The notes beneath the pieces are model-generated. The model saw nothing but the letters and a program-made list of their open reading frames with translations, had not been told where the DNA came from and ran no database searches. DNA of 64,000 nt, taken from Tepidanaerobacter acetatoxydans Re1 (GTDB lineage Bacteria; Bacillota; Thermosediminibacteria; Thermosediminibacterales; Tepidanaerobacteraceae). Shown piece after piece: positions 1 through 64,000 of this stretch. Both the position numbers and the translations under genes were made by a program. The stretch covers positions 1,120,501 through 1,184,500 of the forward strand of contig NC_019954.2 of assembly GCF_000328765.2 (NCBI RefSeq). The letters run 5' to 3'. Each line of letters starts with the position of its first letter. Position 1 is the stretch's first letter.

Positions 1-2033
1 CACAGGTACTGCAAGGTCCTGGTGAAAACGCTGGAATAGTTGACATTGGAGATAATTTAGCAGTTGCTATGAAGGTTGAAAGCCACAATCATCCTTCAGC
101 GGTTGACCCTTATCAGGGAGCAGCTACAGGTGCAGGAGGTATGATTCGGGATATTTTTACTATGGGTGCAAGACCGATTGCTCTCTTAAATTCTCTTCGC
201 TTTGGATGTCTTTGTGATGATCGGACACAGTATTTATTTGAAGAAGCAGTTGCTGGAATTGGCGATTACGGAAATGCTATGGGTATTCCAACGGTCGGCG
301 GTGAGGTCTACTTTGACGATTCATATAAAGAGAATCCCTTGGTTAATGCCATGTGTGTTGGAATAATTAAACATGACAAGATTGTTCGTGGAAAAGCAGC
401 AGGAGTAGGCAATTCTGTAATGGTGGTTGGTGCTGCTACAGGACGTGATGGCATGCACGGAGCAAGTTTTGCCTCAGGGGAGCTCTCGGATGACAATCCG
501 GATCAGGGTTCTCCGATGCAAGTTGGTGACCCGTTTAAGGAAAAACAACTGATGGAAGCCTGTCTTGAACTGCTACAAAATGATTGGGTAGTCGGCGTTC
601 AGGATATGGGAGCCGCAGGAGTAGTTTCATCTACATGCGAAACTGCTGCCCGAGCCGGAAGCGGAATAGAACTTGATGTTGCTTTGGTCACTCAAAGAGA
701 TAAGGACATGAAACCCCATGAAATTATGATATCTGAATCTCAGGAACGAATGTTGGTAATTGTGGAGAAAGGCCATGAGGATGATGTAAAGAAAATCTTT
801 AAAAAATGGGATTTAGATGCTGTAAAATTTGGAACGGTTACCGATGATGGAATGCTGAGAATATTAGAAAACGGGAAGGTTGTAGGTGAAGTCCCGGCCG
901 CATCACTGGCTGAAGGTGTACCTATTGTCAAACGAGAAAGTAAAAGACCGATATATATGGATAAACTTCAAATTGATTTTTTGAAAATCCCGGTAACTGA
1001 TGATTTAAATGAAGTATTGTTTAAACTGCTTGATTCACCTAATATTGCCAGTAAAGCTATAGTATACCGCCAATTTGACCAGACTATAGGTACAAATACC
1101 GTAGTTGCACCAGGGTCAGATGCTGCAGTTATTAGAATAAAAGGGACAAAAAAGGGAATCGCAGTTTCTGTTGACGGTAACGGTTATTATTGCTACCTTG
1201 ACCCATATGAGGGAGGTAAACAGATAGTAGCAGAAGCTGCCAGAAATCTGGTGGCAAGTGGCGCAAAACCTTTAGCACTTACTGATGGTCTCAACTTTGG
1301 CAATCCTGAAAAACCAGAGGTTTATTACCAATTTGAAAAATGTGTCGATGGCATATCAGAAGTTTCCAAGAAGTTGAATATTCCAGTTATAAGCGGTAAT
1401 GTCAGCTTTTATAATGAAGGAAAGTTCAGTGCCGTATATCCCACACCAATAGTAGGAATGGTTGGAGTTTTAGATGATGTAAATAAACATTGCACGATGA
1501 ATTTTAAGAAACAGGGTGATTTGGTAGTCCTTCTTGGTGAGAATACTGATGAATTAGGAGGATCTACTTATTTGCAGGAAGTATTAAACATTACTGCAGG
1601 TCCTGCACCCAGGCTTGATATTGAATTAGAAAAGAAAGTGCAAACCTGTTGTTTAAAAGCCATTGAATTAGGGCTTGTCAATTCTGCCCATGATGTTGTT
1701 CAAGGCGGTTTGGCTGTTGCATTGGCCGAATGCTGCATAGCAGGGAATCTCGGCTTTTCCGGAGAGATTGAAACCGATTTAAGACCGGATACGCTGCTTT
1801 TTGGAGAAGGCCAATCTAGAATAATATTAAGTTTACCAGAAGAAAATCTTTCTGTCTTAAATAAGCTTGCTAAAGAAATCGGTGTCAAAACAAGTGTGCT
1901 GGGATTTGTAAAATCCGGTGGTTTAAACATACAAGTGAAACAAAAAGAGCAAGTTGTTGGCAAAATAGAAGTATCAACAGAGAGAATAGCTGAAATATGG
2001 AATAATGCTATTAAACGGAGAATAGAAAAATGA
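1..2033 (+). CDS. purL: Phosphoribosylformylglycinamidine synthase subunit PurL (5' end outside window)
   Basis: Purine synthesis, fourth step: ATP-dependent amination of FGAR to FGAM with ammonia delivered by PurQ/PurS. The reading frame is open from the first bases of the window, and the Met codon at 69 is internal: the conserved [11 protein letters not shown] block follows it and family sequence precedes it. About 676 residues are visible, against roughly 730-740 for the small-type (Bacillus) PurL, so some 60 N-terminal residues lie upstream. Two AIRS-like halves are visible, with a glycine-rich DPYEGG block in the second. The stop overlaps the purF start by 4 bases (ATGA), which suggests translational coupling. 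First gene seen of the pur operon. Confidence 0.95.
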
Positions 2034-3436
2034 GCGATAAACTAAAAGAAGCCTGCGGTGTTTTTGGTATATACAATCCACAAAAAGATGCTGCTCTCGG
2101 GCGCAATATATTTTACGGTCTTTATGCACTGCAGCATCGAGGCCAGGAAAGCGCCGGAATTGCAGTAACTTCAGGCAGCGGTATAAAATATCATAAAGCA
2201 ATGGGCTTAGTTTCTGAAGTGTTTAATGATGAGATACTGGACGAACTGTCCGGGCACATAGGTGTAGGTCATGTAAGATACTCAACCACGGAAGCCAACA
2301 CTCTTATTAATTCTCAACCGCTTGTAGTTAGGTACAAAAAAGGTTCTTTAGCTGTAGTTCATAATGGCAATCTGGTAAATTCCCAGGAACTGCGTAGAGA
2401 GCTGGAAGAACGTGGAGTGGCTTTCCAGACTGAAATAGACAGTGAAGTAGTAGCTTTTTTAATTGCGCAGGAACATTCTGAAGATATTATAAAGGCAGCA
2501 GAAATTTGTATGGAGAAAATAAAGGGCTCCTATGCATTGGTTATTATGACAGAAGATACCTTAATAGGCATGCGGGATCCGCATGGTATCAGACCACTGT
2601 GTCTGGGAAAGCAAAACGATTCATATATTCTTACATCAGAAAGCTGTGCATTGGATACTATTGATGCTAAATTTATCAGAGATGTAGAGCCCGGAGAAAT
2701 AATTGTTATAAATAAGGATGGAGTGAAGAGTATCAAAAAGAATAAAGATAATTCAAGTTCGGCACTGTGTATTTTTGAATTTGTGTACTTTGCACGACCT
2801 GATAGTACCATTGATGGGAGCAATGTTCATATGGCTCGTTGGGAAGCGGGGAAGCTACTTGCAAAGGAGCATCCAGTGGAGGCTGATTTGGTCATAGGTG
2901 TACCGGATTCAGGAACGGTATCTGCCATGGGCTATGCCGAAGCCGCCGGGATTCCATTTGGCATCGGGCTTATTAAAAATCGCTATGTTGGTAGGACTTT
3001 TATTAAAGCTACCCAAAGCTCAAGGGAGATTGGAGTTAAACTCAAGCTAAATGCTGTAAAGGAAGCCGTTCGCGGTAAACGCCTTATAATGGTCGATGAT
3101 TCTATCGTGCGTGGCACCACCAGCGGTCTCATAGTTAAGGTTTTAAAAGAAGCTGGAGCTAAAGAAGTACATGTTCGCGTAAGTTCACCGCCGGTTATGC
3201 ACTCTTGTTATTTTGGCATTGATACTTCCACTCACAAAGAACTTATAGGCGCTCAACGGAAGATAGAAGAAATCAGGCAGTATATAGGAGCCGATAGCTT
3301 GGGATATTTAAGTTTGGACGGCCTAATGAAGGCCACGGGTTTTTCGGGTGAGAGATTTTGCACGGGATGTTTTTCGGGAGCATATCCGATTGAGGTTCCT
3401 CGTGAAGGAAAACGTTATGTATTTGAAAAACGTTAA
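2030..3436 (+). CDS. purF: Amidophosphoribosyltransferase PurF
   Basis: Catalyses the committed step of purine synthesis, transferring glutamine amide nitrogen to PRPP to give phosphoribosylamine. 468 residues. The N-terminal glutamine amidotransferase domain begins after an eight-residue propeptide, with Cys9 in CGVFGIY as the predicted nucleophile exposed by processing. The PRPP-binding loop [12 protein letters not shown] lies around residue 355. Cysteines at 444 and 447 (CTGCFSG) together with upstream cysteines match the oxygen-sensitive [4Fe-4S] Bacillus-type enzyme, as expected in an anaerobe. The start overlaps the purL stop. Followed by purM after a short gap. Confidence 0.96.
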
Positions 3437-3460
3437 ATCTGAAAAAGGATGTGAGTTAAA

Positions 3461-4495
3461 ATAAAAAGAGCCACTTATAAAAGTGCCGGAGTGGATGTGG
3501 ATGCGGGTAATCGAGCAGTCGAGCTCATAAAAGACCATGTGCGTTCTACCTTCAGGCCAGGTGTGTTAGGAAATTTAGGAAGTTTTGGCGGCTTTTTTCA
3601 GCTTGACGTCAAGAAATATAAAGAACCTGTGCTGGTTTCCGGCACTGATGGAGTCGGTACAAAGCTCAAGATAGCTTTTATGATGGACAAGCACGATACG
3701 ATAGGTATCGATGGTGTAGCAATGTGTGTAAATGATATATTAGTTCACGGTGCGGAACCCTTATTTTTCCTGGATTACATTGCACTTGGAAAACTTGTTC
3801 CCGAAAAGGTTGCCGATATAGTTAAAGGTGTAGCTGATGGCTGTAAGATGGCCGGATGTGCACTTCTTGGCGGTGAAACAGCGGAGATGCCAGGAATGTA
3901 TGATGAAGATGAGTATGATATTGCAGGCTTTGCTGTGGGAGTTGTGGATAAAACTAAAATCATTGATGGTTCATCTATAAAAAAAGATGATGTTGTTATT
4001 GGAATTGCATCATCAGGTCTTCACAGCAATGGTTACTCCTTAGCAAGGAAAGTATTTTTTGAGTTGGGTGGGCTTTTGCCGGAAGATTATATTGAAGATT
4101 TTGGGGAAACGTTAGGAGAGGAACTATTAAAACCTACAAAAATATATTCAAAAGCGGTTAAATCTCTTGAAAATTTCGATATCCATGGCATGGCACATAT
4201 TACCGGTGGGGGATTGATAGAAAACCTACCGCGTATATTACCGGAGGGCATGGAGTTTATAATCAATAAGGGGTCTTGGGAAATTCCGCCGGTATTTCAC
4301 TTGATTCAAAAAATAGGGCAGATTGAAGATAAAGAAATGTATAGGACTTTTAATATGGGCATAGGGTATGTACTTGTTGCACCGAAAGAAAATGCCGATG
4401 CTATTTTAAATACTGTAAGAGAACAAGGAGAAAACGCTTGGATTATTGGACAGGTATCTATGGGGAAAGGCGGGGTGGTATTTTGCCAAAGCTGA
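3461..4495 (+). CDS. purM: Phosphoribosylformylglycinamidine cyclo-ligase PurM, probable ATA start
   Basis: ATP-dependent closure of FGAM to aminoimidazole ribonucleotide. The AIRS fold is clear: [10 protein letters not shown] near residue 53, [11 protein letters not shown], and GLHSNGYSL. The first canonical start codon (GTG 3491) would remove the conserved TYKSAGVD segment at the family N-terminus. Upstream of it the frame is open only back to a TGA at 3452 and contains no ATG, GTG or TTG. ATA at 3461 lies 9 bases after a GGATG Shine-Dalgarno core (AAAGGATGTGA, one mismatch from ideal) and gives 344 residues beginning KRATYKSAG, so I call it the start. The 3' end overlaps purN by 13 bases. 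Confidence 0.93.
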
Positions 4496-5124
4496 GGCTT
4501 GGGATTTTGGTATCCGGCGGAGGTTCCAACCTGCAATCCATCATTGACAAAGCGGAAGCAGGCTACTTTCCGGCAGAAGTTGTTGTAGTCATTTCCAGCA
4601 AGCAAGATGTTTATGCCCTGGAAAGGGCAAAGAAACACAATATTCCTACAGCGGTAGTGCTGCCGAAGAATTATAAAACTAGGGAAGAATATGAAGATGA
4701 GCTCATAAAAATCCTTAATTCCTACAATGTGGATTTAGTCATACTTGCAGGATATATCAGAGTCCTATCTCCACATTTTGTCAGGGCTTTTCAAGGTAAA
4801 ATCATGAATATTCACCCATCTCTCATACCGGCTTTTTGCGGTGAAGGATTTTATGGCGAAAAAGTGCATAAAGCCGTGCTGGATTACGGCGTGAAGCTAA
4901 CCGGAGTAACAGTTCATTTTGTGGATGAAGGGGCTGACACAGGTCCCATAATTCTGCAAAGAGCTGTACCCGTTAAGGATGATGATACTGTTGAAACTTT
5001 GGCAGCACGGGTGTTAGAAGAGGAGCACAGAATATACCCGGAAGCAATAAAACTATTTGCCGAAGGTAGATTAGAAACTAATGGCCGTAGGGTCAAAATA
5101 ATCAGCAAGGAGGATTCGCAATGA
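4483..5124 (+). CDS. purN: Phosphoribosylglycinamide formyltransferase PurN
   Basis: Transfers a formyl group from 10-formyltetrahydrofolate to GAR. 213 residues from TTG 4483, preceded by a GGGGTGG-type ribosome site inside the purM end. The frame is open further upstream (to 4438), but that would add 15 residues not expected in the family, whose N-terminus is a short strand leading into the glycine loop VSGGGSNLQ, here residues 9-17. The catalytic block [10 protein letters not shown] near residue 110 and DEGADTGPI near 147 are intact. It overlaps purM by 13 bases and purH by 4, so it is translationally coupled. Confidence 0.94.
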
Positions 5125-6683
5125 TTAAACGAGCTCTAATATCAGTTTCAAATAAAGAGGGCCTAGTAGAATTTGCAAGAGGCCTTCGTGAATTAGGAGT
5201 AGAGATACTCTCTACAGGAGGTACAGCTAAAGCTTTACAAGAAGCCGGTATAGAAGTTACCACTGTGTCCGATGTTACCGGATTTCCGGAAATTCTCGAT
5301 GGTAGGGTCAAAACCCTTCACCCCAAGATTCATGGCGGAATACTGGCAATTAGGAACAATGATGAACATATGCAGCAAATATCAAAGCTGGGCATAGAAC
5401 CTATTGACCTTGTAGCTATAAATCTTTATCCATTTAAACAAACCATTGAAAAGCCAGGCGTAACTTTGGAGGAGGCTATTGAAAACATAGACATCGGAGG
5501 GCCGTCAATGCTGCGTTCTGCAGCCAAAAACCATAAGGATGTGGTTGTCGTTGTGGACCCTGAGGATTATTCGCTGGTGCTGGATGAATTGAAAAAGAAA
5601 GGTAATATCGACGTCAAGCAGCGAATTAAGCTGGCTTGCAAGGTTTTTGAGCATACAGCCCATTATGATGCTTTGATTTCAGGGTATTTGGAAAAACAGA
5701 TTTTAGCTGACGAACCTGCTGATTTAGCAGTTACAGAGTTTCCAGAGAATCTTACTTTGGCGTACGAAAAAATTCAAGACCTGCGCTATGGAGAAAATCC
5801 TCACCAGAAGGCGGCTTTTTATGGCGAAATAGGAAGGCATTCTGGTACATTAGCCGGTGCTAAACAGCTTGGAGGCAAGGAATTATCATTCAACAACATA
5901 AATGATGCAGATGCTGCACTCAAGGCAGTTAGGGAGTTTGATATGCCGGCAGCGGTAGGCTTAAAGCACACAAATCCTTGCGGTGTGGCATGCAGTGATA
6001 ATATTTATGATGCTTATGTTAAGGCATATGCAGCTGATCCTGTATCAATTTTTGGCGGGATTGTGGCATTAAATAGACCTGTGGATGCCCAGACGGCTGA
6101 AGAATTGGTTAAGATATTCTTGGAAATTGTAATTGCACCGGGATATGAACCTGAAGCTCTGGAAATATTGAAGACCAAGAAAAATCTACGGATATTGGAA
6201 GTAGATTTTGATAATAAATCCGATTTCGGCTTAGATATGAAAAAAGTGTCAGGAGGTTTGCTGGTTCAAGAGCTGGATATAAAAGATTTTGACGAAAGTG
6301 ATTTAAAAGTTGTGACAAAGCGTGCCCCGTCTGATAAGGAGATGAAAGACCTGCTCTTTGGCTGGAAAGTTGTAAAGCATGTAAAATCTAATGCCATAGT
6401 TTTAGCAAAAGACCTTATTACTGTCGGTGTCGGTGCAGGGCAGGTTAACAGGATTTGGCCGACAGAGCAAAGTATTGCTCATGCAGGTGACAAGGCCAAA
6501 GGTGCAGTGTTAGCCTCAGATGCATTCTTCCCATTCTCTGATGTGGTAGAGGCAGCAGCAGATGCTGGAATAACGGCTATTATTCAGCCGGGAGGCTCAT
6601 TGCGCGATGAAGATTCTATTAAAGCAGCAGATGCCAACGACATTGCCATGGTCTTTACAGGAATGAGGCATTTCAAACATTAA
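5121..6683 (+). CDS. purH: Bifunctional AICAR transformylase/IMP cyclohydrolase PurH
   Basis: Carries out the last two steps to IMP. 520 residues. The N-terminal MGS-like cyclohydrolase domain (about 1-190) has STGGTAKAL and [11 protein letters not shown]. The C-terminal formyltransferase domain carries the catalytic KHTNPCG block near residue 281 and [10 protein letters not shown] near 475. ATG 5121 follows AAGGAGG at good spacing and overlaps the purN stop. The ORF ends in the expected family sequence (MRHFKH). An 83-base gap to purD contains a GC-rich hairpin (GGGCGG/CCGCCC) without a T-run, so transcription probably continues. Confidence 0.96.
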
Positions 6684-6766
6684 TTCAGTAGCATATGTAT
6701 GGGCGGCCTTTGACCGCCCGCTTATACGCATATTAATAAACTGTTTAGCAAAAGGAGGTAGCGCGC

Positions 6767-8020
6767 TTGAAAGTCCTTGTAGTTGGAGGCGGGGGCCGAG
6801 AACACACTTTGGTATGGAAGCTTGCTCAAAGTCCTAGGGTTGACCGGATATACTCCGCTCCAGGTAATCCTGGCATTAAAAATCTTGCAACTTGTGTTGA
6901 TATATCGGTAAACGATATAAATAGATTGGCAGATTTTGCAAAAAAAAATAATATTGATTTGACAATAGTGGGTCCGGAAGCACCATTGGTGGCAGGTATA
7001 GTCGATGAATTTGAAAGCAGGGGACTGGGTATTTTCGGTCCCAGTAAAGCAGCAGCTCAAATAGAAGGTAGTAAAGTATTTTCAAAGGACTTAATGAAAA
7101 AGTATAAAATCCCGACAGCTGACTATCGAGTCTTTGAAAGGGCTCAGGATGCTGCGGATTATATAAATACTGCCCAAATGCCTCTAGTTGTTAAAGCCGA
7201 GGGTCTAGCGGCAGGTAAGGGAGTTATTATTGCACATGATAGGGATACTGCCAAAGAAGCAGTTAAGAGCATAATGATCGATAGAGCCTTTGGGGAATCC
7301 GGATCGCGTATAGTTATCGAAGAGTATTTAGAAGGTCCTGAAGTGACAGTGCTTGCTTTTTGCGATGGCAAAGTGGCTGTTCCAATGGTGAGCAGTCGCG
7401 ACCACAAGAGAGTTTTTGATAATAATGAAGGCCCGAATACCGGGGGTATGGGAGCAGTTTCGCCTGCCCCAGCTTATACCTTAGAATTAGCAAAAACTGT
7501 AGAACATGACATTATTCAGCGGACTGTTGATGCTATGGCTAGTGAAGGTATACCATTTAAAGGAATTTTATATACCGGGCTTATGCTTACAAAGTCTGGC
7601 CCCAAAGTCTTGGAATATAACTGCCGGTTTGGTGACCCTGAGACTCAAGTGGTAATTCCTCGACTTAAAACGGATCTGGTAGATATTGTAGAATCCGTAA
7701 TAAATGGAAATTTACTAAATACTAAAATAGAGTGGAAGCAAGAAGCTGCAGTATGCGTGGTTATAGCATCCGGTGGCTATCCGGGCTCCTATGAAACAGG
7801 TAAACCCATAAGAGGTCTAGCAGATGCTGAAAAAAACGGAAGTATAGTATTTCATGCAGGTACAGCCTTGAAGAATGGTGAAATTGTTACGGCAGGCGGG
7901 AGAGTTCTAGGAGTAACAGCTTTGGGGAAGGACGTACAAGATGCTCGTGAATTAGTTTATAAATCTGTTTCAAAGATATATTTTGACGGCATGCATTACA
8001 GAAAAGACATTGGTCTCTAA
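6767..8020 (+). CDS. purD: Phosphoribosylamine--glycine ligase PurD
   Basis: ATP-grasp ligase joining phosphoribosylamine and glycine to give GAR. 417 residues, starting at TTG 6767, eight bases after AAAGGAGG. The N-terminal GGGGREHTLVW (residues 7-17), the ATP-grasp strand VKAEGLAAGKGV near 143 and the metal/ATP site NCRFGDPETQ near 284 are all present. Last gene of the pur operon. The only purine steps not visible here (purQ/S/C/E/K/B) must lie upstream or elsewhere. A perfect palindromic terminator follows. Confidence 0.95.
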   Translation: MKVLVVGGGGREHTLVWKLAQSPRVDRIYSAPGNPGIKNLATCVDISVNDINRLADFAKKNNIDLTIVGPEAPLVAGIVDEFESRGLGIFGPSKAAAQIEGSKVFSKDLMKKYKIPTADYRVFERAQDAADYINTAQMPLVVKAEGLAAGKGVIIAHDRDTAKEAVKSIMIDRAFGESGSRIVIEEYLEGPEVTVLAFCDGKVAVPMVSSRDHKRVFDNNEGPNTGGMGAVSPAPAYTLELAKTVEHDIIQRTVDAMASEGIPFKGILYTGLMLTKSGPKVLEYNCRFGDPETQVVIPRLKTDLVDIVESVINGNLLNTKIEWKQEAAVCVVIASGGYPGSYETGKPIRGLADAEKNGSIVFHAGTALKNGEIVTAGGRVLGVTALGKDVQDARELVYKSVSKIYFDGMHYRKDIGL

Positions 8021-8087
8021 GAGTAAATAATTAACTTAATAATGATTTCTAAATTTATTTATAAATATTTACAATAAACCGTGCATG

Positions 8088-8123
8088 AAATTTAAAAGCC
8101 TCCGATCGGAGGCTTTTAAATTT
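8088..8123. terminator. Bidirectional terminator between purD and rubrerythrin
   Basis: A perfect 36-base palindrome centred between 8105 and 8106. The core GCCTCCGATCGGAGGC is flanked by A/T runs, so the transcript from either strand forms a GC stem followed by a U-rich tail. It sits between convergent genes and overlaps the rubrerythrin stop codon on the minus strand. Confidence 0.9.
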
Positions 8124-8658
8124 AATAATTAAATGAGGCAGGCTCGTAAAATGCCTTTGGATGTGCACAAGCTGGACATATTTCAGGTGGCTCGGGACCT
8201 TCATGGATATAACCGCAATTGCGGCAGCGCCATTTGATAGGTTCTGAACGCTTGAAGACAGTTCCGTCTTGTACTCGTGAAAGCAGTTTTAGATATCTTT
8301 TCTCATGTTCGGCTTCAACTTCCGCAACTTTTTCAAAATGTGCGGCTATATCGTTAAATCCTTCTTCTCTGGCTGTTTCGGCAAATTCTTTGTACATCTT
8401 TGACCATTCATAGTTTTCACCCTTTGCGGCCTCTTCAAGATTTTCTTTGGTATCTCCGATTAATCCCAGATATTTAGCCCACATTTTGGCGTGTTCCTTT
8501 TCATTGTCGGCGGTTTCCTGAAAAACACCCATTATTTGTTCATAGCCCTCTTTTTTTGCTATTGAAGCAAAAAAATTATATTTGTTGCGGGCCATGGATT
8601 CACCTGCAAAGGCTTCTAGAAGATTTTTTTCTGTCTTAGAACCTTTTAATTCCATCAT
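8122..8658 (-). CDS. Rubrerythrin
   Basis: Cytoplasmic non-haem iron peroxidase that reduces hydrogen peroxide in anaerobes with electrons from rubredoxin or NADH systems. 178 residues. The N-terminal ferritin-like four-helix domain (about 1-140) has paired Glu/His ligands ([23 protein letters not shown]). The C-terminal rubredoxin-like domain carries CRNCGY near residue 145 and [11 protein letters not shown] near 160, which would bind one iron. The start is one of two adjacent ATG codons after GGGAGG. It appears monocistronic, convergent with purD and divergent from dapB. Confidence 0.95.
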
Positions 8659-8777
8659 TATTTGCCTCCCTTTTTGATAATAGTTATAGTTTCTATTAAT
8701 ATATTATTCGACAAAAAACCAGTAATTCCTTCTTCTAGATAATAAAAAATATGAGCATAAAATTATAAAAAATATAA

Positions 8778-8806
8778 TTGAATAACTTGAAACCAAATGA
8801 TATTAT
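8778..8806 (+). promoter_or_regulatory. Probable sigma-A promoter of dapB
   Basis: TTGAAT at 8778-8783 and TATTAT at 8801-8806 are separated by 17 bases, about 55 bases upstream of the dapB ATG. The surroundings are very AT-rich, so chance matches are possible. Confidence 0.5.
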
Positions 8807-8860
8807 TACACATAATATATATTATTAATCTATTAATATGTAAATCGGAGGTTTTTTAAC

Positions 8861-9616
8861 ATGATAAAAGTAGTTGTAAGCGGTGCTCAAGGCAAAATGG
8901 GAAAAACTGTAATTCAGTTAATAAGAAATTATAATGACATGAAAGCAATAGCCGGTTTTGATATAGCCTATAATGAAGGAGATTTAGTCATTTATGATGA
9001 CTTGTTTAAAATTCCGGAAATTCCGGATGTAATAATAGATTTCTCCAATCCTTCTGCTATAAAACAACTTACTGATTATGCTGCCGCTAAAGGTGTTGCT
9101 TTGGCAGTGGGTACCACAGGCCTTGAAGAAGAGCATATAGAATTGCTTTATAATGCTGCAAGGACTGTGCCTGTATTTGTTTCACATAATATGTGTTTAG
9201 GTATTTCTCTGCTTTTGAGCTTAGCTAAGCAGGCTGCAGAGATTTTATCGGACCATGATATTGAAATTATCGAAAAGCATCACAATCAAAAAATTGATGC
9301 ACCCAGCGGAACTGCACTTATGATTGCCAATGGCATTAAAGAAGTTCGTAAGGATGTATACTATGTATATAACAGAGCTGATATAAGAAAAAAACGCGAT
9401 AAAAATGAAATTGGTATTCATGCAATTCGGGGCGGCAATTTAGTAGGAGAACATACGGTGTTTTTTATAGGTGAAGATGAAACCGTAGAAATTTCTCATA
9501 AGCTGACATCAAGAAAAGTTTTGGCAAATGGAGCTATAAAAGTTATCAGATTTATTGCTCAACAAAAACCGGGTTACTACATCATGCAAGATTTGATAAG
9601 CAGCTTGAGTCACTAA
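8861..9616 (+). CDS. dapB: 4-hydroxy-tetrahydrodipicolinate reductase DapB
   Basis: NAD(P)H-dependent reductase of the lysine, diaminopimelate and dipicolinate pathway, needed for cell wall and spores. 251 residues. Nucleotide-binding VSGAQGKMGK lies near residue 6, VGTTGL near 84, and the catalytic/substrate block KHHNQKIDAPSGTAL near 139-153. ATG 8861 follows CGGAGG with suitable spacing. It stands alone rather than with dapA or lysC. Its stop codon overlaps by 4 bases the stop of a convergent gene, and no terminator is visible between the two. Confidence 0.95.
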   Translation: MIKVVVSGAQGKMGKTVIQLIRNYNDMKAIAGFDIAYNEGDLVIYDDLFKIPEIPDVIIDFSNPSAIKQLTDYAAAKGVALAVGTTGLEEEHIELLYNAARTVPVFVSHNMCLGISLLLSLAKQAAEILSDHDIEIIEKHHNQKIDAPSGTALMIANGIKEVRKDVYYVYNRADIRKKRDKNEIGIHAIRGGNLVGEHTVFFIGEDETVEISHKLTSRKVLANGAIKVIRFIAQQKPGYYIMQDLISSLSH

Positions 9617-9981
9617 GAAAGCTTTTGTCCGCAAAAAGGGCAATAAGCAAAATTCGGATTTATGAAACTTCCACAGTGAGGACAAATATTGTTTGGCATT
9701 TGCATTTTTTGTAACCGGTCAAAATCTACACTATCTCCATGCTGAAGTTCTCTTACATAGTCCGGATTTACAGTATATATACTGCCACAGCATCTAAGCT
9801 GAAGAAAATATTGTTTATTCCACTTGAATATCGGTATAAAAAAGAAGTGAAAATATGTAAATGACTCTCTGAGTTCTGCTCGGGTAAGCCTTCCACACTC
9901 GGGACAAATAATATTATCGAATTCTTTTACAGGACGGTCCTTTTGCTGAATTCCAAAGATGCCAAAGAAAAACATAGACAT
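9613..9981 (-). CDS. Zinc-ribbon protein of unknown function
   Basis: 122 residues with no function I recognise. It has an N-terminal CPECGR (about 25-30), an aromatic-rich middle with two short hydrophobic stretches (around FTYFHFFFIPIF), a CC pair near 64, and a C-terminal zinc ribbon CPHCGS...CPFCGQ in the last 25 residues. The composition suggests a small metal-binding protein, possibly membrane-associated. It is convergent with dapB and overlaps it by 4 bases. Similar zinc-ribbon proteins occur in many Clostridia as uncharacterised genes. Confidence 0.75.
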   Translation of the reverse strand: MSMFFFGIFGIQQKDRPVKEFDNIICPECGRLTRAELRESFTYFHFFFIPIFKWNKQYFLQLRCCGSIYTVNPDYVRELQHGDSVDFDRLQKMQMPNNICPHCGSFINPNFAYCPFCGQKLS

Positions 9982-10115
9982 TCCCCCGTAAAAACTTTTT
10001 TGATTTATTATTGTAAATTATATAATACTCAATAAGGAAAATAAAGAGCTGCTCAAAAAAAGAATCACCAGAGTTATTTTATCCACATTTAAAAGCAATA
10101 TTGGTTTTTATAAAG

Positions 10116-10158
10116 TAAAAAGTAATCCCTTGCCAAGCAGCTTAGCACAGGGATTACT
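10116..10158 (-). terminator. Rho-independent terminator of cobT
   Basis: On the minus strand the 10-base stem AGTAATCCCT / AGGGATTACT (10158-10149 with 10130-10121) encloses a second stem GCTAAG/CTTGGC and is followed by TTTTTAC. It begins 36 bases beyond the cobT stop. Confidence 0.85.
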
Positions 10159-10193
10159 TAATAATTTGGAATAATTACGGGCTGTTATTTAAT

Positions 10194-11249
10194 TTACAGT
10201 TTGTTTGAAACACCAGCTTCACTAAATGTTGACATTTCCTTTAATATTTTTAGGCTTGCATCTATCACGTTCATTGCAAGAGCTGCACCGGTGCCCTCTC
10301 CTAATCGCATATTCATCATTAGTATTGGCTTGATGCCTAAAAAGTCCAGAATTATCTTGTGCCCGGGTTCTTCTGATAGATGTGAGCCCAACATGTAGTT
10401 TACAGCTAATGGTGACATTTCTTTTGCTATAACTGCGGCAGCTCCGGAAATAAATCCATCAATTATAACTGGAACTCGGTTTGCGGCACAAGCTAGTATA
10501 ACTCCGGTAAGTCCGGCGATTTCAAAACCGCCTACCTTTGATAGGACATCCAGGGGGTTTTTAGGATTTGGTTTATTTACAGTTAAAGCTTTTTCAATAG
10601 CAGCTATTTTTATTTTCAATTTTTCATCATCTACTCCGGTGCCTCTCCCTACTACATTTTTAACCGGAAGATTGCTATAAGTAGCAATAATGGCAGAGCT
10701 GGGACTGGTGTTTCCAATACCCATTTCGCCAATAGCTATTATTCCGGCACCTTCCCTAATAACCATTTCAGCAATATCAATTCCTACTTCTACAGCTTGA
10801 GTTGCTTCTTCATAAGTCATAGCAGGTCCTTCGGCCATGTTTTTCGTTCCATATGCTACTTTCCTCTTGATGATGTTTGGCACATCAGGTAAATCTGAAG
10901 CTACGCCAATGTCAACCACATACAATTTAGCATTTTCATGTCGTGCTAGTACGCTCATGGCAGCTCCGCCATTTACAAAATTAAGTACCATTTGAGGTGT
11001 TACTTCCTGTGGGAAAGGTGCTACCCCTTCTTTAACGATACCATGGTCTCCTGCCATTAAAATTGCAGCCTTTTTTGGCAATTCTGGGACCACGCTGCCT
11101 GTTATACCGGCAATTTGCTTTGCGATATTTTCTAACATACCCAAGCTTCCGACAGGTTTTGTCAGGTCATCCAGGCGAGCCTGGGTTTTTTCCATAACTT
11201 CTTCATCTAAAGGTTTAATTTGTTGTAAGGTCTGTTCAAGTTTTGTCAT
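10194..11249 (-). CDS. cobT: Nicotinate-nucleotide--dimethylbenzimidazole phosphoribosyltransferase CobT
   Basis: Makes alpha-ribazole phosphate for the lower loop of cobalamin. 351 residues, the usual length. MAGDHGIVKEGV lies near residue 68, GEMGIGNTSPSSA near 174, the glycine loop GRGTGVDD near 203, and the EPGH segment with the expected catalytic glutamate near 304. The ATG at 11249 is preceded by GAGGAGG. No other cobalamin gene is adjacent. The gene is preceded on its own strand by a cobalamin riboswitch and an intervening terminator, so it is probably shut off when B12 is plentiful. Confidence 0.95.
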   Translation of the reverse strand: MTKLEQTLQQIKPLDEEVMEKTQARLDDLTKPVGSLGMLENIAKQIAGITGSVVPELPKKAAILMAGDHGIVKEGVAPFPQEVTPQMVLNFVNGGAAMSVLARHENAKLYVVDIGVASDLPDVPNIIKRKVAYGTKNMAEGPAMTYEEATQAVEVGIDIAEMVIREGAGIIAIGEMGIGNTSPSSAIIATYSNLPVKNVVGRGTGVDDEKLKIKIAAIEKALTVNKPNPKNPLDVLSKVGGFEIAGLTGVILACAANRVPVIIDGFISGAAAVIAKEMSPLAVNYMLGSHLSEEPGHKIILDFLGIKPILMMNMRLGEGTGAALAMNVIDASLKILKEMSTFSEAGVSNKL

Positions 11250-11311
11250 AAAACTTCCTCCTCAATAAGATTTAAATCATAGATTTAATTTAACTAAGTG
11301 TTTGGATGAAC

Positions 11312-11354
11312 AAAAAAGTTCTAAGATTGAAGAAAAAAACTCAATCTTAGAACT
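11312..11354 (-). terminator. Riboswitch-controlled terminator upstream of cobT
   Basis: A perfect 13-base inverted repeat (11318-11330 with 11341-11353) reads on the minus strand as GTTCTAAGATTGA / TCAATCTTAGAAC, followed by TTTTTTG. It lies between the cobalamin aptamer and cobT, the standard place for the expression platform. Inferred mechanism: B12 binding permits this hairpin and stops transcription. Confidence 0.88.
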
Positions 11355-11385
11355 TTACCATCATCCTAAAGATATCTTATAAACA

Positions 11386-11545
11386 TTTTAGGCAGGTCTC
11401 CTGGCTTGCAGTTCAGTGCTTACCCACGCCTTCCCAAAAGCTTATAACTTTCAGTGGCAATTGTGGGAAACTTCCTGCTTACAGTGGCGGGTCCGCTGCA
11501 GGATTTTCACCTGATTCCCTATTCTCCCTAATGGGCACCTAAAAA
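11386..11545 (-). promoter_or_regulatory. Cobalamin (AdoCbl) riboswitch
   Basis: On the minus strand the element runs from TTAGGTGCCC through GGGAA, the conserved core GCCACTG (seen twice, near 11486 and 11454) and the B12 box AGCCAGGAGACCTGCC, whose complement is at 11391-11406. These blocks in this order are diagnostic of the cobalamin aptamer. It precedes cobT with a terminator in between. Exact ends are estimated to within about 10 bases. Confidence 0.93.
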
Positions 11546-11714
11546 GTTTACTATTTAATTTATAATTAATATAAGTATTCTCTAAAAATTTTATTTTTCC
11601 TTCTTTAAGTTTGTAAATTATTTTTGCAGTCAGCACCGAATGAATTCAAAAGCAGGATTTTCCTAATAAATCCAGAAATAACTATTGTTAAAATAAAGCT
11701 TAAGGAGTCATAAA

Positions 11715-14060
11715 ATGTACCGACCCTTTCTGTTTTTTGTGATATTTTTCATTCCCGGTATAATGCTGGGTAATTCTGTAAAAGCTGCCGGAATGTTTAT
11801 TGTTATATCTATTATAAGCTTTGCAGGAAGTATATTAATTAAAAATAAAAAAGCAAGAATGGCATTATTATCCGTGGCTATAGTATTTTTTGGAGCATTT
11901 TATCATAACTTCAGATTAGATAAAATGGTAGGAACAGTAGCTGATTTTGCAGAGCAGCAGCAGACTTTGATAGGTATGGTAAGTGGCGTTCCTACAGCAA
12001 AACAAGATAAAGTGGTATATGATGTAAAAGTTTTATATTTGCTGGATGACGAAAAGTATGAAGTTGTAACTGGGAAAGTAAGACTTTCTTCGCTCTTAGA
12101 TGACGAAAGTATAATATATCGATATGGCGATGTTATAAAGTTTTCTGGTAAGTTGAAACTTCCACAAGGCCGGCGAAATCCAAACGGCATTGATTATAAA
12201 GCGTTTCTTTTGCAAAAAGGCATCTCGGCCTCAATGTTTTCCAAGGGAATAGATAAAATTGGGAGATATAAAATAAACCCTTTTGTATCAACTGCTTTTC
12301 GTTTAAGAGAGAATTTAACGTCTTTTTATGAATCCTGCCTTCCTCCAAACTTGTCATCACTGATGGTTGGTATTGCTCTTGGAATAAAGGACAACATCCC
12401 TGCCGAAACCATGAAAGCTGTAAAAAATGGCGGAGTGGCACATGTCTTAGCAGTGTCCGGCCTTCATACAGGAATCATATATGCCGCTCTTGAAATGGTT
12501 TTTTCCAGATTAAGTTTATCAAACATTATTTCTTTTATCATAGGAAGTACTGCCATTATTTTCTATAGTTTTATGGCAGGGCTATCACCGTCAGTCATAA
12601 GAGCGGCTATAATGATAATAGTATTTATGTTAGCCAAGGTCGTAGGGAGAAAAAACGACCCTATAAATACGCTTTGCCTTTCGGCAACGTTTTTATTATT
12701 TATGAACCCGCTAACTCTGTTCTCCATCAGTTTTCAGCTTTCTTATGCTGCGGTGCTTGGAATAATGCTTTTTTTCGCTCCTTTAAAGTTAATCCTTGAA
12801 AAGCTTCCAAGGTATCTTAGGGACTCAATCGCAGTCATGGTATCGGCACAACTTACTGTATGGCCTTTTTTGGCTTATTATTTTAACAGCATATCACTAA
12901 TCGGATTTGTAACTAATATCTTGGTAATACCTTTAGTAAGTATAATATTAATCAGCGGACTTATTTCAGGCATTATTGGGCTCTTGTTTACCTTCGCGGG
13001 GCCACTTTTTATGACAGTTCCTAGCTTTTTATTAAAGATTGCAGAAAAAATTATCCTTATTAATTCAAAACTGCCTTTTTCAACAATAATAGTTCCCGCA
13101 ATACCTCCAATAAGTATAGTTCTGTATTTTATGTTTTTGGTTTTGATGTTTGATTTTGTACCGTCCTTTGGTAAAATTGAATCAAGACATAAAAGGCTTT
13201 GTGCAGTTATTCTAATGTTTCTTGCGCTTATACCTGTCATTATACCTCTAAAAGCTTTTGAGGTGACTTTTATAGATGTAGGACAAGGTGATTCTATTCT
13301 CATTCAAACCGAAAGCAAAAAAGTTGTATTAATCGATGGTGGCGGCACACCTGTATATTATAATGGCGATTTTGACACGGGTGAAGATATAATCATGCCC
13401 TTGCTTTATTCAAAAGGAATAAATAAAATTGACGTATTAGTTTTTACTCATTTTGATGATGACCATGCAAAAGGTCTTTTATCCATATTAAATTCTATGA
13501 AAGTTAAAAGCATTGTATATGGTGTGCCTGAAGATTGTGCTATTTTCAAAGAAATGCTTAAGATTGCACAGCAAAAGCAAATTAAAACCATACAGGTTGG
13601 CAGAGGAGATCAGTTTATTATTGATGATGCTATTTTTGATGTGCTAAATCCTGTCGAAAATGAAAAAACGAATTACTCGAGTAATAATGGTTCGGTTGTG
13701 CTTAAGATGAATTATAAGGGTATAAGTTTTTTATTCACAGGTGATTTGGAATACGAAGGAGAGCAAAGCCTGATAAGTTCTGAGATTGATATAAGCTCAG
13801 ATGTTCTAAAGGTTGGTCACCATGGGAGTCAATCATCCACATCTGAAGAATTCATATCAAAAGTTAAACCTTCATATGGCATAATTTCTGTCGGCAAAGA
13901 TAACAATTTTGGCCATCCGTCACCACAAGTAATAGAACTGCTGAAAAACGGTGGCGTAACAGTGCTTAGAACGGACTTTAGCGGTGCAGTCAGCTTTAAA
14001 ATTTCCAACAGCAGTGTTAAAATATATACAACAATTCCTGAGGAGTTAAAAGAGCCATGA
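11715..14060 (+). CDS. comEC: DNA internalisation/competence protein ComEC/Rec2
   Basis: Polytopic membrane channel for single-stranded DNA import. 781 residues, typical of full-length ComEC. It has N-terminal membrane segments and a DUF4131-like soluble region, then the competence domain with LAVSGLHTGI near 250 and multiple hydrophobic helices (about 210-510). The C-terminal metallo-beta-lactamase-like domain starts at VTFIDVGQGDS (about 517) and has HFDDDHAKGL near 579 and GHHGSQSS near 703. ATG 11715 follows TAAGGAG. The stop overlaps holA by 4 bases. No other competence genes are in the window. Confidence 0.94.
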   Translation: MYRPFLFFVIFFIPGIMLGNSVKAAGMFIVISIISFAGSILIKNKKARMALLSVAIVFFGAFYHNFRLDKMVGTVADFAEQQQTLIGMVSGVPTAKQDKVVYDVKVLYLLDDEKYEVVTGKVRLSSLLDDESIIYRYGDVIKFSGKLKLPQGRRNPNGIDYKAFLLQKGISASMFSKGIDKIGRYKINPFVSTAFRLRENLTSFYESCLPPNLSSLMVGIALGIKDNIPAETMKAVKNGGVAHVLAVSGLHTGIIYAALEMVFSRLSLSNIISFIIGSTAIIFYSFMAGLSPSVIRAAIMIIVFMLAKVVGRKNDPINTLCLSATFLLFMNPLTLFSISFQLSYAAVLGIMLFFAPLKLILEKLPRYLRDSIAVMVSAQLTVWPFLAYYFNSISLIGFVTNILVIPLVSIILISGLISGIIGLLFTFAGPLFMTVPSFLLKIAEKIILINSKLPFSTIIVPAIPPISIVLYFMFLVLMFDFVPSFGKIESRHKRLCAVILMFLALIPVIIPLKAFEVTFIDVGQGDSILIQTESKKVVLIDGGGTPVYYNGDFDTGEDIIMPLLYSKGINKIDVLVFTHFDDDHAKGLLSILNSMKVKSIVYGVPEDCAIFKEMLKIAQQKQIKTIQVGRGDQFIIDDAIFDVLNPVENEKTNYSSNNGSVVLKMNYKGISFLFTGDLEYEGEQSLISSEIDISSDVLKVGHHGSQSSTSEEFISKVKPSYGIISVGKDNNFGHPSPQVIELLKNGGVTVLRTDFSGAVSFKISNSSVKIYTTIPEELKEP

Positions 14061-15001
14061 AAAACTTAATTCTTTTTTTTGGAGAAGAAAAACTTTTAAT
14101 AAAAGAAGAAGTTGCAAAAATAAAACAAAAAATTGTTCCCAAAAACTTAGAAGCTATCAATTTTATTCCACTTGACGGCAAAACGGTAATTGAAGAAGAT
14201 ATATTAAAAGCATGCAACATAGTGCCGATGATGTCAGCAAAAAAACTGGTAGTTGTTTATGATGCCAGGTTTTTTGAAAGTGAAAAAACCAAACAAGAAG
14301 ATTATTTTTTAAATGAATTGGAGATTATACCTGACCATACTTATCTTGTTTTTACTGCCACAAAAGCAGATAAGCGAAGGAAAATATTTAAGATGATTAA
14401 ATCCAAAGGGATCGTTCGAGAATTTAATACACCTTCACTAAAAGACAAGGCACTTTGGGTGCAGCAAAGGATAAAATTGTATGGAAAGAGTATGGATTTA
14501 AAGACGGCATATTTTATAGCTGAATATACCGCAGATTTATACCAAACTGACAGTGAGCTCAGAAAGATAGCTGCTTTTTTGGCTGAGAAACAGACTGTTG
14601 AACAGAATAATTTATCTGATATCTTTTATAAATCCTTGGAAGGTAATATATTTGAAATGATGGACTGTATAGGCTCAAAAAAGTCTACAGAAGCCGTTAA
14701 GATAATAAATCGCCTATTGGAACAAGGAGAAAAAGGCATCGTTATACTGTACATGATATCGAAACATGTGATGAATTTAATAACGGTAAAATCTTTGCAG
14801 GGCTTAAGTTTTCAGGAAATAACAGAAAAATCGGGACTGCATCCTTTTGTGATTCGAAAGGCCATAAAACAGTCCGAGAATTTTACTTTAGACGAACTAA
14901 AAAGATCTTTGAAATTATGCCAAGATCTTGATATGGATATTAAAATGGGGAAAATTCAGGAAAGAATAGGCCTTGAGCTGTTGGTGACTAATATCTCCTA
15001 A
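14057..15001 (+). CDS. holA: DNA polymerase III delta subunit HolA
   Basis: Clamp-loader subunit that opens the beta sliding clamp. 314 residues, within the family range. The N-terminal part (LILFFGEEKLLIKEEVAKIK) is the typical delta start, and the C-terminal helical collar region is recognisable (KSLEGNIFEMMDCIG near 195; LELLVTNIS end). The comEC-holA order with a 4-base overlap is common in Firmicutes, as is the neighbouring convergent rpsT. No terminator with a T-run is visible on this strand after the stop. Confidence 0.9.
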   Translation: MKNLILFFGEEKLLIKEEVAKIKQKIVPKNLEAINFIPLDGKTVIEEDILKACNIVPMMSAKKLVVVYDARFFESEKTKQEDYFLNELEIIPDHTYLVFTATKADKRRKIFKMIKSKGIVREFNTPSLKDKALWVQQRIKLYGKSMDLKTAYFIAEYTADLYQTDSELRKIAAFLAEKQTVEQNNLSDIFYKSLEGNIFEMMDCIGSKKSTEAVKIINRLLEQGEKGIVILYMISKHVMNLITVKSLQGLSFQEITEKSGLHPFVIRKAIKQSENFTLDELKRSLKLCQDLDMDIKMGKIQERIGLELLVTNIS

Positions 15002-15107
15002 GAAGAAAAGCATGCCATCAAAATAGTGAATATTCAATAAACATCAATTCTAATTTTACAAAGCTAATTTTGACCTAAATATCATATATATCTATCGTGC
15101 ACAGGCG

Positions 15108-15142
15108 TAAAAAAGAGAAAATGCGTAAGCTCTGCTTACGCT
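15108..15142 (-). terminator. Terminator of rpsT
   Basis: The eight-base stem GCGTAAGC/GCTTACGC (15134-15141 with 15123-15130) with a 3-base loop is followed on the minus strand by ATTTTCTCTTTTTT. Confidence 0.85.
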
Positions 15143-15144
15143 GA

Positions 15145-15417
15145 TTAACTTGCTTTATTGACTTCTAAAAGTTTCTTATAAAGATTTGATTTCTTACGAG
15201 CTGCGGCATTTTTATGAATAACTCCTTTGGAAGCAGCCTTATCGATTATCTTTACGGCTTCTTTAAAACTAGTCTGAATGTTATCAAAATCAGCTGTATC
15301 GACAGCTTCTAAAAACTTTTTAATGGAATATCTCATTTGCGACTTTACTTTGTTATTCTGAAGCGTTCGCTTATTTGCCTGGCGTACGCGTTTTTTTGCC
15401 GATGCAATATTTGCCAA
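15145..15417 (-). CDS. rpsT: 30S ribosomal protein S20
   Basis: Small-subunit ribosomal protein binding 16S rRNA. 90 residues, very basic. The family N-terminus ANIASAKKRVRQ and the central GVIHKNAAARKKS near residue 70 are present. The start is TTG at 15417, preceded on the minus strand by AAGGGGGTGA. Next to holA in a conserved Firmicutes arrangement. Confidence 0.96.
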   Translation of the reverse strand: MANIASAKKRVRQANKRTLQNNKVKSQMRYSIKKFLEAVDTADFDNIQTSFKEAVKIIDKAASKGVIHKNAAARKKSNLYKKLLEVNKAS

Positions 15418-15448
15418 AATTTATTCACCCCCTTAAAACACTAGGGAT

Positions 15449-15477
15449 ATTTTATCACTTCATTGGATAAAATGCAA
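15449..15477 (-). promoter_or_regulatory. Probable sigma-A promoter of rpsT
   Basis: On the minus strand TTGCAT (complement at 15472-15477) and TAAAAT (complement at 15449-15454) are 17 bases apart, just upstream of the rpsT ribosome site. Confidence 0.6.
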
Positions 15478-15582
15478 GAGAAGGCACAATATAAAATACT
15501 GATATAAAAAACTTGTTTTTAGTATATTATAAAAAATTAACGGTTACTATATTAATGAAAAATAAATGGAGGTGCTAATTTT

Positions 15583-15909
15583 ATGATAGGAATGATAATT
15601 AGATTTATTGTATCTGCTTTGGTGCTTATGCTGATGAGCTTTATACTTCCCGGCTTTGAGGTGGCTGGCTTTACTGGAGCTCTGATTGCCGCAATAGTGA
15701 TTGCTATTTTAGGTTTTATAGTGGAAAGCCTTTTCGGAGATAAGGTTTCCCCACAAAGCAGAGGCATAGTAGGCTTCATCACTGCTGCAGTAGTTATATA
15801 TTTTGCGCAGTTTTTGGTGCCTGCTATGAGCGTAACTTGGTGGGGAGCGCTATTAACATCATTGGTTATAGGTGTGGTTGACGCATTTGTTCCAACTGAA
15901 CTTAGATAA
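15583..15909 (+). CDS. Small four-helix membrane protein, phage-holin-superfamily/YvlD-like
   Basis: 108 residues, almost wholly hydrophobic, with about four predicted membrane segments (around 3-22, 28-48, 62-80 and 86-102). It resembles the YvlD/DUF360 group that is often annotated as phage holin family. No phage genes are nearby, so a lytic role is not implied. ATG 15583 follows GGAGG. The gene ends directly at the ribosome-binding site of gpr, so the two are probably co-transcribed. A role in the envelope or forespore is an inference from position only. Confidence 0.75.
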   Translation: MIGMIIRFIVSALVLMLMSFILPGFEVAGFTGALIAAIVIAILGFIVESLFGDKVSPQSRGIVGFITAAVVIYFAQFLVPAMSVTWWGALLTSLVIGVVDAFVPTELR

Positions 15910-15919
15910 GGAGGTGATC
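15908..15919 (+). promoter_or_regulatory. Full-length Shine-Dalgarno of gpr
   Basis: The 12 bases AAGGAGGTGATC are perfectly complementary to the usual 3' end of bacterial 16S rRNA. They begin inside the stop codon of the preceding gene and precede a reading frame with no ATG, GTG or TTG at the expected place. Confidence 0.8.
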
Positions 15920-15924
15920 AGGTC

Positions 15925-16899
15925 ATAAGTATCAACATACGTACTGATCTTGCATTAGAAGCGCGAGAGCTTGCGGGAGAAGAAGAAATCCCGGGGGTTA
16001 CGGTGGATACCGAAAAATCTAAGCAAATGACTATAAGCAGGGTCAGAATAGAGGATGAAGAAGGCTCAGAGAAAATGGGTAAGCCCATAGGATATTATGT
16101 AACTTTAGAAGTGCCCAGATTAAAAGAAAAAGATTCGGCTCTTACGGAAGAAGTCAGTAAGAATTTAGCCGATGAGCTTAAGAGAATGGTTGAAATCCCC
16201 ATAGAAGCAACAGTACTTGTTATAGGTCTGGGTAATTGGAATGTTACGCCTGATTCCCTCGGCCCGAAGGTCATAGAAAAACTTATAGTTACAAGACATT
16301 TAATTGAATATATGCCTGAAAAATTCAATACAAAAGATGGCATACGACCCGTATGTGCGCTTGCCCCGGGAGTTTTAGGTATAACCGGCATAGAAACCGG
16401 AGATATAATCAGCGGCTTGGTGGAAAAAGTAAAGCCTGATATGATTATTGCTATAGACGCTTTAGCGTCAAGGAGTATGGAGCGCATAAGTACAACAATA
16501 CAAATTACGGATACTGGTGTTTATCCCGGATCCGGTGTTGGCAACAAACGCATGGGCATAACTCAGGAAAATATGGGCGTACCGGTGATTGCAATAGGTA
16601 TACCTACCGTAGTAGACGCTGCAACAATGGCTAATGACACCCTGGATATGCTTATCGGCCAGTTCACAAGACAGGCTAAACCAGGAAGCGATTTTTATAA
16701 GCTCTTGGAAACCCTTGATAAGGAGGAAAAATACAAGCTTATTCAGGAAGTTATGTCACCTTTTGTAGGACAGTTAGTAGTGACGCCAAAGGAAATTGAC
16801 TCCTTAATTGATAATACTGCTAAAACTCTTGCGGGAGGCTTAAATCTGGCCCTTCATCCAGGAATACAATATAATGAAGTCAGTACTTTTCTTCAATAA
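15925..16899 (+). CDS. gpr: Germination protease GPR, probable non-canonical (ATA) start
   Basis: Aspartic-type endopeptidase that degrades small acid-soluble spore proteins at germination; made as a zymogen in the forespore. The first canonical start (GTG 16003) would lose the propeptide segment INIRTDLALEARE that is conserved in GPRs. Upstream of it the frame is open to TAA 15907 and contains GTC 15922, ATA 15925 and ATC 15931, but no standard start. ATA 15925 gives 324 residues, and the perfect ribosome site at 15908 supports initiation here. VIGLGNWNVTPDSLGP near residue 95, LAPGVLGITGIET and NTTIQITDTGVYPGSGVGNKR-type blocks are intact. A terminator overlaps the stop. Confidence 0.93.
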   Translation: MSINIRTDLALEARELAGEEEIPGVTVDTEKSKQMTISRVRIEDEEGSEKMGKPIGYYVTLEVPRLKEKDSALTEEVSKNLADELKRMVEIPIEATVLVIGLGNWNVTPDSLGPKVIEKLIVTRHLIEYMPEKFNTKDGIRPVCALAPGVLGITGIETGDIISGLVEKVKPDMIIAIDALASRSMERISTTIQITDTGVYPGSGVGNKRMGITQENMGVPVIAIGIPTVVDAATMANDTLDMLIGQFTRQAKPGSDFYKLLETLDKEEKYKLIQEVMSPFVGQLVVTPKEIDSLIDNTAKTLAGGLNLALHPGIQYNEVSTFLQ

Positions 16900-16931
16900 T
16901 GAGGCTAAATTTCGCCTCATTTTTTTATTTT
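16898..16931 (+). terminator. Terminator after gpr
   Basis: The stem AATGAGGC/GCCTCATT (16898-16905 with 16914-16921) runs into a T-rich tract. The stem starts within the gpr stop codon. Confidence 0.82.
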
Positions 16932-16966
16932 TAATTGAATATGCTTATGGAGAGGATGTGATAAAT

Positions 16967-18148
16967 TTGATAAGAATTAAAGTAATAAAAGTAAAACCCA
17001 AGATAAAGATTTTTATGTTATTTACTCTTATCTGTTTATTACTTTTGAACATTGCGGCAACTTTCGTAAAAAATCACGTAAACCATGGCAGTAACTCCGT
17101 TATAAGCGGAAGCGATGTGCAAATAAAAAAACAGAAGAATTTTTTACACAATGTGGATAATAAGGTATTTAAAAGGATATTACATATAAGTCTACCTATA
17201 TTGGATTATATAAATGAAGTTGAAGGGCCTTCGATAGATTTAAAAAAATCAACAAGCTTTATTTCTCGCACACTGACAAATATCGATGTTTTAAATCCCG
17301 AAACCTATTTTTTTATGCATCTTCCTGTTATCAGCTTGATAAATACTGAGATGGCAATGACACCAGGAGTTGAGTTGCCGATACAAGATTCGGATATTAT
17401 TACTGAGAATGAACATGAACCGTCGGAAGAACTGCCACAACCGCAAATAAATGAGATAGAAGATAATGAAGTTGAAAAGCTGGAACCTATTTCAGGACAG
17501 CCGCTTGTACTTATTTATCATACCCATACTACTGAAGCGTATATGCCGTCGGAAAAATTTAATTATAAACCCCGTGATAATACTTATCACACGGAAGACT
17601 TAAATTATACTGTTGTAAAAGTTGGAGAAGTCATGACAAGCCAATTAAACCGCCTAAAAATACCAACAATGCATAATAAAACAGTTCATGATATTCCAAC
17701 TTATATGACATCATATGCGAACTCACTTAAAACCGTTGAACAAATTTTAAAACAGAATCCGTCCATTAAGATAATTATAGACCTTCATAGAGATGCCCCT
17801 GTAGCCGATCCGCAAAAGTCCAGAGAGATAACTACAGTTAAAATCGATGGTACTACTTATTCTCGATTAATGCTGGTTATAGGCACTGACAAAAATTTTC
17901 CTCATCCTAACTGGCAGGAAAATTACCAGTTTGCTAATTTGCTAAATGATAAATTAGAACAACTTTATCCGGGAATTTCTCGCGGCATCAATTTAAGAAG
18001 TGAGCGGTTTAACCAACATTTATCCAAAAAAGCTATTTTATTAGAAATCGGGAGTCATGGCAATACCTTGGAAGAATCAATAAAGTCAGCGGAAATATTT
18101 GCCAAAGTACTTGCTGATATAATAAACGAATTGTCAATTGCTGAATGA
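16967..18148 (+). CDS. spoIIP: Stage II sporulation protein P (SpoIIP)
   Basis: Peptidoglycan amidase/endopeptidase of the engulfment machinery, working with SpoIID and SpoIIM at the septum. About 393 residues from TTG 16967, eight bases after a GGATG Shine-Dalgarno core; ATA 16961 and GTG 16958 are in frame but closer. A membrane anchor lies at about 14-34 (FMLFTLICLLLLNIAATF). A variable linker follows, then the catalytic domain with VLIYHTHTTEAYMPS near 181, DLHRDAP near 274 and LLEIGSHGNT near 361, the zinc-ligand motifs of the family. In many Clostridia spoIIP follows gpr, as here. Confidence 0.93.
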   Translation: MIRIKVIKVKPKIKIFMLFTLICLLLLNIAATFVKNHVNHGSNSVISGSDVQIKKQKNFLHNVDNKVFKRILHISLPILDYINEVEGPSIDLKKSTSFISRTLTNIDVLNPETYFFMHLPVISLINTEMAMTPGVELPIQDSDIITENEHEPSEELPQPQINEIEDNEVEKLEPISGQPLVLIYHTHTTEAYMPSEKFNYKPRDNTYHTEDLNYTVVKVGEVMTSQLNRLKIPTMHNKTVHDIPTYMTSYANSLKTVEQILKQNPSIKIIIDLHRDAPVADPQKSREITTVKIDGTTYSRLMLVIGTDKNFPHPNWQENYQFANLLNDKLEQLYPGISRGINLRSERFNQHLSKKAILLEIGSHGNTLEESIKSAEIFAKVLADIINELSIAE

Positions 18149-18159
18149 AAACATGAGAA

Positions 18160-18558
18160 ATGGATAAAAATAAGTTTGACCAATTCATGAAATCAAATAA
18201 AGGAAATACAATAATGATTTATAAAGACCTTTTGACGCTTTTTGTTATATTTGCAATTATCCTTTCTCTTGGCATTCGAATTGCCGAAGAAGGCTTGAAT
18301 GCTATGATGGGTCTTGATATAAGACCAAAGAGTTTTAACTTTATCATTTTCAATGATAGAACATACGATTTAAGTATATTAGGAAAAACTTTTAAATTTC
18401 AAAAGTACTATAAAGTAGGTGAAATATTTGTTGGTAAAGGCTGCATGAGCTTAAAAATCAATGAAAAACAGTTTACCCTCTATTCCTTGATTCCTGCAAG
18501 AACAATATTAAAAGACCGCCAAAATGTTGATAAAAAACCCGCAAATAGGTATAATTAA
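18160..18558 (+). CDS. Uncharacterised single-pass membrane protein between spoIIP and lepA
   Basis: 132 residues that I do not recognise. It has a short basic N-terminus, one membrane segment at about 24-42 (LLTLFVIFAIILSLGI) and a basic, mostly beta-predicted C-terminal portion. ATG 18160 lies 11 bases after the spoIIP stop with only a weak ribosome site (ATGAGAA). The coding look (codon use, no repeats) matches its neighbours. Position suggests co-transcription with spoIIP and possibly a sporulation role, which is inference only. Confidence 0.6.
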   Translation: MDKNKFDQFMKSNKGNTIMIYKDLLTLFVIFAIILSLGIRIAEEGLNAMMGLDIRPKSFNFIIFNDRTYDLSILGKTFKFQKYYKVGEIFVGKGCMSLKINEKQFTLYSLIPARTILKDRQNVDKKPANRYN

Positions 18559-18590
18559 ATTTAAGTTAAGGTATAAAGAGGAGGAACATA

Positions 18591-20396
18591 ATGTTATCTA
18601 TACCCCGGCAGAGAATCAGGAATTTTTGCATTATTGCCCACATAGACCATGGCAAGTCTACCTTGGCCGATAGACTCTTGGAATATACAAATACTATTTC
18701 TGAGCGTAAGATGCAGGATCAAGTATTGGATAAAATGGATTTAGAAAAGGAAAGAGGTATTACTATTAAAGCCAAGGCAGTAAGGATGATATATAAAGCA
18801 GATGATGGCAAAGAATATCTTTTAAATCTTATTGATACACCGGGTCATGTAGATTTCAACTATGAGGTATCAAGAAGCCTTGCAGCATGCGAAGGTGCTC
18901 TGCTTATTGTAGATGCCAGTCAGGGTATCGAAGCTCAGACTTTGGCAAATACGTATCTTGCTTTAGAGCATAATTTGGAAATAATACCAATAATAAATAA
19001 AATAGATCTTCCAAGTGCTGAACCTGATGAGGCCAAACGCGAAGTTGAAGAAATTATCGGTCTTGATGCTGAAAATGCGATCATGACTTCTGCTAAGACG
19101 GGCCAAGGCGTAAAAGAAGTGTTAGAGGCTATTGTACAGCGTATTCCAGCACCAGAAGGTTGTAATGAACTACCTCTGCGAGCTCTTATCTTTGATTCAC
19201 TCTATGATCCATATAAAGGAGCGGTCGCTTTTGTCCGAGTAATAGATGGTCATATACGGCCAAAACAAATGATTAAAATGATGTCAACCAATAATATTTT
19301 CGAAGTAGCCGAAATAGGTGTATTCAACCCTGACATGCAGCCGGTACAATATCTGCAGGCAGGTGAAGTAGGATACGTAGCTGCCGGTATAAAAAATGTA
19401 ATTGATACAAGGGTCGGTGATACCATAACCGATGCGGAAAATCCGGCAAAAAAGCCCTTACCTGGTTATAAAAAAGCTGTACCGATGGTTTTTTGCGGCA
19501 TGTATCCTGCTGAAGGCGAAGAATATGAGAGCTTAAAAGAAGCCTTAGGCAAATTACAGCTCAGTGACGCATCGCTGTTTTTTGAACCTGAAACTTCTGC
19601 CGCACTCGGATTTGGATTTCGATGCGGCTTTTTAGGATTATTGCATATGGATGTCGTACAAGAACGCTTAGAAAGGGAGTACAATCTTAATATTATAACA
19701 ACAGCTCCCAGTGTTATCTTTAAAGTAAAAAAGACTGATGGCAGTAAAATTGAAGTGGACAATCCTACTAATTTTCCGGATCCGGCCGAGATAGAATATA
19801 TAGAAGAGCCGTATGTGGAGGCCTCCATAATGCTGCCTACAGAATATATGGGGGCAGTTATGGATTTATGCCAGGAAAAGCGCGGCACTATGAAAGATAT
19901 GGAATATATTAATGAGAAGAGGGTAATTTTGAGGTATGATATGCCCCTTTCAGAAATAATATATGATCTCTTTGATCAACTCAAATCCAGGACACGAGGC
20001 TATGCATCGCTTGACTATGAGCTTACGGGATATAAAAAATCCGATATGGTAAAACTGGATATCTTATTAAATGGAGAAATTGTCGATGCACTCTCATTTA
20101 TTGTGCACAAGGACAAAGCATATGGTCGTGCCCGCCAGATAACGGAAAAATTGAAAGAGGTTATACCAAGGCATTTATTTGAAGTTCCAATTCAGGCAGC
20201 TATCGGAGGGAAAATTATAGCTCGTGAAACAGTAAAGGCTTTAAGAAAAAATGTTCTTGCTAAATGTTATGGCGGAGATATATCGCGTAAGAAAAAACTT
20301 CTTGAAAAACAAAAAGAAGGCAAGAAACGAATGCGTAAGATAGGCAATGTAGAATTACCTCAAGAAGCCTTTATGGCTGTATTGAAAATGGAATAG
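18591..20396 (+). CDS. lepA: Elongation factor 4 (LepA)
   Basis: Ribosome-associated GTPase related to EF-G, implicated in back-translocation and ribosome assembly. 601 residues. GTP-binding motifs are present: [14 protein letters not shown] (P-loop, near 16), [17 protein letters not shown] near 82 and NKID near 136. The LepA-specific C-terminal domain ends with [20 protein letters not shown] follows GAGGAGG. The stop lies 2 bases before the hemW start, a conserved lepA-hemW pair. Confidence 0.96.
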
Positions 20397-20398
20397 CC

Positions 20399-21526
20399 AT
20401 GAAAACCATAGGATTGTATATTCATATTCCTTTTTGTATAAAAAAGTGCCATTACTGTGACTTTAACTCTTTTACAACTTTGGAGCTTATACCTGAATAC
20501 CTTGCAGCATTAAAGAAAGAAATTTTAAGTTTACAAAAGTGTGAATATACTGCCCAAACTATATTTATTGGCGGTGGAACTCCGACAATATTAAGATGCG
20601 AGCAATTGGCCGATATCTTAAGAACTCTACATGAAAGCGTATATATAGCTAAAGACGCGGAAATCACTATAGAAGCAAATCCCGGAACTTTAACTCGGGA
20701 AAAATTAATATCATTGAAGAGTTTAGGAGTGAACAGACTTAGTATCGGCCTTCAAGCTTATCAAAATCAGTTGCTGAAAATCATGGGCAGGATTCATACT
20801 GTTGAAGATTTTGAAAAAAATTTTGAAACAGCACGAAATGTTGGATTTGACAATATTAATATAGATTTAATTTTTGGCCTTCCAAATCAGAAAGTTGAGG
20901 ATTTTGATGAAACACTAAAAAAAGTTCTACACATTTTCCCGGAACACATTTCCTGTTATTCTTTGTCTGTAGAGGAGCATACGGAATTTTATCGTCGACA
21001 GCAAGAAGGGACCTTATTACTTCCTTCTGAGGATGATGAGCGAGAAATGTACTATAGGGCCATTGAGCTATTAACAAATAAAGGCTACAATCATTATGAA
21101 ATTTCAAACTTTGCAATGCCCGGGCGAAAATCAAAACATAATATTATTTACTGGACTTACCGGGAATATTTGGGATTAGGGGCAGGAGCACATTCTTTTT
21201 TAGATAATAAAAGATTTTATAATTATTCTTCCATTCAAGCATATATAAAATCTATCAATGAGAATTCAAATGCCATTGCCGACATGGAAACTATTTCCAC
21301 ATTGGAACAGCAAGCTGAATTCTGCTTTTTAGGTTTACGACTTTTGGATGGATTAGATAAAAAAGCCTTTCAAAAAAGGTTTGGCAAGAAATTTAAGCAG
21401 GTTTACGGGGAAGCCGTAGAAAAATTAAAAGAACAAGAGCTTATTAAAGAAAACGCGAATAAAATCAGTTTAACCAGCAGAGGATTAGATTTTGCCAATG
21501 TAGTTTTTGCAGAATTTTTGCCATAG
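20399..21526 (+). CDS. hemW: Radical SAM haem chaperone HemW
   Basis: Coproporphyrinogen-oxidase-like radical SAM protein, now regarded as a haem-insertion chaperone rather than HemN. 375 residues, the HemW length. The cluster motif CIKKCHYCDF (residues 13-22) gives the CX3CX2C ligands. GGGTPT near 59, SIGLQ near 114 and the HemN C-terminal domain (EFCFLGLRLLDGLD) follow. It sits directly behind lepA and upstream of hrcA, the classic Firmicutes order. Confidence 0.93.
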   Translation: MKTIGLYIHIPFCIKKCHYCDFNSFTTLELIPEYLAALKKEILSLQKCEYTAQTIFIGGGTPTILRCEQLADILRTLHESVYIAKDAEITIEANPGTLTREKLISLKSLGVNRLSIGLQAYQNQLLKIMGRIHTVEDFEKNFETARNVGFDNINIDLIFGLPNQKVEDFDETLKKVLHIFPEHISCYSLSVEEHTEFYRRQQEGTLLLPSEDDEREMYYRAIELLTNKGYNHYEISNFAMPGRKSKHNIIYWTYREYLGLGAGAHSFLDNKRFYNYSSIQAYIKSINENSNAIADMETISTLEQQAEFCFLGLRLLDGLDKKAFQKRFGKKFKQVYGEAVEKLKEQELIKENANKISLTSRGLDFANVVFAEFLP

Positions 21527-21530
21527 ATTC

Positions 21531-21559
21531 TTGACAAAAAATAATCTTAGTGGTATTTT
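21531..21559 (+). promoter_or_regulatory. Probable hrcA operon promoter
   Basis: TTGACA at 21531-21536 is followed after 17 bases by TATTTT at 21554-21559. A better -10 (TATAAT, 21561-21566) lies 24 bases from the -35 box, so the exact -10 is uncertain. The CIRCE operator starts just downstream, where bound HrcA would block initiation. Confidence 0.55.
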
Positions 21560-21570
21560 TTATAATAGAT

Positions 21571-21597
21571 TTAGCACTCTAATCAAGAGAGTGCTAA
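21571..21597 (+). promoter_or_regulatory. CIRCE operator (HrcA binding site)
   Basis: A perfect match to the consensus TTAGCACTC-N9-GAGTGCTAA, located 16 bases upstream of hrcA. HrcA bound here would repress the whole operon until heat stress. Confidence 0.97.
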
Positions 21598-21612
21598 AAG
21601 GGGGTATGTGAT

Positions 21613-22647
21613 ATGATGCTTGAGGAGAGAAAAATTAAGATACTGGCGGCTATAATTGATGAATATATCTCAACTGCTGAGCCTGTAAGCTCTAGAACCA
21701 TAGCCAGAAAATATAATCTTGGTATAAGCCCTGCAACTATAAGAAATGAGATGGCCGATTTAGAAGAATCGGGATACTTGTTCCAGCCACATACATCAGC
21801 AGGTAGGATACCTTCACACAAAGGTTACAGGTACTATGTGGATTTTTTGCTGCCGTCAAAAAAGCTTAATGAAATTGATCAGACGTTGATACGGCGGGCT
21901 TTTGAAAAACGAGTAAACGAGTTAGAAGAAATAGCAAAGCAGGCTGCACGTGTAATATCAAGACTTACTAGTTATACCGCTATAATTATGGGGCCTCAAT
22001 TGGAAACCAGCCATTTAAAGCACATTCAAATTACCCGTATAGATGAAACTAAGGGCCTTTTACTAATGGTCACAAATTATGGAAATGTTAGTCATCATAT
22101 TATTGATATACCTCAAAATTTTAGCGATTCTGACTTTGTAAGGATATCTAATATATTAAATGCAAATCTTACCGGAAAAACTTTTTCAGAGATTACCAAT
22201 GAAATAATGGATGCCGTAAAGACCGAGATGATAGAATATGATGAAATATTGAATCTGTTATTAGAAATATTATTAGATAATCTTGGCGATATACAAGAAA
22301 ATACCCAGGTTGTTTCTGCCGGTAGTTCTAAAATGCTAGAGTATCCAGAGTTTCAGGATGTGGAAAAAGTCAAGAGCTTTTTATCTTTACTGGAACATCG
22401 CGAGTTGATTATAAAAGCACTTAAGGATTTATCCAAACCTAATACTATAACCGTTACTATTGGGAATGAGAACACATTGACAGAATTGCAGGATTTCAGT
22501 ATAGTAACTGCAAATGTTTCCGTAGATAAAAAAAATTTGGGTATATTCGGGATCATGGGGCCGACCCGTATGGAATATTCCAGAGTTATATCCATACTTG
22601 AACAGGTAACAGAGTATCTGATAAAAACTGTATCAGATATGTTGTAA
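21613..22647 (+). CDS. hrcA: Heat-inducible transcription repressor HrcA
   Basis: Winged-helix repressor of class I heat-shock genes acting through CIRCE. 344 residues. The N-terminal HTH region has VSSRTIARKYNLGISPATIRNEMADLEE (about 26-53) and HTSAGRIPSHKGYRYYVD (about 59-76). The C-terminal HrcA domain ends in GPTRMEYSRVISILEQV, all typical. ATG is preceded by GGGGG. It is first in the operon and autoregulated by the CIRCE element. HrcA activity normally depends on GroEL; here the operon carries a different chaperonin, which raises the question of which chaperonin feeds back on HrcA. Confidence 0.96.
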   Translation: MMLEERKIKILAAIIDEYISTAEPVSSRTIARKYNLGISPATIRNEMADLEESGYLFQPHTSAGRIPSHKGYRYYVDFLLPSKKLNEIDQTLIRRAFEKRVNELEEIAKQAARVISRLTSYTAIIMGPQLETSHLKHIQITRIDETKGLLLMVTNYGNVSHHIIDIPQNFSDSDFVRISNILNANLTGKTFSEITNEIMDAVKTEMIEYDEILNLLLEILLDNLGDIQENTQVVSAGSSKMLEYPEFQDVEKVKSFLSLLEHRELIIKALKDLSKPNTITVTIGNENTLTELQDFSIVTANVSVDKKNLGIFGIMGPTRMEYSRVISILEQVTEYLIKTVSDML

Positions 22648-22668
22648 TTAAAAGAGGAGGTATCCATA

Positions 22669-24255
22669 TTGTCATTTCAAGATAATACACAAGAAGTCGA
22701 TGAAAAACTGGCAGCTTTGATAACAAATTCAAATGCAATAAGAGCTGTAGCATCGGCTGTCGAGGGAACTATTGGCCCCAAGGGCCTGGATATTATGTTA
22801 GTAGATCGTTTTGGGGAAGTGACCATAACCAATGATGGTGTTACTATCTTAAAACAAATGGATGTAAACCATCCTGCCGCAAAAATACTCATAAATATAG
22901 CGAAAGCCCAGCAAGAAGAAGTAGGTGACGGAACTACAACTGCTACTATTATGGCAGGAGCAATGGTATCTGAAGGCGTGGGTCAAATTTTAAGAGGAGT
23001 GCCTGTTGCCAAGGTAATTGAAGGTATAAAGATAGGTATAAAGACGGCTCAAAAAACCCTAGAGTACAATGCAATTCCCATAACTGGGATTGATGATATA
23101 AATCTGAAAAATATTGCACTAATTGCAGGAAGAGAAAATGAGGATATAGCGGAGCTTGTTACTAAGGCTGCAAAATTAGTGGGTGAAGAAAAGCTTAAAG
23201 ATAAGAATTTCAAATTAAAGGATATCATAATGGCAAGAGCCGGTGCTGAAAATGAGGTATTTCTTGGACTTATAATAGACAAAGAAAAGCTGAACAGTCA
23301 AATGCCGCAAGAAATATCCGATACAAGAGTATTATTAATAGATGACGCCTTGGAGCCGGAAGAAATTGCTCCTGAGGCATTAAGAACTGAGGCAGGTTTT
23401 GCCCGCTATTTAGCAATGAAGGAAGAATTTAAAGAAAATCTCAAAAAAATAGTCGACTTAAATGTTAATTTGGTGTTGGTTGATAAAGGTATTAATGATG
23501 AAGCCGAAGAAATACTTACTGATGCAGGTGTTATTGCATTGGAAAGGGTATCCAGAAAAGATATGGAAAAAGTTGCAGAACATACGGGAGCTCGTATAAT
23601 AAAAAGGCTTGGCCTTAATAAACCGGTTGAAGAAATTCAAAATTACATTGGCCGAGCTGAGAAGGTTTACGAAGACGAAAAATCAAAGCAGCTCAGAATT
23701 GTTGGCGGAAAAGGGAATCCTATGGCTACTGTTATGGTAGGAGCTGCCACAGAGGAAATAGCAGGTGAAAGAGAGCGTATTGCAAAGGATGCTGCATCAT
23801 CGCTTCAAGCTGCAATCCTTTATGGTATAGTTCCCGGCGGGGGTTCTATTGAAATAGCCATGTCTAGAGAGTTAGAGAAGCAGAGAGCTAAAATTAAGGG
23901 CATGGCCGCCTATGGCTTGGATTGTGTCATATTAGCCCTGAAAAAACCATTAGCTCAAATCGTATATAACTCAGGGTATAATCCTTTGGAAAAAGTAGAA
24001 GAAGTTATATATACACAGACTGAAAAAGATATGAATTCTATAGGGATAAATTGTGAAAATGGGGAAGTGGCCGATATGGTGGAGCTTGGAGTATTAGACC
24101 CCGCCAGAGTAAAGTCTTATGCCCTAAAAGCAGCAGGGGAAGTTTCTGAGGCTATTTTAAGAATTAATACCATAATAAAAAAACGTGATGATGCAACTGC
24201 TGCCCAAAAAGCTCCCCAAGAGTCACCAATAGCTACCGGTGAGATGGATTTTTAA
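22669..24255 (+). CDS. Archaeal-type (group III) chaperonin within the dnaK operon
   Basis: 528-residue chaperonin subunit, ATP-driven folding ring. It is group II-like rather than Gro[16 protein letters not shown] near 33-46, [11 protein letters not shown] at 52-62, HPAAK near 68, VGDGTTTA at 85-92, and [10 protein letters not shown] near 385. The apical domain contains the thermosome-style helical protrusion (about 235-275) that serves as a built-in lid, and the C-terminus lacks the GroEL GGM tail. Start TTG 22669 is 8 bases after GGAGG. No groES is adjacent. Bacterial homologues such as that of Carboxydothermus, also in dnaK loci, are called group III chaperonins. Confidence 0.94.
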
Positions 24256-24283
24256 AACAAAAACGAAAGGGGGAATATAACCA

Positions 24284-24904
24284 TTGACTATAAAATCAAA
24301 AGAAAATGGAAGTTGCAAACAAAATGAGGTTACCAATGAAGAACTCAAGCAGAATGAGTGTATTTGCAGTGATAAATCGGATACGACTGCGGAGAATACA
24401 CAAAACGGAAATCAAGCTGAGCAAATAGATGATATGCAAGAAAATGTTGATTTGAAAAAGGTTTTGGAAGAAAAACAAAAGGAAATAGATAATTACAAGA
24501 ATAGATGGCTTAGAACCCAGGCAGATTTAGAAAATTACAGAAAAAGAACTGAAAGAGATATTCAAGAAATTCATCTTTATGCCGGTGAACAATTAGTATT
24601 GGATATTTTACCGGTTGTAGATAATTTTGAGAGAGCTTTAGATTCAATAGAGGATAAAAATGATGCATTATACAGAGGTATTGAATTGATATATGAGCAA
24701 CTTAAAAAGGTGCTTGAAAAACACGGTATTAAAGAAATAGAAGCACTAGGAAAGCCTTTTGATCCCAATTTTCATGATGCTGTGATGATGGTTGAAAGTG
24801 AGGAATACGAACCTGGTACAGTAGCTGAAGTCATGCTGAAGGGTTATATGTATAACTCTAAAGTCATTAGACCAAGTATGGTTAAAGTTGTTAAAAATAA
24901 TTAA
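24284..24904 (+). CDS. grpE: Nucleotide exchange factor GrpE
   Basis: Releases ADP from DnaK. 206 residues from TTG 24284. The N-terminal 60 residues are polar, low-complexity and carry three cysteines (at about 10, 25 and 27), unusual for the family. A long coiled coil follows (about 55-105, RWLRTQADLENYRKRTERD). The beta-rich DnaK-binding head ends with the family signature NSKVIRPSMVKV. It lies between the chaperonin and dnaK. The start is ambiguous by a few codons because the upstream ribosome site (GGGGG) is 10 bases away. Confidence 0.94.
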   Translation: MTIKSKENGSCKQNEVTNEELKQNECICSDKSDTTAENTQNGNQAEQIDDMQENVDLKKVLEEKQKEIDNYKNRWLRTQADLENYRKRTERDIQEIHLYAGEQLVLDILPVVDNFERALDSIEDKNDALYRGIELIYEQLKKVLEKHGIKEIEALGKPFDPNFHDAVMMVESEEYEPGTVAEVMLKGYMYNSKVIRPSMVKVVKNN

Positions 24905-24919
24905 GAGGGGTGATTGCTT

Positions 24920-26773
24920 ATGAGTAAAGTAATAGGCATTGATCTTGGAACGACGAATTCAGTAGTAGCATACATGGAAGGTGGTAAACCAGTAATTATA
25001 CCTAATGCGGAGGGGTCAAGACTTACTCCTTCGGTAGTTGCTTTTACTAAAGATGGTGAGCGTTTAGTTGGTCAGTTGGCTAAGCGTCAGGCTATAACTA
25101 ACCCTGAAAGGACTATTCAATCAATAAAAAGGTATATGGGTACTGACTACAGGGTTCACATTGATGATAAGACATATACGCCACAGGAGATTTCTGCAAT
25201 GGTTTTGCAGAAATTAAAACAAGATGCTGAAAGTTATTTAGGGGAAAAAATTACTAAGGCGGTTATTACGGTACCCGCATATTTTTCCGATAGTCAACGG
25301 CAAGCTACAAAAGATGCTGGAACAATAGCCGGTCTAGAAGTGCTTAGAATAATAAATGAACCTACTGCTGCCGCATTGGCTTATGGTCTTGATAAAAGTA
25401 ATGATCATACCATTCTGGTTTTTGATTTAGGCGGTGGAACATTTGATGTATCTATTCTTGAAGTTGGCGATGGAGTTTTTGAAGTAAAAGCCACCAGCGG
25501 TAATAACAGATTAGGCGGAGATGATTTCGACCAGCGTATAGTTGATTATATAGCTGATGAGTTTAAAAAAGAGCACGGTATTGATCTCAGAAAAGATCGG
25601 ATGGCTCTTCAAAGATTAAGGGAAGCCGCAGAGAAAGCTAAAATAGAATTATCTAGCGTGATGAGCACAGATATAAATTTACCGTTTATTACAGCGGATG
25701 CGAATGGACCGAAACATCTTGAAGTAACACTTACAAGGGCTAAATTCGAAGAACTGACTCGGGATTTGGTTGAAGCCACCATGGGTCCTACCGAAAGGGC
25801 ATTGTCAGATGCCGGGTTAAAACCTCAAGATGTAGATAAAATAATACTTGTCGGAGGTTCAACGCGAATTCCTGCGGTTCAGGAAGCTATAAAAAAATTA
25901 ATGGGCAAGGAACCGCATAAAGGCGTTAATCCCGATGAAGTTGTGGCACTCGGTGCTGCAATTCAAGCAGGGATTTTAGCAGGAGAAGTTGACGATATAG
26001 TACTGCTGGATGTTACGCCGCTGTCTTTAGGAATTGAAACTTTGGGTGGAGTTTTCACTAAACTAATTGAAAGGAATACTACCATCCCCACATCAAAGAG
26101 CCAGATATTTACAACTGCGGCAGATGGTCAAACAGCAGTAGATATTCATGTACTCCAAGGCGAACGTCCTATGGCGGCTGACAATATTACACTAGGAAGA
26201 TTTCAACTCACTGGTATTCCACCGGCCCCCAGAGGAGTTCCGCAAATTCAAGTTACTTTCGATATTGATGTAAACGGAATTGTAAATGTAACGGCTAAAG
26301 ATTTGGGTACCGGAAAAGAGCAAAAGATAACTATTACAGCATCTTCTACTTTAAATGAAGAAGAAATCCAGCGGATGATAAGAGATGCAGAAAAATTTGC
26401 TGAAGAGGATAGAAAAAAACAAGAAAAAATAGAAGCCAAAAATAAAGCTGATTCACTAGTATATGAATCAGAAAAAATGTTATCCGATTTAGCGGATAAA
26501 ATAAGTAAAGATGACGAGGAAAAAGTCAGAAAAGAAATCGATAATGTAAAAGCGGCTATTGAATCAGATGATACTGAAAAAATTCGAAAAGCAACAGATG
26601 ATTTAACAAAGGTATTCTATGATATATCTGCAAAGCTATACCAAGCAAGTGGTGCACAGACAGATTCGTCTAAGCAGGGATACACTGAAACAAATAAATC
26701 TGATTCGGCTGAAAATACAAGTGATGAAAAAGTGGTAGATGCTGATTATAAGGTTGTGGATGATGAGAATTAA
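24920..26773 (+). CDS. dnaK: Molecular chaperone DnaK (Hsp70)
   Basis: ATP-dependent Hsp70. 617 residues from ATG 24920, preceded by GAGGGGTGAT; an in-frame TTG two codons earlier lies too close to that site. Nucleotide-binding domain motifs are [13 protein letters not shown] (about 4-16), [10 protein letters not shown] near 172 and [10 protein letters not shown] near 312. The linker and substrate-binding domain ([11 protein letters not shown] near 363) follow, and the acidic C-terminal tail ends in [11 protein letters not shown]-type sequence. Cytoplasmic partner of DnaJ and GrpE encoded on either side. Confidence 0.97.
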
Positions 26774-26811
26774 CGGCTCTTACGGGGCTGACTTGGATGG
26801 GGTGATGCCGA

Positions 26812-27978
26812 TTGGCAAAGAAAGATTATTATGAGATATTGGGCGTCGGTAGAGATGCAAGTGAAGAGGAGATAAAGAAAGCATTTAGAAAGCTAGCCCG
26901 TAAATATCATCCTGATGTAAACAAAGATGATAAAGATGCAGCTGAAAAGTTTAAAGAAATAAATGAGGCGTATGAAGTTCTCCGAGATCCCGAAAAGCGT
27001 GCCAGATATGATCAGTTTGGTCATGCCGGTGTTGGTGAAGGGAACTTTGATGCGAGTAATTTCGGAGGTTTCGGTAATTTTGGAGGTTTTGGCAACTTTA
27101 GTGATTTTGGCGGTGGTCTCTTTGACGACATATTTGATATGTTCGGAGGGTTTGGCGGCGGTTTTAGTCAAAGTAGACGAAGAGGCCCGGTTCGTGGGGC
27201 GGATTTAAGGTATGACTTGGAAATAACTTTAGAAGAAGCTGTTTTTGGTGCAGAAAAAGAAATTGAGATATATCGTATGGAGAACTGTAAAAAGTGCAAT
27301 GGTACCGGGGCCAAACCCGGCACCCGGCCCAAAACCTGTCCCACTTGTGCAGGGACTGGGCAGGTAAGAAAGGTGCAAAACCTTGGTTCAATGCAATTTA
27401 CTAATGTGACTACATGTGGAACTTGTGGCGGCAGCGGAAGTATTGTGGAAGAAGTATGTCCGGAATGTCGCGGCTCAGGGAAAAGCAGAGTTGCCCGTAA
27501 ATTGAAAGTAAAAATTCCCGCCGGCGTTGATACCGGTTCAAGGCTCCGCATGAGCGGAGAAGGTGAACCCGGTGAAGCCGGAGGCCCTCCGGGTGATTTA
27601 TACATTATAATTCGAGTTAAACCTCACAAACTATTTGTCAGAGAGGGCGATGACCTGATATATAAAGCACCGATATCTTTTGTCCAAGCAGCTCTTGGTG
27701 ATGAAATAGAGGTTCCTACACTGGAAGGGAAAGTAAAACTTCGTATACCTGAAGGGACCCAGCCGGGAACCAGATTTCGTTTAAAATCAAAAGGTGTGCC
27801 TCGCAGTAAAGGATATGGTCGAGGGGATATGTATGTGGAAGCCGAAGTAGTAATACCTAAGAATTTGAACGAACAACAGAGAGAACTTTTGCAAAAATTT
27901 GCTGAAATAAGCGGAGAGCATGTGAAACCAACATCAAAGGGACTTTTTGGTAAAATGAAAGGTGCTTTTGGTGTATAA
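26812..27978 (+). CDS. dnaJ: Molecular chaperone DnaJ (Hsp40)
   Basis: Co-chaperone stimulating DnaK ATPase. 388 residues, TTG start 7 bases after GGGGTG. Domains in order: J-domain with HPD near residue 32; Gly/Phe-rich linker with repeated GGFGNF units (about 80-120); four CxxCxGxG zinc-binding repeats (about 162-225, the first reading CKKCNGTG); and a beta-sandwich C-terminal domain. It is a class A Hsp40. Directly followed by prmA, 14 bases downstream. Confidence 0.96.
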
Positions 27979-27992
27979 TTGGGAGGGTTTAA

Positions 27993-28937
27993 ATGAACTG
28001 GGTAGAGATAAAGGTCAAGACCACGACTGAAGCTATTGAAGCCGTATCAAATATATTCTATGAAGCCGGGGTAGCCGGAGTGGTAATCGAGGATCCTAAA
28101 ATATATCTTAGATCACATGACCCTGAGGAGTGGGACTATCTTGATATTCCGGAAGGATTGGATTTTGAAGTGGCTCAGGTTACGGGATACTTGATCGAGG
28201 ACAGTAGTCTTGCTGAAAGGACGCAGTCAATTCGTGACCGTATAAGTGAACTTCCGAGCTATGGTCTTGACATTGGAAAAGGAGAGGTAGTCCTAACAAC
28301 GATTTCCGAAACCGATTGGAGTAGTGCTTGGAAAAAATATTATAAACCTACCCATATAGGCAAAAACATTGTGATAAAACCCTCCTGGGAGGTATATAAA
28401 CCCGAGAGAGATGAGATTGTTGTTGAATTAGATCCGGGCATGGCATTTGGTACAGGAACCCATGAAACCACGATGCTGTGCCTCGAAATTTTAGAAAAAT
28501 ATATAAAAAAGGATATAACGGTTATTGATGTTGGTTGCGGTTCCGGAATATTGTCAATAGCCAGCGGTAAGCTTGGAGCCAAACAAGTGTTAGCTATCGA
28601 TAGGGATGAAAATGCTGTGCGAATTGCTCGCGAAAATATTAAGAGAAACAATTTAGAAACCTGTGTTAGGGCTGTAAAGGGCGATAAATTACAGAACATT
28701 AATTTCAAAGCTGATATTATAGTTGCCAATATAATAGCTGATGTCATAATTGATTTAAGTAAGGATGCAGCTTTATATTTAAAAGATAATGGTGTTTTCA
28801 TTGCATCAGGAATTATAAAAGATCGTAAATTATCTGTTATAGAGGCACTAGAAAAAAATGGTTTTGATTTAATAGAGCAATTTGAAAAAGGTGAATGGGT
28901 TGCGTTGGTTTCAACTCAAGCCCCCATCGGTGATTGA
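27993..28937 (+). CDS. prmA: Ribosomal protein L11 methyltransferase PrmA
   Basis: S-adenosylmethionine-dependent methyltransferase that trimethylates ribosomal protein L11. 314 residues. The N-terminal substrate-recognition region is followed by LDPGMAFGTGTHETT near 147 and the SAM-binding strand VIDVGCGSGILSI near 178. The motif IVANIIADVI near 243 matches the catalytic region. Conserved downstream neighbour of dnaJ in Firmicutes. Its stop codon lies on the 3' edge of a hairpin that covers the rsmE ribosome site. Confidence 0.94.
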   Translation: MNWVEIKVKTTTEAIEAVSNIFYEAGVAGVVIEDPKIYLRSHDPEEWDYLDIPEGLDFEVAQVTGYLIEDSSLAERTQSIRDRISELPSYGLDIGKGEVVLTTISETDWSSAWKKYYKPTHIGKNIVIKPSWEVYKPERDEIVVELDPGMAFGTGTHETTMLCLEILEKYIKKDITVIDVGCGSGILSIASGKLGAKQVLAIDRDENAVRIARENIKRNNLETCVRAVKGDKLQNINFKADIIVANIIADVIIDLSKDAALYLKDNGVFIASGIIKDRKLSVIEALEKNGFDLIEQFEKGEWVALVSTQAPIGD

Positions 28938-28946
28938 TGGGGGAGG
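28921..28946 (+). promoter_or_regulatory. Hairpin masking the rsmE ribosome-binding site
   Basis: The eight-base perfect stem CCCCCATC/GATGGGGG (28921-28928 with 28936-28943) covers the 5' part of the rsmE Shine-Dalgarno GGGGGAGG (28939-28946). The prmA stop codon (28935-28937) lies at the loop/stem junction. A ribosome finishing prmA would open the stem, so translational coupling is the likely consequence. No T-run follows, so it is not a terminator. Confidence 0.65.
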
Positions 28947-28954
28947 TTATTTTT

Positions 28955-29713
28955 ATGTCTAGATTTTTTGTATTTCAAGACTTAAATATTAATGATCAGA
29001 TAACAATTTCGGGAGAAGATGCACATCATATAATTCGAGTTCTTAGATATCAAACAGGTGATGTGATCCATATATCAGATGGTGCAAATACTGAGAGTAT
29101 TGGGGTTATTTTAGACATCGACACGCAAGGCCCTAGTGTAAAATTGAAGATTATCGAGAAAAATAAGGTAGAGAGTATAAGCCCTTATATAACATTATTT
29201 CAAGGTTTGCCTAAGGGAGAAAAGTTTGATTGGATACTTCAAAAAAATACAGAAATTGGAGTAAGCGAATTTATACCGATTATAACACAAAGGACAGTTG
29301 TAAATATTTCGCCATCCAAATTAGGACATCGAAAGAATCGCTGGGGGAAAATTGTCAAGGAAGCTGCAAAACAGTGTATGAGGATGGATATACCTAAGAT
29401 AGGTGATGTTTTAAGCTTTGACCTTGCCCTGCAAGAAATCAAAAAATACTCATTATGTATAATTCCTTGGGAAAACGAGAAAGAAATATCAATAAGACAT
29501 ATAATTAAAGATATGAACGAGAATAAGAGCATTTCAAAAATTGCAGTATTTATAGGATCTGAAGGTGGCTTTTCGAAAGATGAAGTAGAAAAAGCAAAGG
29601 CTGCAGGTGCCGTACCTGTAAGCCTAGGTCCCAGGATATTGAGAACCGAAACAGCAGGAATTGTTGCATGTAGTGTGTTGATGTATGAAATCGGCGACAT
29701 GGGAGGAAAATAA
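28955..29713 (+). CDS. rsmE: 16S rRNA (uracil1498-N3)-methyltransferase RsmE
   Basis: SPOUT-class methyltransferase acting on 30S subunits. About 252 residues from ATG 28955, eight bases after GGAGG; an upstream in-frame ATG at 28937 lies inside the hairpin. Early motif DAHHIIRVLR at about 24-33. The knot region has GSEGGFSKDEVEKA near 200 and LGPRILRTETAGI near 222, which bind the cofactor. The stop overlaps the mtaB start by one base. Confidence 0.94.
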   Translation: MSRFFVFQDLNINDQITISGEDAHHIIRVLRYQTGDVIHISDGANTESIGVILDIDTQGPSVKLKIIEKNKVESISPYITLFQGLPKGEKFDWILQKNTEIGVSEFIPIITQRTVVNISPSKLGHRKNRWGKIVKEAAKQCMRMDIPKIGDVLSFDLALQEIKKYSLCIIPWENEKEISIRHIIKDMNENKSISKIAVFIGSEGGFSKDEVEKAKAAGAVPVSLGPRILRTETAGIVACSVLMYEIGDMGGK

Positions 29714-31020
29714 TGCCGAAAGTAGCTTTTTTTACTCTAGGATGTAAAGTAAATCAATATGAATCTGCAGCCATTGCAGAGCTTTTTGAAAATAAAGGCT
29801 ATGAAATAGTTGACTTCGATACTAAAGCAGATGTATATGTAATAAACACTTGTAATGTAACAAATGAAAGTGCAAGAAAATCGCGGCAGATTATTCGTAA
29901 AGCAATCCGTAACAATCCATCGGCTAAGGTTGCGGTTGTGGGATGTTATGTTCAAATGGCTCTGCATGAGGTGTTAAATATAAAGGGCGTATCAGTTGCT
30001 GTAGGTACAAAAGATAGGCATCGCATAGTCGACTTGGTAGAAAAGGCCGAACAGTGCAGTAAACCAATTGTGACTGTGGGTAACATAATGAAGCAGCAGA
30101 CATTTGAGGAGATAGCTTTAAAGGGCCATCGTCAGAAGACTCGTGCATTTTTAAAAATACAGGATGGTTGTAACATGTTTTGCTCCTATTGCATAATTCC
30201 TTATGCACGAGGCCCTGTGAGAAGCCGCTCGATTGACAATATTATAGATGAAGCTCAAAGCTTAGCAAAAGATGGCTTTAAAGAAATCGTGCTTACAGGG
30301 ATTCATTTGGGATTGTATGGTCGTGACTTTAAAGATGAAAACATTCATCTACTTGATGTTATTTCAAGAATTGCAGACATTGAAGGCATAGAAAGGATAC
30401 GATTAAGCTCTATTGAGGCTATGGAATTGACAGATGAGTTTTTGAAAAGTTTATGCGGAATAAAAAAATTCTGTCATCATTTTCATGTACCACTTCAGAG
30501 CGGATGCGATACTGTGCTTCGCAGAATGAACCGTCGTTATACCACAGATGAATTTAGAGATAGAATTGATTATATTAGACAATTAATGCCGGATGCATCG
30601 ATTACCACAGATGTTATTGTAGGTTTTCCAGGAGAAACCGAAGAAGAATTTAAACAGACCGAAAACTTTATAAAAGAGATAAATTTTTCGAGACTCCATG
30701 TATTCCCTTTTTCTCCAAGAAAAGGAACATTAGCTGATGATATGCCCAATCAAATTGAAAAAAGTGTAAAGGTTGAGAGGAGTCATAGGCTAATATCTTT
30801 AAGCGAAAAACTCGAAAAGGATTTTTGTAAAAGATTTGTAAACTCTATACAAAAAGTACTGTTTGAGGATAAAAAAGACGATAACTTCTATGAAGGCCTT
30901 ACCGAAAATTACATTAAAGTTGGTGTGAAATCAAAGCAAGACCTTCATAATAAGATAATACATGTAAGATTAAAGAAAAATTTTAATGATTATGTTTTCG
31001 GTGAGGTCACTGAAGAGTAA
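29713..31020 (+). CDS. mtaB: tRNA t6A37 C2-methylthiotransferase MtaB
   Basis: Radical SAM enzyme adding a methylthio group to N6-threonylcarbamoyladenosine at position 37 of ANN-decoding tRNAs. 435 residues. The N-terminal UPF0004 domain has TLGCKVNQYES (about 7-17) and two further cysteines (NTCNVTN near 47; VGCYVQMA near 77). The radical SAM motif CNMFCSYC lies near residue 153, followed by GPVRSR. A C-terminal TRAM domain follows. Common last member of extended dnaK operons in Firmicutes. No terminator is obvious after it. Confidence 0.94.
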   Translation: MPKVAFFTLGCKVNQYESAAIAELFENKGYEIVDFDTKADVYVINTCNVTNESARKSRQIIRKAIRNNPSAKVAVVGCYVQMALHEVLNIKGVSVAVGTKDRHRIVDLVEKAEQCSKPIVTVGNIMKQQTFEEIALKGHRQKTRAFLKIQDGCNMFCSYCIIPYARGPVRSRSIDNIIDEAQSLAKDGFKEIVLTGIHLGLYGRDFKDENIHLLDVISRIADIEGIERIRLSSIEAMELTDEFLKSLCGIKKFCHHFHVPLQSGCDTVLRRMNRRYTTDEFRDRIDYIRQLMPDASITTDVIVGFPGETEEEFKQTENFIKEINFSRLHVFPFSPRKGTLADDMPNQIEKSVKVERSHRLISLSEKLEKDFCKRFVNSIQKVLFEDKKDDNFYEGLTENYIKVGVKSKQDLHNKIIHVRLKKNFNDYVFGEVTEE

Positions 31021-31108
31021 AATTTTGTTTAAGGAAAGAAGGAAATACTTATATTAATGTTGAATAAATTTAAATAGAGTAAAAATATATGAAGGAGGTG
31101 GGAATTTG

Positions 31109-31450
31109 ATGGACTGCGTTTTTTGCAAAATAATAAATAAAGAAATACCGGCGAAAGTAATTTATGAGGATGAGGAAGTTATTGCTATTAATGATATTAA
31201 TCCACAAGCCCCTATCCATCTCCTTTTGATTCCAAAAAAACATATAGCATCAATTATGGAAATTAATAAGGATAATGCAGAAATCCTTAAACAAATTACT
31301 AAAGTTGCACAGCATCTTGCCCGAGAAAGCAGCATAGATAAAAAAGGTTTCAGGTTGGTAGTTAATACAGGTGAGGAAGGTGGCCAAACCGTTAACCATT
31401 TGCACTTTCACCTGTTAGGCGGCAGATTTATGACATGGCCTCCCGGATGA
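31109..31450 (+). CDS. HIT-family (histidine triad) nucleotide hydrolase
   Basis: Small HinT-like purine nucleotide phosphoramidase. 113 residues from ATG 31109 (TTG 31106 is also possible, 7 bases after GGAGG). CVFCKIINKEIPAKV occupies the N-terminus, and the active-site triad HLHFHLLGGR lies near 97-106. The C-terminal MTWPPG is usual for this subgroup. The gene lies between mtaB and rpsU. Confidence 0.93.
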   Translation: MDCVFCKIINKEIPAKVIYEDEEVIAINDINPQAPIHLLLIPKKHIASIMEINKDNAEILKQITKVAQHLARESSIDKKGFRLVVNTGEEGGQTVNHLHFHLLGGRFMTWPPG

Positions 31451-31452
31451 TG

Positions 31453-31481
31453 TTGACGATAATCGAATCTGGCTTTATAAT
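31453..31481 (+). promoter_or_regulatory. Probable sigma-A promoter of rpsU-yqeY
   Basis: TTGACG at 31453-31458 and TATAAT at 31476-31481 have a 17-base spacer, 70 bases upstream of the rpsU start. Confidence 0.72.
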
Positions 31482-31550
31482 TAACTATAGTCACATTTTA
31501 TAGTAAGACTTCTATGTAGCAGAAAGTGCAGCGGAGGGAGGGAATATAAA

Positions 31551-31733
31551 GTGTCGGAAGTTAAAGTAGGGGAAAACGAATCACTAGACAATGCGCTTCG
31601 GAGGTTTAAGAGAAAGTGTCAAAGGTCAGGAGTGCTCTCTGAAGTAAGAAAGCGTGAGCATTATGAAAAACCAAGTGTAAAGCGTAAGAAAAAATCTGAG
31701 GCAGCCCGCAAGAGAAAATCTCGTAAATTTTAA
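31551..31733 (+). CDS. rpsU: 30S ribosomal protein S21
   Basis: 60-residue, strongly basic small-subunit protein. [22 protein letters not shown]-type sequence opens the protein, and the C-terminal half is Lys/Arg-rich ([17 protein letters not shown]), both typical. GTG start after GGAGGGAGGG. Followed 14 bases later by yqeY, the conserved Firmicutes pair. Confidence 0.96.
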
Positions 31734-31747
31734 GGAGAGATAATAAC

Positions 31748-32191
31748 ATGTCGATAAAAGATATGTTAAACAATGACATGAAAGCTGCGTTAAAAGCTGG
31801 AGAAAAAGAAAGGCTTTCGGTTATTCGTATGGCAAAATCGGCGATTCTTTATGCAGAAAAAGAGAAGCTTCATGAATTAGATGATGAAGAAGTTATCGAA
31901 GTACTTTTTAAAGAAGTAAAGAAGCGCAAAAATGATATAAATGAATACGAACGATTGGGCAAAGCCGAAGTCGTAGAAAGTCTGGAAAGAGAAATAGCTA
32001 TTCTATCCAGTTATCTCCCTCAGCAATTGACTGATGAAGAAGTGGAAGAAATAGTTCGTCAGGCTATTATTGAAGTTGGGGCGAATAGCATAAAAGATAT
32101 GGGCAAAGTTATGGGAACCGTCATGTCTAAAGTAAAAGGCAGGGCTGACGGCGGCCTAATTAGCAATATGGTAAAAATGCTTTTGCAGTGA
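31748..32191 (+). CDS. yqeY: GatB/YqeY domain protein
   Basis: 147 residues, all-helical protein related to the C-terminal tRNA-binding tail of GatB. LKAGEKERLSVIRM near residue 16, SYLPQQL near 87 and KGRADGGLISNMVKMLL at the end are the familiar blocks. Exact function is unknown; a tRNA-related role is inferred in the family. Co-transcribed with rpsU and followed by a strong terminator. Confidence 0.9.
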   Translation: MSIKDMLNNDMKAALKAGEKERLSVIRMAKSAILYAEKEKLHELDDEEVIEVLFKEVKKRKNDINEYERLGKAEVVESLEREIAILSSYLPQQLTDEEVEEIVRQAIIEVGANSIKDMGKVMGTVMSKVKGRADGGLISNMVKMLLQ

Positions 32192-32196
32192 TAATT

Positions 32197-32231
32197 AAAA
32201 AGCTTGGTATCCGAAGATGCCAAGCTTTTTA
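32197..32231 (+). terminator. Terminator after yqeY
   Basis: The ten-base stem AAAAGCTTGG/CCAAGCTTTT (32197-32206 with 32220-32229) is followed by T residues. Confidence 0.9.
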
Positions 32232-32301
32232 TCAATGATATTAGGCTAATAAACAGATTCAGATGAATTAAGGTGCTTAGTCAAAGATCGGGGAGAGGAA
32301 T

Positions 32302-33639
32302 ATGAGATATAAAAAAATCCTGATTACAATCTTTTTAATATGCTTGATTTTTGCTCCTATGGAGCAGAGTTTAGCCGGAAATACGGTAAAAGCCTTAGAA
32401 GCTTCAGAATATGTATATATTGTTCCGGTCAGAGGCGTAATCGATAATGGCCTAGCTACTTTCATCATAAGAGGCATACGCGAAGCAGAAGAAATGCAAG
32501 CAAAAGCCTTGATTTTCGAAATAGATACACCTGGCGGTGAAGTGGGTTCGGCTATAAAAATAAGTAATGCTATTCTGAAAACTTCTATCCCTACGGTGAG
32601 CTTTATAAACAATGAAGCAACTTCCGCCGGTGTAATTATTGCCATATCATCCGAGACAATAATGGCTGTTCCGGGTGCTACCATCGGTGCTGCTGAAACA
32701 AGGCCGAATGAAGAAAAATATATTTCCTACTGGTCTTCCGCATTGAGATCAGTTGCCGAAAAGACCGGCAGAGATCCTCAATTAGTAGCTGCAATGGCTG
32801 ATGCTGATGTAGTTATTGAGGGGGTTAAGGAAAAGGGGAAGATTCTCTCACTTACCACCGGTGAAGCTATAAAATTAGGTCTTGTAGATGAGCAAGCAGA
32901 CAGCTTAGACCAAGTTATTCAAAGAATTACCACCGACGATATAAAAAATGTAGAAGTGGTTAAGGCTGATATGAACCTTTCCGAAAGAATTGCACACATG
33001 GTTTCAAATCCCTATGTAGCACCTGTGCTTCTAACCATGGGCATTGTAGGTATTATTACTGAAATACTGACACCGGGCTTTGGTATTCCAGGGGTAATTG
33101 GCCTTATAGCCTTTGGCTTATTTTTTGGCGGGAGTTTTATGGCGGGTGCTGCACAATCTTGGGTTTTGGGTTTATTTATTATTGGTCTGCTGCTTCTGGT
33201 CATTGAAATGTTTGTTCCTGGTTTTGGAGTTTTTGGGGTGACAGGGATATTATCAATAATCGGAAGTGTGATAATGGCCTTTCCGAGTTTAGAGCAGGCT
33301 CTGATTTCTATCCTGTTTGCAATGGTAGCCAGTGGAATAATAATATACTTCCTCATGAAGAGAATAACGGTGAATCCGATTTTTAGTCGAATTATTCTGG
33401 GAACAAAACAAGACAAATCAGAGGGATATATAGCCGTAAATAAAGATATGAGCGAGCTTTTGGGTGCCAGAGGTAAAACAGTGACTCCATTAAGACCTGC
33501 AGGTATGGCAATTATAGATGAAAGAAAAGTTGATGTTTTAGCAGAAGGAGAATTTATACCAAGTGATTCGGACATTGTGGTTATAAGAGTAGAAGGCAGT
33601 AAGATTATCGTAAAAAGTATAGAAAGGGAGAATGTATAA
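32302..33639 (+). CDS. NfeD-family membrane-bound serine protease
   Basis: 445 residues, long form of NfeD. A signal peptide (about 1-26) leads to a ClpP-like extracytoplasmic protease domain. [10 protein letters not shown] lies near 74, the predicted nucleophile is Ser108 in NEATSAG, and the predicted general base is Lys154. Four membrane segments (about 235-350) and a C-terminal OB-fold NfeD domain follow (about 375-440). By family knowledge it pairs with flotillin/stomatin proteins, and here it overlaps the floA start by one base. The target of proteolysis is unknown. Confidence 0.9.
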
Positions 33640-34637
33640 TGGGACCAGCAATAGGTTTGCTTTTAATCATAGCTTTAATATTTATTGCACTTGCAATTGT
33701 TTTAAGCTTTGTCCCTCTGGGGTTATGGATTTCAGCCTTAGCTGCAGGGGTAAAAATAGGAATTTTTAATCTGATTGGTATGAGGCTTCGCCGCGTGCCT
33801 CCGAATAATATTGTAAACCCTTTGATAAAAGCTATAAAAGCCGGTATAGATGTAGGAGTTGATAAACTCGAGGCACATTATCTTGCGGGTGGTAATGTAG
33901 ATAGAGTAGTAAATGCACTAATCGCAGCTCAAAGAGCAGAGATTCCATTGACATTTGAGCGTGCTGCGGCAATTGATTTAGCCGGCCGAAATGTACTTGA
34001 GGCAGTTCAAATGAGTGTGAATCCTAAGGTGATTGAAACACCTGTTGTTGCAGCAGTAGCAAAAGACGGAATTGAAGTAAAAGCAAAGGCTCGAGTTACG
34101 GTAAGGGCTAATATCGACCGTTTGGTAGGAGGAGCCGGTGAGGAAACAATTATTGCAAGAGTTGGAGAGGGTATTGTAACGACTGTTGGCTCTGCTGAAA
34201 GCCATAAAGCTGTTTTGGAAAATCCCGATTTAATTTCCCGCACTGTTTTGAATAAAGGACTTGATTCGGGAACGGCTTTTGAAATACTTTCCATAGATAT
34301 AGCTGATGTGGATGTAGGCAGAAATATAGGTGCTCAGCTGCAAACAGATCAGGCTGAGGCAGATAAGCGTATTGCTCAAGCTAGAGCTGAAGAACGTCGA
34401 GCAATGGCAGTAGCTAAAGAGCAAGAAATGAAAGCAATGGTTCAAGAAATGAGAGCAAAAGTGGTTGAAGCTGAAGCAGATGTCCCAAAAGCATTAGCAG
34501 AAGCTTTACGGCAAGGAAAATTGGGAGTTATGGATTATTATAATATGAAAAATGTAATGGCCGATACTCAGATGAGAGATTCTATATCTAAGCTGGGGCA
34601 AAAGGGCGAAAATGCAGATAAACAGAATAAAGAGTAG
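33639..34637 (+). CDS. floA: Flotillin-like protein FloA
   Basis: Scaffold protein of membrane microdomains. 332 residues. The N-terminal membrane-inserted hairpin (about 4-50) is followed by the SPFH/YqfA domain ([16 protein letters not shown] near 150; [11 protein letters not shown] near 177) and an Ala/Glu/Lys-rich helical tail (about 225-300). Length and sequence match Bacillus YqfA/FloA. Encoded with NfeD and upstream of the yqfC-yqfD sporulation genes, as in Bacillus and Clostridia. Confidence 0.93.
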
Positions 34638-34650
34638 GTGATTAGATTAA

Positions 34651-35055
34651 ATGGAAAATATTATATTCCTTATCCTACTTATGATTTTTAGTAATGCAAT
34701 TAAGCGACTTGGTCAACCTCGAAAAACAAAGACATTTCCAACACTTAAAAGACCGGAAAAGAGTAAGGAATACCCGCTGCCGACCTTGCAAGATTTCAAG
34801 CCGGAAACAAGTAATATAAGCGAATTAAGAACTATAAAAATTGAAGCTGATATTTCAAGCATACCCATGGAAGAAGACTTGGAAGATACAATTACTTGCG
34901 ATTATACAGAGCCGAAACGACAATCACAACCCGAATCTGATAATGAAATATCCGAGTTTTTTAGTCGTGAAAATATTTTAAGAGGGATAGTATTTCAAGA
35001 AATATTATCTCCGCCAAAGGCACTTGCCCATAAGCAGCGCAGATTTTACACGTAG
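34651..35055 (+). CDS. Small membrane-anchored protein of the NfeD-flotillin operon
   Basis: 134 residues, unknown function. An N-terminal hydrophobic helix (about 3-15) is followed by a polar, acidic, probably disordered middle. A C-terminal amphipathic block, ILRGIVFQEILSPPKA (about 110-125), ends in basic residues. The 'GIVFQEILSPPKA' tail resembles the conserved end of several short clostridial proteins, where it reads like '(I/V)xxEILGPPxA'. Start ATG 14 bases after floA behind a weak GGTGAT site. It is followed by a strong terminator, so it closes this operon. A role with flotillin is inferred from position. Confidence 0.7.
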   Translation: MENIIFLILLMIFSNAIKRLGQPRKTKTFPTLKRPEKSKEYPLPTLQDFKPETSNISELRTIKIEADISSIPMEEDLEDTITCDYTEPKRQSQPESDNEISEFFSRENILRGIVFQEILSPPKALAHKQRRFYT

Positions 35056-35070
35056 CAGCTTTGAAAAAAA

Positions 35071-35112
35071 AAATAAAACCCTGCAGTTTTATAAAACTGC
35101 AGGGTTTTATTT
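35071..35112. terminator. Palindromic terminator after the flotillin operon
   Basis: A perfect inverted repeat with core AAAACCCTGCAGTTTT / AAAACTGCAGGGTTTT (35075-35108), flanked by A and T runs, so able to act on both strands. Confidence 0.92.
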
Positions 35113-35180
35113 TTTATAGTTATTAAACCGATAATGATCGAATAAATTTTAACTAAACAAGTTTAAAAGGAGTTATCACC

Positions 35181-35450
35181 ATGAGCGAAGGAATAAGACA
35201 AAAGATATCTGATGTCCTGGATCTGCCACAAGATGTAATTTTAAATGTACCCAAAGTGATTCTTACAGGTAGGATTGCTGCTTTTATAGAAAATCACAAA
35301 GGTATTATACAATACAACTCTGAGCTGGTAAAAATAAATACTTCAATTGGAGTAGTTTGTATAAAGGGAGCAGACCTTCTTATCAAAACTATTATTGCCG
35401 ATGAAATAACTGTTGAAGGAAAAATTACAGCTATAGAGCTTGAGGAATGA
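35181..35450 (+). CDS. yqfC: Sporulation protein YqfC
   Basis: 89 residues, matching the YabP/YqfC family. LDLPQDVILNVPKVILTG near 13-30 and INTSIGVVCIKGADLLIK near 52-69 are the familiar blocks. Known from Bacillus as a mother-cell gene whose exact role is undefined. Followed after 16 bases by yqfD, the conserved pair. Confidence 0.93.
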   Translation: MSEGIRQKISDVLDLPQDVILNVPKVILTGRIAAFIENHKGIIQYNSELVKINTSIGVVCIKGADLLIKTIIADEITVEGKITAIELEE

Positions 35451-35466
35451 TTAAGGGGGTACAACG

Positions 35467-36669
35467 GTGCTTCTTATAAAACTATGGAATTATCTTTCGG
35501 GTTATGTTATTATTAAAATTGTAGGGGAGTATGGTGAAAGACTATTAAACCAAGCTGCAATGAAGAATCTCTATTTATGGGATGTTAAGCGAATTAATGA
35601 TAATGAGTTAACCGCCAAGATAAATGTAAGGAATTTTTTTAAACTTGCCCGTTTAGCAAAAAAAAGCCGCAGCCGCATATATGTTTTACAGCGGGTAGGT
35701 CTGTTTTTCACAATATCCAAACTAAAAAAGCGAAAAGCATTTCTGTTTGGTGCCTTGCTTTTTGTGGTAGCGATTTATTTAATGTCGTCATTCATTTGGA
35801 ACATTGAGATAAAATGTTCGGATAATGATTTAAGCACATCTATTATCCAGGATTTACGGGAATGGGGCTTGAGAGAAGGAACGTTTAAGTATGGGCTTGA
35901 TAAGCAATATTATCTTAATAAGTTGCTGACAAAATATAAGAATATATCTTGGGCAGAAATTGAAATAAGAGGCTCAAAACTTATAGTTGAGCTTGTAAAA
36001 AAACAATTGCCACCCGAGCTTGAAGAAAATACGCCCTGTGATATAATAGCCTCAAAAGATGGTATAATAGAGGAAATAATAAACTTTCGAGGTGAAGCAC
36101 TGGTTGAACCGGGTCAAACGGTAAGTAAAGGAGATGTCTTGATAACCGGAAAAATTGTTTTGGATCAGGAGCAAGATCAAGTATTACTAGTGCATGCCAA
36201 AGGTATCGTAAATGCTCGTGTATGGTACCAGAAGGCTGTAAAAGTTCCGCTTGTCAAAACAAAAATGATTCCTACGGGTAACAGTAAAAAATCTTTAGTG
36301 CTCCAGCTTGGGAAACACATCTTAAATTTTCAACTTGGAGATATTGCGTATGATTATTACAATAAGAAAACAATAAATGAATTTAGTATATTGCCTAGAT
36401 TGTCAGGCGGTATACAGTTCGATATTATTGAATATGCAGAAGTGAAACCAATAAAGGAGTTTCTAAATATAGAAGAAGCATCTCGTGAAGCAGAAGCTGA
36501 ACTTTTTTTGCAATTAAAGGACATTTTGAAGGAAAAAAAAGTAACCCAAAAAAAGATGGAATATATGCTGGATTCAGATCAAACATCGGTTATTGGCTCA
36601 ATGATAATAGAAGTAATTGAAGATATAGGCCAGAAAAGAGAAATCAAATATGGGGAGGAAAAAATTTGA
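35467..36669 (+). CDS. yqfD: Sporulation protein YqfD
   Basis: 400 residues. The N-terminal cytoplasmic part is basic, a single membrane segment lies at about 92-113 (FGALLFVVAIYLMSSFIW), and the large extracytoplasmic domain has an EDGIIEEI-like block (here SKDGIIEEIINFRG near 195). The length and order of domains match YqfD, a sporulation membrane protein. GTG 35467 is preceded by AGGGGGT. The stop overlaps the phoH start by 4 bases. Confidence 0.92.
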   Translation: MLLIKLWNYLSGYVIIKIVGEYGERLLNQAAMKNLYLWDVKRINDNELTAKINVRNFFKLARLAKKSRSRIYVLQRVGLFFTISKLKKRKAFLFGALLFVVAIYLMSSFIWNIEIKCSDNDLSTSIIQDLREWGLREGTFKYGLDKQYYLNKLLTKYKNISWAEIEIRGSKLIVELVKKQLPPELEENTPCDIIASKDGIIEEIINFRGEALVEPGQTVSKGDVLITGKIVLDQEQDQVLLVHAKGIVNARVWYQKAVKVPLVKTKMIPTGNSKKSLVLQLGKHILNFQLGDIAYDYYNKKTINEFSILPRLSGGIQFDIIEYAEVKPIKEFLNIEEASREAEAELFLQLKDILKEKKVTQKKMEYMLDSDQTSVIGSMIIEVIEDIGQKREIKYGEEKI

Positions 36670-37649
36670 GAGACAATCTGGCAGAAGCTAGAGTTACCAT
36701 AGATAGCGTAAACAATATGGTATTTTTATTTGGTAATCGCGATATAAATGTTAAATATATCGAAGAAGAATTTAATGTAAAGGTAATTACTCGTGAGGGT
36801 GAAATTGCAATACTCGGAGAAGAAAAAGATGTGGAGTCGGTACGACAACTTTTTAATCAAATGCTTGAAGTGCTGCGTGCCGGCAATTCTTTGACAACTA
36901 ACGAAGTAAAGTATTTTGTAAAACTTGCAAAAAGCGGTGAGGGAGAAAAATTTAATGATTTATATGATGATATAATCTGCTATACTCATCGCGGAAAACC
37001 TATAAAGCCTAAAACTGTAGGACAGAAGCTTTACGCACTTGCCATGAGACAAAATGACATAGTTTTTGGTATTGGGCCTGCAGGGACGGGGAAAACTTAT
37101 CTTGCAATGGCTATGGCAGTAACAGCTTTTAAAGAGAAAGAAGTAAACCGAATTATATTAACAAGACCGGCAGTGGAGGCCGGTGAAAAACTCGGATTTT
37201 TGCCCGGAGATCTGCAAGACAAAGTCGATCCTTACCTTAGGCCACTATATGATGCTTTATATGATATTTTGGGTGTGGATGCTTTCCGACGTTATATGGA
37301 AAAAGGTTTAATTGAAGTTGCACCTTTAGCATATATGAGAGGGCGTACATTAGACGATTCTTTCGTTATTTTGGATGAAGCTCAGAATACGACCTCTGAA
37401 CAGATGAAAATGTTTTTAACGCGGCTGGGCTTTGGCTCTAAAGCAGTAGTTACCGGAGATCTGACTCAGATTGATTTACCTAAAGGGGTCTATTCGGGTT
37501 TGGAACAAGTCAGAGAAGTTTTAAAGGATGTCAAGGGAATTCAATTTATTTATTTAGATGATAAAGATGTTGTACGTCATGAGGTAGTACAGAGAATAAT
37601 CAAGGCATATGAGAAGTTTGACAAGAAGCACCTACAGAATATGGGGTGA
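36666..37649 (+). CDS. phoH: PhoH-family ATPase
   Basis: 327-residue cytoplasmic P-loop ATPase, often linked to RNA metabolism. Walker A GPAGTGKT lies near 137-144 and Walker B FVILDEAQN near 235. RPAVEAGEKLGFLPGD near 167 is the family signature. Starts at TTG 36666 behind GGGGAGG. Located in the standard yqfC-yqfD-phoH-yqfF-ybeY-dgkA row. Confidence 0.95.
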   Translation: MRDNLAEARVTIDSVNNMVFLFGNRDINVKYIEEEFNVKVITREGEIAILGEEKDVESVRQLFNQMLEVLRAGNSLTTNEVKYFVKLAKSGEGEKFNDLYDDIICYTHRGKPIKPKTVGQKLYALAMRQNDIVFGIGPAGTGKTYLAMAMAVTAFKEKEVNRIILTRPAVEAGEKLGFLPGDLQDKVDPYLRPLYDALYDILGVDAFRRYMEKGLIEVAPLAYMRGRTLDDSFVILDEAQNTTSEQMKMFLTRLGFGSKAVVTGDLTQIDLPKGVYSGLEQVREVLKDVKGIQFIYLDDKDVVRHEVVQRIIKAYEKFDKKHLQNMG

Positions 37650-37659
37650 TTGTGCGGCT

Positions 37660-39747
37660 ATGATGAATTTAGCCTTTCCCAACAAAGTAGTAAAAGCTGT
37701 TTTAAACAATTCTATGTTCCAGAAAATGGTGCTGGGGCTTTTTTTCTTTGCTGTATTGACAACCATGATATTCTTTTCATCCCTTCCTCAAAAATATGAT
37801 GTTAAAGTAGGAGAAGTGCTTCAGGAAAGTATTACGGCCAGAAAGGATGCCATTAATACCATTGCTACAGATAAGCTTCAGCAGGCTGCGGCCGATGCTG
37901 TTCCTAAAAAATATACTTTAAATCACACCATTACTCTTGAAGTGAAAAATCATGTTGAGGATATTTTAAATTACGTTAAAGAAGTAAGAAATCGTGATTA
38001 TCTAGAAGATGAAGATAAGGTACAATTATTAACAGAAAAGATATCCGAGGATATTTCAAAAGAATCATATACCCAGCTTATATCTATGAGCGACACATCT
38101 TTAAAAGAGTTGGAAACCGTAATAAAAGCTATTATTGAAACAGTTATGGAAGAAGGCGTTAAGGAAGATTCTTTAGAGAGAACAAAGACGTATGTTATAG
38201 AAGAATTTAAAAGCTTAAAATTACCTGATGAACTTAAAAGTATCGGGGAAGAGATTGCTCTTTTGACGATAAAACCCAATATGGTCTATGATCGCGAAGC
38301 TACCGAAAAGCAGCAGCAGGAAGCTATGGAAGCTGTAGCGCCGGTTAGGGTTTTTCCAAATCAGGTATTAATTGAAAAAGGAACTGTTATAACTGCTGAG
38401 CATAAGGAAATGCTTAAAGAATTGGGATTGCTGGCTAGGGACACGAAAGCTAATGTAAGTCTTTTGATGGGAGCTTTTTGTATATCAGGCATGCTAGCGG
38501 GGACATTGGCTTTTGCAGTATATCGTTTTCATAGAGATGTATATAATAACAATGTTTATTTAATATTATTGGTGCTGATTATTTTATCAACACTTGTTAT
38601 TTCTTTAGGCGTCAAAACTATTTCCAATTATTTGGTCCCATTGGCGGCAGGGAGTATGCTTATATCCATACTAATCAATCCGGAGATTGCTATATTTTCA
38701 AGCTTTACAATGAGTATAGCCATTGGGATTATGCTGGGCAGTGACTTTTTATTTACACTTGTTGCTCTATCGGGAGCTGTAGTTGGAGTTTTTTGTACTG
38801 CAAAAGTATCTCAGCGTTCTGATTTAACCAAAGCAGGTGGAATAATAGGCGGAGTAAATTTCCTTCTTATAACCGGCCTGCTGCTTTTAAATAACGGTAC
38901 TTTTTTGGAAATATTACGACAGAGCAGTTGGGGTATGATAAGCGGCATATTTTCGTCTATATTGACAATTGGCACTTTGCCGTTCCTTGAAAATGCTTTT
39001 GGTATCACCAGTGCTGTAAAGCTGCTCGAGCTTTCAAATCCAAATCAATTGCTGCTTAGAAAGTTAATGTTAGATGCACCCGGCACTTATCATCATTCAA
39101 TAATCGTGGGGAATCTGGCTGAAGCTGGAGCGGAAGCTGTAGGAGCCGATTCATTATTGGCTCGAGTAGGAGCTAATTATCATGATATAGGCAAATTGAA
39201 GCGACCTTATTTTTTTATAGAAAATCAACTAACATCTGATAATCCACATGATAAACTAAGTCCTACGCTTAGTGCTTTGATAATTACATCGCATGTCAAG
39301 GATGGACTTGAAATTGCACAAGAATATCGACTGCCTTCAAGCATTACGGCATTTATTGCACAGCATCACGGTACAAGCTTGCTTTCGTTTTTTTATAATA
39401 AGGCTATGGATGAAAGCAGTGAAAAAAAAGCAGATGAAACAACTTACCGTTATGAAGGTCCAAAACCTCAAACTCGTGAAACAGCTATAGTGATGCTGGC
39501 AGATTGTGCCGAAGCTGCCGTTAGGTCTATGCCAAATCCTACGGCAGGCAAGATAGAAGGGCTTATACGTCAGATAATCAAAGATAAACTTGCTGATGGT
39601 CAGTTAGATGAATGTGACCTGACATTAAAGGACCTTGATAAAGTTGCCTTAGCATTTTCAAGGGTATTGACTGGAATTTTCCATACGCGCATAGAATATC
39701 CGGACAAACTGAAAGAATTAGAGAGAAAGGATTCAAATCATGGCTAA
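37660..39747 (+). CDS. 7TM receptor with HD phosphohydrolase domain (PgpH/YqfF)
   Basis: Membrane phosphodiesterase of the 7TMR-HD family; Listeria PgpH degrades c-di-AMP, the likely role here. About 695 residues from ATG 37660 (or 37663). One membrane segment lies near 23-42, then an extracytoplasmic 7TMR-HDED domain (about 43-270), a block of about seven membrane helices (about 275-465), and the cytoplasmic HD domain with GTYHHSII near 480 and the metal motif NYHDIGKLKRP near 506. The frame is open for 17 codons upstream, but the phoH stop and spacing favour the chosen start. Overlaps ybeY by 8 bases. Confidence 0.92.
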   Translation: MMNLAFPNKVVKAVLNNSMFQKMVLGLFFFAVLTTMIFFSSLPQKYDVKVGEVLQESITARKDAINTIATDKLQQAAADAVPKKYTLNHTITLEVKNHVEDILNYVKEVRNRDYLEDEDKVQLLTEKISEDISKESYTQLISMSDTSLKELETVIKAIIETVMEEGVKEDSLERTKTYVIEEFKSLKLPDELKSIGEEIALLTIKPNMVYDREATEKQQQEAMEAVAPVRVFPNQVLIEKGTVITAEHKEMLKELGLLARDTKANVSLLMGAFCISGMLAGTLAFAVYRFHRDVYNNNVYLILLVLIILSTLVISLGVKTISNYLVPLAAGSMLISILINPEIAIFSSFTMSIAIGIMLGSDFLFTLVALSGAVVGVFCTAKVSQRSDLTKAGGIIGGVNFLLITGLLLLNNGTFLEILRQSSWGMISGIFSSILTIGTLPFLENAFGITSAVKLLELSNPNQLLLRKLMLDAPGTYHHSIIVGNLAEAGAEAVGADSLLARVGANYHDIGKLKRPYFFIENQLTSDNPHDKLSPTLSALIITSHVKDGLEIAQEYRLPSSITAFIAQHHGTSLLSFFYNKAMDESSEKKADETTYRYEGPKPQTRETAIVMLADCAEAAVRSMPNPTAGKIEGLIRQIIKDKLADGQLDECDLTLKDLDKVALAFSRVLTGIFHTRIEYPDKLKELERKDSNHG

Positions 39748-40228
39748 CGTAAATGTAGTAATAAACAATTTACAAGATAAAATTGATGTTACGCAAAAAT
39801 TAGAAGAACTTATAAATAAGGCTGTAAATACAGCCATATCAGTTGAAAAAGTATCAGGTGATTTAGAAGTAAGTATAGCTTTGGTTGATGATGAATACAT
39901 CCAAAAGCTCAACAGGCAGTACAGATCTTTAGACGAACCAACCGATGTATTATCTTTTGCTATGAGAGAAACCGTTTTTGAAGAGGGTGGAAGCTTCGAA
40001 TTTCAAGAGGAAGAACTGCTGGGAGATGTAGTAATCTCACTAGAAAGAGCAAAAGAGCAAGCTGTAGAATATGGACATTCTTTTGAGCGAGAAGTCGGCT
40101 TTTTAGTTGTGCACGGCATATTGCATTTGCTGGGATACGACCATGAAGTTGGTGAAGAAAAAGTTGTTATGAGGCAAAGGGAAGAAGAAATTTTAAAAGC
40201 TATTGATTTGACAAGAGGGATTAATTAA
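39740..40228 (+). CDS. ybeY: Endoribonuclease YbeY
   Basis: Zinc-dependent RNase for 16S rRNA 3' maturation and ribosome quality control. 162 residues. The metal-binding motif HGILHLLGYDHE lies near 129-140 and DEPTDVLSFAM near 61-71, both diagnostic. It starts within the pgpH end and is followed one base after its stop by dgkA. Confidence 0.95.
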   Translation: MANVNVVINNLQDKIDVTQKLEELINKAVNTAISVEKVSGDLEVSIALVDDEYIQKLNRQYRSLDEPTDVLSFAMRETVFEEGGSFEFQEEELLGDVVISLERAKEQAVEYGHSFEREVGFLVVHGILHLLGYDHEVGEEKVVMRQREEEILKAIDLTRGIN

Positions 40229-40229
40229 A

Positions 40230-40607
40230 ATGAAAAAAGCTCGAACTCTAAGCGAAAGTTTTTATTATGCCATATCCGGTATATTGTATGCTTTCAGAAC
40301 TCAGCGCAATATAAAAATCCACTTTGCAACTGCATTGCTGGTAATTTTGATGAGCTACTTATTAAAACTTAGTACTTTAGAGATTTTGACAGTTTTTATG
40401 ACGATTACAATTGTGTTAGTTACAGAGATGATAAACACAGCCATTGAAACGGTTGTAGATATGTATACTCAAGAATATCACCCACTGGCAGCGGTGGCTA
40501 AAAATGTAGCCGCTGGAGCCGTACTAATATCTGCAATAAATGCAATTGTTGTTGGCTACATTGTGTTTTACAAAAGAATTTTGATGCTTTTGAGTTTAAG
40601 TAAATAG
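40230..40607 (+). CDS. dgkA: Undecaprenol/diacylglycerol kinase (DgkA family)
   Basis: Small integral membrane kinase; Firmicutes members mainly phosphorylate undecaprenol. 125 residues, three membrane helices (about 32-50, 52-70 and 95-118). The active-site motif EMINTAIETVVD lies near residue 69. Usually followed by cdd or era; here a DUF3048 lipoprotein and recO follow, and neither cdd nor era is in the window. Confidence 0.94.
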   Translation: MKKARTLSESFYYAISGILYAFRTQRNIKIHFATALLVILMSYLLKLSTLEILTVFMTITIVLVTEMINTAIETVVDMYTQEYHPLAAVAKNVAAGAVLISAINAIVVGYIVFYKRILMLLSLSK

Positions 40608-40626
40608 CATGGCAGGAGGTACAGTT

Positions 40627-41685
40627 ATGCTGTTTAAGCGATACCTGACCATTGTTATACTAGTTTTGTTTTTATTAATTCACGCAGGTTGCAGCGATAA
40701 AAATAGCTGCAAAGATTCCTGTGGTACACCAAGCGATTGGGGCAAAGTAACGAAATCACAAGAAAATGAACAAATTATTCCTAAAGTTAAAAATCCGCTT
40801 ACCGGCACAGATATGGACATTCAGCATGAGAAGCAAAGACCTCTTGCGGTTATGATCGAAAATGAATACAATGCTCGACCGCAGTCGGGCCTAGATAAAG
40901 CGGGTGTAGTATATGAAGTTTTAACCGAAGGAGGCATAACTCGCTTTTTGGCACTTTTTCTCGGAGAAACGGTAGATGAAATTGGTCCTGTACGCAGTGC
41001 ACGGCCTTATTTTCTTGATTATGCTATGGAATATGATAGCATATATATACACTATGGTGCCAGTCCTCAGGGGTATATTGATTTAAAGAAACTAAACATT
41101 GATGCAATAAACGGTATTTATGATGATGTAACTTTTTGGCGAGATAGGTCTCGAAAGGAGCCGCATAATGCATATACAAATACCAAGAACATTTTAAAAA
41201 CATCAGAAAAAAAGGGTTTTATCAGGGACATTGAACTGACTTTGTGGAATTTCAATTCAGAAGAGACTCCTGCTGGGAATCAAGTCCTTGAAGAGTTTGA
41301 ATTAGAATATTTTAAAAATTATGTAGTAAGCTATACATATGACAAAGATAAAAAGATGTATAAGCGTTATATTAACGGCGAACCTCATACCGATAAAAAA
41401 ACCGGTGAACAAATTCTTGTAAAAAATATTATTTTACAATTTGCTGTTACTAAAGTAGTAGATGATGTTGGCAGACTTTCAATAAAGACCGTTGACAGCG
41501 GAAAGGGTTATTATATAAGTAATGGGTATTGTAGCAAGATAAAATGGCGGAGAGATGACAGAAAAGAGCGAACAAGCTATACTTTTGAAGATGACACAGA
41601 ACTTGTTGTAAATCCGGGCAATACTTGGATTCAGATACTGCCTCAGTGGGGCAAATTTAATTATGACAAACCAACAAAGGGGTAA
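40627..41685 (+). CDS. DUF3048 lipoprotein
   Basis: 352 residues from ATG 40627, seven bases after GGAGG; an in-frame ATG at 40609 lies upstream of that site. A lipoprotein signal with lipobox LIHAGC puts the lipidated cysteine near residue 22. The mature part contains the DUF3048 core (RPLAVMIENEYNARPQSGLDKA near 72-93; EIGPVRSARPYFLDYA near 120) and ends in a beta-rich C-terminal domain (NTWIQILPQ). Bacillus YerB is the best-known relative. Function is unknown; the anchored extracytoplasmic location is clear. Confidence 0.9.
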   Translation: MLFKRYLTIVILVLFLLIHAGCSDKNSCKDSCGTPSDWGKVTKSQENEQIIPKVKNPLTGTDMDIQHEKQRPLAVMIENEYNARPQSGLDKAGVVYEVLTEGGITRFLALFLGETVDEIGPVRSARPYFLDYAMEYDSIYIHYGASPQGYIDLKKLNIDAINGIYDDVTFWRDRSRKEPHNAYTNTKNILKTSEKKGFIRDIELTLWNFNSEETPAGNQVLEEFELEYFKNYVVSYTYDKDKKMYKRYINGEPHTDKKTGEQILVKNIILQFAVTKVVDDVGRLSIKTVDSGKGYYISNGYCSKIKWRRDDRKERTSYTFEDDTELVVNPGNTWIQILPQWGKFNYDKPTKG

Positions 41686-41692
41686 ATTATAC

Positions 41693-42457
41693 ATGGCTCT
41701 ATACAGAACCGATGCTATAGTATTAGGATATAGAAACCTCGGCGAAGCAGATAAAATACTCACACTTTTTTCACCTGATAAAGGTAAAATTCATGCGGTA
41801 GCCAGAGGTGTGCGCCGACCGCGAAATCCTATACTTGCAGGGAGTCAGTTGTTTTCTTACAGTAATTTTTTAATTTTAGAAGGTCGAAATCTAGATACTA
41901 TTAGTCAATGCGAAATAAAAGAGTCTTTTTATAAAATACGTCAGAATTTAGAATCTATGGCTTATGGCTTATATTTTGCGGAACTTCTCAGGGTTTCTAC
42001 GCCTTTGGAAGATAAAAATCAGGAATTATTCCGCTTTTTTTTAAAAACCATGTATCTTCTTCAGAAGTGGGAAAATATTGAGATACTCAGCCGCATTTAT
42101 GAAGTAAAGCTTATGGCAATACAGGGCTTTGCACCGGAATTATTTCAATGTGTAGGCTGTGGAAGAAAATCTTTTGATAAAATATATTTTAGTACGGCAA
42201 TGGGAGGCATCCTCTGTCACGACTGTCATGGAAAAGATACAAAAGCGATCAACATTACTTCAGATACTTTAAATGTACTTAGAAAAATGTTAATGGGAAC
42301 ATATGAAGAGCTGGAAGGTTTGAGAGTAAAGAAATATGTAGCTGAACAACTAAAAGACGTTTTAGATCTTTTTATATTACACCATGTCGACCATAAACTT
42401 AAAACTGCTGAATTCATAAAAGATGTAAATAAGTTAAACATAGGAAACAGCAAATAA
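41693..42457 (+). CDS. recO: DNA repair protein RecO
   Basis: Mediator of RecA loading and strand annealing. 254 residues from ATG 41693; an upstream in-frame start at 41663 would overlap the lipoprotein gene. The N-terminal OB fold (TDAIVLGYRNLGEADKIL) and the central helical domain precede a zinc site CVGCGR...CHDC (near 155-180), which many RecO proteins have. It is a family-typical length. Transcription appears to end or restart before the next gene, about 200 bases downstream. Confidence 0.93.
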   Translation: MALYRTDAIVLGYRNLGEADKILTLFSPDKGKIHAVARGVRRPRNPILAGSQLFSYSNFLILEGRNLDTISQCEIKESFYKIRQNLESMAYGLYFAELLRVSTPLEDKNQELFRFFLKTMYLLQKWENIEILSRIYEVKLMAIQGFAPELFQCVGCGRKSFDKIYFSTAMGGILCHDCHGKDTKAINITSDTLNVLRKMLMGTYEELEGLRVKKYVAEQLKDVLDLFILHHVDHKLKTAEFIKDVNKLNIGNSK

Positions 42458-42665
42458 TAAGATATTACAATCCCAGATAAAATATAGGATTTATTTAAAA
42501 AATATACTTTTATTGAGAGTTTTTATAAGTTTATTTTTTGGCTGCGGTAATTGACAGTAATACCGTATCTAATGAAATTCTTTAGTAAAAAAAGAGGATT
42601 TTTTTATGTTTTGTAGTATAATAATATTTGGCAATTTGCAGCCTGTTCGAAGGGAGTGAAAACCC

Positions 42666-43298
42666 ATAGAATTATCATCAAGGCAGGCTTTAATAGTTGA
42701 TATAGTCAAGAAATACGAACCAATTACCAGCGAACAAATAGCGGACAAACTCAATTTAACTCGGTCAGCACTAAGACCTGATCTTGCAGTTTTGACCATG
42801 CTTGGTATTTTAGAAGCCAGACCTAGGGTGGGATACTTTTTTGCAGGGAAAGATCCTAAAAATCTCATATCAGAAAAAATGAATGATATAAAAGTCGATA
42901 AGATAAAGTCAGTTCCGTCGGTCATAAAGGAAGATACTTCCGTATATGATGCTATAGTAACTTTATTTTTGACAGATGTGGGAACCCTTTTCATCACTGA
43001 CAAAGATGGTAATTTAGCAGGGCTGGTATCTCGTAAGGATTTGCTAAAAACAGCTATCGGAAATGCAGATATACATAAAATGCCGATAGGTATCGTAATG
43101 ACCAGAATGCCAAACATAATTACAGTAACACCTGAAGAAAGTGCTTATGATGCTGCAAGAAAAATCGTCGATCATCAAATTGATGCGTTACCGGTAGTGA
43201 AAGCTGTAACAGAAAATGACCAGGAAAAATATAAGATAGTTGGGAAAGTAACTAAGACTACAATTACGAAACTTTTTGTTGAACTTGGAAAGACTTAG
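42666..43298 (+). CDS. CcpN-type HTH/CBS-domain repressor, probable ATA start
   Basis: Transcriptional regulator with an N-terminal winged helix (EPITSEQIADKLNLTRSAL-type, about 18-36, then DLAVLTMLGILEARPRVGYF) and two CBS domains (about 72-205). Resembles Bacillus CcpN/YqzB, a repressor of gluconeogenic genes that senses nucleotides. The first usable standard start (TTG 42789) would cut off the DNA-binding domain. The frame is open only to TGA 42657, leaving ATA 42666, nine bases after GGGAG, as the only good start. That gives 210 residues beginning ELSSRQ. It lies upstream of the PPDK regulator and ppdK, its likely regulon. Confidence 0.9.
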   Translation: MELSSRQALIVDIVKKYEPITSEQIADKLNLTRSALRPDLAVLTMLGILEARPRVGYFFAGKDPKNLISEKMNDIKVDKIKSVPSVIKEDTSVYDAIVTLFLTDVGTLFITDKDGNLAGLVSRKDLLKTAIGNADIHKMPIGIVMTRMPNIITVTPEESAYDAARKIVDHQIDALPVVKAVTENDQEKYKIVGKVTKTTITKLFVELGKT

Positions 43299-43314
43299 AA
43301 AGGAGGGGATGATT

Positions 43315-44139
43315 ATAAAAGATAAAAAAAGCCAGCCGGTAGTGTTTGCAGTTTCCGATTCTATTGGTGAAACTGCCGAATTAGTAATTCGTGCGGCGAT
43401 GGTTCAATTTAATTCCGATAAAGTTGATATTCGCAAAGTTCCCTATGTAACTGACAATGAGTATGTGGAAGATATCATAGAGGAAGCTAAAAATACAGCT
43501 GATTGTGTTATTGTATGCACAATTATTTTACCGGAAGTCAGACAGCACCTTTTAAGTCTGGCGGAGCAAAATCAGATACCTATAGTAGATTTAATGGGGC
43601 CGATGATGGATACTTTTTCAAAGATAATTGAAGTTAAACCGCATTTACAGCCGGGTTTAGTCCATCGAATAGATGAGGATTATTTCAAAAAAATAGAAGC
43701 AATAGAGTTTGCGGTTCAGTATGATGATGGCAAGGATCCCAGAGGCTTATCTCGGGCAGATGTTGTTCTCATAGGTGTTTCAAGAACTTCTAAAACTCCC
43801 CTGGCAATGTTTTTGGCTCATAAGAGATTAAAGGTTGCAAATCTCCGTTTGGTACCGGAGGTTGCTCCCCCAGATGAATTATTTCACCTTCCGCCAAAGA
43901 CAATTATCGGTCTTACTATAAGCCCTGAAAAGCTGTTTGATATCAGGCAGGAAAGACTTAAAGCCTTAGGTCTTAGCACAGAAGCAACTTATGCTCAACT
44001 TAGCAGAATTATGGAAGAAATCGAATATGCTGACATGATAATGGAAAAAATTGGTTGTCCTAAAATTGATGTTTCAAATAAAGCAGTGGAGGAAATAGCC
44101 ACTAGCATTTTAGAGATAATAAGGAAAGGGGAAGTATAA
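43315..44139 (+). CDS. Pyruvate, phosphate dikinase regulatory protein (PPSR/YqfL family)
   Basis: Bifunctional Ser/Thr kinase and Pi-dependent phosphorylase controlling PPDK or PEP synthase by phosphorylating a threonine near its catalytic histidine. About 274 residues. VSDSIGETAELV lies near residue 13, the P-loop-like GVSRTSKTPLAMFLA near 150, and EIEYADMIMEKIGCPKIDVS near the end. The start is unclear: ATG 43309 is only 2 bases from GGAGG, while ATA 43315 is 8 bases away and gives the usual short N-terminus. It sits directly before its presumed target ppdK. Confidence 0.92.
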   Translation: MKDKKSQPVVFAVSDSIGETAELVIRAAMVQFNSDKVDIRKVPYVTDNEYVEDIIEEAKNTADCVIVCTIILPEVRQHLLSLAEQNQIPIVDLMGPMMDTFSKIIEVKPHLQPGLVHRIDEDYFKKIEAIEFAVQYDDGKDPRGLSRADVVLIGVSRTSKTPLAMFLAHKRLKVANLRLVPEVAPPDELFHLPPKTIIGLTISPEKLFDIRQERLKALGLSTEATYAQLSRIMEEIEYADMIMEKIGCPKIDVSNKAVEEIATSILEIIRKGEV

Positions 44140-44140
44140 T

Positions 44141-46780
44141 ATGACAAAAAAATATGTATACAGTTTTCGCGAAGGCAATGCTCAAATGCGCAACTTGCTA
44201 GGAGGTAAAGGTGCAAATCTGGCAGAAATGGTTAAGATAGGCTTGCCTGTACCGATGGGTTTTACCATCACAACCGAAGCCTGCCTGAACTATTATGAAG
44301 AAGGTGAAAAGATATCCGAAGATATCTTATCTCAAATTTTCCAAGCTTTAGATGATCTCGAAAAAGAAATGGGCAAGAAACTCGGAGATAATGAAGATCC
44401 GTTGTTAGTATCAGTTAGGTCAGGAGCAGTTATTTCTATGCCGGGTATGATGGATACAATACTGAACCTGGGCCTAAACGATGAAAGCGTTAAGGGATTG
44501 GCGGCAAAAACAGGGAATGAACGTTTTGCCTATGACAGCTATCGAAGATTTATCCAGATGTTTGGCGATGTAGTTATGGAAGTTGAGCATGATAAATTTG
44601 AATCCATCATAAATGAGGTAAAGCAGAAAAAAGGTATCACCCAAGACACTGAAATGGATGCAGATGGCTGGAAAGAGGTTATAGAGCTTTATAAGGAAAA
44701 AATAAAGGACGAGACAGGCCGAAAGTTTCCGCAAGATCCCAAGGAACAGCTTTTAATGGCCGTAGAAGCAGTTTTTAAGTCTTGGAACAATCAGAGAGCC
44801 AAGGTTTACAGGAGAATAAATAAAATCCCCGATGATTTAGGAACGGCTGTTAACGTTCAGACTATGGTTTTTGGAAACAAAGGCGATGATTCAGGAACCG
44901 GTGTTGCCTTTACCAGAAATCCTTCAACCGGAGAAAAAGAAGTTTACGGCGAATTTTTAATGAATGCACAAGGTGAAGATGTTGTGGCTGGTATCAGGAC
45001 GCCACAGAGCATAAAACAGCTAAAAGATATCATGCCAGATGTATATGAGCAATTTATAAATGTATGCAAGTTGTTAGAGAAGCATTATAGAGATATGCAG
45101 GATATAGAATTTACAATAGAAAACGGGAAGCTTTTTATGCTCCAGACGCGCAGCGGTAAGCGGACGGCTCAGGCTGCTGTAAAAATTGCCGTAGATATGG
45201 TTAAAGAGGGCTTGATAAATAAGGATGAAGCGATTCTTCGTGTGCCGGCGGGTCAGGTAGAGACCCTACTCCACCGCAGAATCGACCCGAATGCTGATGT
45301 TAAGCCTATAGCAAAGGGGTTGCCAGCATCTCCAGGAGCAGCTTCGGGACATGTGGTTTTTGACCCAGATGAGGCAGAGGCCATGGGCAATGAAGGTCAG
45401 AGAGTAATTTTGGTTAGGACGGAAACCACTCCTGATGATATTCATGGTATTGTTGCAGCTCAAGGAGTGCTTACAAGCCGCGGTGGCATGACAAGTCATG
45501 CTGCTGTTGTAGCTCGCGGTATGGGAAAACCTTGTGTATCCGGATGTGAAGCCGTAAAAATTGACTATGAAAAAGGCGAGTTTACAGTTGGACAGCTTGT
45601 AGTCAAAAAAGGTGATGTAATTTCCATTGATGGATCTACAGGAGAAGTTATGATTGGCGAAGTTCCCATGATTGATCCGGAACTTTCCGATGAATTTAAT
45701 AAAATATTGAGTTGGGCTGATGAAATACGAAAGCTAAAAGTTAGGGCAAATGCTGATACACCTCATGATGCTAAAGTAGCTTTAGAATTCGGTGCAGAGG
45801 GTATAGGGCTTTGCAGAACCGAGCATATGTTTATGGCGCAGGATCGGCTGCCAATAGTTCAGCAAATGATTATGGCAGAAACCAAAGAAGAAAGAGAAGA
45901 AGCCCTGGCTAAACTTTTGCCTATACAGCAGGAAGACTTTGAGGGAATTTTTGAAGTAATGGAAGGATTGCCTGTTACCGTAAGGTTGCTAGATCCGCCT
46001 CTTCACGAATTCTTACCTAATCCCGAAGAACTTATTGTAGAAATAATGGAACTTAAAGCAAAGGGTTGTTCAAAAGAACTACAAGCAAAACAAGAAATGC
46101 TTAAAAAAGTGCGAGCCCTCAGAGAAATGAATCCGATGTTGGGTCTTAGAGGTTGCAGACTAGGTCTATTATATCCAGAAATTTATGTTATGCAGGTGAA
46201 AGCCATACTAAAAGCAGCATGCAATCTAACTAAAAAAGGTATTAAGGTCATACCTGAAATCGAAATACCATTGGTTAATCATGAATTAGAGCTTAAGACT
46301 CTAAGAGAAATCGTAGAAAAGACTGCGGAGGAAGTATTTGAAGAAGAAGGAACAAAGGTACATTACTTTATCGGAACAATGATTGAACTTCCAAGGGCAT
46401 GTCTGACCGCTGAAGAAATTGCTAATTTTGCAGATTTCTTCTCATTTGGAACAAATGACCTGACACAGACAACTTTTGGATTCAGCCGTGATGATGCAGA
46501 AGGCAAGATACTTCCACATTATGTGGAACAAAAAATACTTTCAGATTCTCCCTTTATTGTTCTTGATAGAAAAGGTGTTGGTTCATTGATGAAGATGGCT
46601 ACGGATAAAGGCAGAAGTGTGAAGCCGGATCTTTTAATAGGTATTTGTGGTGAGCACGGCGGAGAACCAAGTTCCGTTGAATTTTGTCATATGATTGGCC
46701 TTGATTTCGTCAGCTGTTCACCGTTTAGAGTGCCAATCGCAAGGCTTGCAGCCGCCCAGGCAAAAATAAATCATAAATAG
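44141..46780 (+). CDS. ppdK: Pyruvate, phosphate dikinase
   Basis: Interconverts pyruvate, ATP and Pi with PEP, AMP and PPi, a central step in anaerobic glycolysis and gluconeogenesis. 879 residues, full family length. The N-terminal ATP-grasp domain (GGKGANLAEM near 21) is followed by the swivelling phosphohistidine domain with GGMTSHAAVVARGMGKPC (about 448-465; the histidine is catalytic, and the adjacent Thr/Ser is the regulatory site). The C-terminal PEP-binding TIM barrel has GTNDLTQ near 769 and a GICGEHGG block near 830. Regulated by the two upstream genes. Confidence 0.97.
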   Translation: MTKKYVYSFREGNAQMRNLLGGKGANLAEMVKIGLPVPMGFTITTEACLNYYEEGEKISEDILSQIFQALDDLEKEMGKKLGDNEDPLLVSVRSGAVISMPGMMDTILNLGLNDESVKGLAAKTGNERFAYDSYRRFIQMFGDVVMEVEHDKFESIINEVKQKKGITQDTEMDADGWKEVIELYKEKIKDETGRKFPQDPKEQLLMAVEAVFKSWNNQRAKVYRRINKIPDDLGTAVNVQTMVFGNKGDDSGTGVAFTRNPSTGEKEVYGEFLMNAQGEDVVAGIRTPQSIKQLKDIMPDVYEQFINVCKLLEKHYRDMQDIEFTIENGKLFMLQTRSGKRTAQAAVKIAVDMVKEGLINKDEAILRVPAGQVETLLHRRIDPNADVKPIAKGLPASPGAASGHVVFDPDEAEAMGNEGQRVILVRTETTPDDIHGIVAAQGVLTSRGGMTSHAAVVARGMGKPCVSGCEAVKIDYEKGEFTVGQLVVKKGDVISIDGSTGEVMIGEVPMIDPELSDEFNKILSWADEIRKLKVRANADTPHDAKVALEFGAEGIGLCRTEHMFMAQDRLPIVQQMIMAETKEEREEALAKLLPIQQEDFEGIFEVMEGLPVTVRLLDPPLHEFLPNPEELIVEIMELKAKGCSKELQAKQEMLKKVRALREMNPMLGLRGCRLGLLYPEIYVMQVKAILKAACNLTKKGIKVIPEIEIPLVNHELELKTLREIVEKTAEEVFEEEGTKVHYFIGTMIELPRACLTAEEIANFADFFSFGTNDLTQTTFGFSRDDAEGKILPHYVEQKILSDSPFIVLDRKGVGSLMKMATDKGRSVKPDLLIGICGEHGGEPSSVEFCHMIGLDFVSCSPFRVPIARLAAAQAKINHK

Positions 46781-46785
46781 TTTTT

Positions 46786-46815
46786 AAAGAGGCGAATTTT
46801 TCGCCTCTTTTTTAC
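46786..46815 (+). terminator. Terminator after ppdK
   Basis: The ten-base stem AAAGAGGCGA/TCGCCTCTTT (46786-46795 with 46801-46810) is followed by TTT. Confidence 0.9.
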
Positions 46816-46902
46816 AAAATGTAAGAGGAAAAAACAACGAGAATATCGAATAGAGTAATAATGAAATAAATCCATCGGAAATCTTTTGTGAGGTGAAGCC
46901 TT

Positions 46903-47907
46903 ATGAATTTTCGCAAAAGGCAAGAAGAAATCGAAAAAAGCTGTCTTTCTCCTTATGCATCGTTGAGCTCTAAGAGTAAAGGCAGATGTATTCCATGTGA
47001 AAAATGCAGTATACGAACCGATTTTCAAAGGGACAGAGATAGAATACTTCACTCAAAAGCTTTCCGGCGATTGAAACATAAAACCCAGGTGTTTATTTCT
47101 CCTGAAGGTGATCATTATAGGACCAGATTGACTCATACACTTGAGGTATCTCAAATTGCAAGGACGATATCTAGAAGCTTAAGGTTAAACGAAGACCTTA
47201 CTGAAGCTATAGCGCTAGGTCATGATTTAGGGCATACACCCTTCGGTCATACAGGTGAACAAGTTCTAAATGAATTGTTAGAGACAGGATTTAGGCACGA
47301 AGAACAGAGTGTAAGAGTTGTAGATTTTTTAGAACAAGGAAAGGGCTTAAATCTTACATGGGAAGTAAGGGATGGTATAAAAAATCATACTACGCGCGGA
47401 AACCCTGCCACACTTGAAGGCCAGGTGGTAAGATTATCTGATTGGATTGCGTATATAAATCACGATATCGATGATGCTGAAAGAGCAGGAATATTAAAGC
47501 CGGAAGATCTGCCTCAGGAATCAGTAAAGGTCTTGGGCAAAAAACACGGTGAACGTATCGATACAATGATTAAGGATGTTATATCAACAAGTTTCAAGCA
47601 ACCTATAGTAGCAATGAGTGATGATATATATAATGCAACGCAAAAGCTGCGGTCGTATTTATTTGAAAATGTTTACGTAGGTTCTTCTGCTAAAACTCAG
47701 GAAAAAAAAGTTAAAACAATGTTAAGACTTTTATTTGAGTATTATATCCAACACCCAAATTCCATGCCTCCTGAATTTATAAAAATTTCAAAAGAAGAGA
47801 ATATAAAAAGAGCTGTAGCCGATTATATAGCCGGTATGACGGATATATACGCCATTAAAAAATTTCGAGAGTTTTTTATGCCTTCATCTTGGCCGCTAGA
47901 AATCTGA
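46903..47907 (+). CDS. Deoxyguanosinetriphosphate triphosphohydrolase-like protein
   Basis: HD-domain dNTP triphosphohydrolase (Dgt family). 334 residues, the shorter type usual in Firmicutes. FRRLKHKTQVF near 48-58, RLTHTLEVSQIARTI near 69, and the metal site LGHDLGHTPFGHTGE near 105-119 with further histidines (RHEEQSVRVV near 130; NHTTRG near 158) are visible. Start ATG after GAGGTGAAG. In Clostridia it commonly precedes dnaG-rpoD, as here. Confidence 0.93.
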   Translation: MNFRKRQEEIEKSCLSPYASLSSKSKGRCIPCEKCSIRTDFQRDRDRILHSKAFRRLKHKTQVFISPEGDHYRTRLTHTLEVSQIARTISRSLRLNEDLTEAIALGHDLGHTPFGHTGEQVLNELLETGFRHEEQSVRVVDFLEQGKGLNLTWEVRDGIKNHTTRGNPATLEGQVVRLSDWIAYINHDIDDAERAGILKPEDLPQESVKVLGKKHGERIDTMIKDVISTSFKQPIVAMSDDIYNATQKLRSYLFENVYVGSSAKTQEKKVKTMLRLLFEYYIQHPNSMPPEFIKISKEENIKRAVADYIAGMTDIYAIKKFREFFMPSSWPLEI

Positions 47908-48004
47908 TAGAGTAATTTATCAATTATTTTATAGGACAAAAAGAAGGAATAATTGATACTGACGTAGAATAATGTGTATGTAAATTCAGAGGGAGGAGAG
48001 AAGA

Positions 48005-48061
48005 ATTTTACAATTTATTGCAAGAATAACTCCTCATTCTGGCTTTGAGGAGATTTTTTAA
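48005..48061 (+). other. Possible 18-codon leader ORF overlapping a hairpin, upstream of dnaG
   Basis: GGGAGGAGAG (47991-48000), a strong ribosome-type site, is followed 8 bases later by ATT TTA CAA and an 18-codon frame ending at TAA 48059. Its second half folds into the stem CTCCTCA/TGAGGAG (48030-48036 with 48046-48052) followed by ATTTTTTA, like a terminator. It could be a leader peptide with attenuation, or just the dgt terminator beside a chance purine run. No standard start codon is present. Confidence 0.3.
48030..48060 (+). terminator. Terminator-like hairpin between dgt and dnaG
   Basis: Seven-base stem CTCCTCA/TGAGGAG with a 9-base loop, followed by ATTTTTTA. It lies 17 bases before the dnaG start, so it may end dgt transcripts or attenuate read-through into dnaG-rpoD. 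Confidence 0.65.
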
Positions 48062-48076
48062 GATTTGGTGATAAAA

Positions 48077-49897
48077 ATGGGGTTTTATTCTGAAGAGGTC
48101 ATAAAAGAGGTACAGGACAGAGCAGATATAGTAGAAATTGTATCTGAATACACTTCTCTGAAAAAACAAGGAGGCAATCATATTGGTCTTTGCCCGTTTC
48201 ATGAGGAAAAGACTCCTTCCTTTAGTGTAGATGCGGAAAAACAATTGTTTTATTGTTTCGGATGCGGCATAGGCGGAAATGTATTTACTTTTATAATGAA
48301 AAAAGAAAACCTCAATTTTCCAGAGGCTGTTCGATATTTGGCTGATAAGTTCAACATAAAACTTCCGGGAAATATGGACAAAGACCTATCGCTGGAGTTT
48401 CAAGAAAAACGTGAATACCTTAGAGTAAATCGCTTGGCAGCAAAATACTACAATCACTGTTTGCTGCATACCCGCGAAGGTTCTAAAGCCATGGAATATA
48501 TAAAAGAGAGAGGATTGACTGCAGAAACAGTAGAAAAATTTTACCTAGGATATGCACCGCCATCTTGGGACGGACTTATAAAATTTGCTCATTTTGAGGG
48601 CGTAAAGATTGATACATTAGAGAAAATCGGTCTTATTATACCTAGAAAGGATAATAAAGGCTATTACGATAGATTTAGAAATAGGTTAATGTTTCCCATA
48701 GAAGATGTTACAAAGAATATTATTGGGTTTGGCGGGCGAGCTCTTGATGAATCAATGCCTAAATATTTAAATACTCCTGAAACGCCATTGTTTTCTAAAG
48801 GAGATAATTTATACGCTCTTTCCATGATAAAAAAAGACCCCGCGCTTGATACCATAGTGGTGGAAGGCTATATGGACTGCATAACATTGCACCAATATGG
48901 TTTTAATCAGTCTGTAGCTTCTCTTGGGACTGCTCTTACAAAAAATCAAGCAAGATTGCTTAAAAAATATACCGATGGGGTTATTCTTTCATATGATGCA
49001 GATGAAGCCGGGAAGGCTGCAACTATGAGGGGAATAGATATATTGGCACAAGAAGGTTTGAGAGTCAAGGTATTAAATATGCCAAACGGAAAAGACCCTG
49101 ATGAAGTCATAAAAACTTATGGTCCCCAACATTTTCAAAAACTGTTAACTGATTCTATGGATTTTATAAGCTACAAACTATTTCTGGCTAAAAAAGATAT
49201 AAATATACAAACACATGATGGAAAACTGAAATTCATTAAACGAGCAGTGGATATTTTAACAGGTGTCGATAATGAGCCGGAGCTGGAGTTATATGCCAAA
49301 AAATTAGCCAGCGAGCTCGGAATTTCAGTTCAGGCAATAAAAAAAGAAGTTCAAAGAAGAAAATTGGCAGACAATGGATATGAGTATAAAAAAAGCCATA
49401 TAAGAAATAATAATAAGGAATTTCACAAAATATCGCAGGTAACAGGTTTTCATAAAGCCGAGAGGAAATTATTAAAATTAATTCTTGAAAATGATAAGTT
49501 GCGCAAAAAAATGGCAGGTCAACTTGAACCTCGATTTTTCACAGGCAAAAATACGAAGAAAATTGCTGATGTTCTCTTTGAAATGATCGATAAAAATCAA
49601 GATATAGATAGCTCATATATATTTAATTATTTGGATGAAGAAGGATGTGCAGAACTTTCAACGATACTTATGGAAAATGTGGTTTTAAAAGATGGAGAAC
49701 TTATAAATTCACTTATAAAAAAGGTAAAGCAAGGCTATTTTAAAAAGTCTATTGTTCAAGTAAGAGAGCAAATCAGGAAGGCTGAATTATTGGGCCAAAG
49801 AGAGGAGATCAACAGTCTTTTGAACACTTATCAACAACTGAAAGCCGAAATGAATGAAGTGGAGGTAAGTAATACTCCAGGGAAGGAGGGAGCATAG
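48077..49897 (+). CDS. dnaG: DNA primase DnaG
   Basis: Synthesises RNA primers for replication. About 606 residues from ATG 48077 (an in-frame TTG at 48065 is possible). The N-terminal CHC2 zinc finger has Cys39, His42, Cys60 and Cys63 (LCPFHEEKTPSF; FYCFGCGIGG). The TOPRIM core has VVEGYMDCITL near 260 and SYDADEAGKAA near 308. The C-terminal helical DnaB-binding region is Lys/Glu-rich. It directly precedes rpoD, the conserved macromolecular synthesis arrangement. Confidence 0.95.
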   Translation: MGFYSEEVIKEVQDRADIVEIVSEYTSLKKQGGNHIGLCPFHEEKTPSFSVDAEKQLFYCFGCGIGGNVFTFIMKKENLNFPEAVRYLADKFNIKLPGNMDKDLSLEFQEKREYLRVNRLAAKYYNHCLLHTREGSKAMEYIKERGLTAETVEKFYLGYAPPSWDGLIKFAHFEGVKIDTLEKIGLIIPRKDNKGYYDRFRNRLMFPIEDVTKNIIGFGGRALDESMPKYLNTPETPLFSKGDNLYALSMIKKDPALDTIVVEGYMDCITLHQYGFNQSVASLGTALTKNQARLLKKYTDGVILSYDADEAGKAATMRGIDILAQEGLRVKVLNMPNGKDPDEVIKTYGPQHFQKLLTDSMDFISYKLFLAKKDINIQTHDGKLKFIKRAVDILTGVDNEPELELYAKKLASELGISVQAIKKEVQRRKLADNGYEYKKSHIRNNNKEFHKISQVTGFHKAERKLLKLILENDKLRKKMAGQLEPRFFTGKNTKKIADVLFEMIDKNQDIDSSYIFNYLDEEGCAELSTILMENVVLKDGELINSLIKKVKQGYFKKSIVQVREQIRKAELLGQREEINSLLNTYQQLKAEMNEVEVSNTPGKEGA

Positions 49898-51022
49898 ATG
49901 GCAAAAAAAGAGCAGATTGAAAAGAAAAGCGATAAAAAACCTGTTCAGGATAAAATGAAAATAGTAAGAGATTTAATTGAAAAAGGCAAGAAAAATGGTG
50001 TGCTTTCCTACGGAGAAATTATGGATGCTTTAGAGGATATAGAAGATTTGGACACGGAACAGATCGACAAGATATATGAATCTTTTGAAGAAATGGGCAT
50101 AGAGGTTTTAGATGATGGCGAAGAAATCCCGGAGGAAGAAACTTTGGAAGAAGTTCCTACTGAAGAAATAGACCTTTCTGCTCCTGAAGGGGTAGCCATT
50201 GATGATCCCGTTAGGATGTATTTGAAAGAAATAGGTAAGGTTCCACTCCTTTCGGCTGAGGAAGAGATAATGCTTTCAAAACGCATAGAAGAAGGAGATA
50301 AAGAGGCAAAGCGCCGATTAGCTGAAGCTAATCTGCGATTAGTCGTTAGCATTGCCAAGAAATATGTAGGCAGAGGTATGCTTTTCTTAGACTTAATTCA
50401 AGAAGGCAACCTGGGTTTGATGAAGGCAGTAGAAAAATTTGACTATAAGAAAGGTTATAAATTCAGCACATACGCAACTTGGTGGATTAGACAAGCGATT
50501 ACCAGAGCTATTGCCGATCAGGCCAGAACCATAAGAATTCCGGTGCATATGGTTGAGACCATAAACAAGTTGATCCGCATACAAAGGCAATTGTTACAGG
50601 AACTCGGGCGAGACCCGCTGCCGGAAGAAATAGCTGAAGAAATGGAATTGCCCGTTGAAAAGGTAAGAGAGATAATGAAAATAGCTCAAGAGCCTGTTTC
50701 GTTGGCGACTCCTATCGGCGAAGAAGAGGATAGTTTTTTAGGGGATTTTATTCCAGATGATGAGGCTTTAGCCCCTGCCGATGCAGCCGCCTATCTTCTT
50801 TTGAAAGAACAGTTGGAAGATGTGCTGGAAACTCTTACACCGAGAGAGGAAAAAGTTTTGCGATTAAGGTTTGGCCTTGATGACGGCAGACCTAGGACAC
50901 TAGAAGAGGTGGGTCAGGTTTTTGGTGTTACCCGCGAGAGAATCAGACAAATTGAAGCCAAGGCCTTAAGAAAACTCCGTCATCCTAGTAGAAGTAAAAG
51001 GCTTAAAGACTTTCTAGAATAA
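49898..51022 (+). CDS. rpoD: Housekeeping RNA polymerase sigma factor RpoD (SigA)
   Basis: Primary sigma factor. 374 residues, Firmicutes-type. Region 1.1 forms the acidic N-terminus, then region 1.2 ([17 protein letters not shown] near 103). Region 2 has [18 protein letters not shown] near 185, which reads the -10 box. Regions 3 and 4 end in the helix-turn-helix [21 protein letters not shown] near 340-360, which reads the -35 box. The ATG lies immediately after the dnaG stop behind GGAAGGAGGG. A terminator follows. Confidence 0.97.
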
Positions 51023-51025
51023 CTT

Positions 51026-51062
51026 AAAAAATAGTGGGGATTTTTTTCTCCACTTTTTTACT
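51026..51062 (+). terminator. Terminator after rpoD
   Basis: The stem AGTGGGGA/TCTCCACT (51033-51040 with 51047-51054, one G-T pair) has A residues before it and a T-run after it. Confidence 0.88.
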
Positions 51063-51091
51063 TAAATCCACTTTTTATATCGAGGTTAAAC

Positions 51092-51775
51092 ATGAAACTT
51101 GGGAACAGACTGCAAACAATAACATCAAAGATTCCAAAAGGCTTAACAGTGGTTGATGTGGGAACTGATCATGCATATTTACCTATTTATTTAGTCAATA
51201 AAGGCATTTCAGAGAAAGTCATAGCCACCGAAATACTTCTGGGGCCTTATAGAAAGGCTCAGAAAAATATTACGAAAGCAGGTCTTCAAGATTTTATTGA
51301 TTTGCGGTTGGGGCCGGGATTTAATACCATAAATCCTGCAGAAGCTGATATTGCTGTTATAGCAGGTATGGGAGCGATGACAATCATTAATATAATAAAT
51401 GAGTCGAAGCAAGTTGCTGATTCTTTTGAAAAACTTATTTTGCAGCCTATGAAAAACCCGGCTGAATTGAGAAAATACCTTTTTAAAATAGGATATAAGA
51501 TAATTGATGAAGATGTAACTTGGGAAGATAATAAATTTTATGAGATAATAGTAGTTAGAAAAGCAAACTTATCACCATTTGATGAAACTGATATTATAGT
51601 GGGTCCTGTAATCCGCAATAAAAAAAATCCTGTGATAATCGAATATATTAATTATCGAATAAATATTTTACAAGGTATTATTAAAGACTTAAAAGTTTCC
51701 GATACAAAGGCTTGCCAAAAAGCTGTTCTGAAATATGAAAAACTATTAAAAACATTAGAGGAGGTCATAAAATGA
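51092..51775 (+). CDS. trmK: tRNA (adenine22-N1)-methyltransferase TrmK
   Basis: SAM-dependent methylation of A22 in tRNA. 227 residues. The Rossmann motif VVDVGTDHAYLPIYLV near 20-35, AVIAGMGAMTI near 88 and LQPMKNPAELRKYL near 113 are the YqfN/TrmK signature blocks. ATG follows GAGGTT. The stop overlaps nif3 by 4 bases, and the order rpoD-trmK-nif3 matches Bacillus. Confidence 0.93.
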   Translation: MKLGNRLQTITSKIPKGLTVVDVGTDHAYLPIYLVNKGISEKVIATEILLGPYRKAQKNITKAGLQDFIDLRLGPGFNTINPAEADIAVIAGMGAMTIINIINESKQVADSFEKLILQPMKNPAELRKYLFKIGYKIIDEDVTWEDNKFYEIIVVRKANLSPFDETDIIVGPVIRNKKNPVIIEYINYRINILQGIIKDLKVSDTKACQKAVLKYEKLLKTLEEVIK

Positions 51776-52884
51776 TTGCTTGCCAAACAATAGTGCAGAT
51801 ATTGGAGAAGTGGGCTCCTAAAAATCTTGCTTTAGATTGGGACAATCCAGGTCTTGCTATAGGTGACCTTTCCGAAAATGTTTCCAAGGTTCTTTTAACC
51901 CTTACGGTTACCCTTGAAACTGTTGAATTTGCAGCAAAAAATGGTTTCGAAATGATAATATCTCATCACCCACTTTTTTTTAAACCTTTGAAATCTTTAC
52001 GAAAAGATACACCTCTTGGGCAAATAGTCTATGAGGCGATAAACAACAATATCGTTATTTATTCTGCTCATACCAATATGGATGCTGCTTGCGGAGGGAT
52101 TAACGATATTCTGGCAAATGTTTTAGAATTGCAGCATATAGAAATTTTAAAACAAACTTATGAAGAGAAATTAAAAAAAATAGTTGTCTTTGTACCGAAA
52201 GATTATAAAGATGCGGTAAGGGATGCAATGTGCAATGCAGGTGCCGGCCATACAGGGAATTATAGCCACTGTAGTTTTAATGTTAACGGTATTGGTACAT
52301 TTAAACCTCTAGCCGGCTCAAAGCCATTTATCGGTCAAGAGGGAAAACTGGAAAAGGTTGACGAAATAAGAATTGAGACTATTGTTCCTGAAAGTTTACA
52401 AAGAAAAGTTATTAGCGCCATGTTGAAAACCCATCCCTATGAAGAAGTGGCTTTTGATATATACCCTCTTGAGAATTCTGGTAAGGCCTTTGGCCTGGGC
52501 CGGATAGGATATATTAAGGAATCTGTGTCGTTAAAGGACTTTTGCAAAACAGTTAAGCAAAAACTTGGCACATCCCATATAAGAGCGGTAGGAGATTTAA
52601 ATAAAGACATTCTAAAAGTTGCCGTGTGCGGAGGTGCCGGTGGTGACTTGATTCAGGCAGCGATATTCTCTGGAGCAGATGTATTTGTTACAGGTGACTT
52701 AAAATACCATGAAGCACTTGATGCTAAAGCTGCTGGCATTGCTATAATAGATGCTGGACACTTTTCTACAGAAAATCTTTTACTCCCGGTGCTTAAGGGC
52801 TATCTTGAGCAAGAAATAAAGCTTTTGAATAAACAAGCTGAGATTACCATATTTAAAAATGAAGATCCGTTTGTAATTATATGA
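51772..52884 (+). CDS. Nif3-like dinuclear metal centre protein (YqfO)
   Basis: 370 residues, the long form with an inserted PII-like domain. Metal ligand blocks are SHHPLFFKPLK near 64, SAHTNMDAACGG near 101 and GDLKYHEALDAKAAGIAIIDAGHFSTE-type sequence near 308-334. The insertion (about 130-235) separates the two halves. A role as GTP cyclohydrolase-like hydrolase or metal-related protein has been proposed for the family; substrate is unknown. Coupled to trmK and followed by a terminator. Confidence 0.92.
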   Translation: MIACQTIVQILEKWAPKNLALDWDNPGLAIGDLSENVSKVLLTLTVTLETVEFAAKNGFEMIISHHPLFFKPLKSLRKDTPLGQIVYEAINNNIVIYSAHTNMDAACGGINDILANVLELQHIEILKQTYEEKLKKIVVFVPKDYKDAVRDAMCNAGAGHTGNYSHCSFNVNGIGTFKPLAGSKPFIGQEGKLEKVDEIRIETIVPESLQRKVISAMLKTHPYEEVAFDIYPLENSGKAFGLGRIGYIKESVSLKDFCKTVKQKLGTSHIRAVGDLNKDILKVAVCGGAGGDLIQAAIFSGADVFVTGDLKYHEALDAKAAGIAIIDAGHFSTENLLLPVLKGYLEQEIKLLNKQAEITIFKNEDPFVII

Positions 52885-52917
52885 GAATAGGGATTATCCT
52901 ATTCTCTTTATTTTTTT
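52883..52917 (+). terminator. Terminator after nif3
   Basis: The nine-base stem GAGAATAGG/CCTATTCTC (52883-52891 with 52898-52906) is followed by TTTATTTTTTT; the stem overlaps the nif3 stop. Confidence 0.9.
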
Positions 52918-52936
52918 AAAGGAGGGAAAGCAGGCA

Positions 52937-53647
52937 ATGATAAAGGAAGAGTTAAACAATCTTTATAAACTTCAAGAAGTAGAAGGTCAATGCAAGATGC
53001 TTGAAAAAACTATAAAAAGTCACCCTGTTTTAAAAAACTTGTCTGAGTTAAAAAAAACTATAAATAATTTGGATACGGAATTTAAAAATAAAAAGGAACG
53101 TGTTAACTTTTTAAAAAAAGAGCTAAAACGAATTGAACAGAAAACAGATGAATATTGCAATATGATAAAACAGTTTGAAGAAAGAATTTACGGTGGCGAA
53201 GTAACAACAATAAAAGAGCTTAAAATCCTTAGAGATAAACAGGAAATTGCGAGACTTAAAGTAAAAGATTATGAAGAAAAAGCATTTGAAATGATGGAAG
53301 AACTCGACGACTTGGAAACAAACCTTATACAAGACAAAGAGATAATTACAAAAAAGAAAAAAGAATACAATGAAAAACGATTGAAAACTTGTCAGGAAAT
53401 TGATAGAATAAAAAAAGAGCTAGATATGATACTTAAACAAAAACAGCAGTTGGAGGCCGGCATTTCTACGGAAATTTTAAGCAAATACAACAGAATCAAG
53501 GAAGTTAAACATAACCCTGTTGCAATGGTCTCAGCTGATAGAAAATGCAGCGGATGCATGACTGAAATATCTGTAATGATAGCCCTAGAAGTTAAACAGT
53601 GTGTAGGTTTGGTTTATTGCGAGAATTGCGGAAGAATACTATTATAA
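52937..53647 (+). CDS. Coiled-coil protein with C4 zinc ribbon (CdsZ-like)
   Basis: 236 residues. A long alpha-helical coiled coil rich in Lys/Glu (about 1-195) ends in a four-cysteine zinc ribbon (CSGCMTE near 202 and YCENCGR near 229). The layout matches the family described in other bacteria as CdsZ/YqfQ-type zinc-ribbon proteins (pfam zf-RING_7) that occur near nif3 and RNase H genes. Suggested nucleic-acid or ribosome-associated role is family inference. ATG follows GGAGGG. Confidence 0.83.
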   Translation: MIKEELNNLYKLQEVEGQCKMLEKTIKSHPVLKNLSELKKTINNLDTEFKNKKERVNFLKKELKRIEQKTDEYCNMIKQFEERIYGGEVTTIKELKILRDKQEIARLKVKDYEEKAFEMMEELDDLETNLIQDKEIITKKKKEYNEKRLKTCQEIDRIKKELDMILKQKQQLEAGISTEILSKYNRIKEVKHNPVAMVSADRKCSGCMTEISVMIALEVKQCVGLVYCENCGRILL

Positions 53648-53668
53648 TAAGCTGAAATAGGAGGCCTT

Positions 53669-54094
53669 ATGAGTAAAGTTATAGCTTATACAGATGGCGC
53701 TTCCCGTGGTAATCCCGGGAATGCAGGAATCGGAGTCCTTTTGCTGGATGAAGATCACAATGTTATTAAAGAAATCAGTGAGTATATAGGTGAAACTACC
53801 AATAATATTGCAGAATATACCGCGATGATAACAGCTTTAAAGGAAGCTTTAGAAATGGATTTTGACGAAATTGAAGTTATTTCTGACAGCGAGCTTATGG
53901 TAAAACAAATTAATAAAGAATATCAAGTAAAAAATGAAGGTCTTAAACCTCTCTATAAAGAAATCTGTAAGCTGCTGGAAGAATTTAAAAGTTATACGGT
54001 TAGGCATGTAAGGCGGGAAAACAATAAAAGAGCTGATGAATTAGCAAACCGTGGGATTGATGAAGCCCTTGATGAAGAAGAATTAGATATCTAA
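53669..54094 (+). CDS. RNase HI-family protein (reverse-transcriptase-like)
   Basis: 141 residues. RNase H fold with the acidic catalytic set in order: AYTDGASRGNPG (Asp9), NNIAEYTA (Glu near 51), ISDSELMVKQI (Asp near 73) and NKRADELANRGID (Asp near 122). It lacks the basic handle of Escherichia coli RNase HI and belongs to the RnhA-like/YpdQ group. Starts at ATG after GGAGG and ends just before the rnpB promoter. Confidence 0.9.
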   Translation: MSKVIAYTDGASRGNPGNAGIGVLLLDEDHNVIKEISEYIGETTNNIAEYTAMITALKEALEMDFDEIEVISDSELMVKQINKEYQVKNEGLKPLYKEICKLLEEFKSYTVRHVRRENNKRADELANRGIDEALDEEELDI

Positions 54095-54114
54095 AAAATG
54101 GGAATTCATAAAAC

Positions 54115-54142
54115 TTGACAATAATGATTCTTGTGCTATAAT
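54115..54142 (+). promoter_or_regulatory. Promoter of rnpB
   Basis: TTGACA at 54115-54120 and TATAAT at 54137-54142 have a 16-base spacer, 28 bases before the estimated mature RNase P RNA. Confidence 0.75.
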
Positions 54143-54169
54143 TATAATCCCCTTATAAAATGATAAATG

Positions 54170-54546
54170 ATGAGTAAGTCAGATGGTCGCGGGCATTACT
54201 GCTCGAGGAAAGTCCGAGCTCCATAGGGCAAGGTGCTGGGTAACGCCCAGTGAGGGTGACCTCAAGGACAGTGCAACAGAAATATACCGCTTGGCATTTT
54301 TGGTAACGGTTTTAACCGTTCTTGCTGTAAGGCAGATTGCCAAGTAAGGGTGGAAAGGTGAGGTAAGAGCTCACCAGCGAGATGGTGACTTCTCGGCTCT
54401 GTAAACCCCACTTGGAGCAAGACCAAATAGGAGAGCTTAAACGGCGGCCCGCTGTGCTCTCGGGTATGGTCGCTAGAGGTGTCAGGCAACTGGCATCCTA
54501 GATAGATGACTATCTAAAACAGAACTCGGCTTATAGACTTACTCAT
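54170..54546 (+). ncRNA. rnpB: RNase P RNA
   Basis: Catalytic RNA that matures tRNA 5' ends. Helix P1 is visible as ATGAGTAAGTC at the 5' end paired with GACTTACTCAT at the 3' end. Conserved blocks in order are GAGGAAAGTCCGAGCTCC near 54209, ACAGTGCAACAGA near 54269, GGTAAGAGCTCACC near 54362 and CAGAACTCGGCTTA near 54520. The arrangement and length (about 377 bases) look like the ancestral (type A) architecture, though the class was not folded in detail. Own promoter and terminator are visible. End points are estimated from P1. Confidence 0.96.
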
Positions 54547-54555
54547 TTAAGTTTT

Positions 54556-54590
54556 AAAACCCCAAGGCATTATGCTGCCTTGGGGTTTGT
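54556..54590 (+). terminator. Terminator of rnpB
   Basis: The ten-base stem CCCCAAGGCA/TGCCTTGGGG (54560-54569 with 54576-54585) is followed by TTTGTTG. Confidence 0.9.
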
Positions 54591-54624
54591 TGCTTATAAG
54601 TCAAATGTATTAATTTGACAGTGA

Positions 54625-54862
54625 TCATAAAGTAAAGTTTTTATCCAAGCTTTCAGAGCCGCCATAGGAATAAAATAAAGCTTTTGCCCTCGGCCTTTAA
54701 CTCACTCATAATATAATTCACCATAATACCTATATCATCATAGCTTAAAGCATCAACCAAATCGGATATCGGCATTCATAAGCTTTTCCAAAAGGAGATT
54801 AACCTAAAACGGCAAAGCTTAATGCGGGGCATATTTAAGCTTATCAGTCGCATCATCTTCTC
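54625..54862 (-). pseudogene. Decayed coding sequence of unknown origin
   Basis: This fills the 325-base gap between rnpB and the hemerythrin gene. On the minus strand short coding-like stretches occur in successive frames: GEDDATDKLKYAPH then stops, VNLLLEKLMNADI, then in another frame ISDLVDALSYDDIGIMVNYI followed by MSELKAEGKSF, then FYSYGGSESLDKNFTL in a third. Joined, they read like one protein of about 80 residues broken by two stops and two frameshifts. I cannot name the family. Alternatively this is chance, but the compositions are unlike random AT-rich sequence. Confidence 0.4.
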
Positions 54863-54870
54863 CTTTTTGT

Positions 54871-55266
54871 TTACTTTTGAGAAACTATAAGTTTATCACT
54901 GCCTAGGATATGGTTACTTATCCAATTGATGATAAAATCCAACAATTCAAGTATGTATTGATTCTGATTCTCGTCTATTGTATCGAGCTTTACGGCGTTA
55001 AGCTTGTCAACAAAGCTATCATGAGCTTCTTTTTGTGCTGGATAGCCCTTATAATTTATACTGAGCATGTATTCTTCTTCTGACTTGAAATGGTATATTG
55101 CATAATCTCTAAGCTGTGTTAAAATCTCTATGATTCTATCGAACTTATCATAGCAAAAGTCATTTTTTAAAAGCTCATAAGCCTCATTGGCTATCTCAAA
55201 TAATTTTTGATGCTGTTTATCGATTTGTTCAACACCTATCTTATATTCTTCTTTCCATTTAATCAA
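54871..55266 (-). CDS. Bacteriohemerythrin
   Basis: Oxygen-binding diiron four-helix protein. 131 residues from TTG 55266, seven bases after GGAGG; the longer frame from ATG 55281 would place that site inside the gene. Iron ligands are His19 (DKQH), His59 and Glu63 (HFKSEEEY), His82 (KEAHDSF), His119 and Asp124 (NHILGSD). The other histidine of the usual HxxxH pair is Gln78 here. In an anaerobe it probably binds or removes oxygen. It stands alone between decayed sequence and the SCIFF-type maturase, on the opposite strand. Confidence 0.93.
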   Translation of the reverse strand: MIKWKEEYKIGVEQIDKQHQKLFEIANEAYELLKNDFCYDKFDRIIEILTQLRDYAIYHFKSEEEYMLSINYKGYPAQKEAHDSFVDKLNAVKLDTIDENQNQYILELLDFIINWISNHILGSDKLIVSQK

Positions 55267-55495
55267 AAAACACACCTCCAAATAAAATTTCTCTTACTAT
55301 ATTACCATATTTATGTTTTTTATGGCATTAGAAAGTTTTAAAAAGGTGATTTAATTAGTAAGAAATGACCTACTTACAATGGTTTCTTTTTGCATATTTT
55401 TAAGAACTTATCTTTATCAAGAGCAGCATTTATGATAAAATGAGAACGGTTCAAAATAAAAACAGCTATTATTGCAACAATGGGAGAGGATATAT

Positions 55496-56860
55496 TTGAC
55501 AGCTCAAATCCATAAGTTCAAGGTATTTGATAAGAATCTGGTGCTCGATGTAAATAGTGGTTCGGTTTTACAGCTTGATGATTTAGCTTATGATATTCTG
55601 GATTATTACACTGAATGTTCTTTGATAACTGAAAGTGCTTTAAATGAACTTGAAATGAAATATCCTAAGCAGAATATAAAAGAAGCCCTAGAAGAAATAG
55701 AAACATTAAAGAAAGATGGATACCTATTTACCGAAATAAATCTTGATCCGATTCTGAATAGATTGGATACAAGACACTATGTTAAAGCTCTCTGCCTTAA
55801 CGTTGCCCATGACTGCAATTTACGGTGTAAATATTGCTTTGCCTCAAAAGGTGATTACCATGGGAAACGAGAATTGATGAGTATTGAGGTTGGGAAAAAG
55901 GCAGTAGATTTCCTGGTGGAAAAGTCTGGTGATATGAAAAACTTAGAAATAGATTTTTTTGGTGGAGAACCACTCATGGCTATGAATACTATAAAAGAGG
56001 TTATTTCATATGCTAAGTCCATAGAAAAGTTATGCCATAAGAAATTTCACTTTACAATCACAACAAATGCCCTTTTACTCAATGACGAAGTTATGCAGTA
56101 TCTTCACGAGCATATGGATAACATCGTCTTGAGTCTTGACGGCAGGAAGGAAGTTAATGATTTCATCCGTGTAAGAGCCGATGGCAGCGGAACTTATGAT
56201 GAAATTGTTTCGAACATCAAAAAAATAGTTGAATTGAGAAAGAGGGATAAAAAAGAGTATTATGTGCGGGGCACTTTTACAAAATATAATCTGAATTTTG
56301 CTCAAGATGTCTTTCATATGGCTGATTTAGGTTTTAATGAGATATCTATTGAACCGGTTGTTGGAAAAGATGGTGATTATCTGTTAGAACAAGATTATTT
56401 AGAAATTCTTTTTAAGCAGTATGAAAAAATTGCCAATGAGTATCTAAAGAGGAAAGAATCGGTTAAAAATCCCTTTAAATTTTATCATTTCAATGTGGAT
56501 ATATATGATGGTCCATGTATATATAAGAGACTTTGGGCATGTGGAGCAGGTCGTGATTACTTGGCGATAACTCCTTCTGGGGACATATACCCATGCCATC
56601 AGTTTATAGGGCAGGAGAAATTTATAATGGGCAATGTATTTGAAGAAGAGCTTGATGAAAATATAATCGCTGAAATGAAGGATACTAACGTATTCTCTAA
56701 GCCAAAATGTACTACATGCTGGGCAAGGTATTTTTGCAGTGGCGGATGCAATGCCAATAATTTTATAATAAACGGCGATATGAAAAAACCTTATAAAATT
56801 ACTTGCGAATTACAAAAGAAGCGGATTGAATATGCAATATACTTAAATTTGGTTAATTAA
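55496..56860 (+). CDS. Radical SAM/SPASM peptide maturase, SCIFF-type
   Basis: 454 residues from TTG 55496, nine bases after GGGAG; the longer frame from 55472 would absorb that site. The N-terminal RRE-like region (IHKFKVFDKNLVLDVNSGSV) matches maturases of SCIFF, the Cys-rich ranthipeptide widespread in Clostridia, in which cysteine thioether cross-links are formed. The radical SAM cluster motif is Cys107, Cys111, Cys114 (CNLRCKYC), with FFGGEPLM near 155. SPASM auxiliary cluster cysteines follow (CGAGRDYLAI near 350; CTTCWARYFCSGGC near 407-420). No Cys-rich precursor ORF is found on either side. Confidence 0.87.
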   Translation: MTAQIHKFKVFDKNLVLDVNSGSVLQLDDLAYDILDYYTECSLITESALNELEMKYPKQNIKEALEEIETLKKDGYLFTEINLDPILNRLDTRHYVKALCLNVAHDCNLRCKYCFASKGDYHGKRELMSIEVGKKAVDFLVEKSGDMKNLEIDFFGGEPLMAMNTIKEVISYAKSIEKLCHKKFHFTITTNALLLNDEVMQYLHEHMDNIVLSLDGRKEVNDFIRVRADGSGTYDEIVSNIKKIVELRKRDKKEYYVRGTFTKYNLNFAQDVFHMADLGFNEISIEPVVGKDGDYLLEQDYLEILFKQYEKIANEYLKRKESVKNPFKFYHFNVDIYDGPCIYKRLWACGAGRDYLAITPSGDIYPCHQFIGQEKFIMGNVFEEELDENIIAEMKDTNVFSKPKCTTCWARYFCSGGCNANNFIINGDMKKPYKITCELQKKRIEYAIYLNLVN

Positions 56861-57090
56861 TAAAAATTACATACAGCCTTGTCAAAAAAATGCAATTTTG
56901 CAAATTTATAAAATTTATCTATGTTCCATTTTAAGGTAATAATTTGCTGAAATTGACAAGAATAAGTAATAATAGCTAGATAACTCAACATTTTTACAGA
57001 AAATACTATATTTATGATAAAATTGTAGTTGAATTTATGAAAATGCTATGATAAAATTTGCTATATATAGGCAGCAAAGGGGTAGTGTAG

Positions 57091-57252
57091 ATGGTGAGAT
57101 TGGCACAGGAGATAGATGAAGCCAAAGGGGAATTGTATTCAGCCTTGGAGGCTGAAAAAAGCTTAATCAACAAGAAAGTATATTTTCTCAGCTCGAAACT
57201 TGATAAACTAATTCTTGAATATCAATTAAAGTTGATTAAGAGTGAAACTTAA
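57091..57252 (+). CDS. Spo0E-like aspartyl-phosphate phosphatase
   Basis: 53 residues, two predicted helices joined by a short loop. The C-terminal signature SSKLDKLILEYQ (about 34-45) fits the Spo0E family SQxLDxLI motif, which inserts in the active site and dephosphorylates Spo0A~P. ATG 57091 follows AAAGGGG at good spacing. Monocistronic with a terminator 14 bases after the stop. It would act as a brake on entry into sporulation. Confidence 0.8.
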   Translation: MVRLAQEIDEAKGELYSALEAEKSLINKKVYFLSSKLDKLILEYQLKLIKSET

Positions 57253-57265
57253 AAAAATTTTATTC

Positions 57266-57292
57266 CTACCGCAAATTGCGGTTTATTTTTTT
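57266..57292 (+). terminator. Terminator after the Spo0E-like gene
   Basis: The short stem ACCGC/GCGGT (57268-57272 with 57278-57282), extendable with A-T pairs, is followed by TTATTTTTTT. Confidence 0.78.
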
Positions 57293-57339
57293 GCTTAAAT
57301 CGAATATTTGTTTGAGCCCTTTACAATTTGGTCATATTA

Positions 57340-57385
57340 AAAAGCAAAAAACCACTTTTTGTATTCTAGTGCGAAGCGGTTTTGA
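57340..57385 (-). terminator. Terminator of tRNA-Pro
   Basis: On the minus strand the ten-base stem AAAACCGCTT/AAGTGGTTTT (one G-T pair; complements at 57374-57383 and 57347-57356) is followed by TTGCTTTTT. Confidence 0.75.
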
Positions 57386-57418
57386 TTTAGTTACATTATT
57401 ATTATGCTTATAAACAAA

Positions 57419-57495
57419 TGGTCGGGGCGGCGGGATTTGAACCCACGGCCTTTCGGACCCGAACCGAACGCGCTACCAAACTGCGCTACGCCCCG
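57419..57495 (-). tRNA. tRNA-Pro (anticodon CGG)
   Basis: 77 bases on the minus strand with a complete cloverleaf. Acceptor stem CGGGGCG/CGCCCCG, anticodon stem TTCGG/CCGAA enclosing loop TTCGGGT (anticodon CGG, G37), T arm GTGGG/CCCGC with loop TTTGAAT, and encoded CCA at 57419-57421. It decodes CCG. Confidence 0.96.
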
Positions 57496-57503
57496 ATGCA
57501 CCT

Positions 57504-57532
57504 ATTATACTATAATTAACTTTTTATTTCAA
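57504..57532 (-). promoter_or_regulatory. Promoter of tRNA-Pro
   Basis: On the minus strand TTGAAA (complement 57527-57532) and TATAAT (complement 57504-57509) have a 17-base spacer, with the -10 box 8 bases upstream of the mature tRNA. Confidence 0.8.
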
Positions 57533-57670
57533 ACCCTTTTTTATTTTTAATATAGAAATTCAATTTTCTGTATACTTACCATAATATGGGACAATATAAA
57601 ATAAAAGCAGGAATTTTGTAGAAAAGGGAGAAGATAATTTATGCCAGATAAAATTAAGGAGGTCGGTGCA

Positions 57671-58939
57671 GTGAAAAATACTTTTAGACAAAAAACTTTA
57701 AAGAATGGTATGAATATATATATCCATTCTACTTCAAAGTTTAAAACAACTACGTTTTGTTTATTCATCCATCAAGAGTTGGCAAGAGAAACTGCTACAA
57801 AAACTGCGCTCCTGCCATTTGTACTAAAAAGGGGTAATAAAAATTTTCCTACTTCAAGAAGCTTAAATTTATTTCTTGAAAATTTGTATGGTACTAATAT
57901 GGGTGGGGATATACTCAAACGTGGTGAAACTCAGATTTTACAATTTTTTATGGAAGCGATAAATGCCAAATATGCGGATGAGAAAGATATACTAAGCAGG
58001 GGCTTGGCAGCTTTTAGAGATATGATACTAAATCCGGTGATTGAAGAAGATGGTTTTAAGAAAGATTATGTAGCACAAGAGAAAGATGTGTTAAAAAGAA
58101 ATATAGAGTCATTATACAATGATAAGTTTAATTATGTAATTGAAAGATGTTTTCAAGAAATGTGTAAAGATGAAGCTTTTAGTATTTACAGGTATGGCAA
58201 TGTGGAAGATTTGAATTTTATCGATAATAGGAATTTATATGACTATTACAGAGAGTGCATTTCTCATTGTCCTATAGACTTGTTGGTATTAGGAGATGTA
58301 AATGAGCAAGAAATTGAACAGATAATTGAAGATACATTTTCATTTGAAAGAAAAGAAGTCAAACAAGTTGAAACAAAGTTTACTCCTAAAACCATAGCAG
58401 AACCCAAATATATTGAAGAAAAGCAAGATGTTAATCAAGGTAAACTGGCTATGGGGTTTAGGACTAATACCAGGTATGGTGAGAAAGATTATTATGCTCT
58501 AATGGTATACAATGGAATTCTCGGCGGAGGAACCCACTCAAAGCTTTTCCAAAATGTAAGAGAAAAAGAAAGTCTTGCATACTATGCATTTTCAAGACTC
58601 GAAAAAAACAAAGGCTTAATGCTGATAAGTTCTGGAATAGAATTTAACAACAAAGACAGGGTATTAGATATAATAAACCAGCAGTTAGATGATATATGCA
58701 AGGGCAAAATCTCTGATTACGAGTTTGACAGCACAATAAAGAGCCTTACAAACTCTTTCAAGGAAGCCGCAGATAACCCATCTATGATTATAAGTCTATA
58801 TTTAGACGGTATCATAAATGGATTACAAGAAACTACGGAAGAGATTATTGAAAAATTACATAAGGTAACTAAAGAGGATGTAATAAATGTGGCACAAAAA
58901 ATAAGTTTAGATACTGTATTTTTTTTGAATAAAAAGTAA
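57671..58939 (+). CDS. M16-family peptidase-like protein YfmF
   Basis: About 422 residues from GTG 57671 (eight bases after AAGGAGG); ATG 57641 is in frame and possible. M16 zinc-peptidase fold, but the HxxEH metal motif is absent from the expected place near residue 60, so it is probably the non-catalytic partner. A C-terminal RE-K-ESLAYYAFSR-type block near 306, contributing to the M16 substrate site, is kept. Bacillus YfmF/YfmH are named for association with EF-P modification. Followed 17 bases later by its active partner. Confidence 0.87.
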   Translation: MKNTFRQKTLKNGMNIYIHSTSKFKTTTFCLFIHQELARETATKTALLPFVLKRGNKNFPTSRSLNLFLENLYGTNMGGDILKRGETQILQFFMEAINAKYADEKDILSRGLAAFRDMILNPVIEEDGFKKDYVAQEKDVLKRNIESLYNDKFNYVIERCFQEMCKDEAFSIYRYGNVEDLNFIDNRNLYDYYRECISHCPIDLLVLGDVNEQEIEQIIEDTFSFERKEVKQVETKFTPKTIAEPKYIEEKQDVNQGKLAMGFRTNTRYGEKDYYALMVYNGILGGGTHSKLFQNVREKESLAYYAFSRLEKNKGLMLISSGIEFNNKDRVLDIINQQLDDICKGKISDYEFDSTIKSLTNSFKEAADNPSMIISLYLDGIINGLQETTEEIIEKLHKVTKEDVINVAQKISLDTVFFLNKK

Positions 58940-58956
58940 GCGAAAGGTGGTAAATA

Positions 58957-60228
58957 ATGGATACATATTTAGGAGAAAGCCTTTTTTCAAAACGCCTAAA
59001 AAACGGCCTTAAGGTATATGTTATGCCAAAAAAAGATTATAATAAAATATTTGCCATGTATTCAACTCGTTATGGGTCTATAGACAGTGAATTTATAGTA
59101 CCTGGCACCGGTGAACATCTAAAAGTTCCGGAAGGTATAGCCCATTTCTTGGAGCATAAGATGTTTGAAATGGAATATGGAAATGTTTTTGATAAGTTTT
59201 CTGAGTTGGGAGCATCATCAAATGCCTTTACGAATTATACTAATACGACATATCTTTTTTCCGCAACATCATATTTTGAGGAAAATCTGAAACTTCTATT
59301 GGAATTTGTGGGAACGCCATATTTTACTGAAGCTAGCGTAGAAAAAGAAAAGGGAATTATAGCTCAAGAACTTCGCATGTACGAAGATGAACCTGAATGG
59401 CAGGTTTTGTTGAATCTTTTAAAATGTCTATATCATAACCACCCTGTTAGAATAGATATCGGAGGAACAGTAGATTCCATACAAAAAATAGATGTGGATA
59501 CCCTTTATAAATGTTACAATACGTTTTATCATCCGAGTAATATGGTTTTATTTGTTATTGGCTGTATAGAACCAGAAATGGTTTTTGAATTAGTAGAAAA
59601 AGATGAAAACACAAAAGCTTTATATCCGCAAGGCGACATAAAAAGGATCTATCCGGAAGAACCTGCTACTGTTCATAAATCCGCTCATACAGTCTGCCTA
59701 GATGTAACAGAACCTTTATTTTTAATGGGGTTTAAAGATGTTGATGTAGGATATGATGGCTTACCACTTTTAAAGAAAGAAATAACTACAGAAATCCTGT
59801 TAGAAATTATTTTAGGTCGAAGTTCCGAGTTTTATGAAAAATTGTATGAAGAAGGTCTGATTGATAATAGGTTTAGTTTCAATTATGAAGGGCAAAAAGA
59901 TTATGGTTTTTGTACCATAGGCGGTGAAACCAGGGATCCCGATAAACTTCATAAAGTGCTTATTAAAAGCATTTCTCACAGTATAAAAACCGGTATTGAC
60001 TTTAAGGATTTTGAAAGGGTAAAAAAGAAATGTATAGGAGAATTTATCCAGAATTTCAATTCATTGGAATTTATTGCTGCTGCATTTGTATCTTACCATC
60101 ATAAAAACATCAATGTTTTTGACTATATGAACGTATTACGAGATATTACCTTAGAAGATGTTACAAAGCGTCTAAATAGTTTCTTTGATCTTTCCAAACA
60201 TGCAGTTTCTATAGTAATGCCCAAATAA
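58957..60228 (+). CDS. M16-family zinc peptidase YfmH
   Basis: 423 residues. Inverted zinc motif HFLEH (about 65-69, in IAHFLEHKMF) and the downstream glutamate in the 140s (KGIIAQELRMYEDEPEW block) fit an active M16 protease. NAFTNYTNTTYLFS near 88 is a typical family block. It forms a heterodimer-type pair with the preceding, motif-less YfmF. No EF-P or aminopentanol-pathway gene is in the window, so the link to EF-P is from family naming only. A long hairpin terminator follows. Confidence 0.9.
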   Translation: MDTYLGESLFSKRLKNGLKVYVMPKKDYNKIFAMYSTRYGSIDSEFIVPGTGEHLKVPEGIAHFLEHKMFEMEYGNVFDKFSELGASSNAFTNYTNTTYLFSATSYFEENLKLLLEFVGTPYFTEASVEKEKGIIAQELRMYEDEPEWQVLLNLLKCLYHNHPVRIDIGGTVDSIQKIDVDTLYKCYNTFYHPSNMVLFVIGCIEPEMVFELVEKDENTKALYPQGDIKRIYPEEPATVHKSAHTVCLDVTEPLFLMGFKDVDVGYDGLPLLKKEITTEILLEIILGRSSEFYEKLYEEGLIDNRFSFNYEGQKDYGFCTIGGETRDPDKLHKVLIKSISHSIKTGIDFKDFERVKKKCIGEFIQNFNSLEFIAAAFVSYHHKNINVFDYMNVLRDITLEDVTKRLNSFFDLSKHAVSIVMPK

Positions 60229-60303
60229 GCTAATAAAGGAAACAGGTTTTATTTTGGCTGCTATTCTACAAAATGTAATATAAGATTACGGTTTTGATAC
60301 AAC

Positions 60304-60358
60304 AAAAAGCGAGCACATCAAACTATTTTTGAGTAATTATGATGTGCTCGCTTTTTAT
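60304..60358. terminator. Long hairpin terminator after yfmH
   Basis: A perfect 17-base stem (60304-60320 with 60340-60356), AAAAAGCGAGCACATCA and its complement, with a 19-base loop. A-run before and T-run after make it functional on both strands. Confidence 0.88.
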
Positions 60359-60435
60359 GGTGTAAAAAAGGTGGTATATTTTTTTGTTATTTTGTTATCA
60401 AAAGAAGGAATTCTTTAACATTCATAGAATAGTTT

Positions 60436-60481
60436 AAGTGGGTTAAAGTGGAGAGAAGTGGCATGAAAGATGACAAAGTGG
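60436..60481 (+). promoter_or_regulatory. Predicted MraZ operator: 10-base-phased AAGTGG boxes
   Basis: AAGTGG occurs at 60436, 60446, 60456 and 60476, and a degenerate AAAGAT at 60466, so five sites lie at exactly 10-base steps. The last box overlaps the mraZ ribosome site. MraZ proteins are known to bind tandem GTG-containing repeats with one-helical-turn spacing upstream of their own operon. Autoregulation is therefore expected. Confidence 0.85.
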
Positions 60482-60491
60482 AGTGAAAACC

Positions 60492-60920
60492 ATGTTCATG
60501 GGTCAGTTTCAGCATTCTTTAGATCAAAAGGGTAGATTAATAATTCCGTCCAAGTTCCGTGAAATGCTTGGGCAAAGCTTTGTTTTGACCAAGGGTTTAG
60601 ATTCATGCTTATTTGTTTATCCTAATAGTGAGTGGATAGTGCTGGAACAGAAGCTAAAAGCCCTTCCGTTTACCCAAAAAGATGCTAGAGCTTTTATAAG
60701 GTTTTTTTTCGCAGGCGCTGTAGAAGCTGAAATGGATAAGCAGGGCAGGATTTTAATTCCTGTGCAACTTAGGGAACATGCCCATATCGATAAAGACGTG
60801 GTTGTATTAGGCGTGTCAAACCGCGTTGAAATATGGAGTCAGGAACAGTGGGAATCTTATAATGCAAAAGCTGCCCTATCTTATGAAGATATTGCTGAAA
60901 AATTGGATTTAGGTATATAG
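60492..60920 (+). CDS. mraZ: Transcriptional regulator MraZ
   Basis: 142 residues from ATG 60492, eight bases after GGAG; GTG 60483 is in frame but overlaps that site. Two SpoVT/AbrB-type DNA-binding halves, each with a DxxGR motif: [15 protein letters not shown] near 10-24 and [15 protein letters not shown] near 82-96. First gene of the division and cell-wall cluster, and the likely autoregulator through the phased boxes just upstream. Confidence 0.95.
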
Positions 60921-60934
60921 GAGATGCAACGCGC

Positions 60935-61897
60935 ATGGAATATCATCATGTACCAATACTTTTACATAAGACTATAGAAATGTTAGACCCTAAGCCTGGT
61001 GGTGTGTATGTTGATGCTACACTGGGAGGAGGAGGACATTTTCGTGAGCTTCTAAAAAAGGCTGAGTATGAAGGAACCTTTATTGGCATAGATCAGGACG
61101 AAGTAGCAATTTCAACAGCAAAGGAAAATTTTTCTAAGTTTTCCTACGATATACGCCTTATACATGACAATTTTTATAATTTAAAAAAAATAATCAAAGA
61201 AAATAAGTTAAGCGAAATAGACGGAATACTATTTGACCTTGGAGTATCTTCATATCAATTTGATGAAGGCTCAAGGGGCTTTTCGTATAACAAAGATGCT
61301 CCATTGGATATGAGGATGGATCAGCGAAAAACTTTAAGTGCTAAAGATGTTGTCAATAAGATGTCCAGAGATGAGTTAAAACAGATAATTAGTGAATATG
61401 GAGAGGAATCTTGGGCCGGACGTATAGCTGATTTTATATGTGAAGCACGCAGCCGAAAAGAGATAACTACTACGGGTGAATTAGTTGAAATTATTAAAAA
61501 TGCCATACCGGCTAGGGCTAGGCGAAAAGGTGGACACCCGGCTCGCAAGACATTTCAAGCACTTCGTATTTATGTCAATGAAGAACTTGAAATTTTAGAT
61601 TCAAGCATAAAGGATGCAGTGGAACTTTTAAAGCCTGGCGGCAGGATTTGTGTTATAACTTTTCATTCGTTAGAAGATCGAATAGTTAAAAATGCTTTTA
61701 AATTATTGGCCACGGCCTGTATCTGCCCTAAAGAAGCCTTAATCTGTACATGCAATCACACAAAGGTCCTTAAAGTATTGACATCAAAACCAATATACCC
61801 ATCACAAGAAGAGATTGAGTCAAATCCGCGAGCCCGCAGTGCTAAACTTAGAGTGGCTCAAAAGCTTCCTGTTCTAAAATCAGGAAAGGGTGAATAA
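60935..61897 (+). CDS. rsmH: 16S rRNA (cytosine1402-N4)-methyltransferase RsmH
   Basis: SAM-dependent methyltransferase acting on the decoding site of 16S rRNA (formerly MraW). 320 residues. HVPILLHKTIEML near 4, DATLGGGGH near 27, ILFDLGVSSYQFDE near 98 and GRICVITFHSLEDRIVK near 233 are the expected blocks. Fourteen bases after mraZ, and overlapping the ribosome site of the next gene. Confidence 0.96.
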   Translation: MEYHHVPILLHKTIEMLDPKPGGVYVDATLGGGGHFRELLKKAEYEGTFIGIDQDEVAISTAKENFSKFSYDIRLIHDNFYNLKKIIKENKLSEIDGILFDLGVSSYQFDEGSRGFSYNKDAPLDMRMDQRKTLSAKDVVNKMSRDELKQIISEYGEESWAGRIADFICEARSRKEITTTGELVEIIKNAIPARARRKGGHPARKTFQALRIYVNEELEILDSSIKDAVELLKPGGRICVITFHSLEDRIVKNAFKLLATACICPKEALICTCNHTKVLKVLTSKPIYPSQEEIESNPRARSAKLRVAQKLPVLKSGKGE

Positions 61898-61898
61898 A

Positions 61899-62267
61899 GT
61901 GGTAGTAGCTGAAAGAGATCTACAAAGAAGAAATTTTTACCAAAATCAACATGAAGTAAATCGTCAAAATACAAGACAACAGGAAAGAAAATCCAGCTCA
62001 AGCTATAAAGCAAAGTATATAATCAGGCTCTTATGCGTTGCTCTTTTGGCTTTTTTGCCATTATACAGATTCGCTATAATTACTGAAAGCCAATATCGAA
62101 TTGACAAATTGCAGTCGGAGATTAAGGAAGTAGAATTACAAAATGAGCACTTAAAAGTTGAAATAGCTAATTTGAAATCGGTTGCAAGAATTGAAGATAT
62201 TGCAAGAAGTAAATTAAACATGAAAGAGCCTGAAAGCCAACAAATAATATACTTAAATGTAGAGTAA
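61899..62267 (+). CDS. FtsL-like septum formation protein
   Basis: 122 residues from GTG 61899 (GTG 61890 is in frame but overlaps the ribosome site AAAGGGTGA). Basic cytoplasmic N-terminus rich in Gln and Arg, one membrane segment at about 45-63 (LLCVALLAFLPLYRFAII), then an extracytoplasmic leucine-zipper-like coiled coil with LKSVARIEDIARSKLNM, typical of FtsL/DivIC proteins. Position between rsmH and the PBP gene is the standard ftsL locus. Confidence 0.87.
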   Translation: MVVAERDLQRRNFYQNQHEVNRQNTRQQERKSSSSYKAKYIIRLLCVALLAFLPLYRFAIITESQYRIDKLQSEIKEVELQNEHLKVEIANLKSVARIEDIARSKLNMKEPESQQIIYLNVE

Positions 62268-62286
62268 TTGTGTAGGTGAATAGAAA

Positions 62287-64000
62287 ATGGCTGTTCCTCA
62301 AATTGTCATTAAAAGGAGATTGGTTGTACTCCTTTTATTTTCATTAGTTCTTAGTTTTGCTTTACTAGGACGTGTTTTCTGGATACAATTTGTCCGGGGC
62401 GAAGAATTGAAAAACCGAGCATTAGGTCAATGGACAAGTGATGTACCTATTGAGCCTAAAAGGGGCGACATATGTGATAGAAACAACAATCCTCTTGCCA
62501 TCAGTGCTACAGTTGATACTGTTGTAGCAAGTCCTCCGGATATTGAAGATATAGAAAAAACGGCAGCATTGTTATCTGATGCTCTGGATATGGATCAGGA
62601 AGAGCTGGAAAAGACTTTAAATGAAGCCAAAACCGAAAAAAAAGGTGCTATATACATAAAACGCAAAATAACTGATGAAGAATCAGAAGCAATAAGGAAC
62701 CTGAATTTAAAAGGGATATATTTTACCAAGGAAAATAAAAGATTTTATCCTGAAAGAAATCTCTGCTCTCATGTTTTAGGCTTTACGGGCATAGACAGTC
62801 AAGGCCTTGATGGAGTAGAATTGATTTATGATAAATACCTTAAAGGCAATCCCGGCAGGATTGTATCAGAAAAAGATGCCTTGAGCAGAAAACTTCCATT
62901 TGGTGTGGATAAGTACGTACCGCCGGAAGACGGATTGAATTTGGTTCTAACAATAGATAAAATCATTCAACATATTGCAGAACGAGAATTGGAAAAAGCT
63001 TTAGCAGAACATAAAGCTAAAAGAGGCACAATTATTGTAATGGATCCTAAAAACGGTGAAATACTAGCAATGTCCAATAAACCGGATTATGACCCTAATA
63101 TATATAGTGAATTTTCACAGCAACTATGGCGAAATGCAGCCATATCCGATGCTTATGAACCGGGGTCAACTTTTAAAATCGTTACTGCTTCAGCTGCTTT
63201 GGAGGAAGGAGTAGTTCGTCCTGAAGATAAGTTTTACGATCCTGGATATGTCATGGTTTCCGGTGTAAGAATAGGGTGCTGGTATCATGGGGGTCATGGA
63301 AGTCAAACCTTTATTCAAATAGTTGAAAATTCATGTAATCCCGGTTTTGTTGATGTGGCGATGAAACTCGGCAAAGACCGGTTTATGAAATACATAAAAG
63401 GTTTTGGCTTTGGTGAAGCCACTGGAATAGATTTACCGGGAGAGGCGCTTGGCCTTATTGATCCATCAAAAGTCGGTCCTGTGGAGCTGGCTACTATTTC
63501 CTTCGGACAAGGAATTTCAGTGACACCTATTCAGCTTATTTCGGCTCTTGCAACTATAGCTAATGATGGTAAAATGGTGCAGCCGCATGTAGCTAAAGCA
63601 GTTACGGATAAAGATGGAAAAATTATACAAGAGTTTTCCTTCGAGCCTTTGCGTCAAGTTATATCTTACGATACTGCACAAGAAATGAAGACGATTCTAG
63701 AAAGTGTTGTTACTAATGGTACCGGTGGAAAAGGTAAAATAGAAGGATATAGAGTGGGAGGTAAGACCGGTACTGCAGAAAAATATTCTCCCGGAAAATA
63801 TGTGGTGTCTTATGAGGGATTTGCACCTTGTGATGATCCTAAATTGGCTATATTAGTTATTATTGATGAACCCTCAGGTGACGTGATTTATGGCGGAACT
63901 ATCGCAGGTCCTGTTTTCCAGAAAGTAATGGCAGACTCATTGAATTATTTAGGTATAAAACCTGAAATTCCTCAGGCTGAAGATAGCGACAGTGTTAAGG
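62287..64000 (+). CDS. Class B penicillin-binding protein, FtsI/SpoVD type (3' end outside window)
   Basis: Septal or spore-cortex transpeptidase. 571 codons are visible with no stop before the window end. N-terminal membrane anchor at about 10-29 (LVVLLLFSLVLSFALLG), then a PBP dimerisation domain opening with IEPKRGDICDRNNNPLA near 58. The transpeptidase domain has the active Ser294 in STFK, Ser349 in SCN, and KTGT at 493-496. The truncation hides whether PASTA domains follow, so FtsI versus SpoVD cannot be settled. Start ATG after GTAGGTG; place after rsmH-ftsL fits either. Confidence 0.93.
   Translation, partial: MAVPQIVIKRRLVVLLLFSLVLSFALLGRVFWIQFVRGEELKNRALGQWTSDVPIEPKRGDICDRNNNPLAISATVDTVVASPPDIEDIEKTAALLSDALDMDQEELEKTLNEAKTEKKGAIYIKRKITDEESEAIRNLNLKGIYFTKENKRFYPERNLCSHVLGFTGIDSQGLDGVELIYDKYLKGNPGRIVSEKDALSRKLPFGVDKYVPPEDGLNLVLTIDKIIQHIAERELEKALAEHKAKRGTIIVMDPKNGEILAMSNKPDYDPNIYSEFSQQLWRNAAISDAYEPGSTFKIVTASAALEEGVVRPEDKFYDPGYVMVSGVRIGCWYHGGHGSQTFIQIVENSCNPGFVDVAMKLGKDRFMKYIKGFGFGEATGIDLPGEALGLIDPSKVGPVELATISFGQGISVTPIQLISALATIANDGKMVQPHVAKAVTDKDGKIIQEFSFEPLRQVISYDTAQEMKTILESVVTNGTGGKGKIEGYRVGGKTGTAEKYSPGKYVVSYEGFAPCDDPKLAILVIIDEPSGDVIYGGTIAGPVFQKVMADSLNYLGIKPEIPQAEDSDSVK

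Follow-up and report, generated by a model that had tools for sequence, protein, structure and literature searches.

An AUA-type start codon of ccpN conserved in Tepidanaerobacter acetatoxydans Re1 and its relatives, and its probable selection for weak initiation

Reading frame and start codon of ccpN

The ccpN locus of Tepidanaerobacter acetatoxydans Re1 raises two questions: whether a complete CcpN-family repressor can be made there only by starting at an AUA codon and, if so, why such a weak codon has been kept. In the window (the whole stretch of 64,000 nucleotides analysed, to whose first letter the coordinates below refer unless noted otherwise), ccpN occupies 42666..43298 on the forward strand and comprises 210 codons and a stop codon. 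The frame is open from just past TGA 42657-42659, which directly follows the Shine-Dalgarno (SD) sequence AAGGGAG (42650..42656, +), to the stop codon TAG 43296-43298. A spacer of 9 nt separates GGGAG (42652-42656) from ATA 42666-42668, the stretch reading AAGGGAGTGAAAACCCATA, and the translation from this ATA begins IELSSRQALIVDIVKK. The preliminary description of this DNA had reported both the closing TGA and the spacing as they are found here, and had placed the first canonical in-frame codons at TTG 42789 and ATG 42792. The codons concerned are in fact TTG 42792 and ATG 42798; no ATG, GTG, or TTG occurs before codon 43, and ATA 42666 is the sole possible start ahead of the helix-turn-helix domain. 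No canonical codon of the frame can yield the complete protein.

The protein read from ATA 42666 scored 318.4 bits against the NCBIfam model NF053704 (cut-off, 260), covering model positions 1-207 of 208. Pfam detected HTH_11, the DNA-binding domain, at the N-terminus (residues 6-57; 42681..42836, +) together with CBS domains, and a gene for a PPDK/PpsR-type regulator, ppsR, lies directly 3' of ccpN, as is expected of the CcpN family. When the protein was read from TTG 42792, the score dropped to 245.3 bits, under the cut-off, and HTH_11 was gone, most of this domain being encoded 5' of that codon, as had been pointed out before. Gene callers limited to ATG, GTG, and TTG would therefore output a CcpN without its DNA-binding domain, a truncation that the preliminary description had foreseen.

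The aligned start codon was inspected in a first set of 30 genomes, consisting of the window's genome and 29 relatives, with congeners at one end and members of other families of the phylum at the other. ATA, ATT, or ATC (AUH in the mRNA), preceded by an SD-like sequence, was found at this position in all 30. Many of these genomes have an in-frame stop codon 1, 2, or 3 codons 5' of the AUH codon, and in one of them TAG abuts ATA. A single genome could hold a sequencing error or a frameshift, with an ordinary start upstream and an artefactual stop or ATA, but AUH at this codon, its distance from the SD, and nearby upstream stops are found again in independent assemblies from many families, which makes such an error scarcely credible.

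The real start might also be TTG 42792 or ATG 42798, the earliest codons acceptable to a conventional gene caller, with the HTH-coding stretch as an untranslated remnant. Comparison of codons 2-42 between this genome and seven relatives gave pS/pN values of 5-33, with 7-26.5 synonymous differences over about 29 sites versus 0-16 nonsynonymous differences over about 94 sites; in one example relative, the numbers of differences were 21 and 2, respectively. Residues R6, Q7, I10, R33, and L36-L40 are among those that are invariant within the supposed remnant. The purifying selection on codons 2-42 leads us to conclude that translation covers the stretch ahead of the first canonical codon. This selection, the invariant residues, and the conserved site of AUH and SD make a start at TTG 42792 or ATG 42798 highly improbable.

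Start codons of ccpN across relatives

The set was enlarged by pooling 80 named genomes with the first 30 and removing duplicates, which left 102 distinct genomes; the 80 named genomes were the closest matches to the query, so the sampling was non-random. The start codon of ccpN was ATA in 37 genomes, ATC in 28, ATT in 17, TTG in 9, GTG in 7, and ATG in 4, that is, AUH in 82, UUG or GUG in 16, and AUG in 4. An AUH codon behind a strong SD at normal spacing has accordingly been kept for long at this gene (30/30 and 82/102), which, along with the selection on codons 2-42, agrees with the earlier proposal that ccpN of the window must start at ATA. On a protein tree, the AUH state required 6 changes (shuffled mean, 18.6), and the four AUG rows were separate isolated tips. 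The third base among the AUH rows changed at least 18 times, between A, T, and C.

The putative pyruvate, phosphate dikinase gene ppdK (44141..46780, +), named from the start of its sequence and its adjacency to its regulator, has a canonical ATG and served as a control at the same loci. An SD-backed canonical start was present in 65 of 76 ppdK homologs, 55 of them with ATG, and none of the 76 lacked a canonical codon near the start. The start codons of ccpN and ppdK differed with a Fisher p of about 1e-23, a value that is only indicative because of the relatedness of the rows and the choice of the 80 genomes as best query matches. Another control, recO, was dropped, since its assumed start in the window is probably wrong.

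Whichever of AUH, UUG, GUG, and AUG serves as the start, the protein begins with fMet. The third base is thus unconstrained by the protein sequence and yet is almost never G, which argues for selection against strong initiation at ccpN. The way in which AUG is avoided suggests that weak initiation has been selected for, and a weak AUH start fits a way of keeping the repressor level low. Such a start is evidently not essential everywhere, because about a fifth of the ccpN homologs use UUG, GUG, or AUG. No RNA structure masking the ccpN start was found (fold z -0.31), and no consensus promoter was found immediately 5' of the gene.

Other AUH starts and the stringency of initiation

The neighbouring gene ppsR encodes the PPDK/PEP synthase regulatory kinase-phosphorylase (43315..44139, +; NF003742, 317 bits; PF03618) and is preceded by the SD sequence AAGGAGG (43300..43306, +). 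Its start region (43300-43317) contains ATG 43309, ATT 43312, and ATA 43315 at 2, 5, and 8 nt from GGAGG. Conventional annotation would be expected to choose ATG 43309. Judging from the sequence comparison, ATA 43315 is the likeliest start, and ATT 43312 is possible. ATA recurs at the matching place in relatives, often without any canonical alternative. The gene was found beside ccpN in 91 of the 102 loci; 39 of these 91 genomes have an SD-backed AUH and lack an SD-backed canonical start, and in 18 of the 39 the start region is devoid of any canonical codon. By this comparison, ppsR probably has an AUH start like ccpN, a case that the preliminary description had missed. No published AUH start for ppsR was found in a literature search covering few subscription journals.

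Forced ATA starts had also been claimed for gpr and purM, and the starts of the relatives bear this out. The germination protease gene gpr (15925..16899, +; TIGR01441, 423 bits) follows a full SD sequence, AAGGAGGTGAT (15908..15918, +). In all 20 genomes examined from the same order, including the window's and representing both families of the order, ATA, ATT, or ATC stands at SD distance; one of the 20 genes has an additional TTG at 3 nt from the SD, and several relatives of the same class start gpr with TTG. For purM (3461..4495, +; TIGR00878), ATA is found in the genus (three genomes), whereas this very codon is ATG in three further genomes from the same family, so that ATA is a recent replacement here. 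Elsewhere in the genome, a methenyl-THF cyclohydrolase gene resembling fchA (G000:C1:851577; L257 11577) has ATA where most relatives of the same order have ATG. It resembles purM as an AUH start, and a GTG two codons downstream is a possible start.

Also outside the window, a Trk-type potassium-uptake gene (trk) lies 3' of infC (G000:C1 about 728940-730330; L031, about 2586 onwards) and has a GGAGGCG-like sequence before its start. This start is ATC, ATT, or ATA in the 12 alignable loci of the same order, which include the window's genome and cover both families, and in most of the 12 loci no canonical codon is preceded by a strong SD at a suitable distance. The gene infC of this genome has its usual AUU start at a spacing of 8 nt, and ATT, ATC, or ATA was found at the infC start in 31/31 genomes by the method used for ccpN. 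Two identical initiator tRNA genes are present, both of ordinary type and with GGG/CCC anticodon stems. The preliminary description had proposed infC and the initiator tRNA as places to look for altered stringency, and both turned out to be normal. A tRNA-Pro (CGG) gene was noticed in the window at 57419-57495 (-).

The preliminary description had further supposed an excess of ATA starts throughout the genome. This was not borne out by an SD-based scan of about 783 kb of this genome for AUH after an SD in open reading frames without an SD-backed canonical start, which gave 12 AUH cases versus 11 for AGH, 11 for TTH, and 9 and 9 for the other control groups, with high noise. Scans of this kind were too noisy to single out AUH starts, and ccpN itself was lost at a run threshold of 5. 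Reciprocal orthologs shared with a congener formed 228 pairs, in 164 of which both members have a canonical start backed by an SD. Pairwise scans found three AUH genes in 119 pairs (ccpN, ppsR, and trk) against another family of the order, and ccpN only in 80 pairs against another family of the class. These scans bound the number of AUH genes only loosely, because infC and gpr escaped the comparison with the genome G013.

These results bear on the idea that the lineage has a generally relaxed start code, owing to an altered IF3 or initiator tRNA, so that ATA would be common and devoid of regulatory meaning. That a single genome has a number of AUH starts (infC, ccpN, ppsR, gpr, purM, trk, and perhaps fchA) and that ATA has replaced ATG in purM within the genus would accord with such a code. 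On the other hand, most ortholog pairs have kept SD-backed canonical starts, AUH did not rise above the control codons in the SD-based scan, and the initiator tRNA genes look normal. In addition, the AUH starts of ccpN and infC are kept in many unrelated families and are thus independent of this lineage. A generally relaxed code is therefore rather improbable, and gene-specific weak starts are the best account of the data.

Proposed mechanism, known systems, and further candidates

We consider it likely, from the comparisons above, that translation of ccpN truly begins at ATA 42666, that selection holds it weak, and that CcpN output is kept low through IF3. The strong SD would recruit the 30S subunit to the ccpN start, where the initiator fMet-tRNA would initiate on AUA despite the third-base mismatch. 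IF3, discriminating against AUA-type codons, would make the rate of CcpN synthesis low and dependent on initiation stringency and growth state, and CcpN output would rise with growth state. Selection would retain the weak codon: A, T, and C replace one another at the third base, but G almost never appears there. Since the PPDK regulator gene ppsR probably starts in the same way, two regulators of the pyruvate/PEP step may share this brake. By analogy with infC and sigR, we infer that ccpN depends on IF3 in this organism, and the metabolic logic of its weak start would be of the kind just outlined.

The weak AUA start of ccpN is already known from Staphylococcus aureus, for which a published report (Nat Commun February 2026, PMC13009471) describes identification by ribosome profiling (Ribo-Ret) and conservation of the ccpN start with B. 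subtilis. That gene belongs to the same family and likewise has a non-canonical start heading the HTH domain behind a strong SD; profiling and reporters were used there, whereas the present case rests on comparison. What is added here is the breadth over Clostridia and further Bacilli, the quantified rarity of AUG, and the probable AUH start of ppsR together with further candidate genes. The weak AUA start of ccpN is no staphylococcal oddity, AUG being almost absent from the roughly 100 Firmicutes genomes sampled, and selection for inefficient initiation at ccpN thereby becomes testable.

Other genes offer partial parallels. Like ccpN, infC has a conserved AUH codon after a strong SD, but it encodes the discriminating factor itself and so forms a feedback loop, whereas ccpN would be a target gene. 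In Streptomyces, the GTC start of sigR is repressed by IF3, as is infC (PMC5472188). The gene sigR also encodes a transcription regulator whose level is held down by a conserved non-canonical start, accompanied by an extensive ribosome-binding site; it differs in having GTC or GTT rather than AUH, in encoding a sigma factor, and in that the IF3 effect was shown in Streptomyces. An inefficient AUH start, AUU, also limits translation of E. coli pcnB (Binns and Masters 2002, as cited in PMC13009471), although this is a poly(A) polymerase gene of unrelated function.

A real AUH start might merely fix a low level of expression, with no regulation by IF3 or growth. Weak starts do lower expression, and in S. 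aureus the AUU start of cvfC1 showed no medium effect, according to PMC13009471. In contrast, luciferase output from the AUA start of S. aureus ccpN was about 10% of that from AUG when the medium was poor and up to 30% when it was rich, an effect for which the authors state that a clear mechanism is lacking (PMC13009471). The repression of the non-canonical starts of infC and sigR by IF3 (PMC5472188) also speaks against a simply fixed level, which we regard as possible but doubtful.

The reach of the AUH starts differs from gene to gene: those of infC and ccpN extend far beyond the order, that of ppsR is wide, those of gpr and trk span the order, and that of purM is confined to the genus. The genes ppsR, gpr, and trk can be added as candidates to the few bacterial genes known to have a conserved non-canonical start. 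In the order of Tepidanaerobacter and Thermosediminibacter, infC, ccpN, ppsR, gpr, and trk, with purM and perhaps fchA in the genus, could conceivably form an initiation-stringency regulon, an idea that we put forward as speculative and, on balance, unlikely. If it were true, a single shift affecting the activity of IF3 or the formylated initiator tRNA would move pyruvate/PEP metabolism, potassium uptake, and the spore germination protease together.

Several other frames were considered as AUH cases and rejected: in a clpX-like frame an ATG with an SD follows 12 codons later, a ROK-like frame has an upstream ATG with an SD, and some conserved frames resemble rRNA regions. Separately, a murA-like frame outside the window (G000:C1:1193874; L102) has a strong SD, AAGGAGGT, before ATT, and an ATG eight codons later is without a good SD. 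In a congener (G001:C5; L127-L131, L261-L278), a hisC-like frame (ATT) and another frame (ATA/ATT), on the reverse strand at 130765 and 375820, have AAGGAGG before AUH and lack an SD-backed canonical start.
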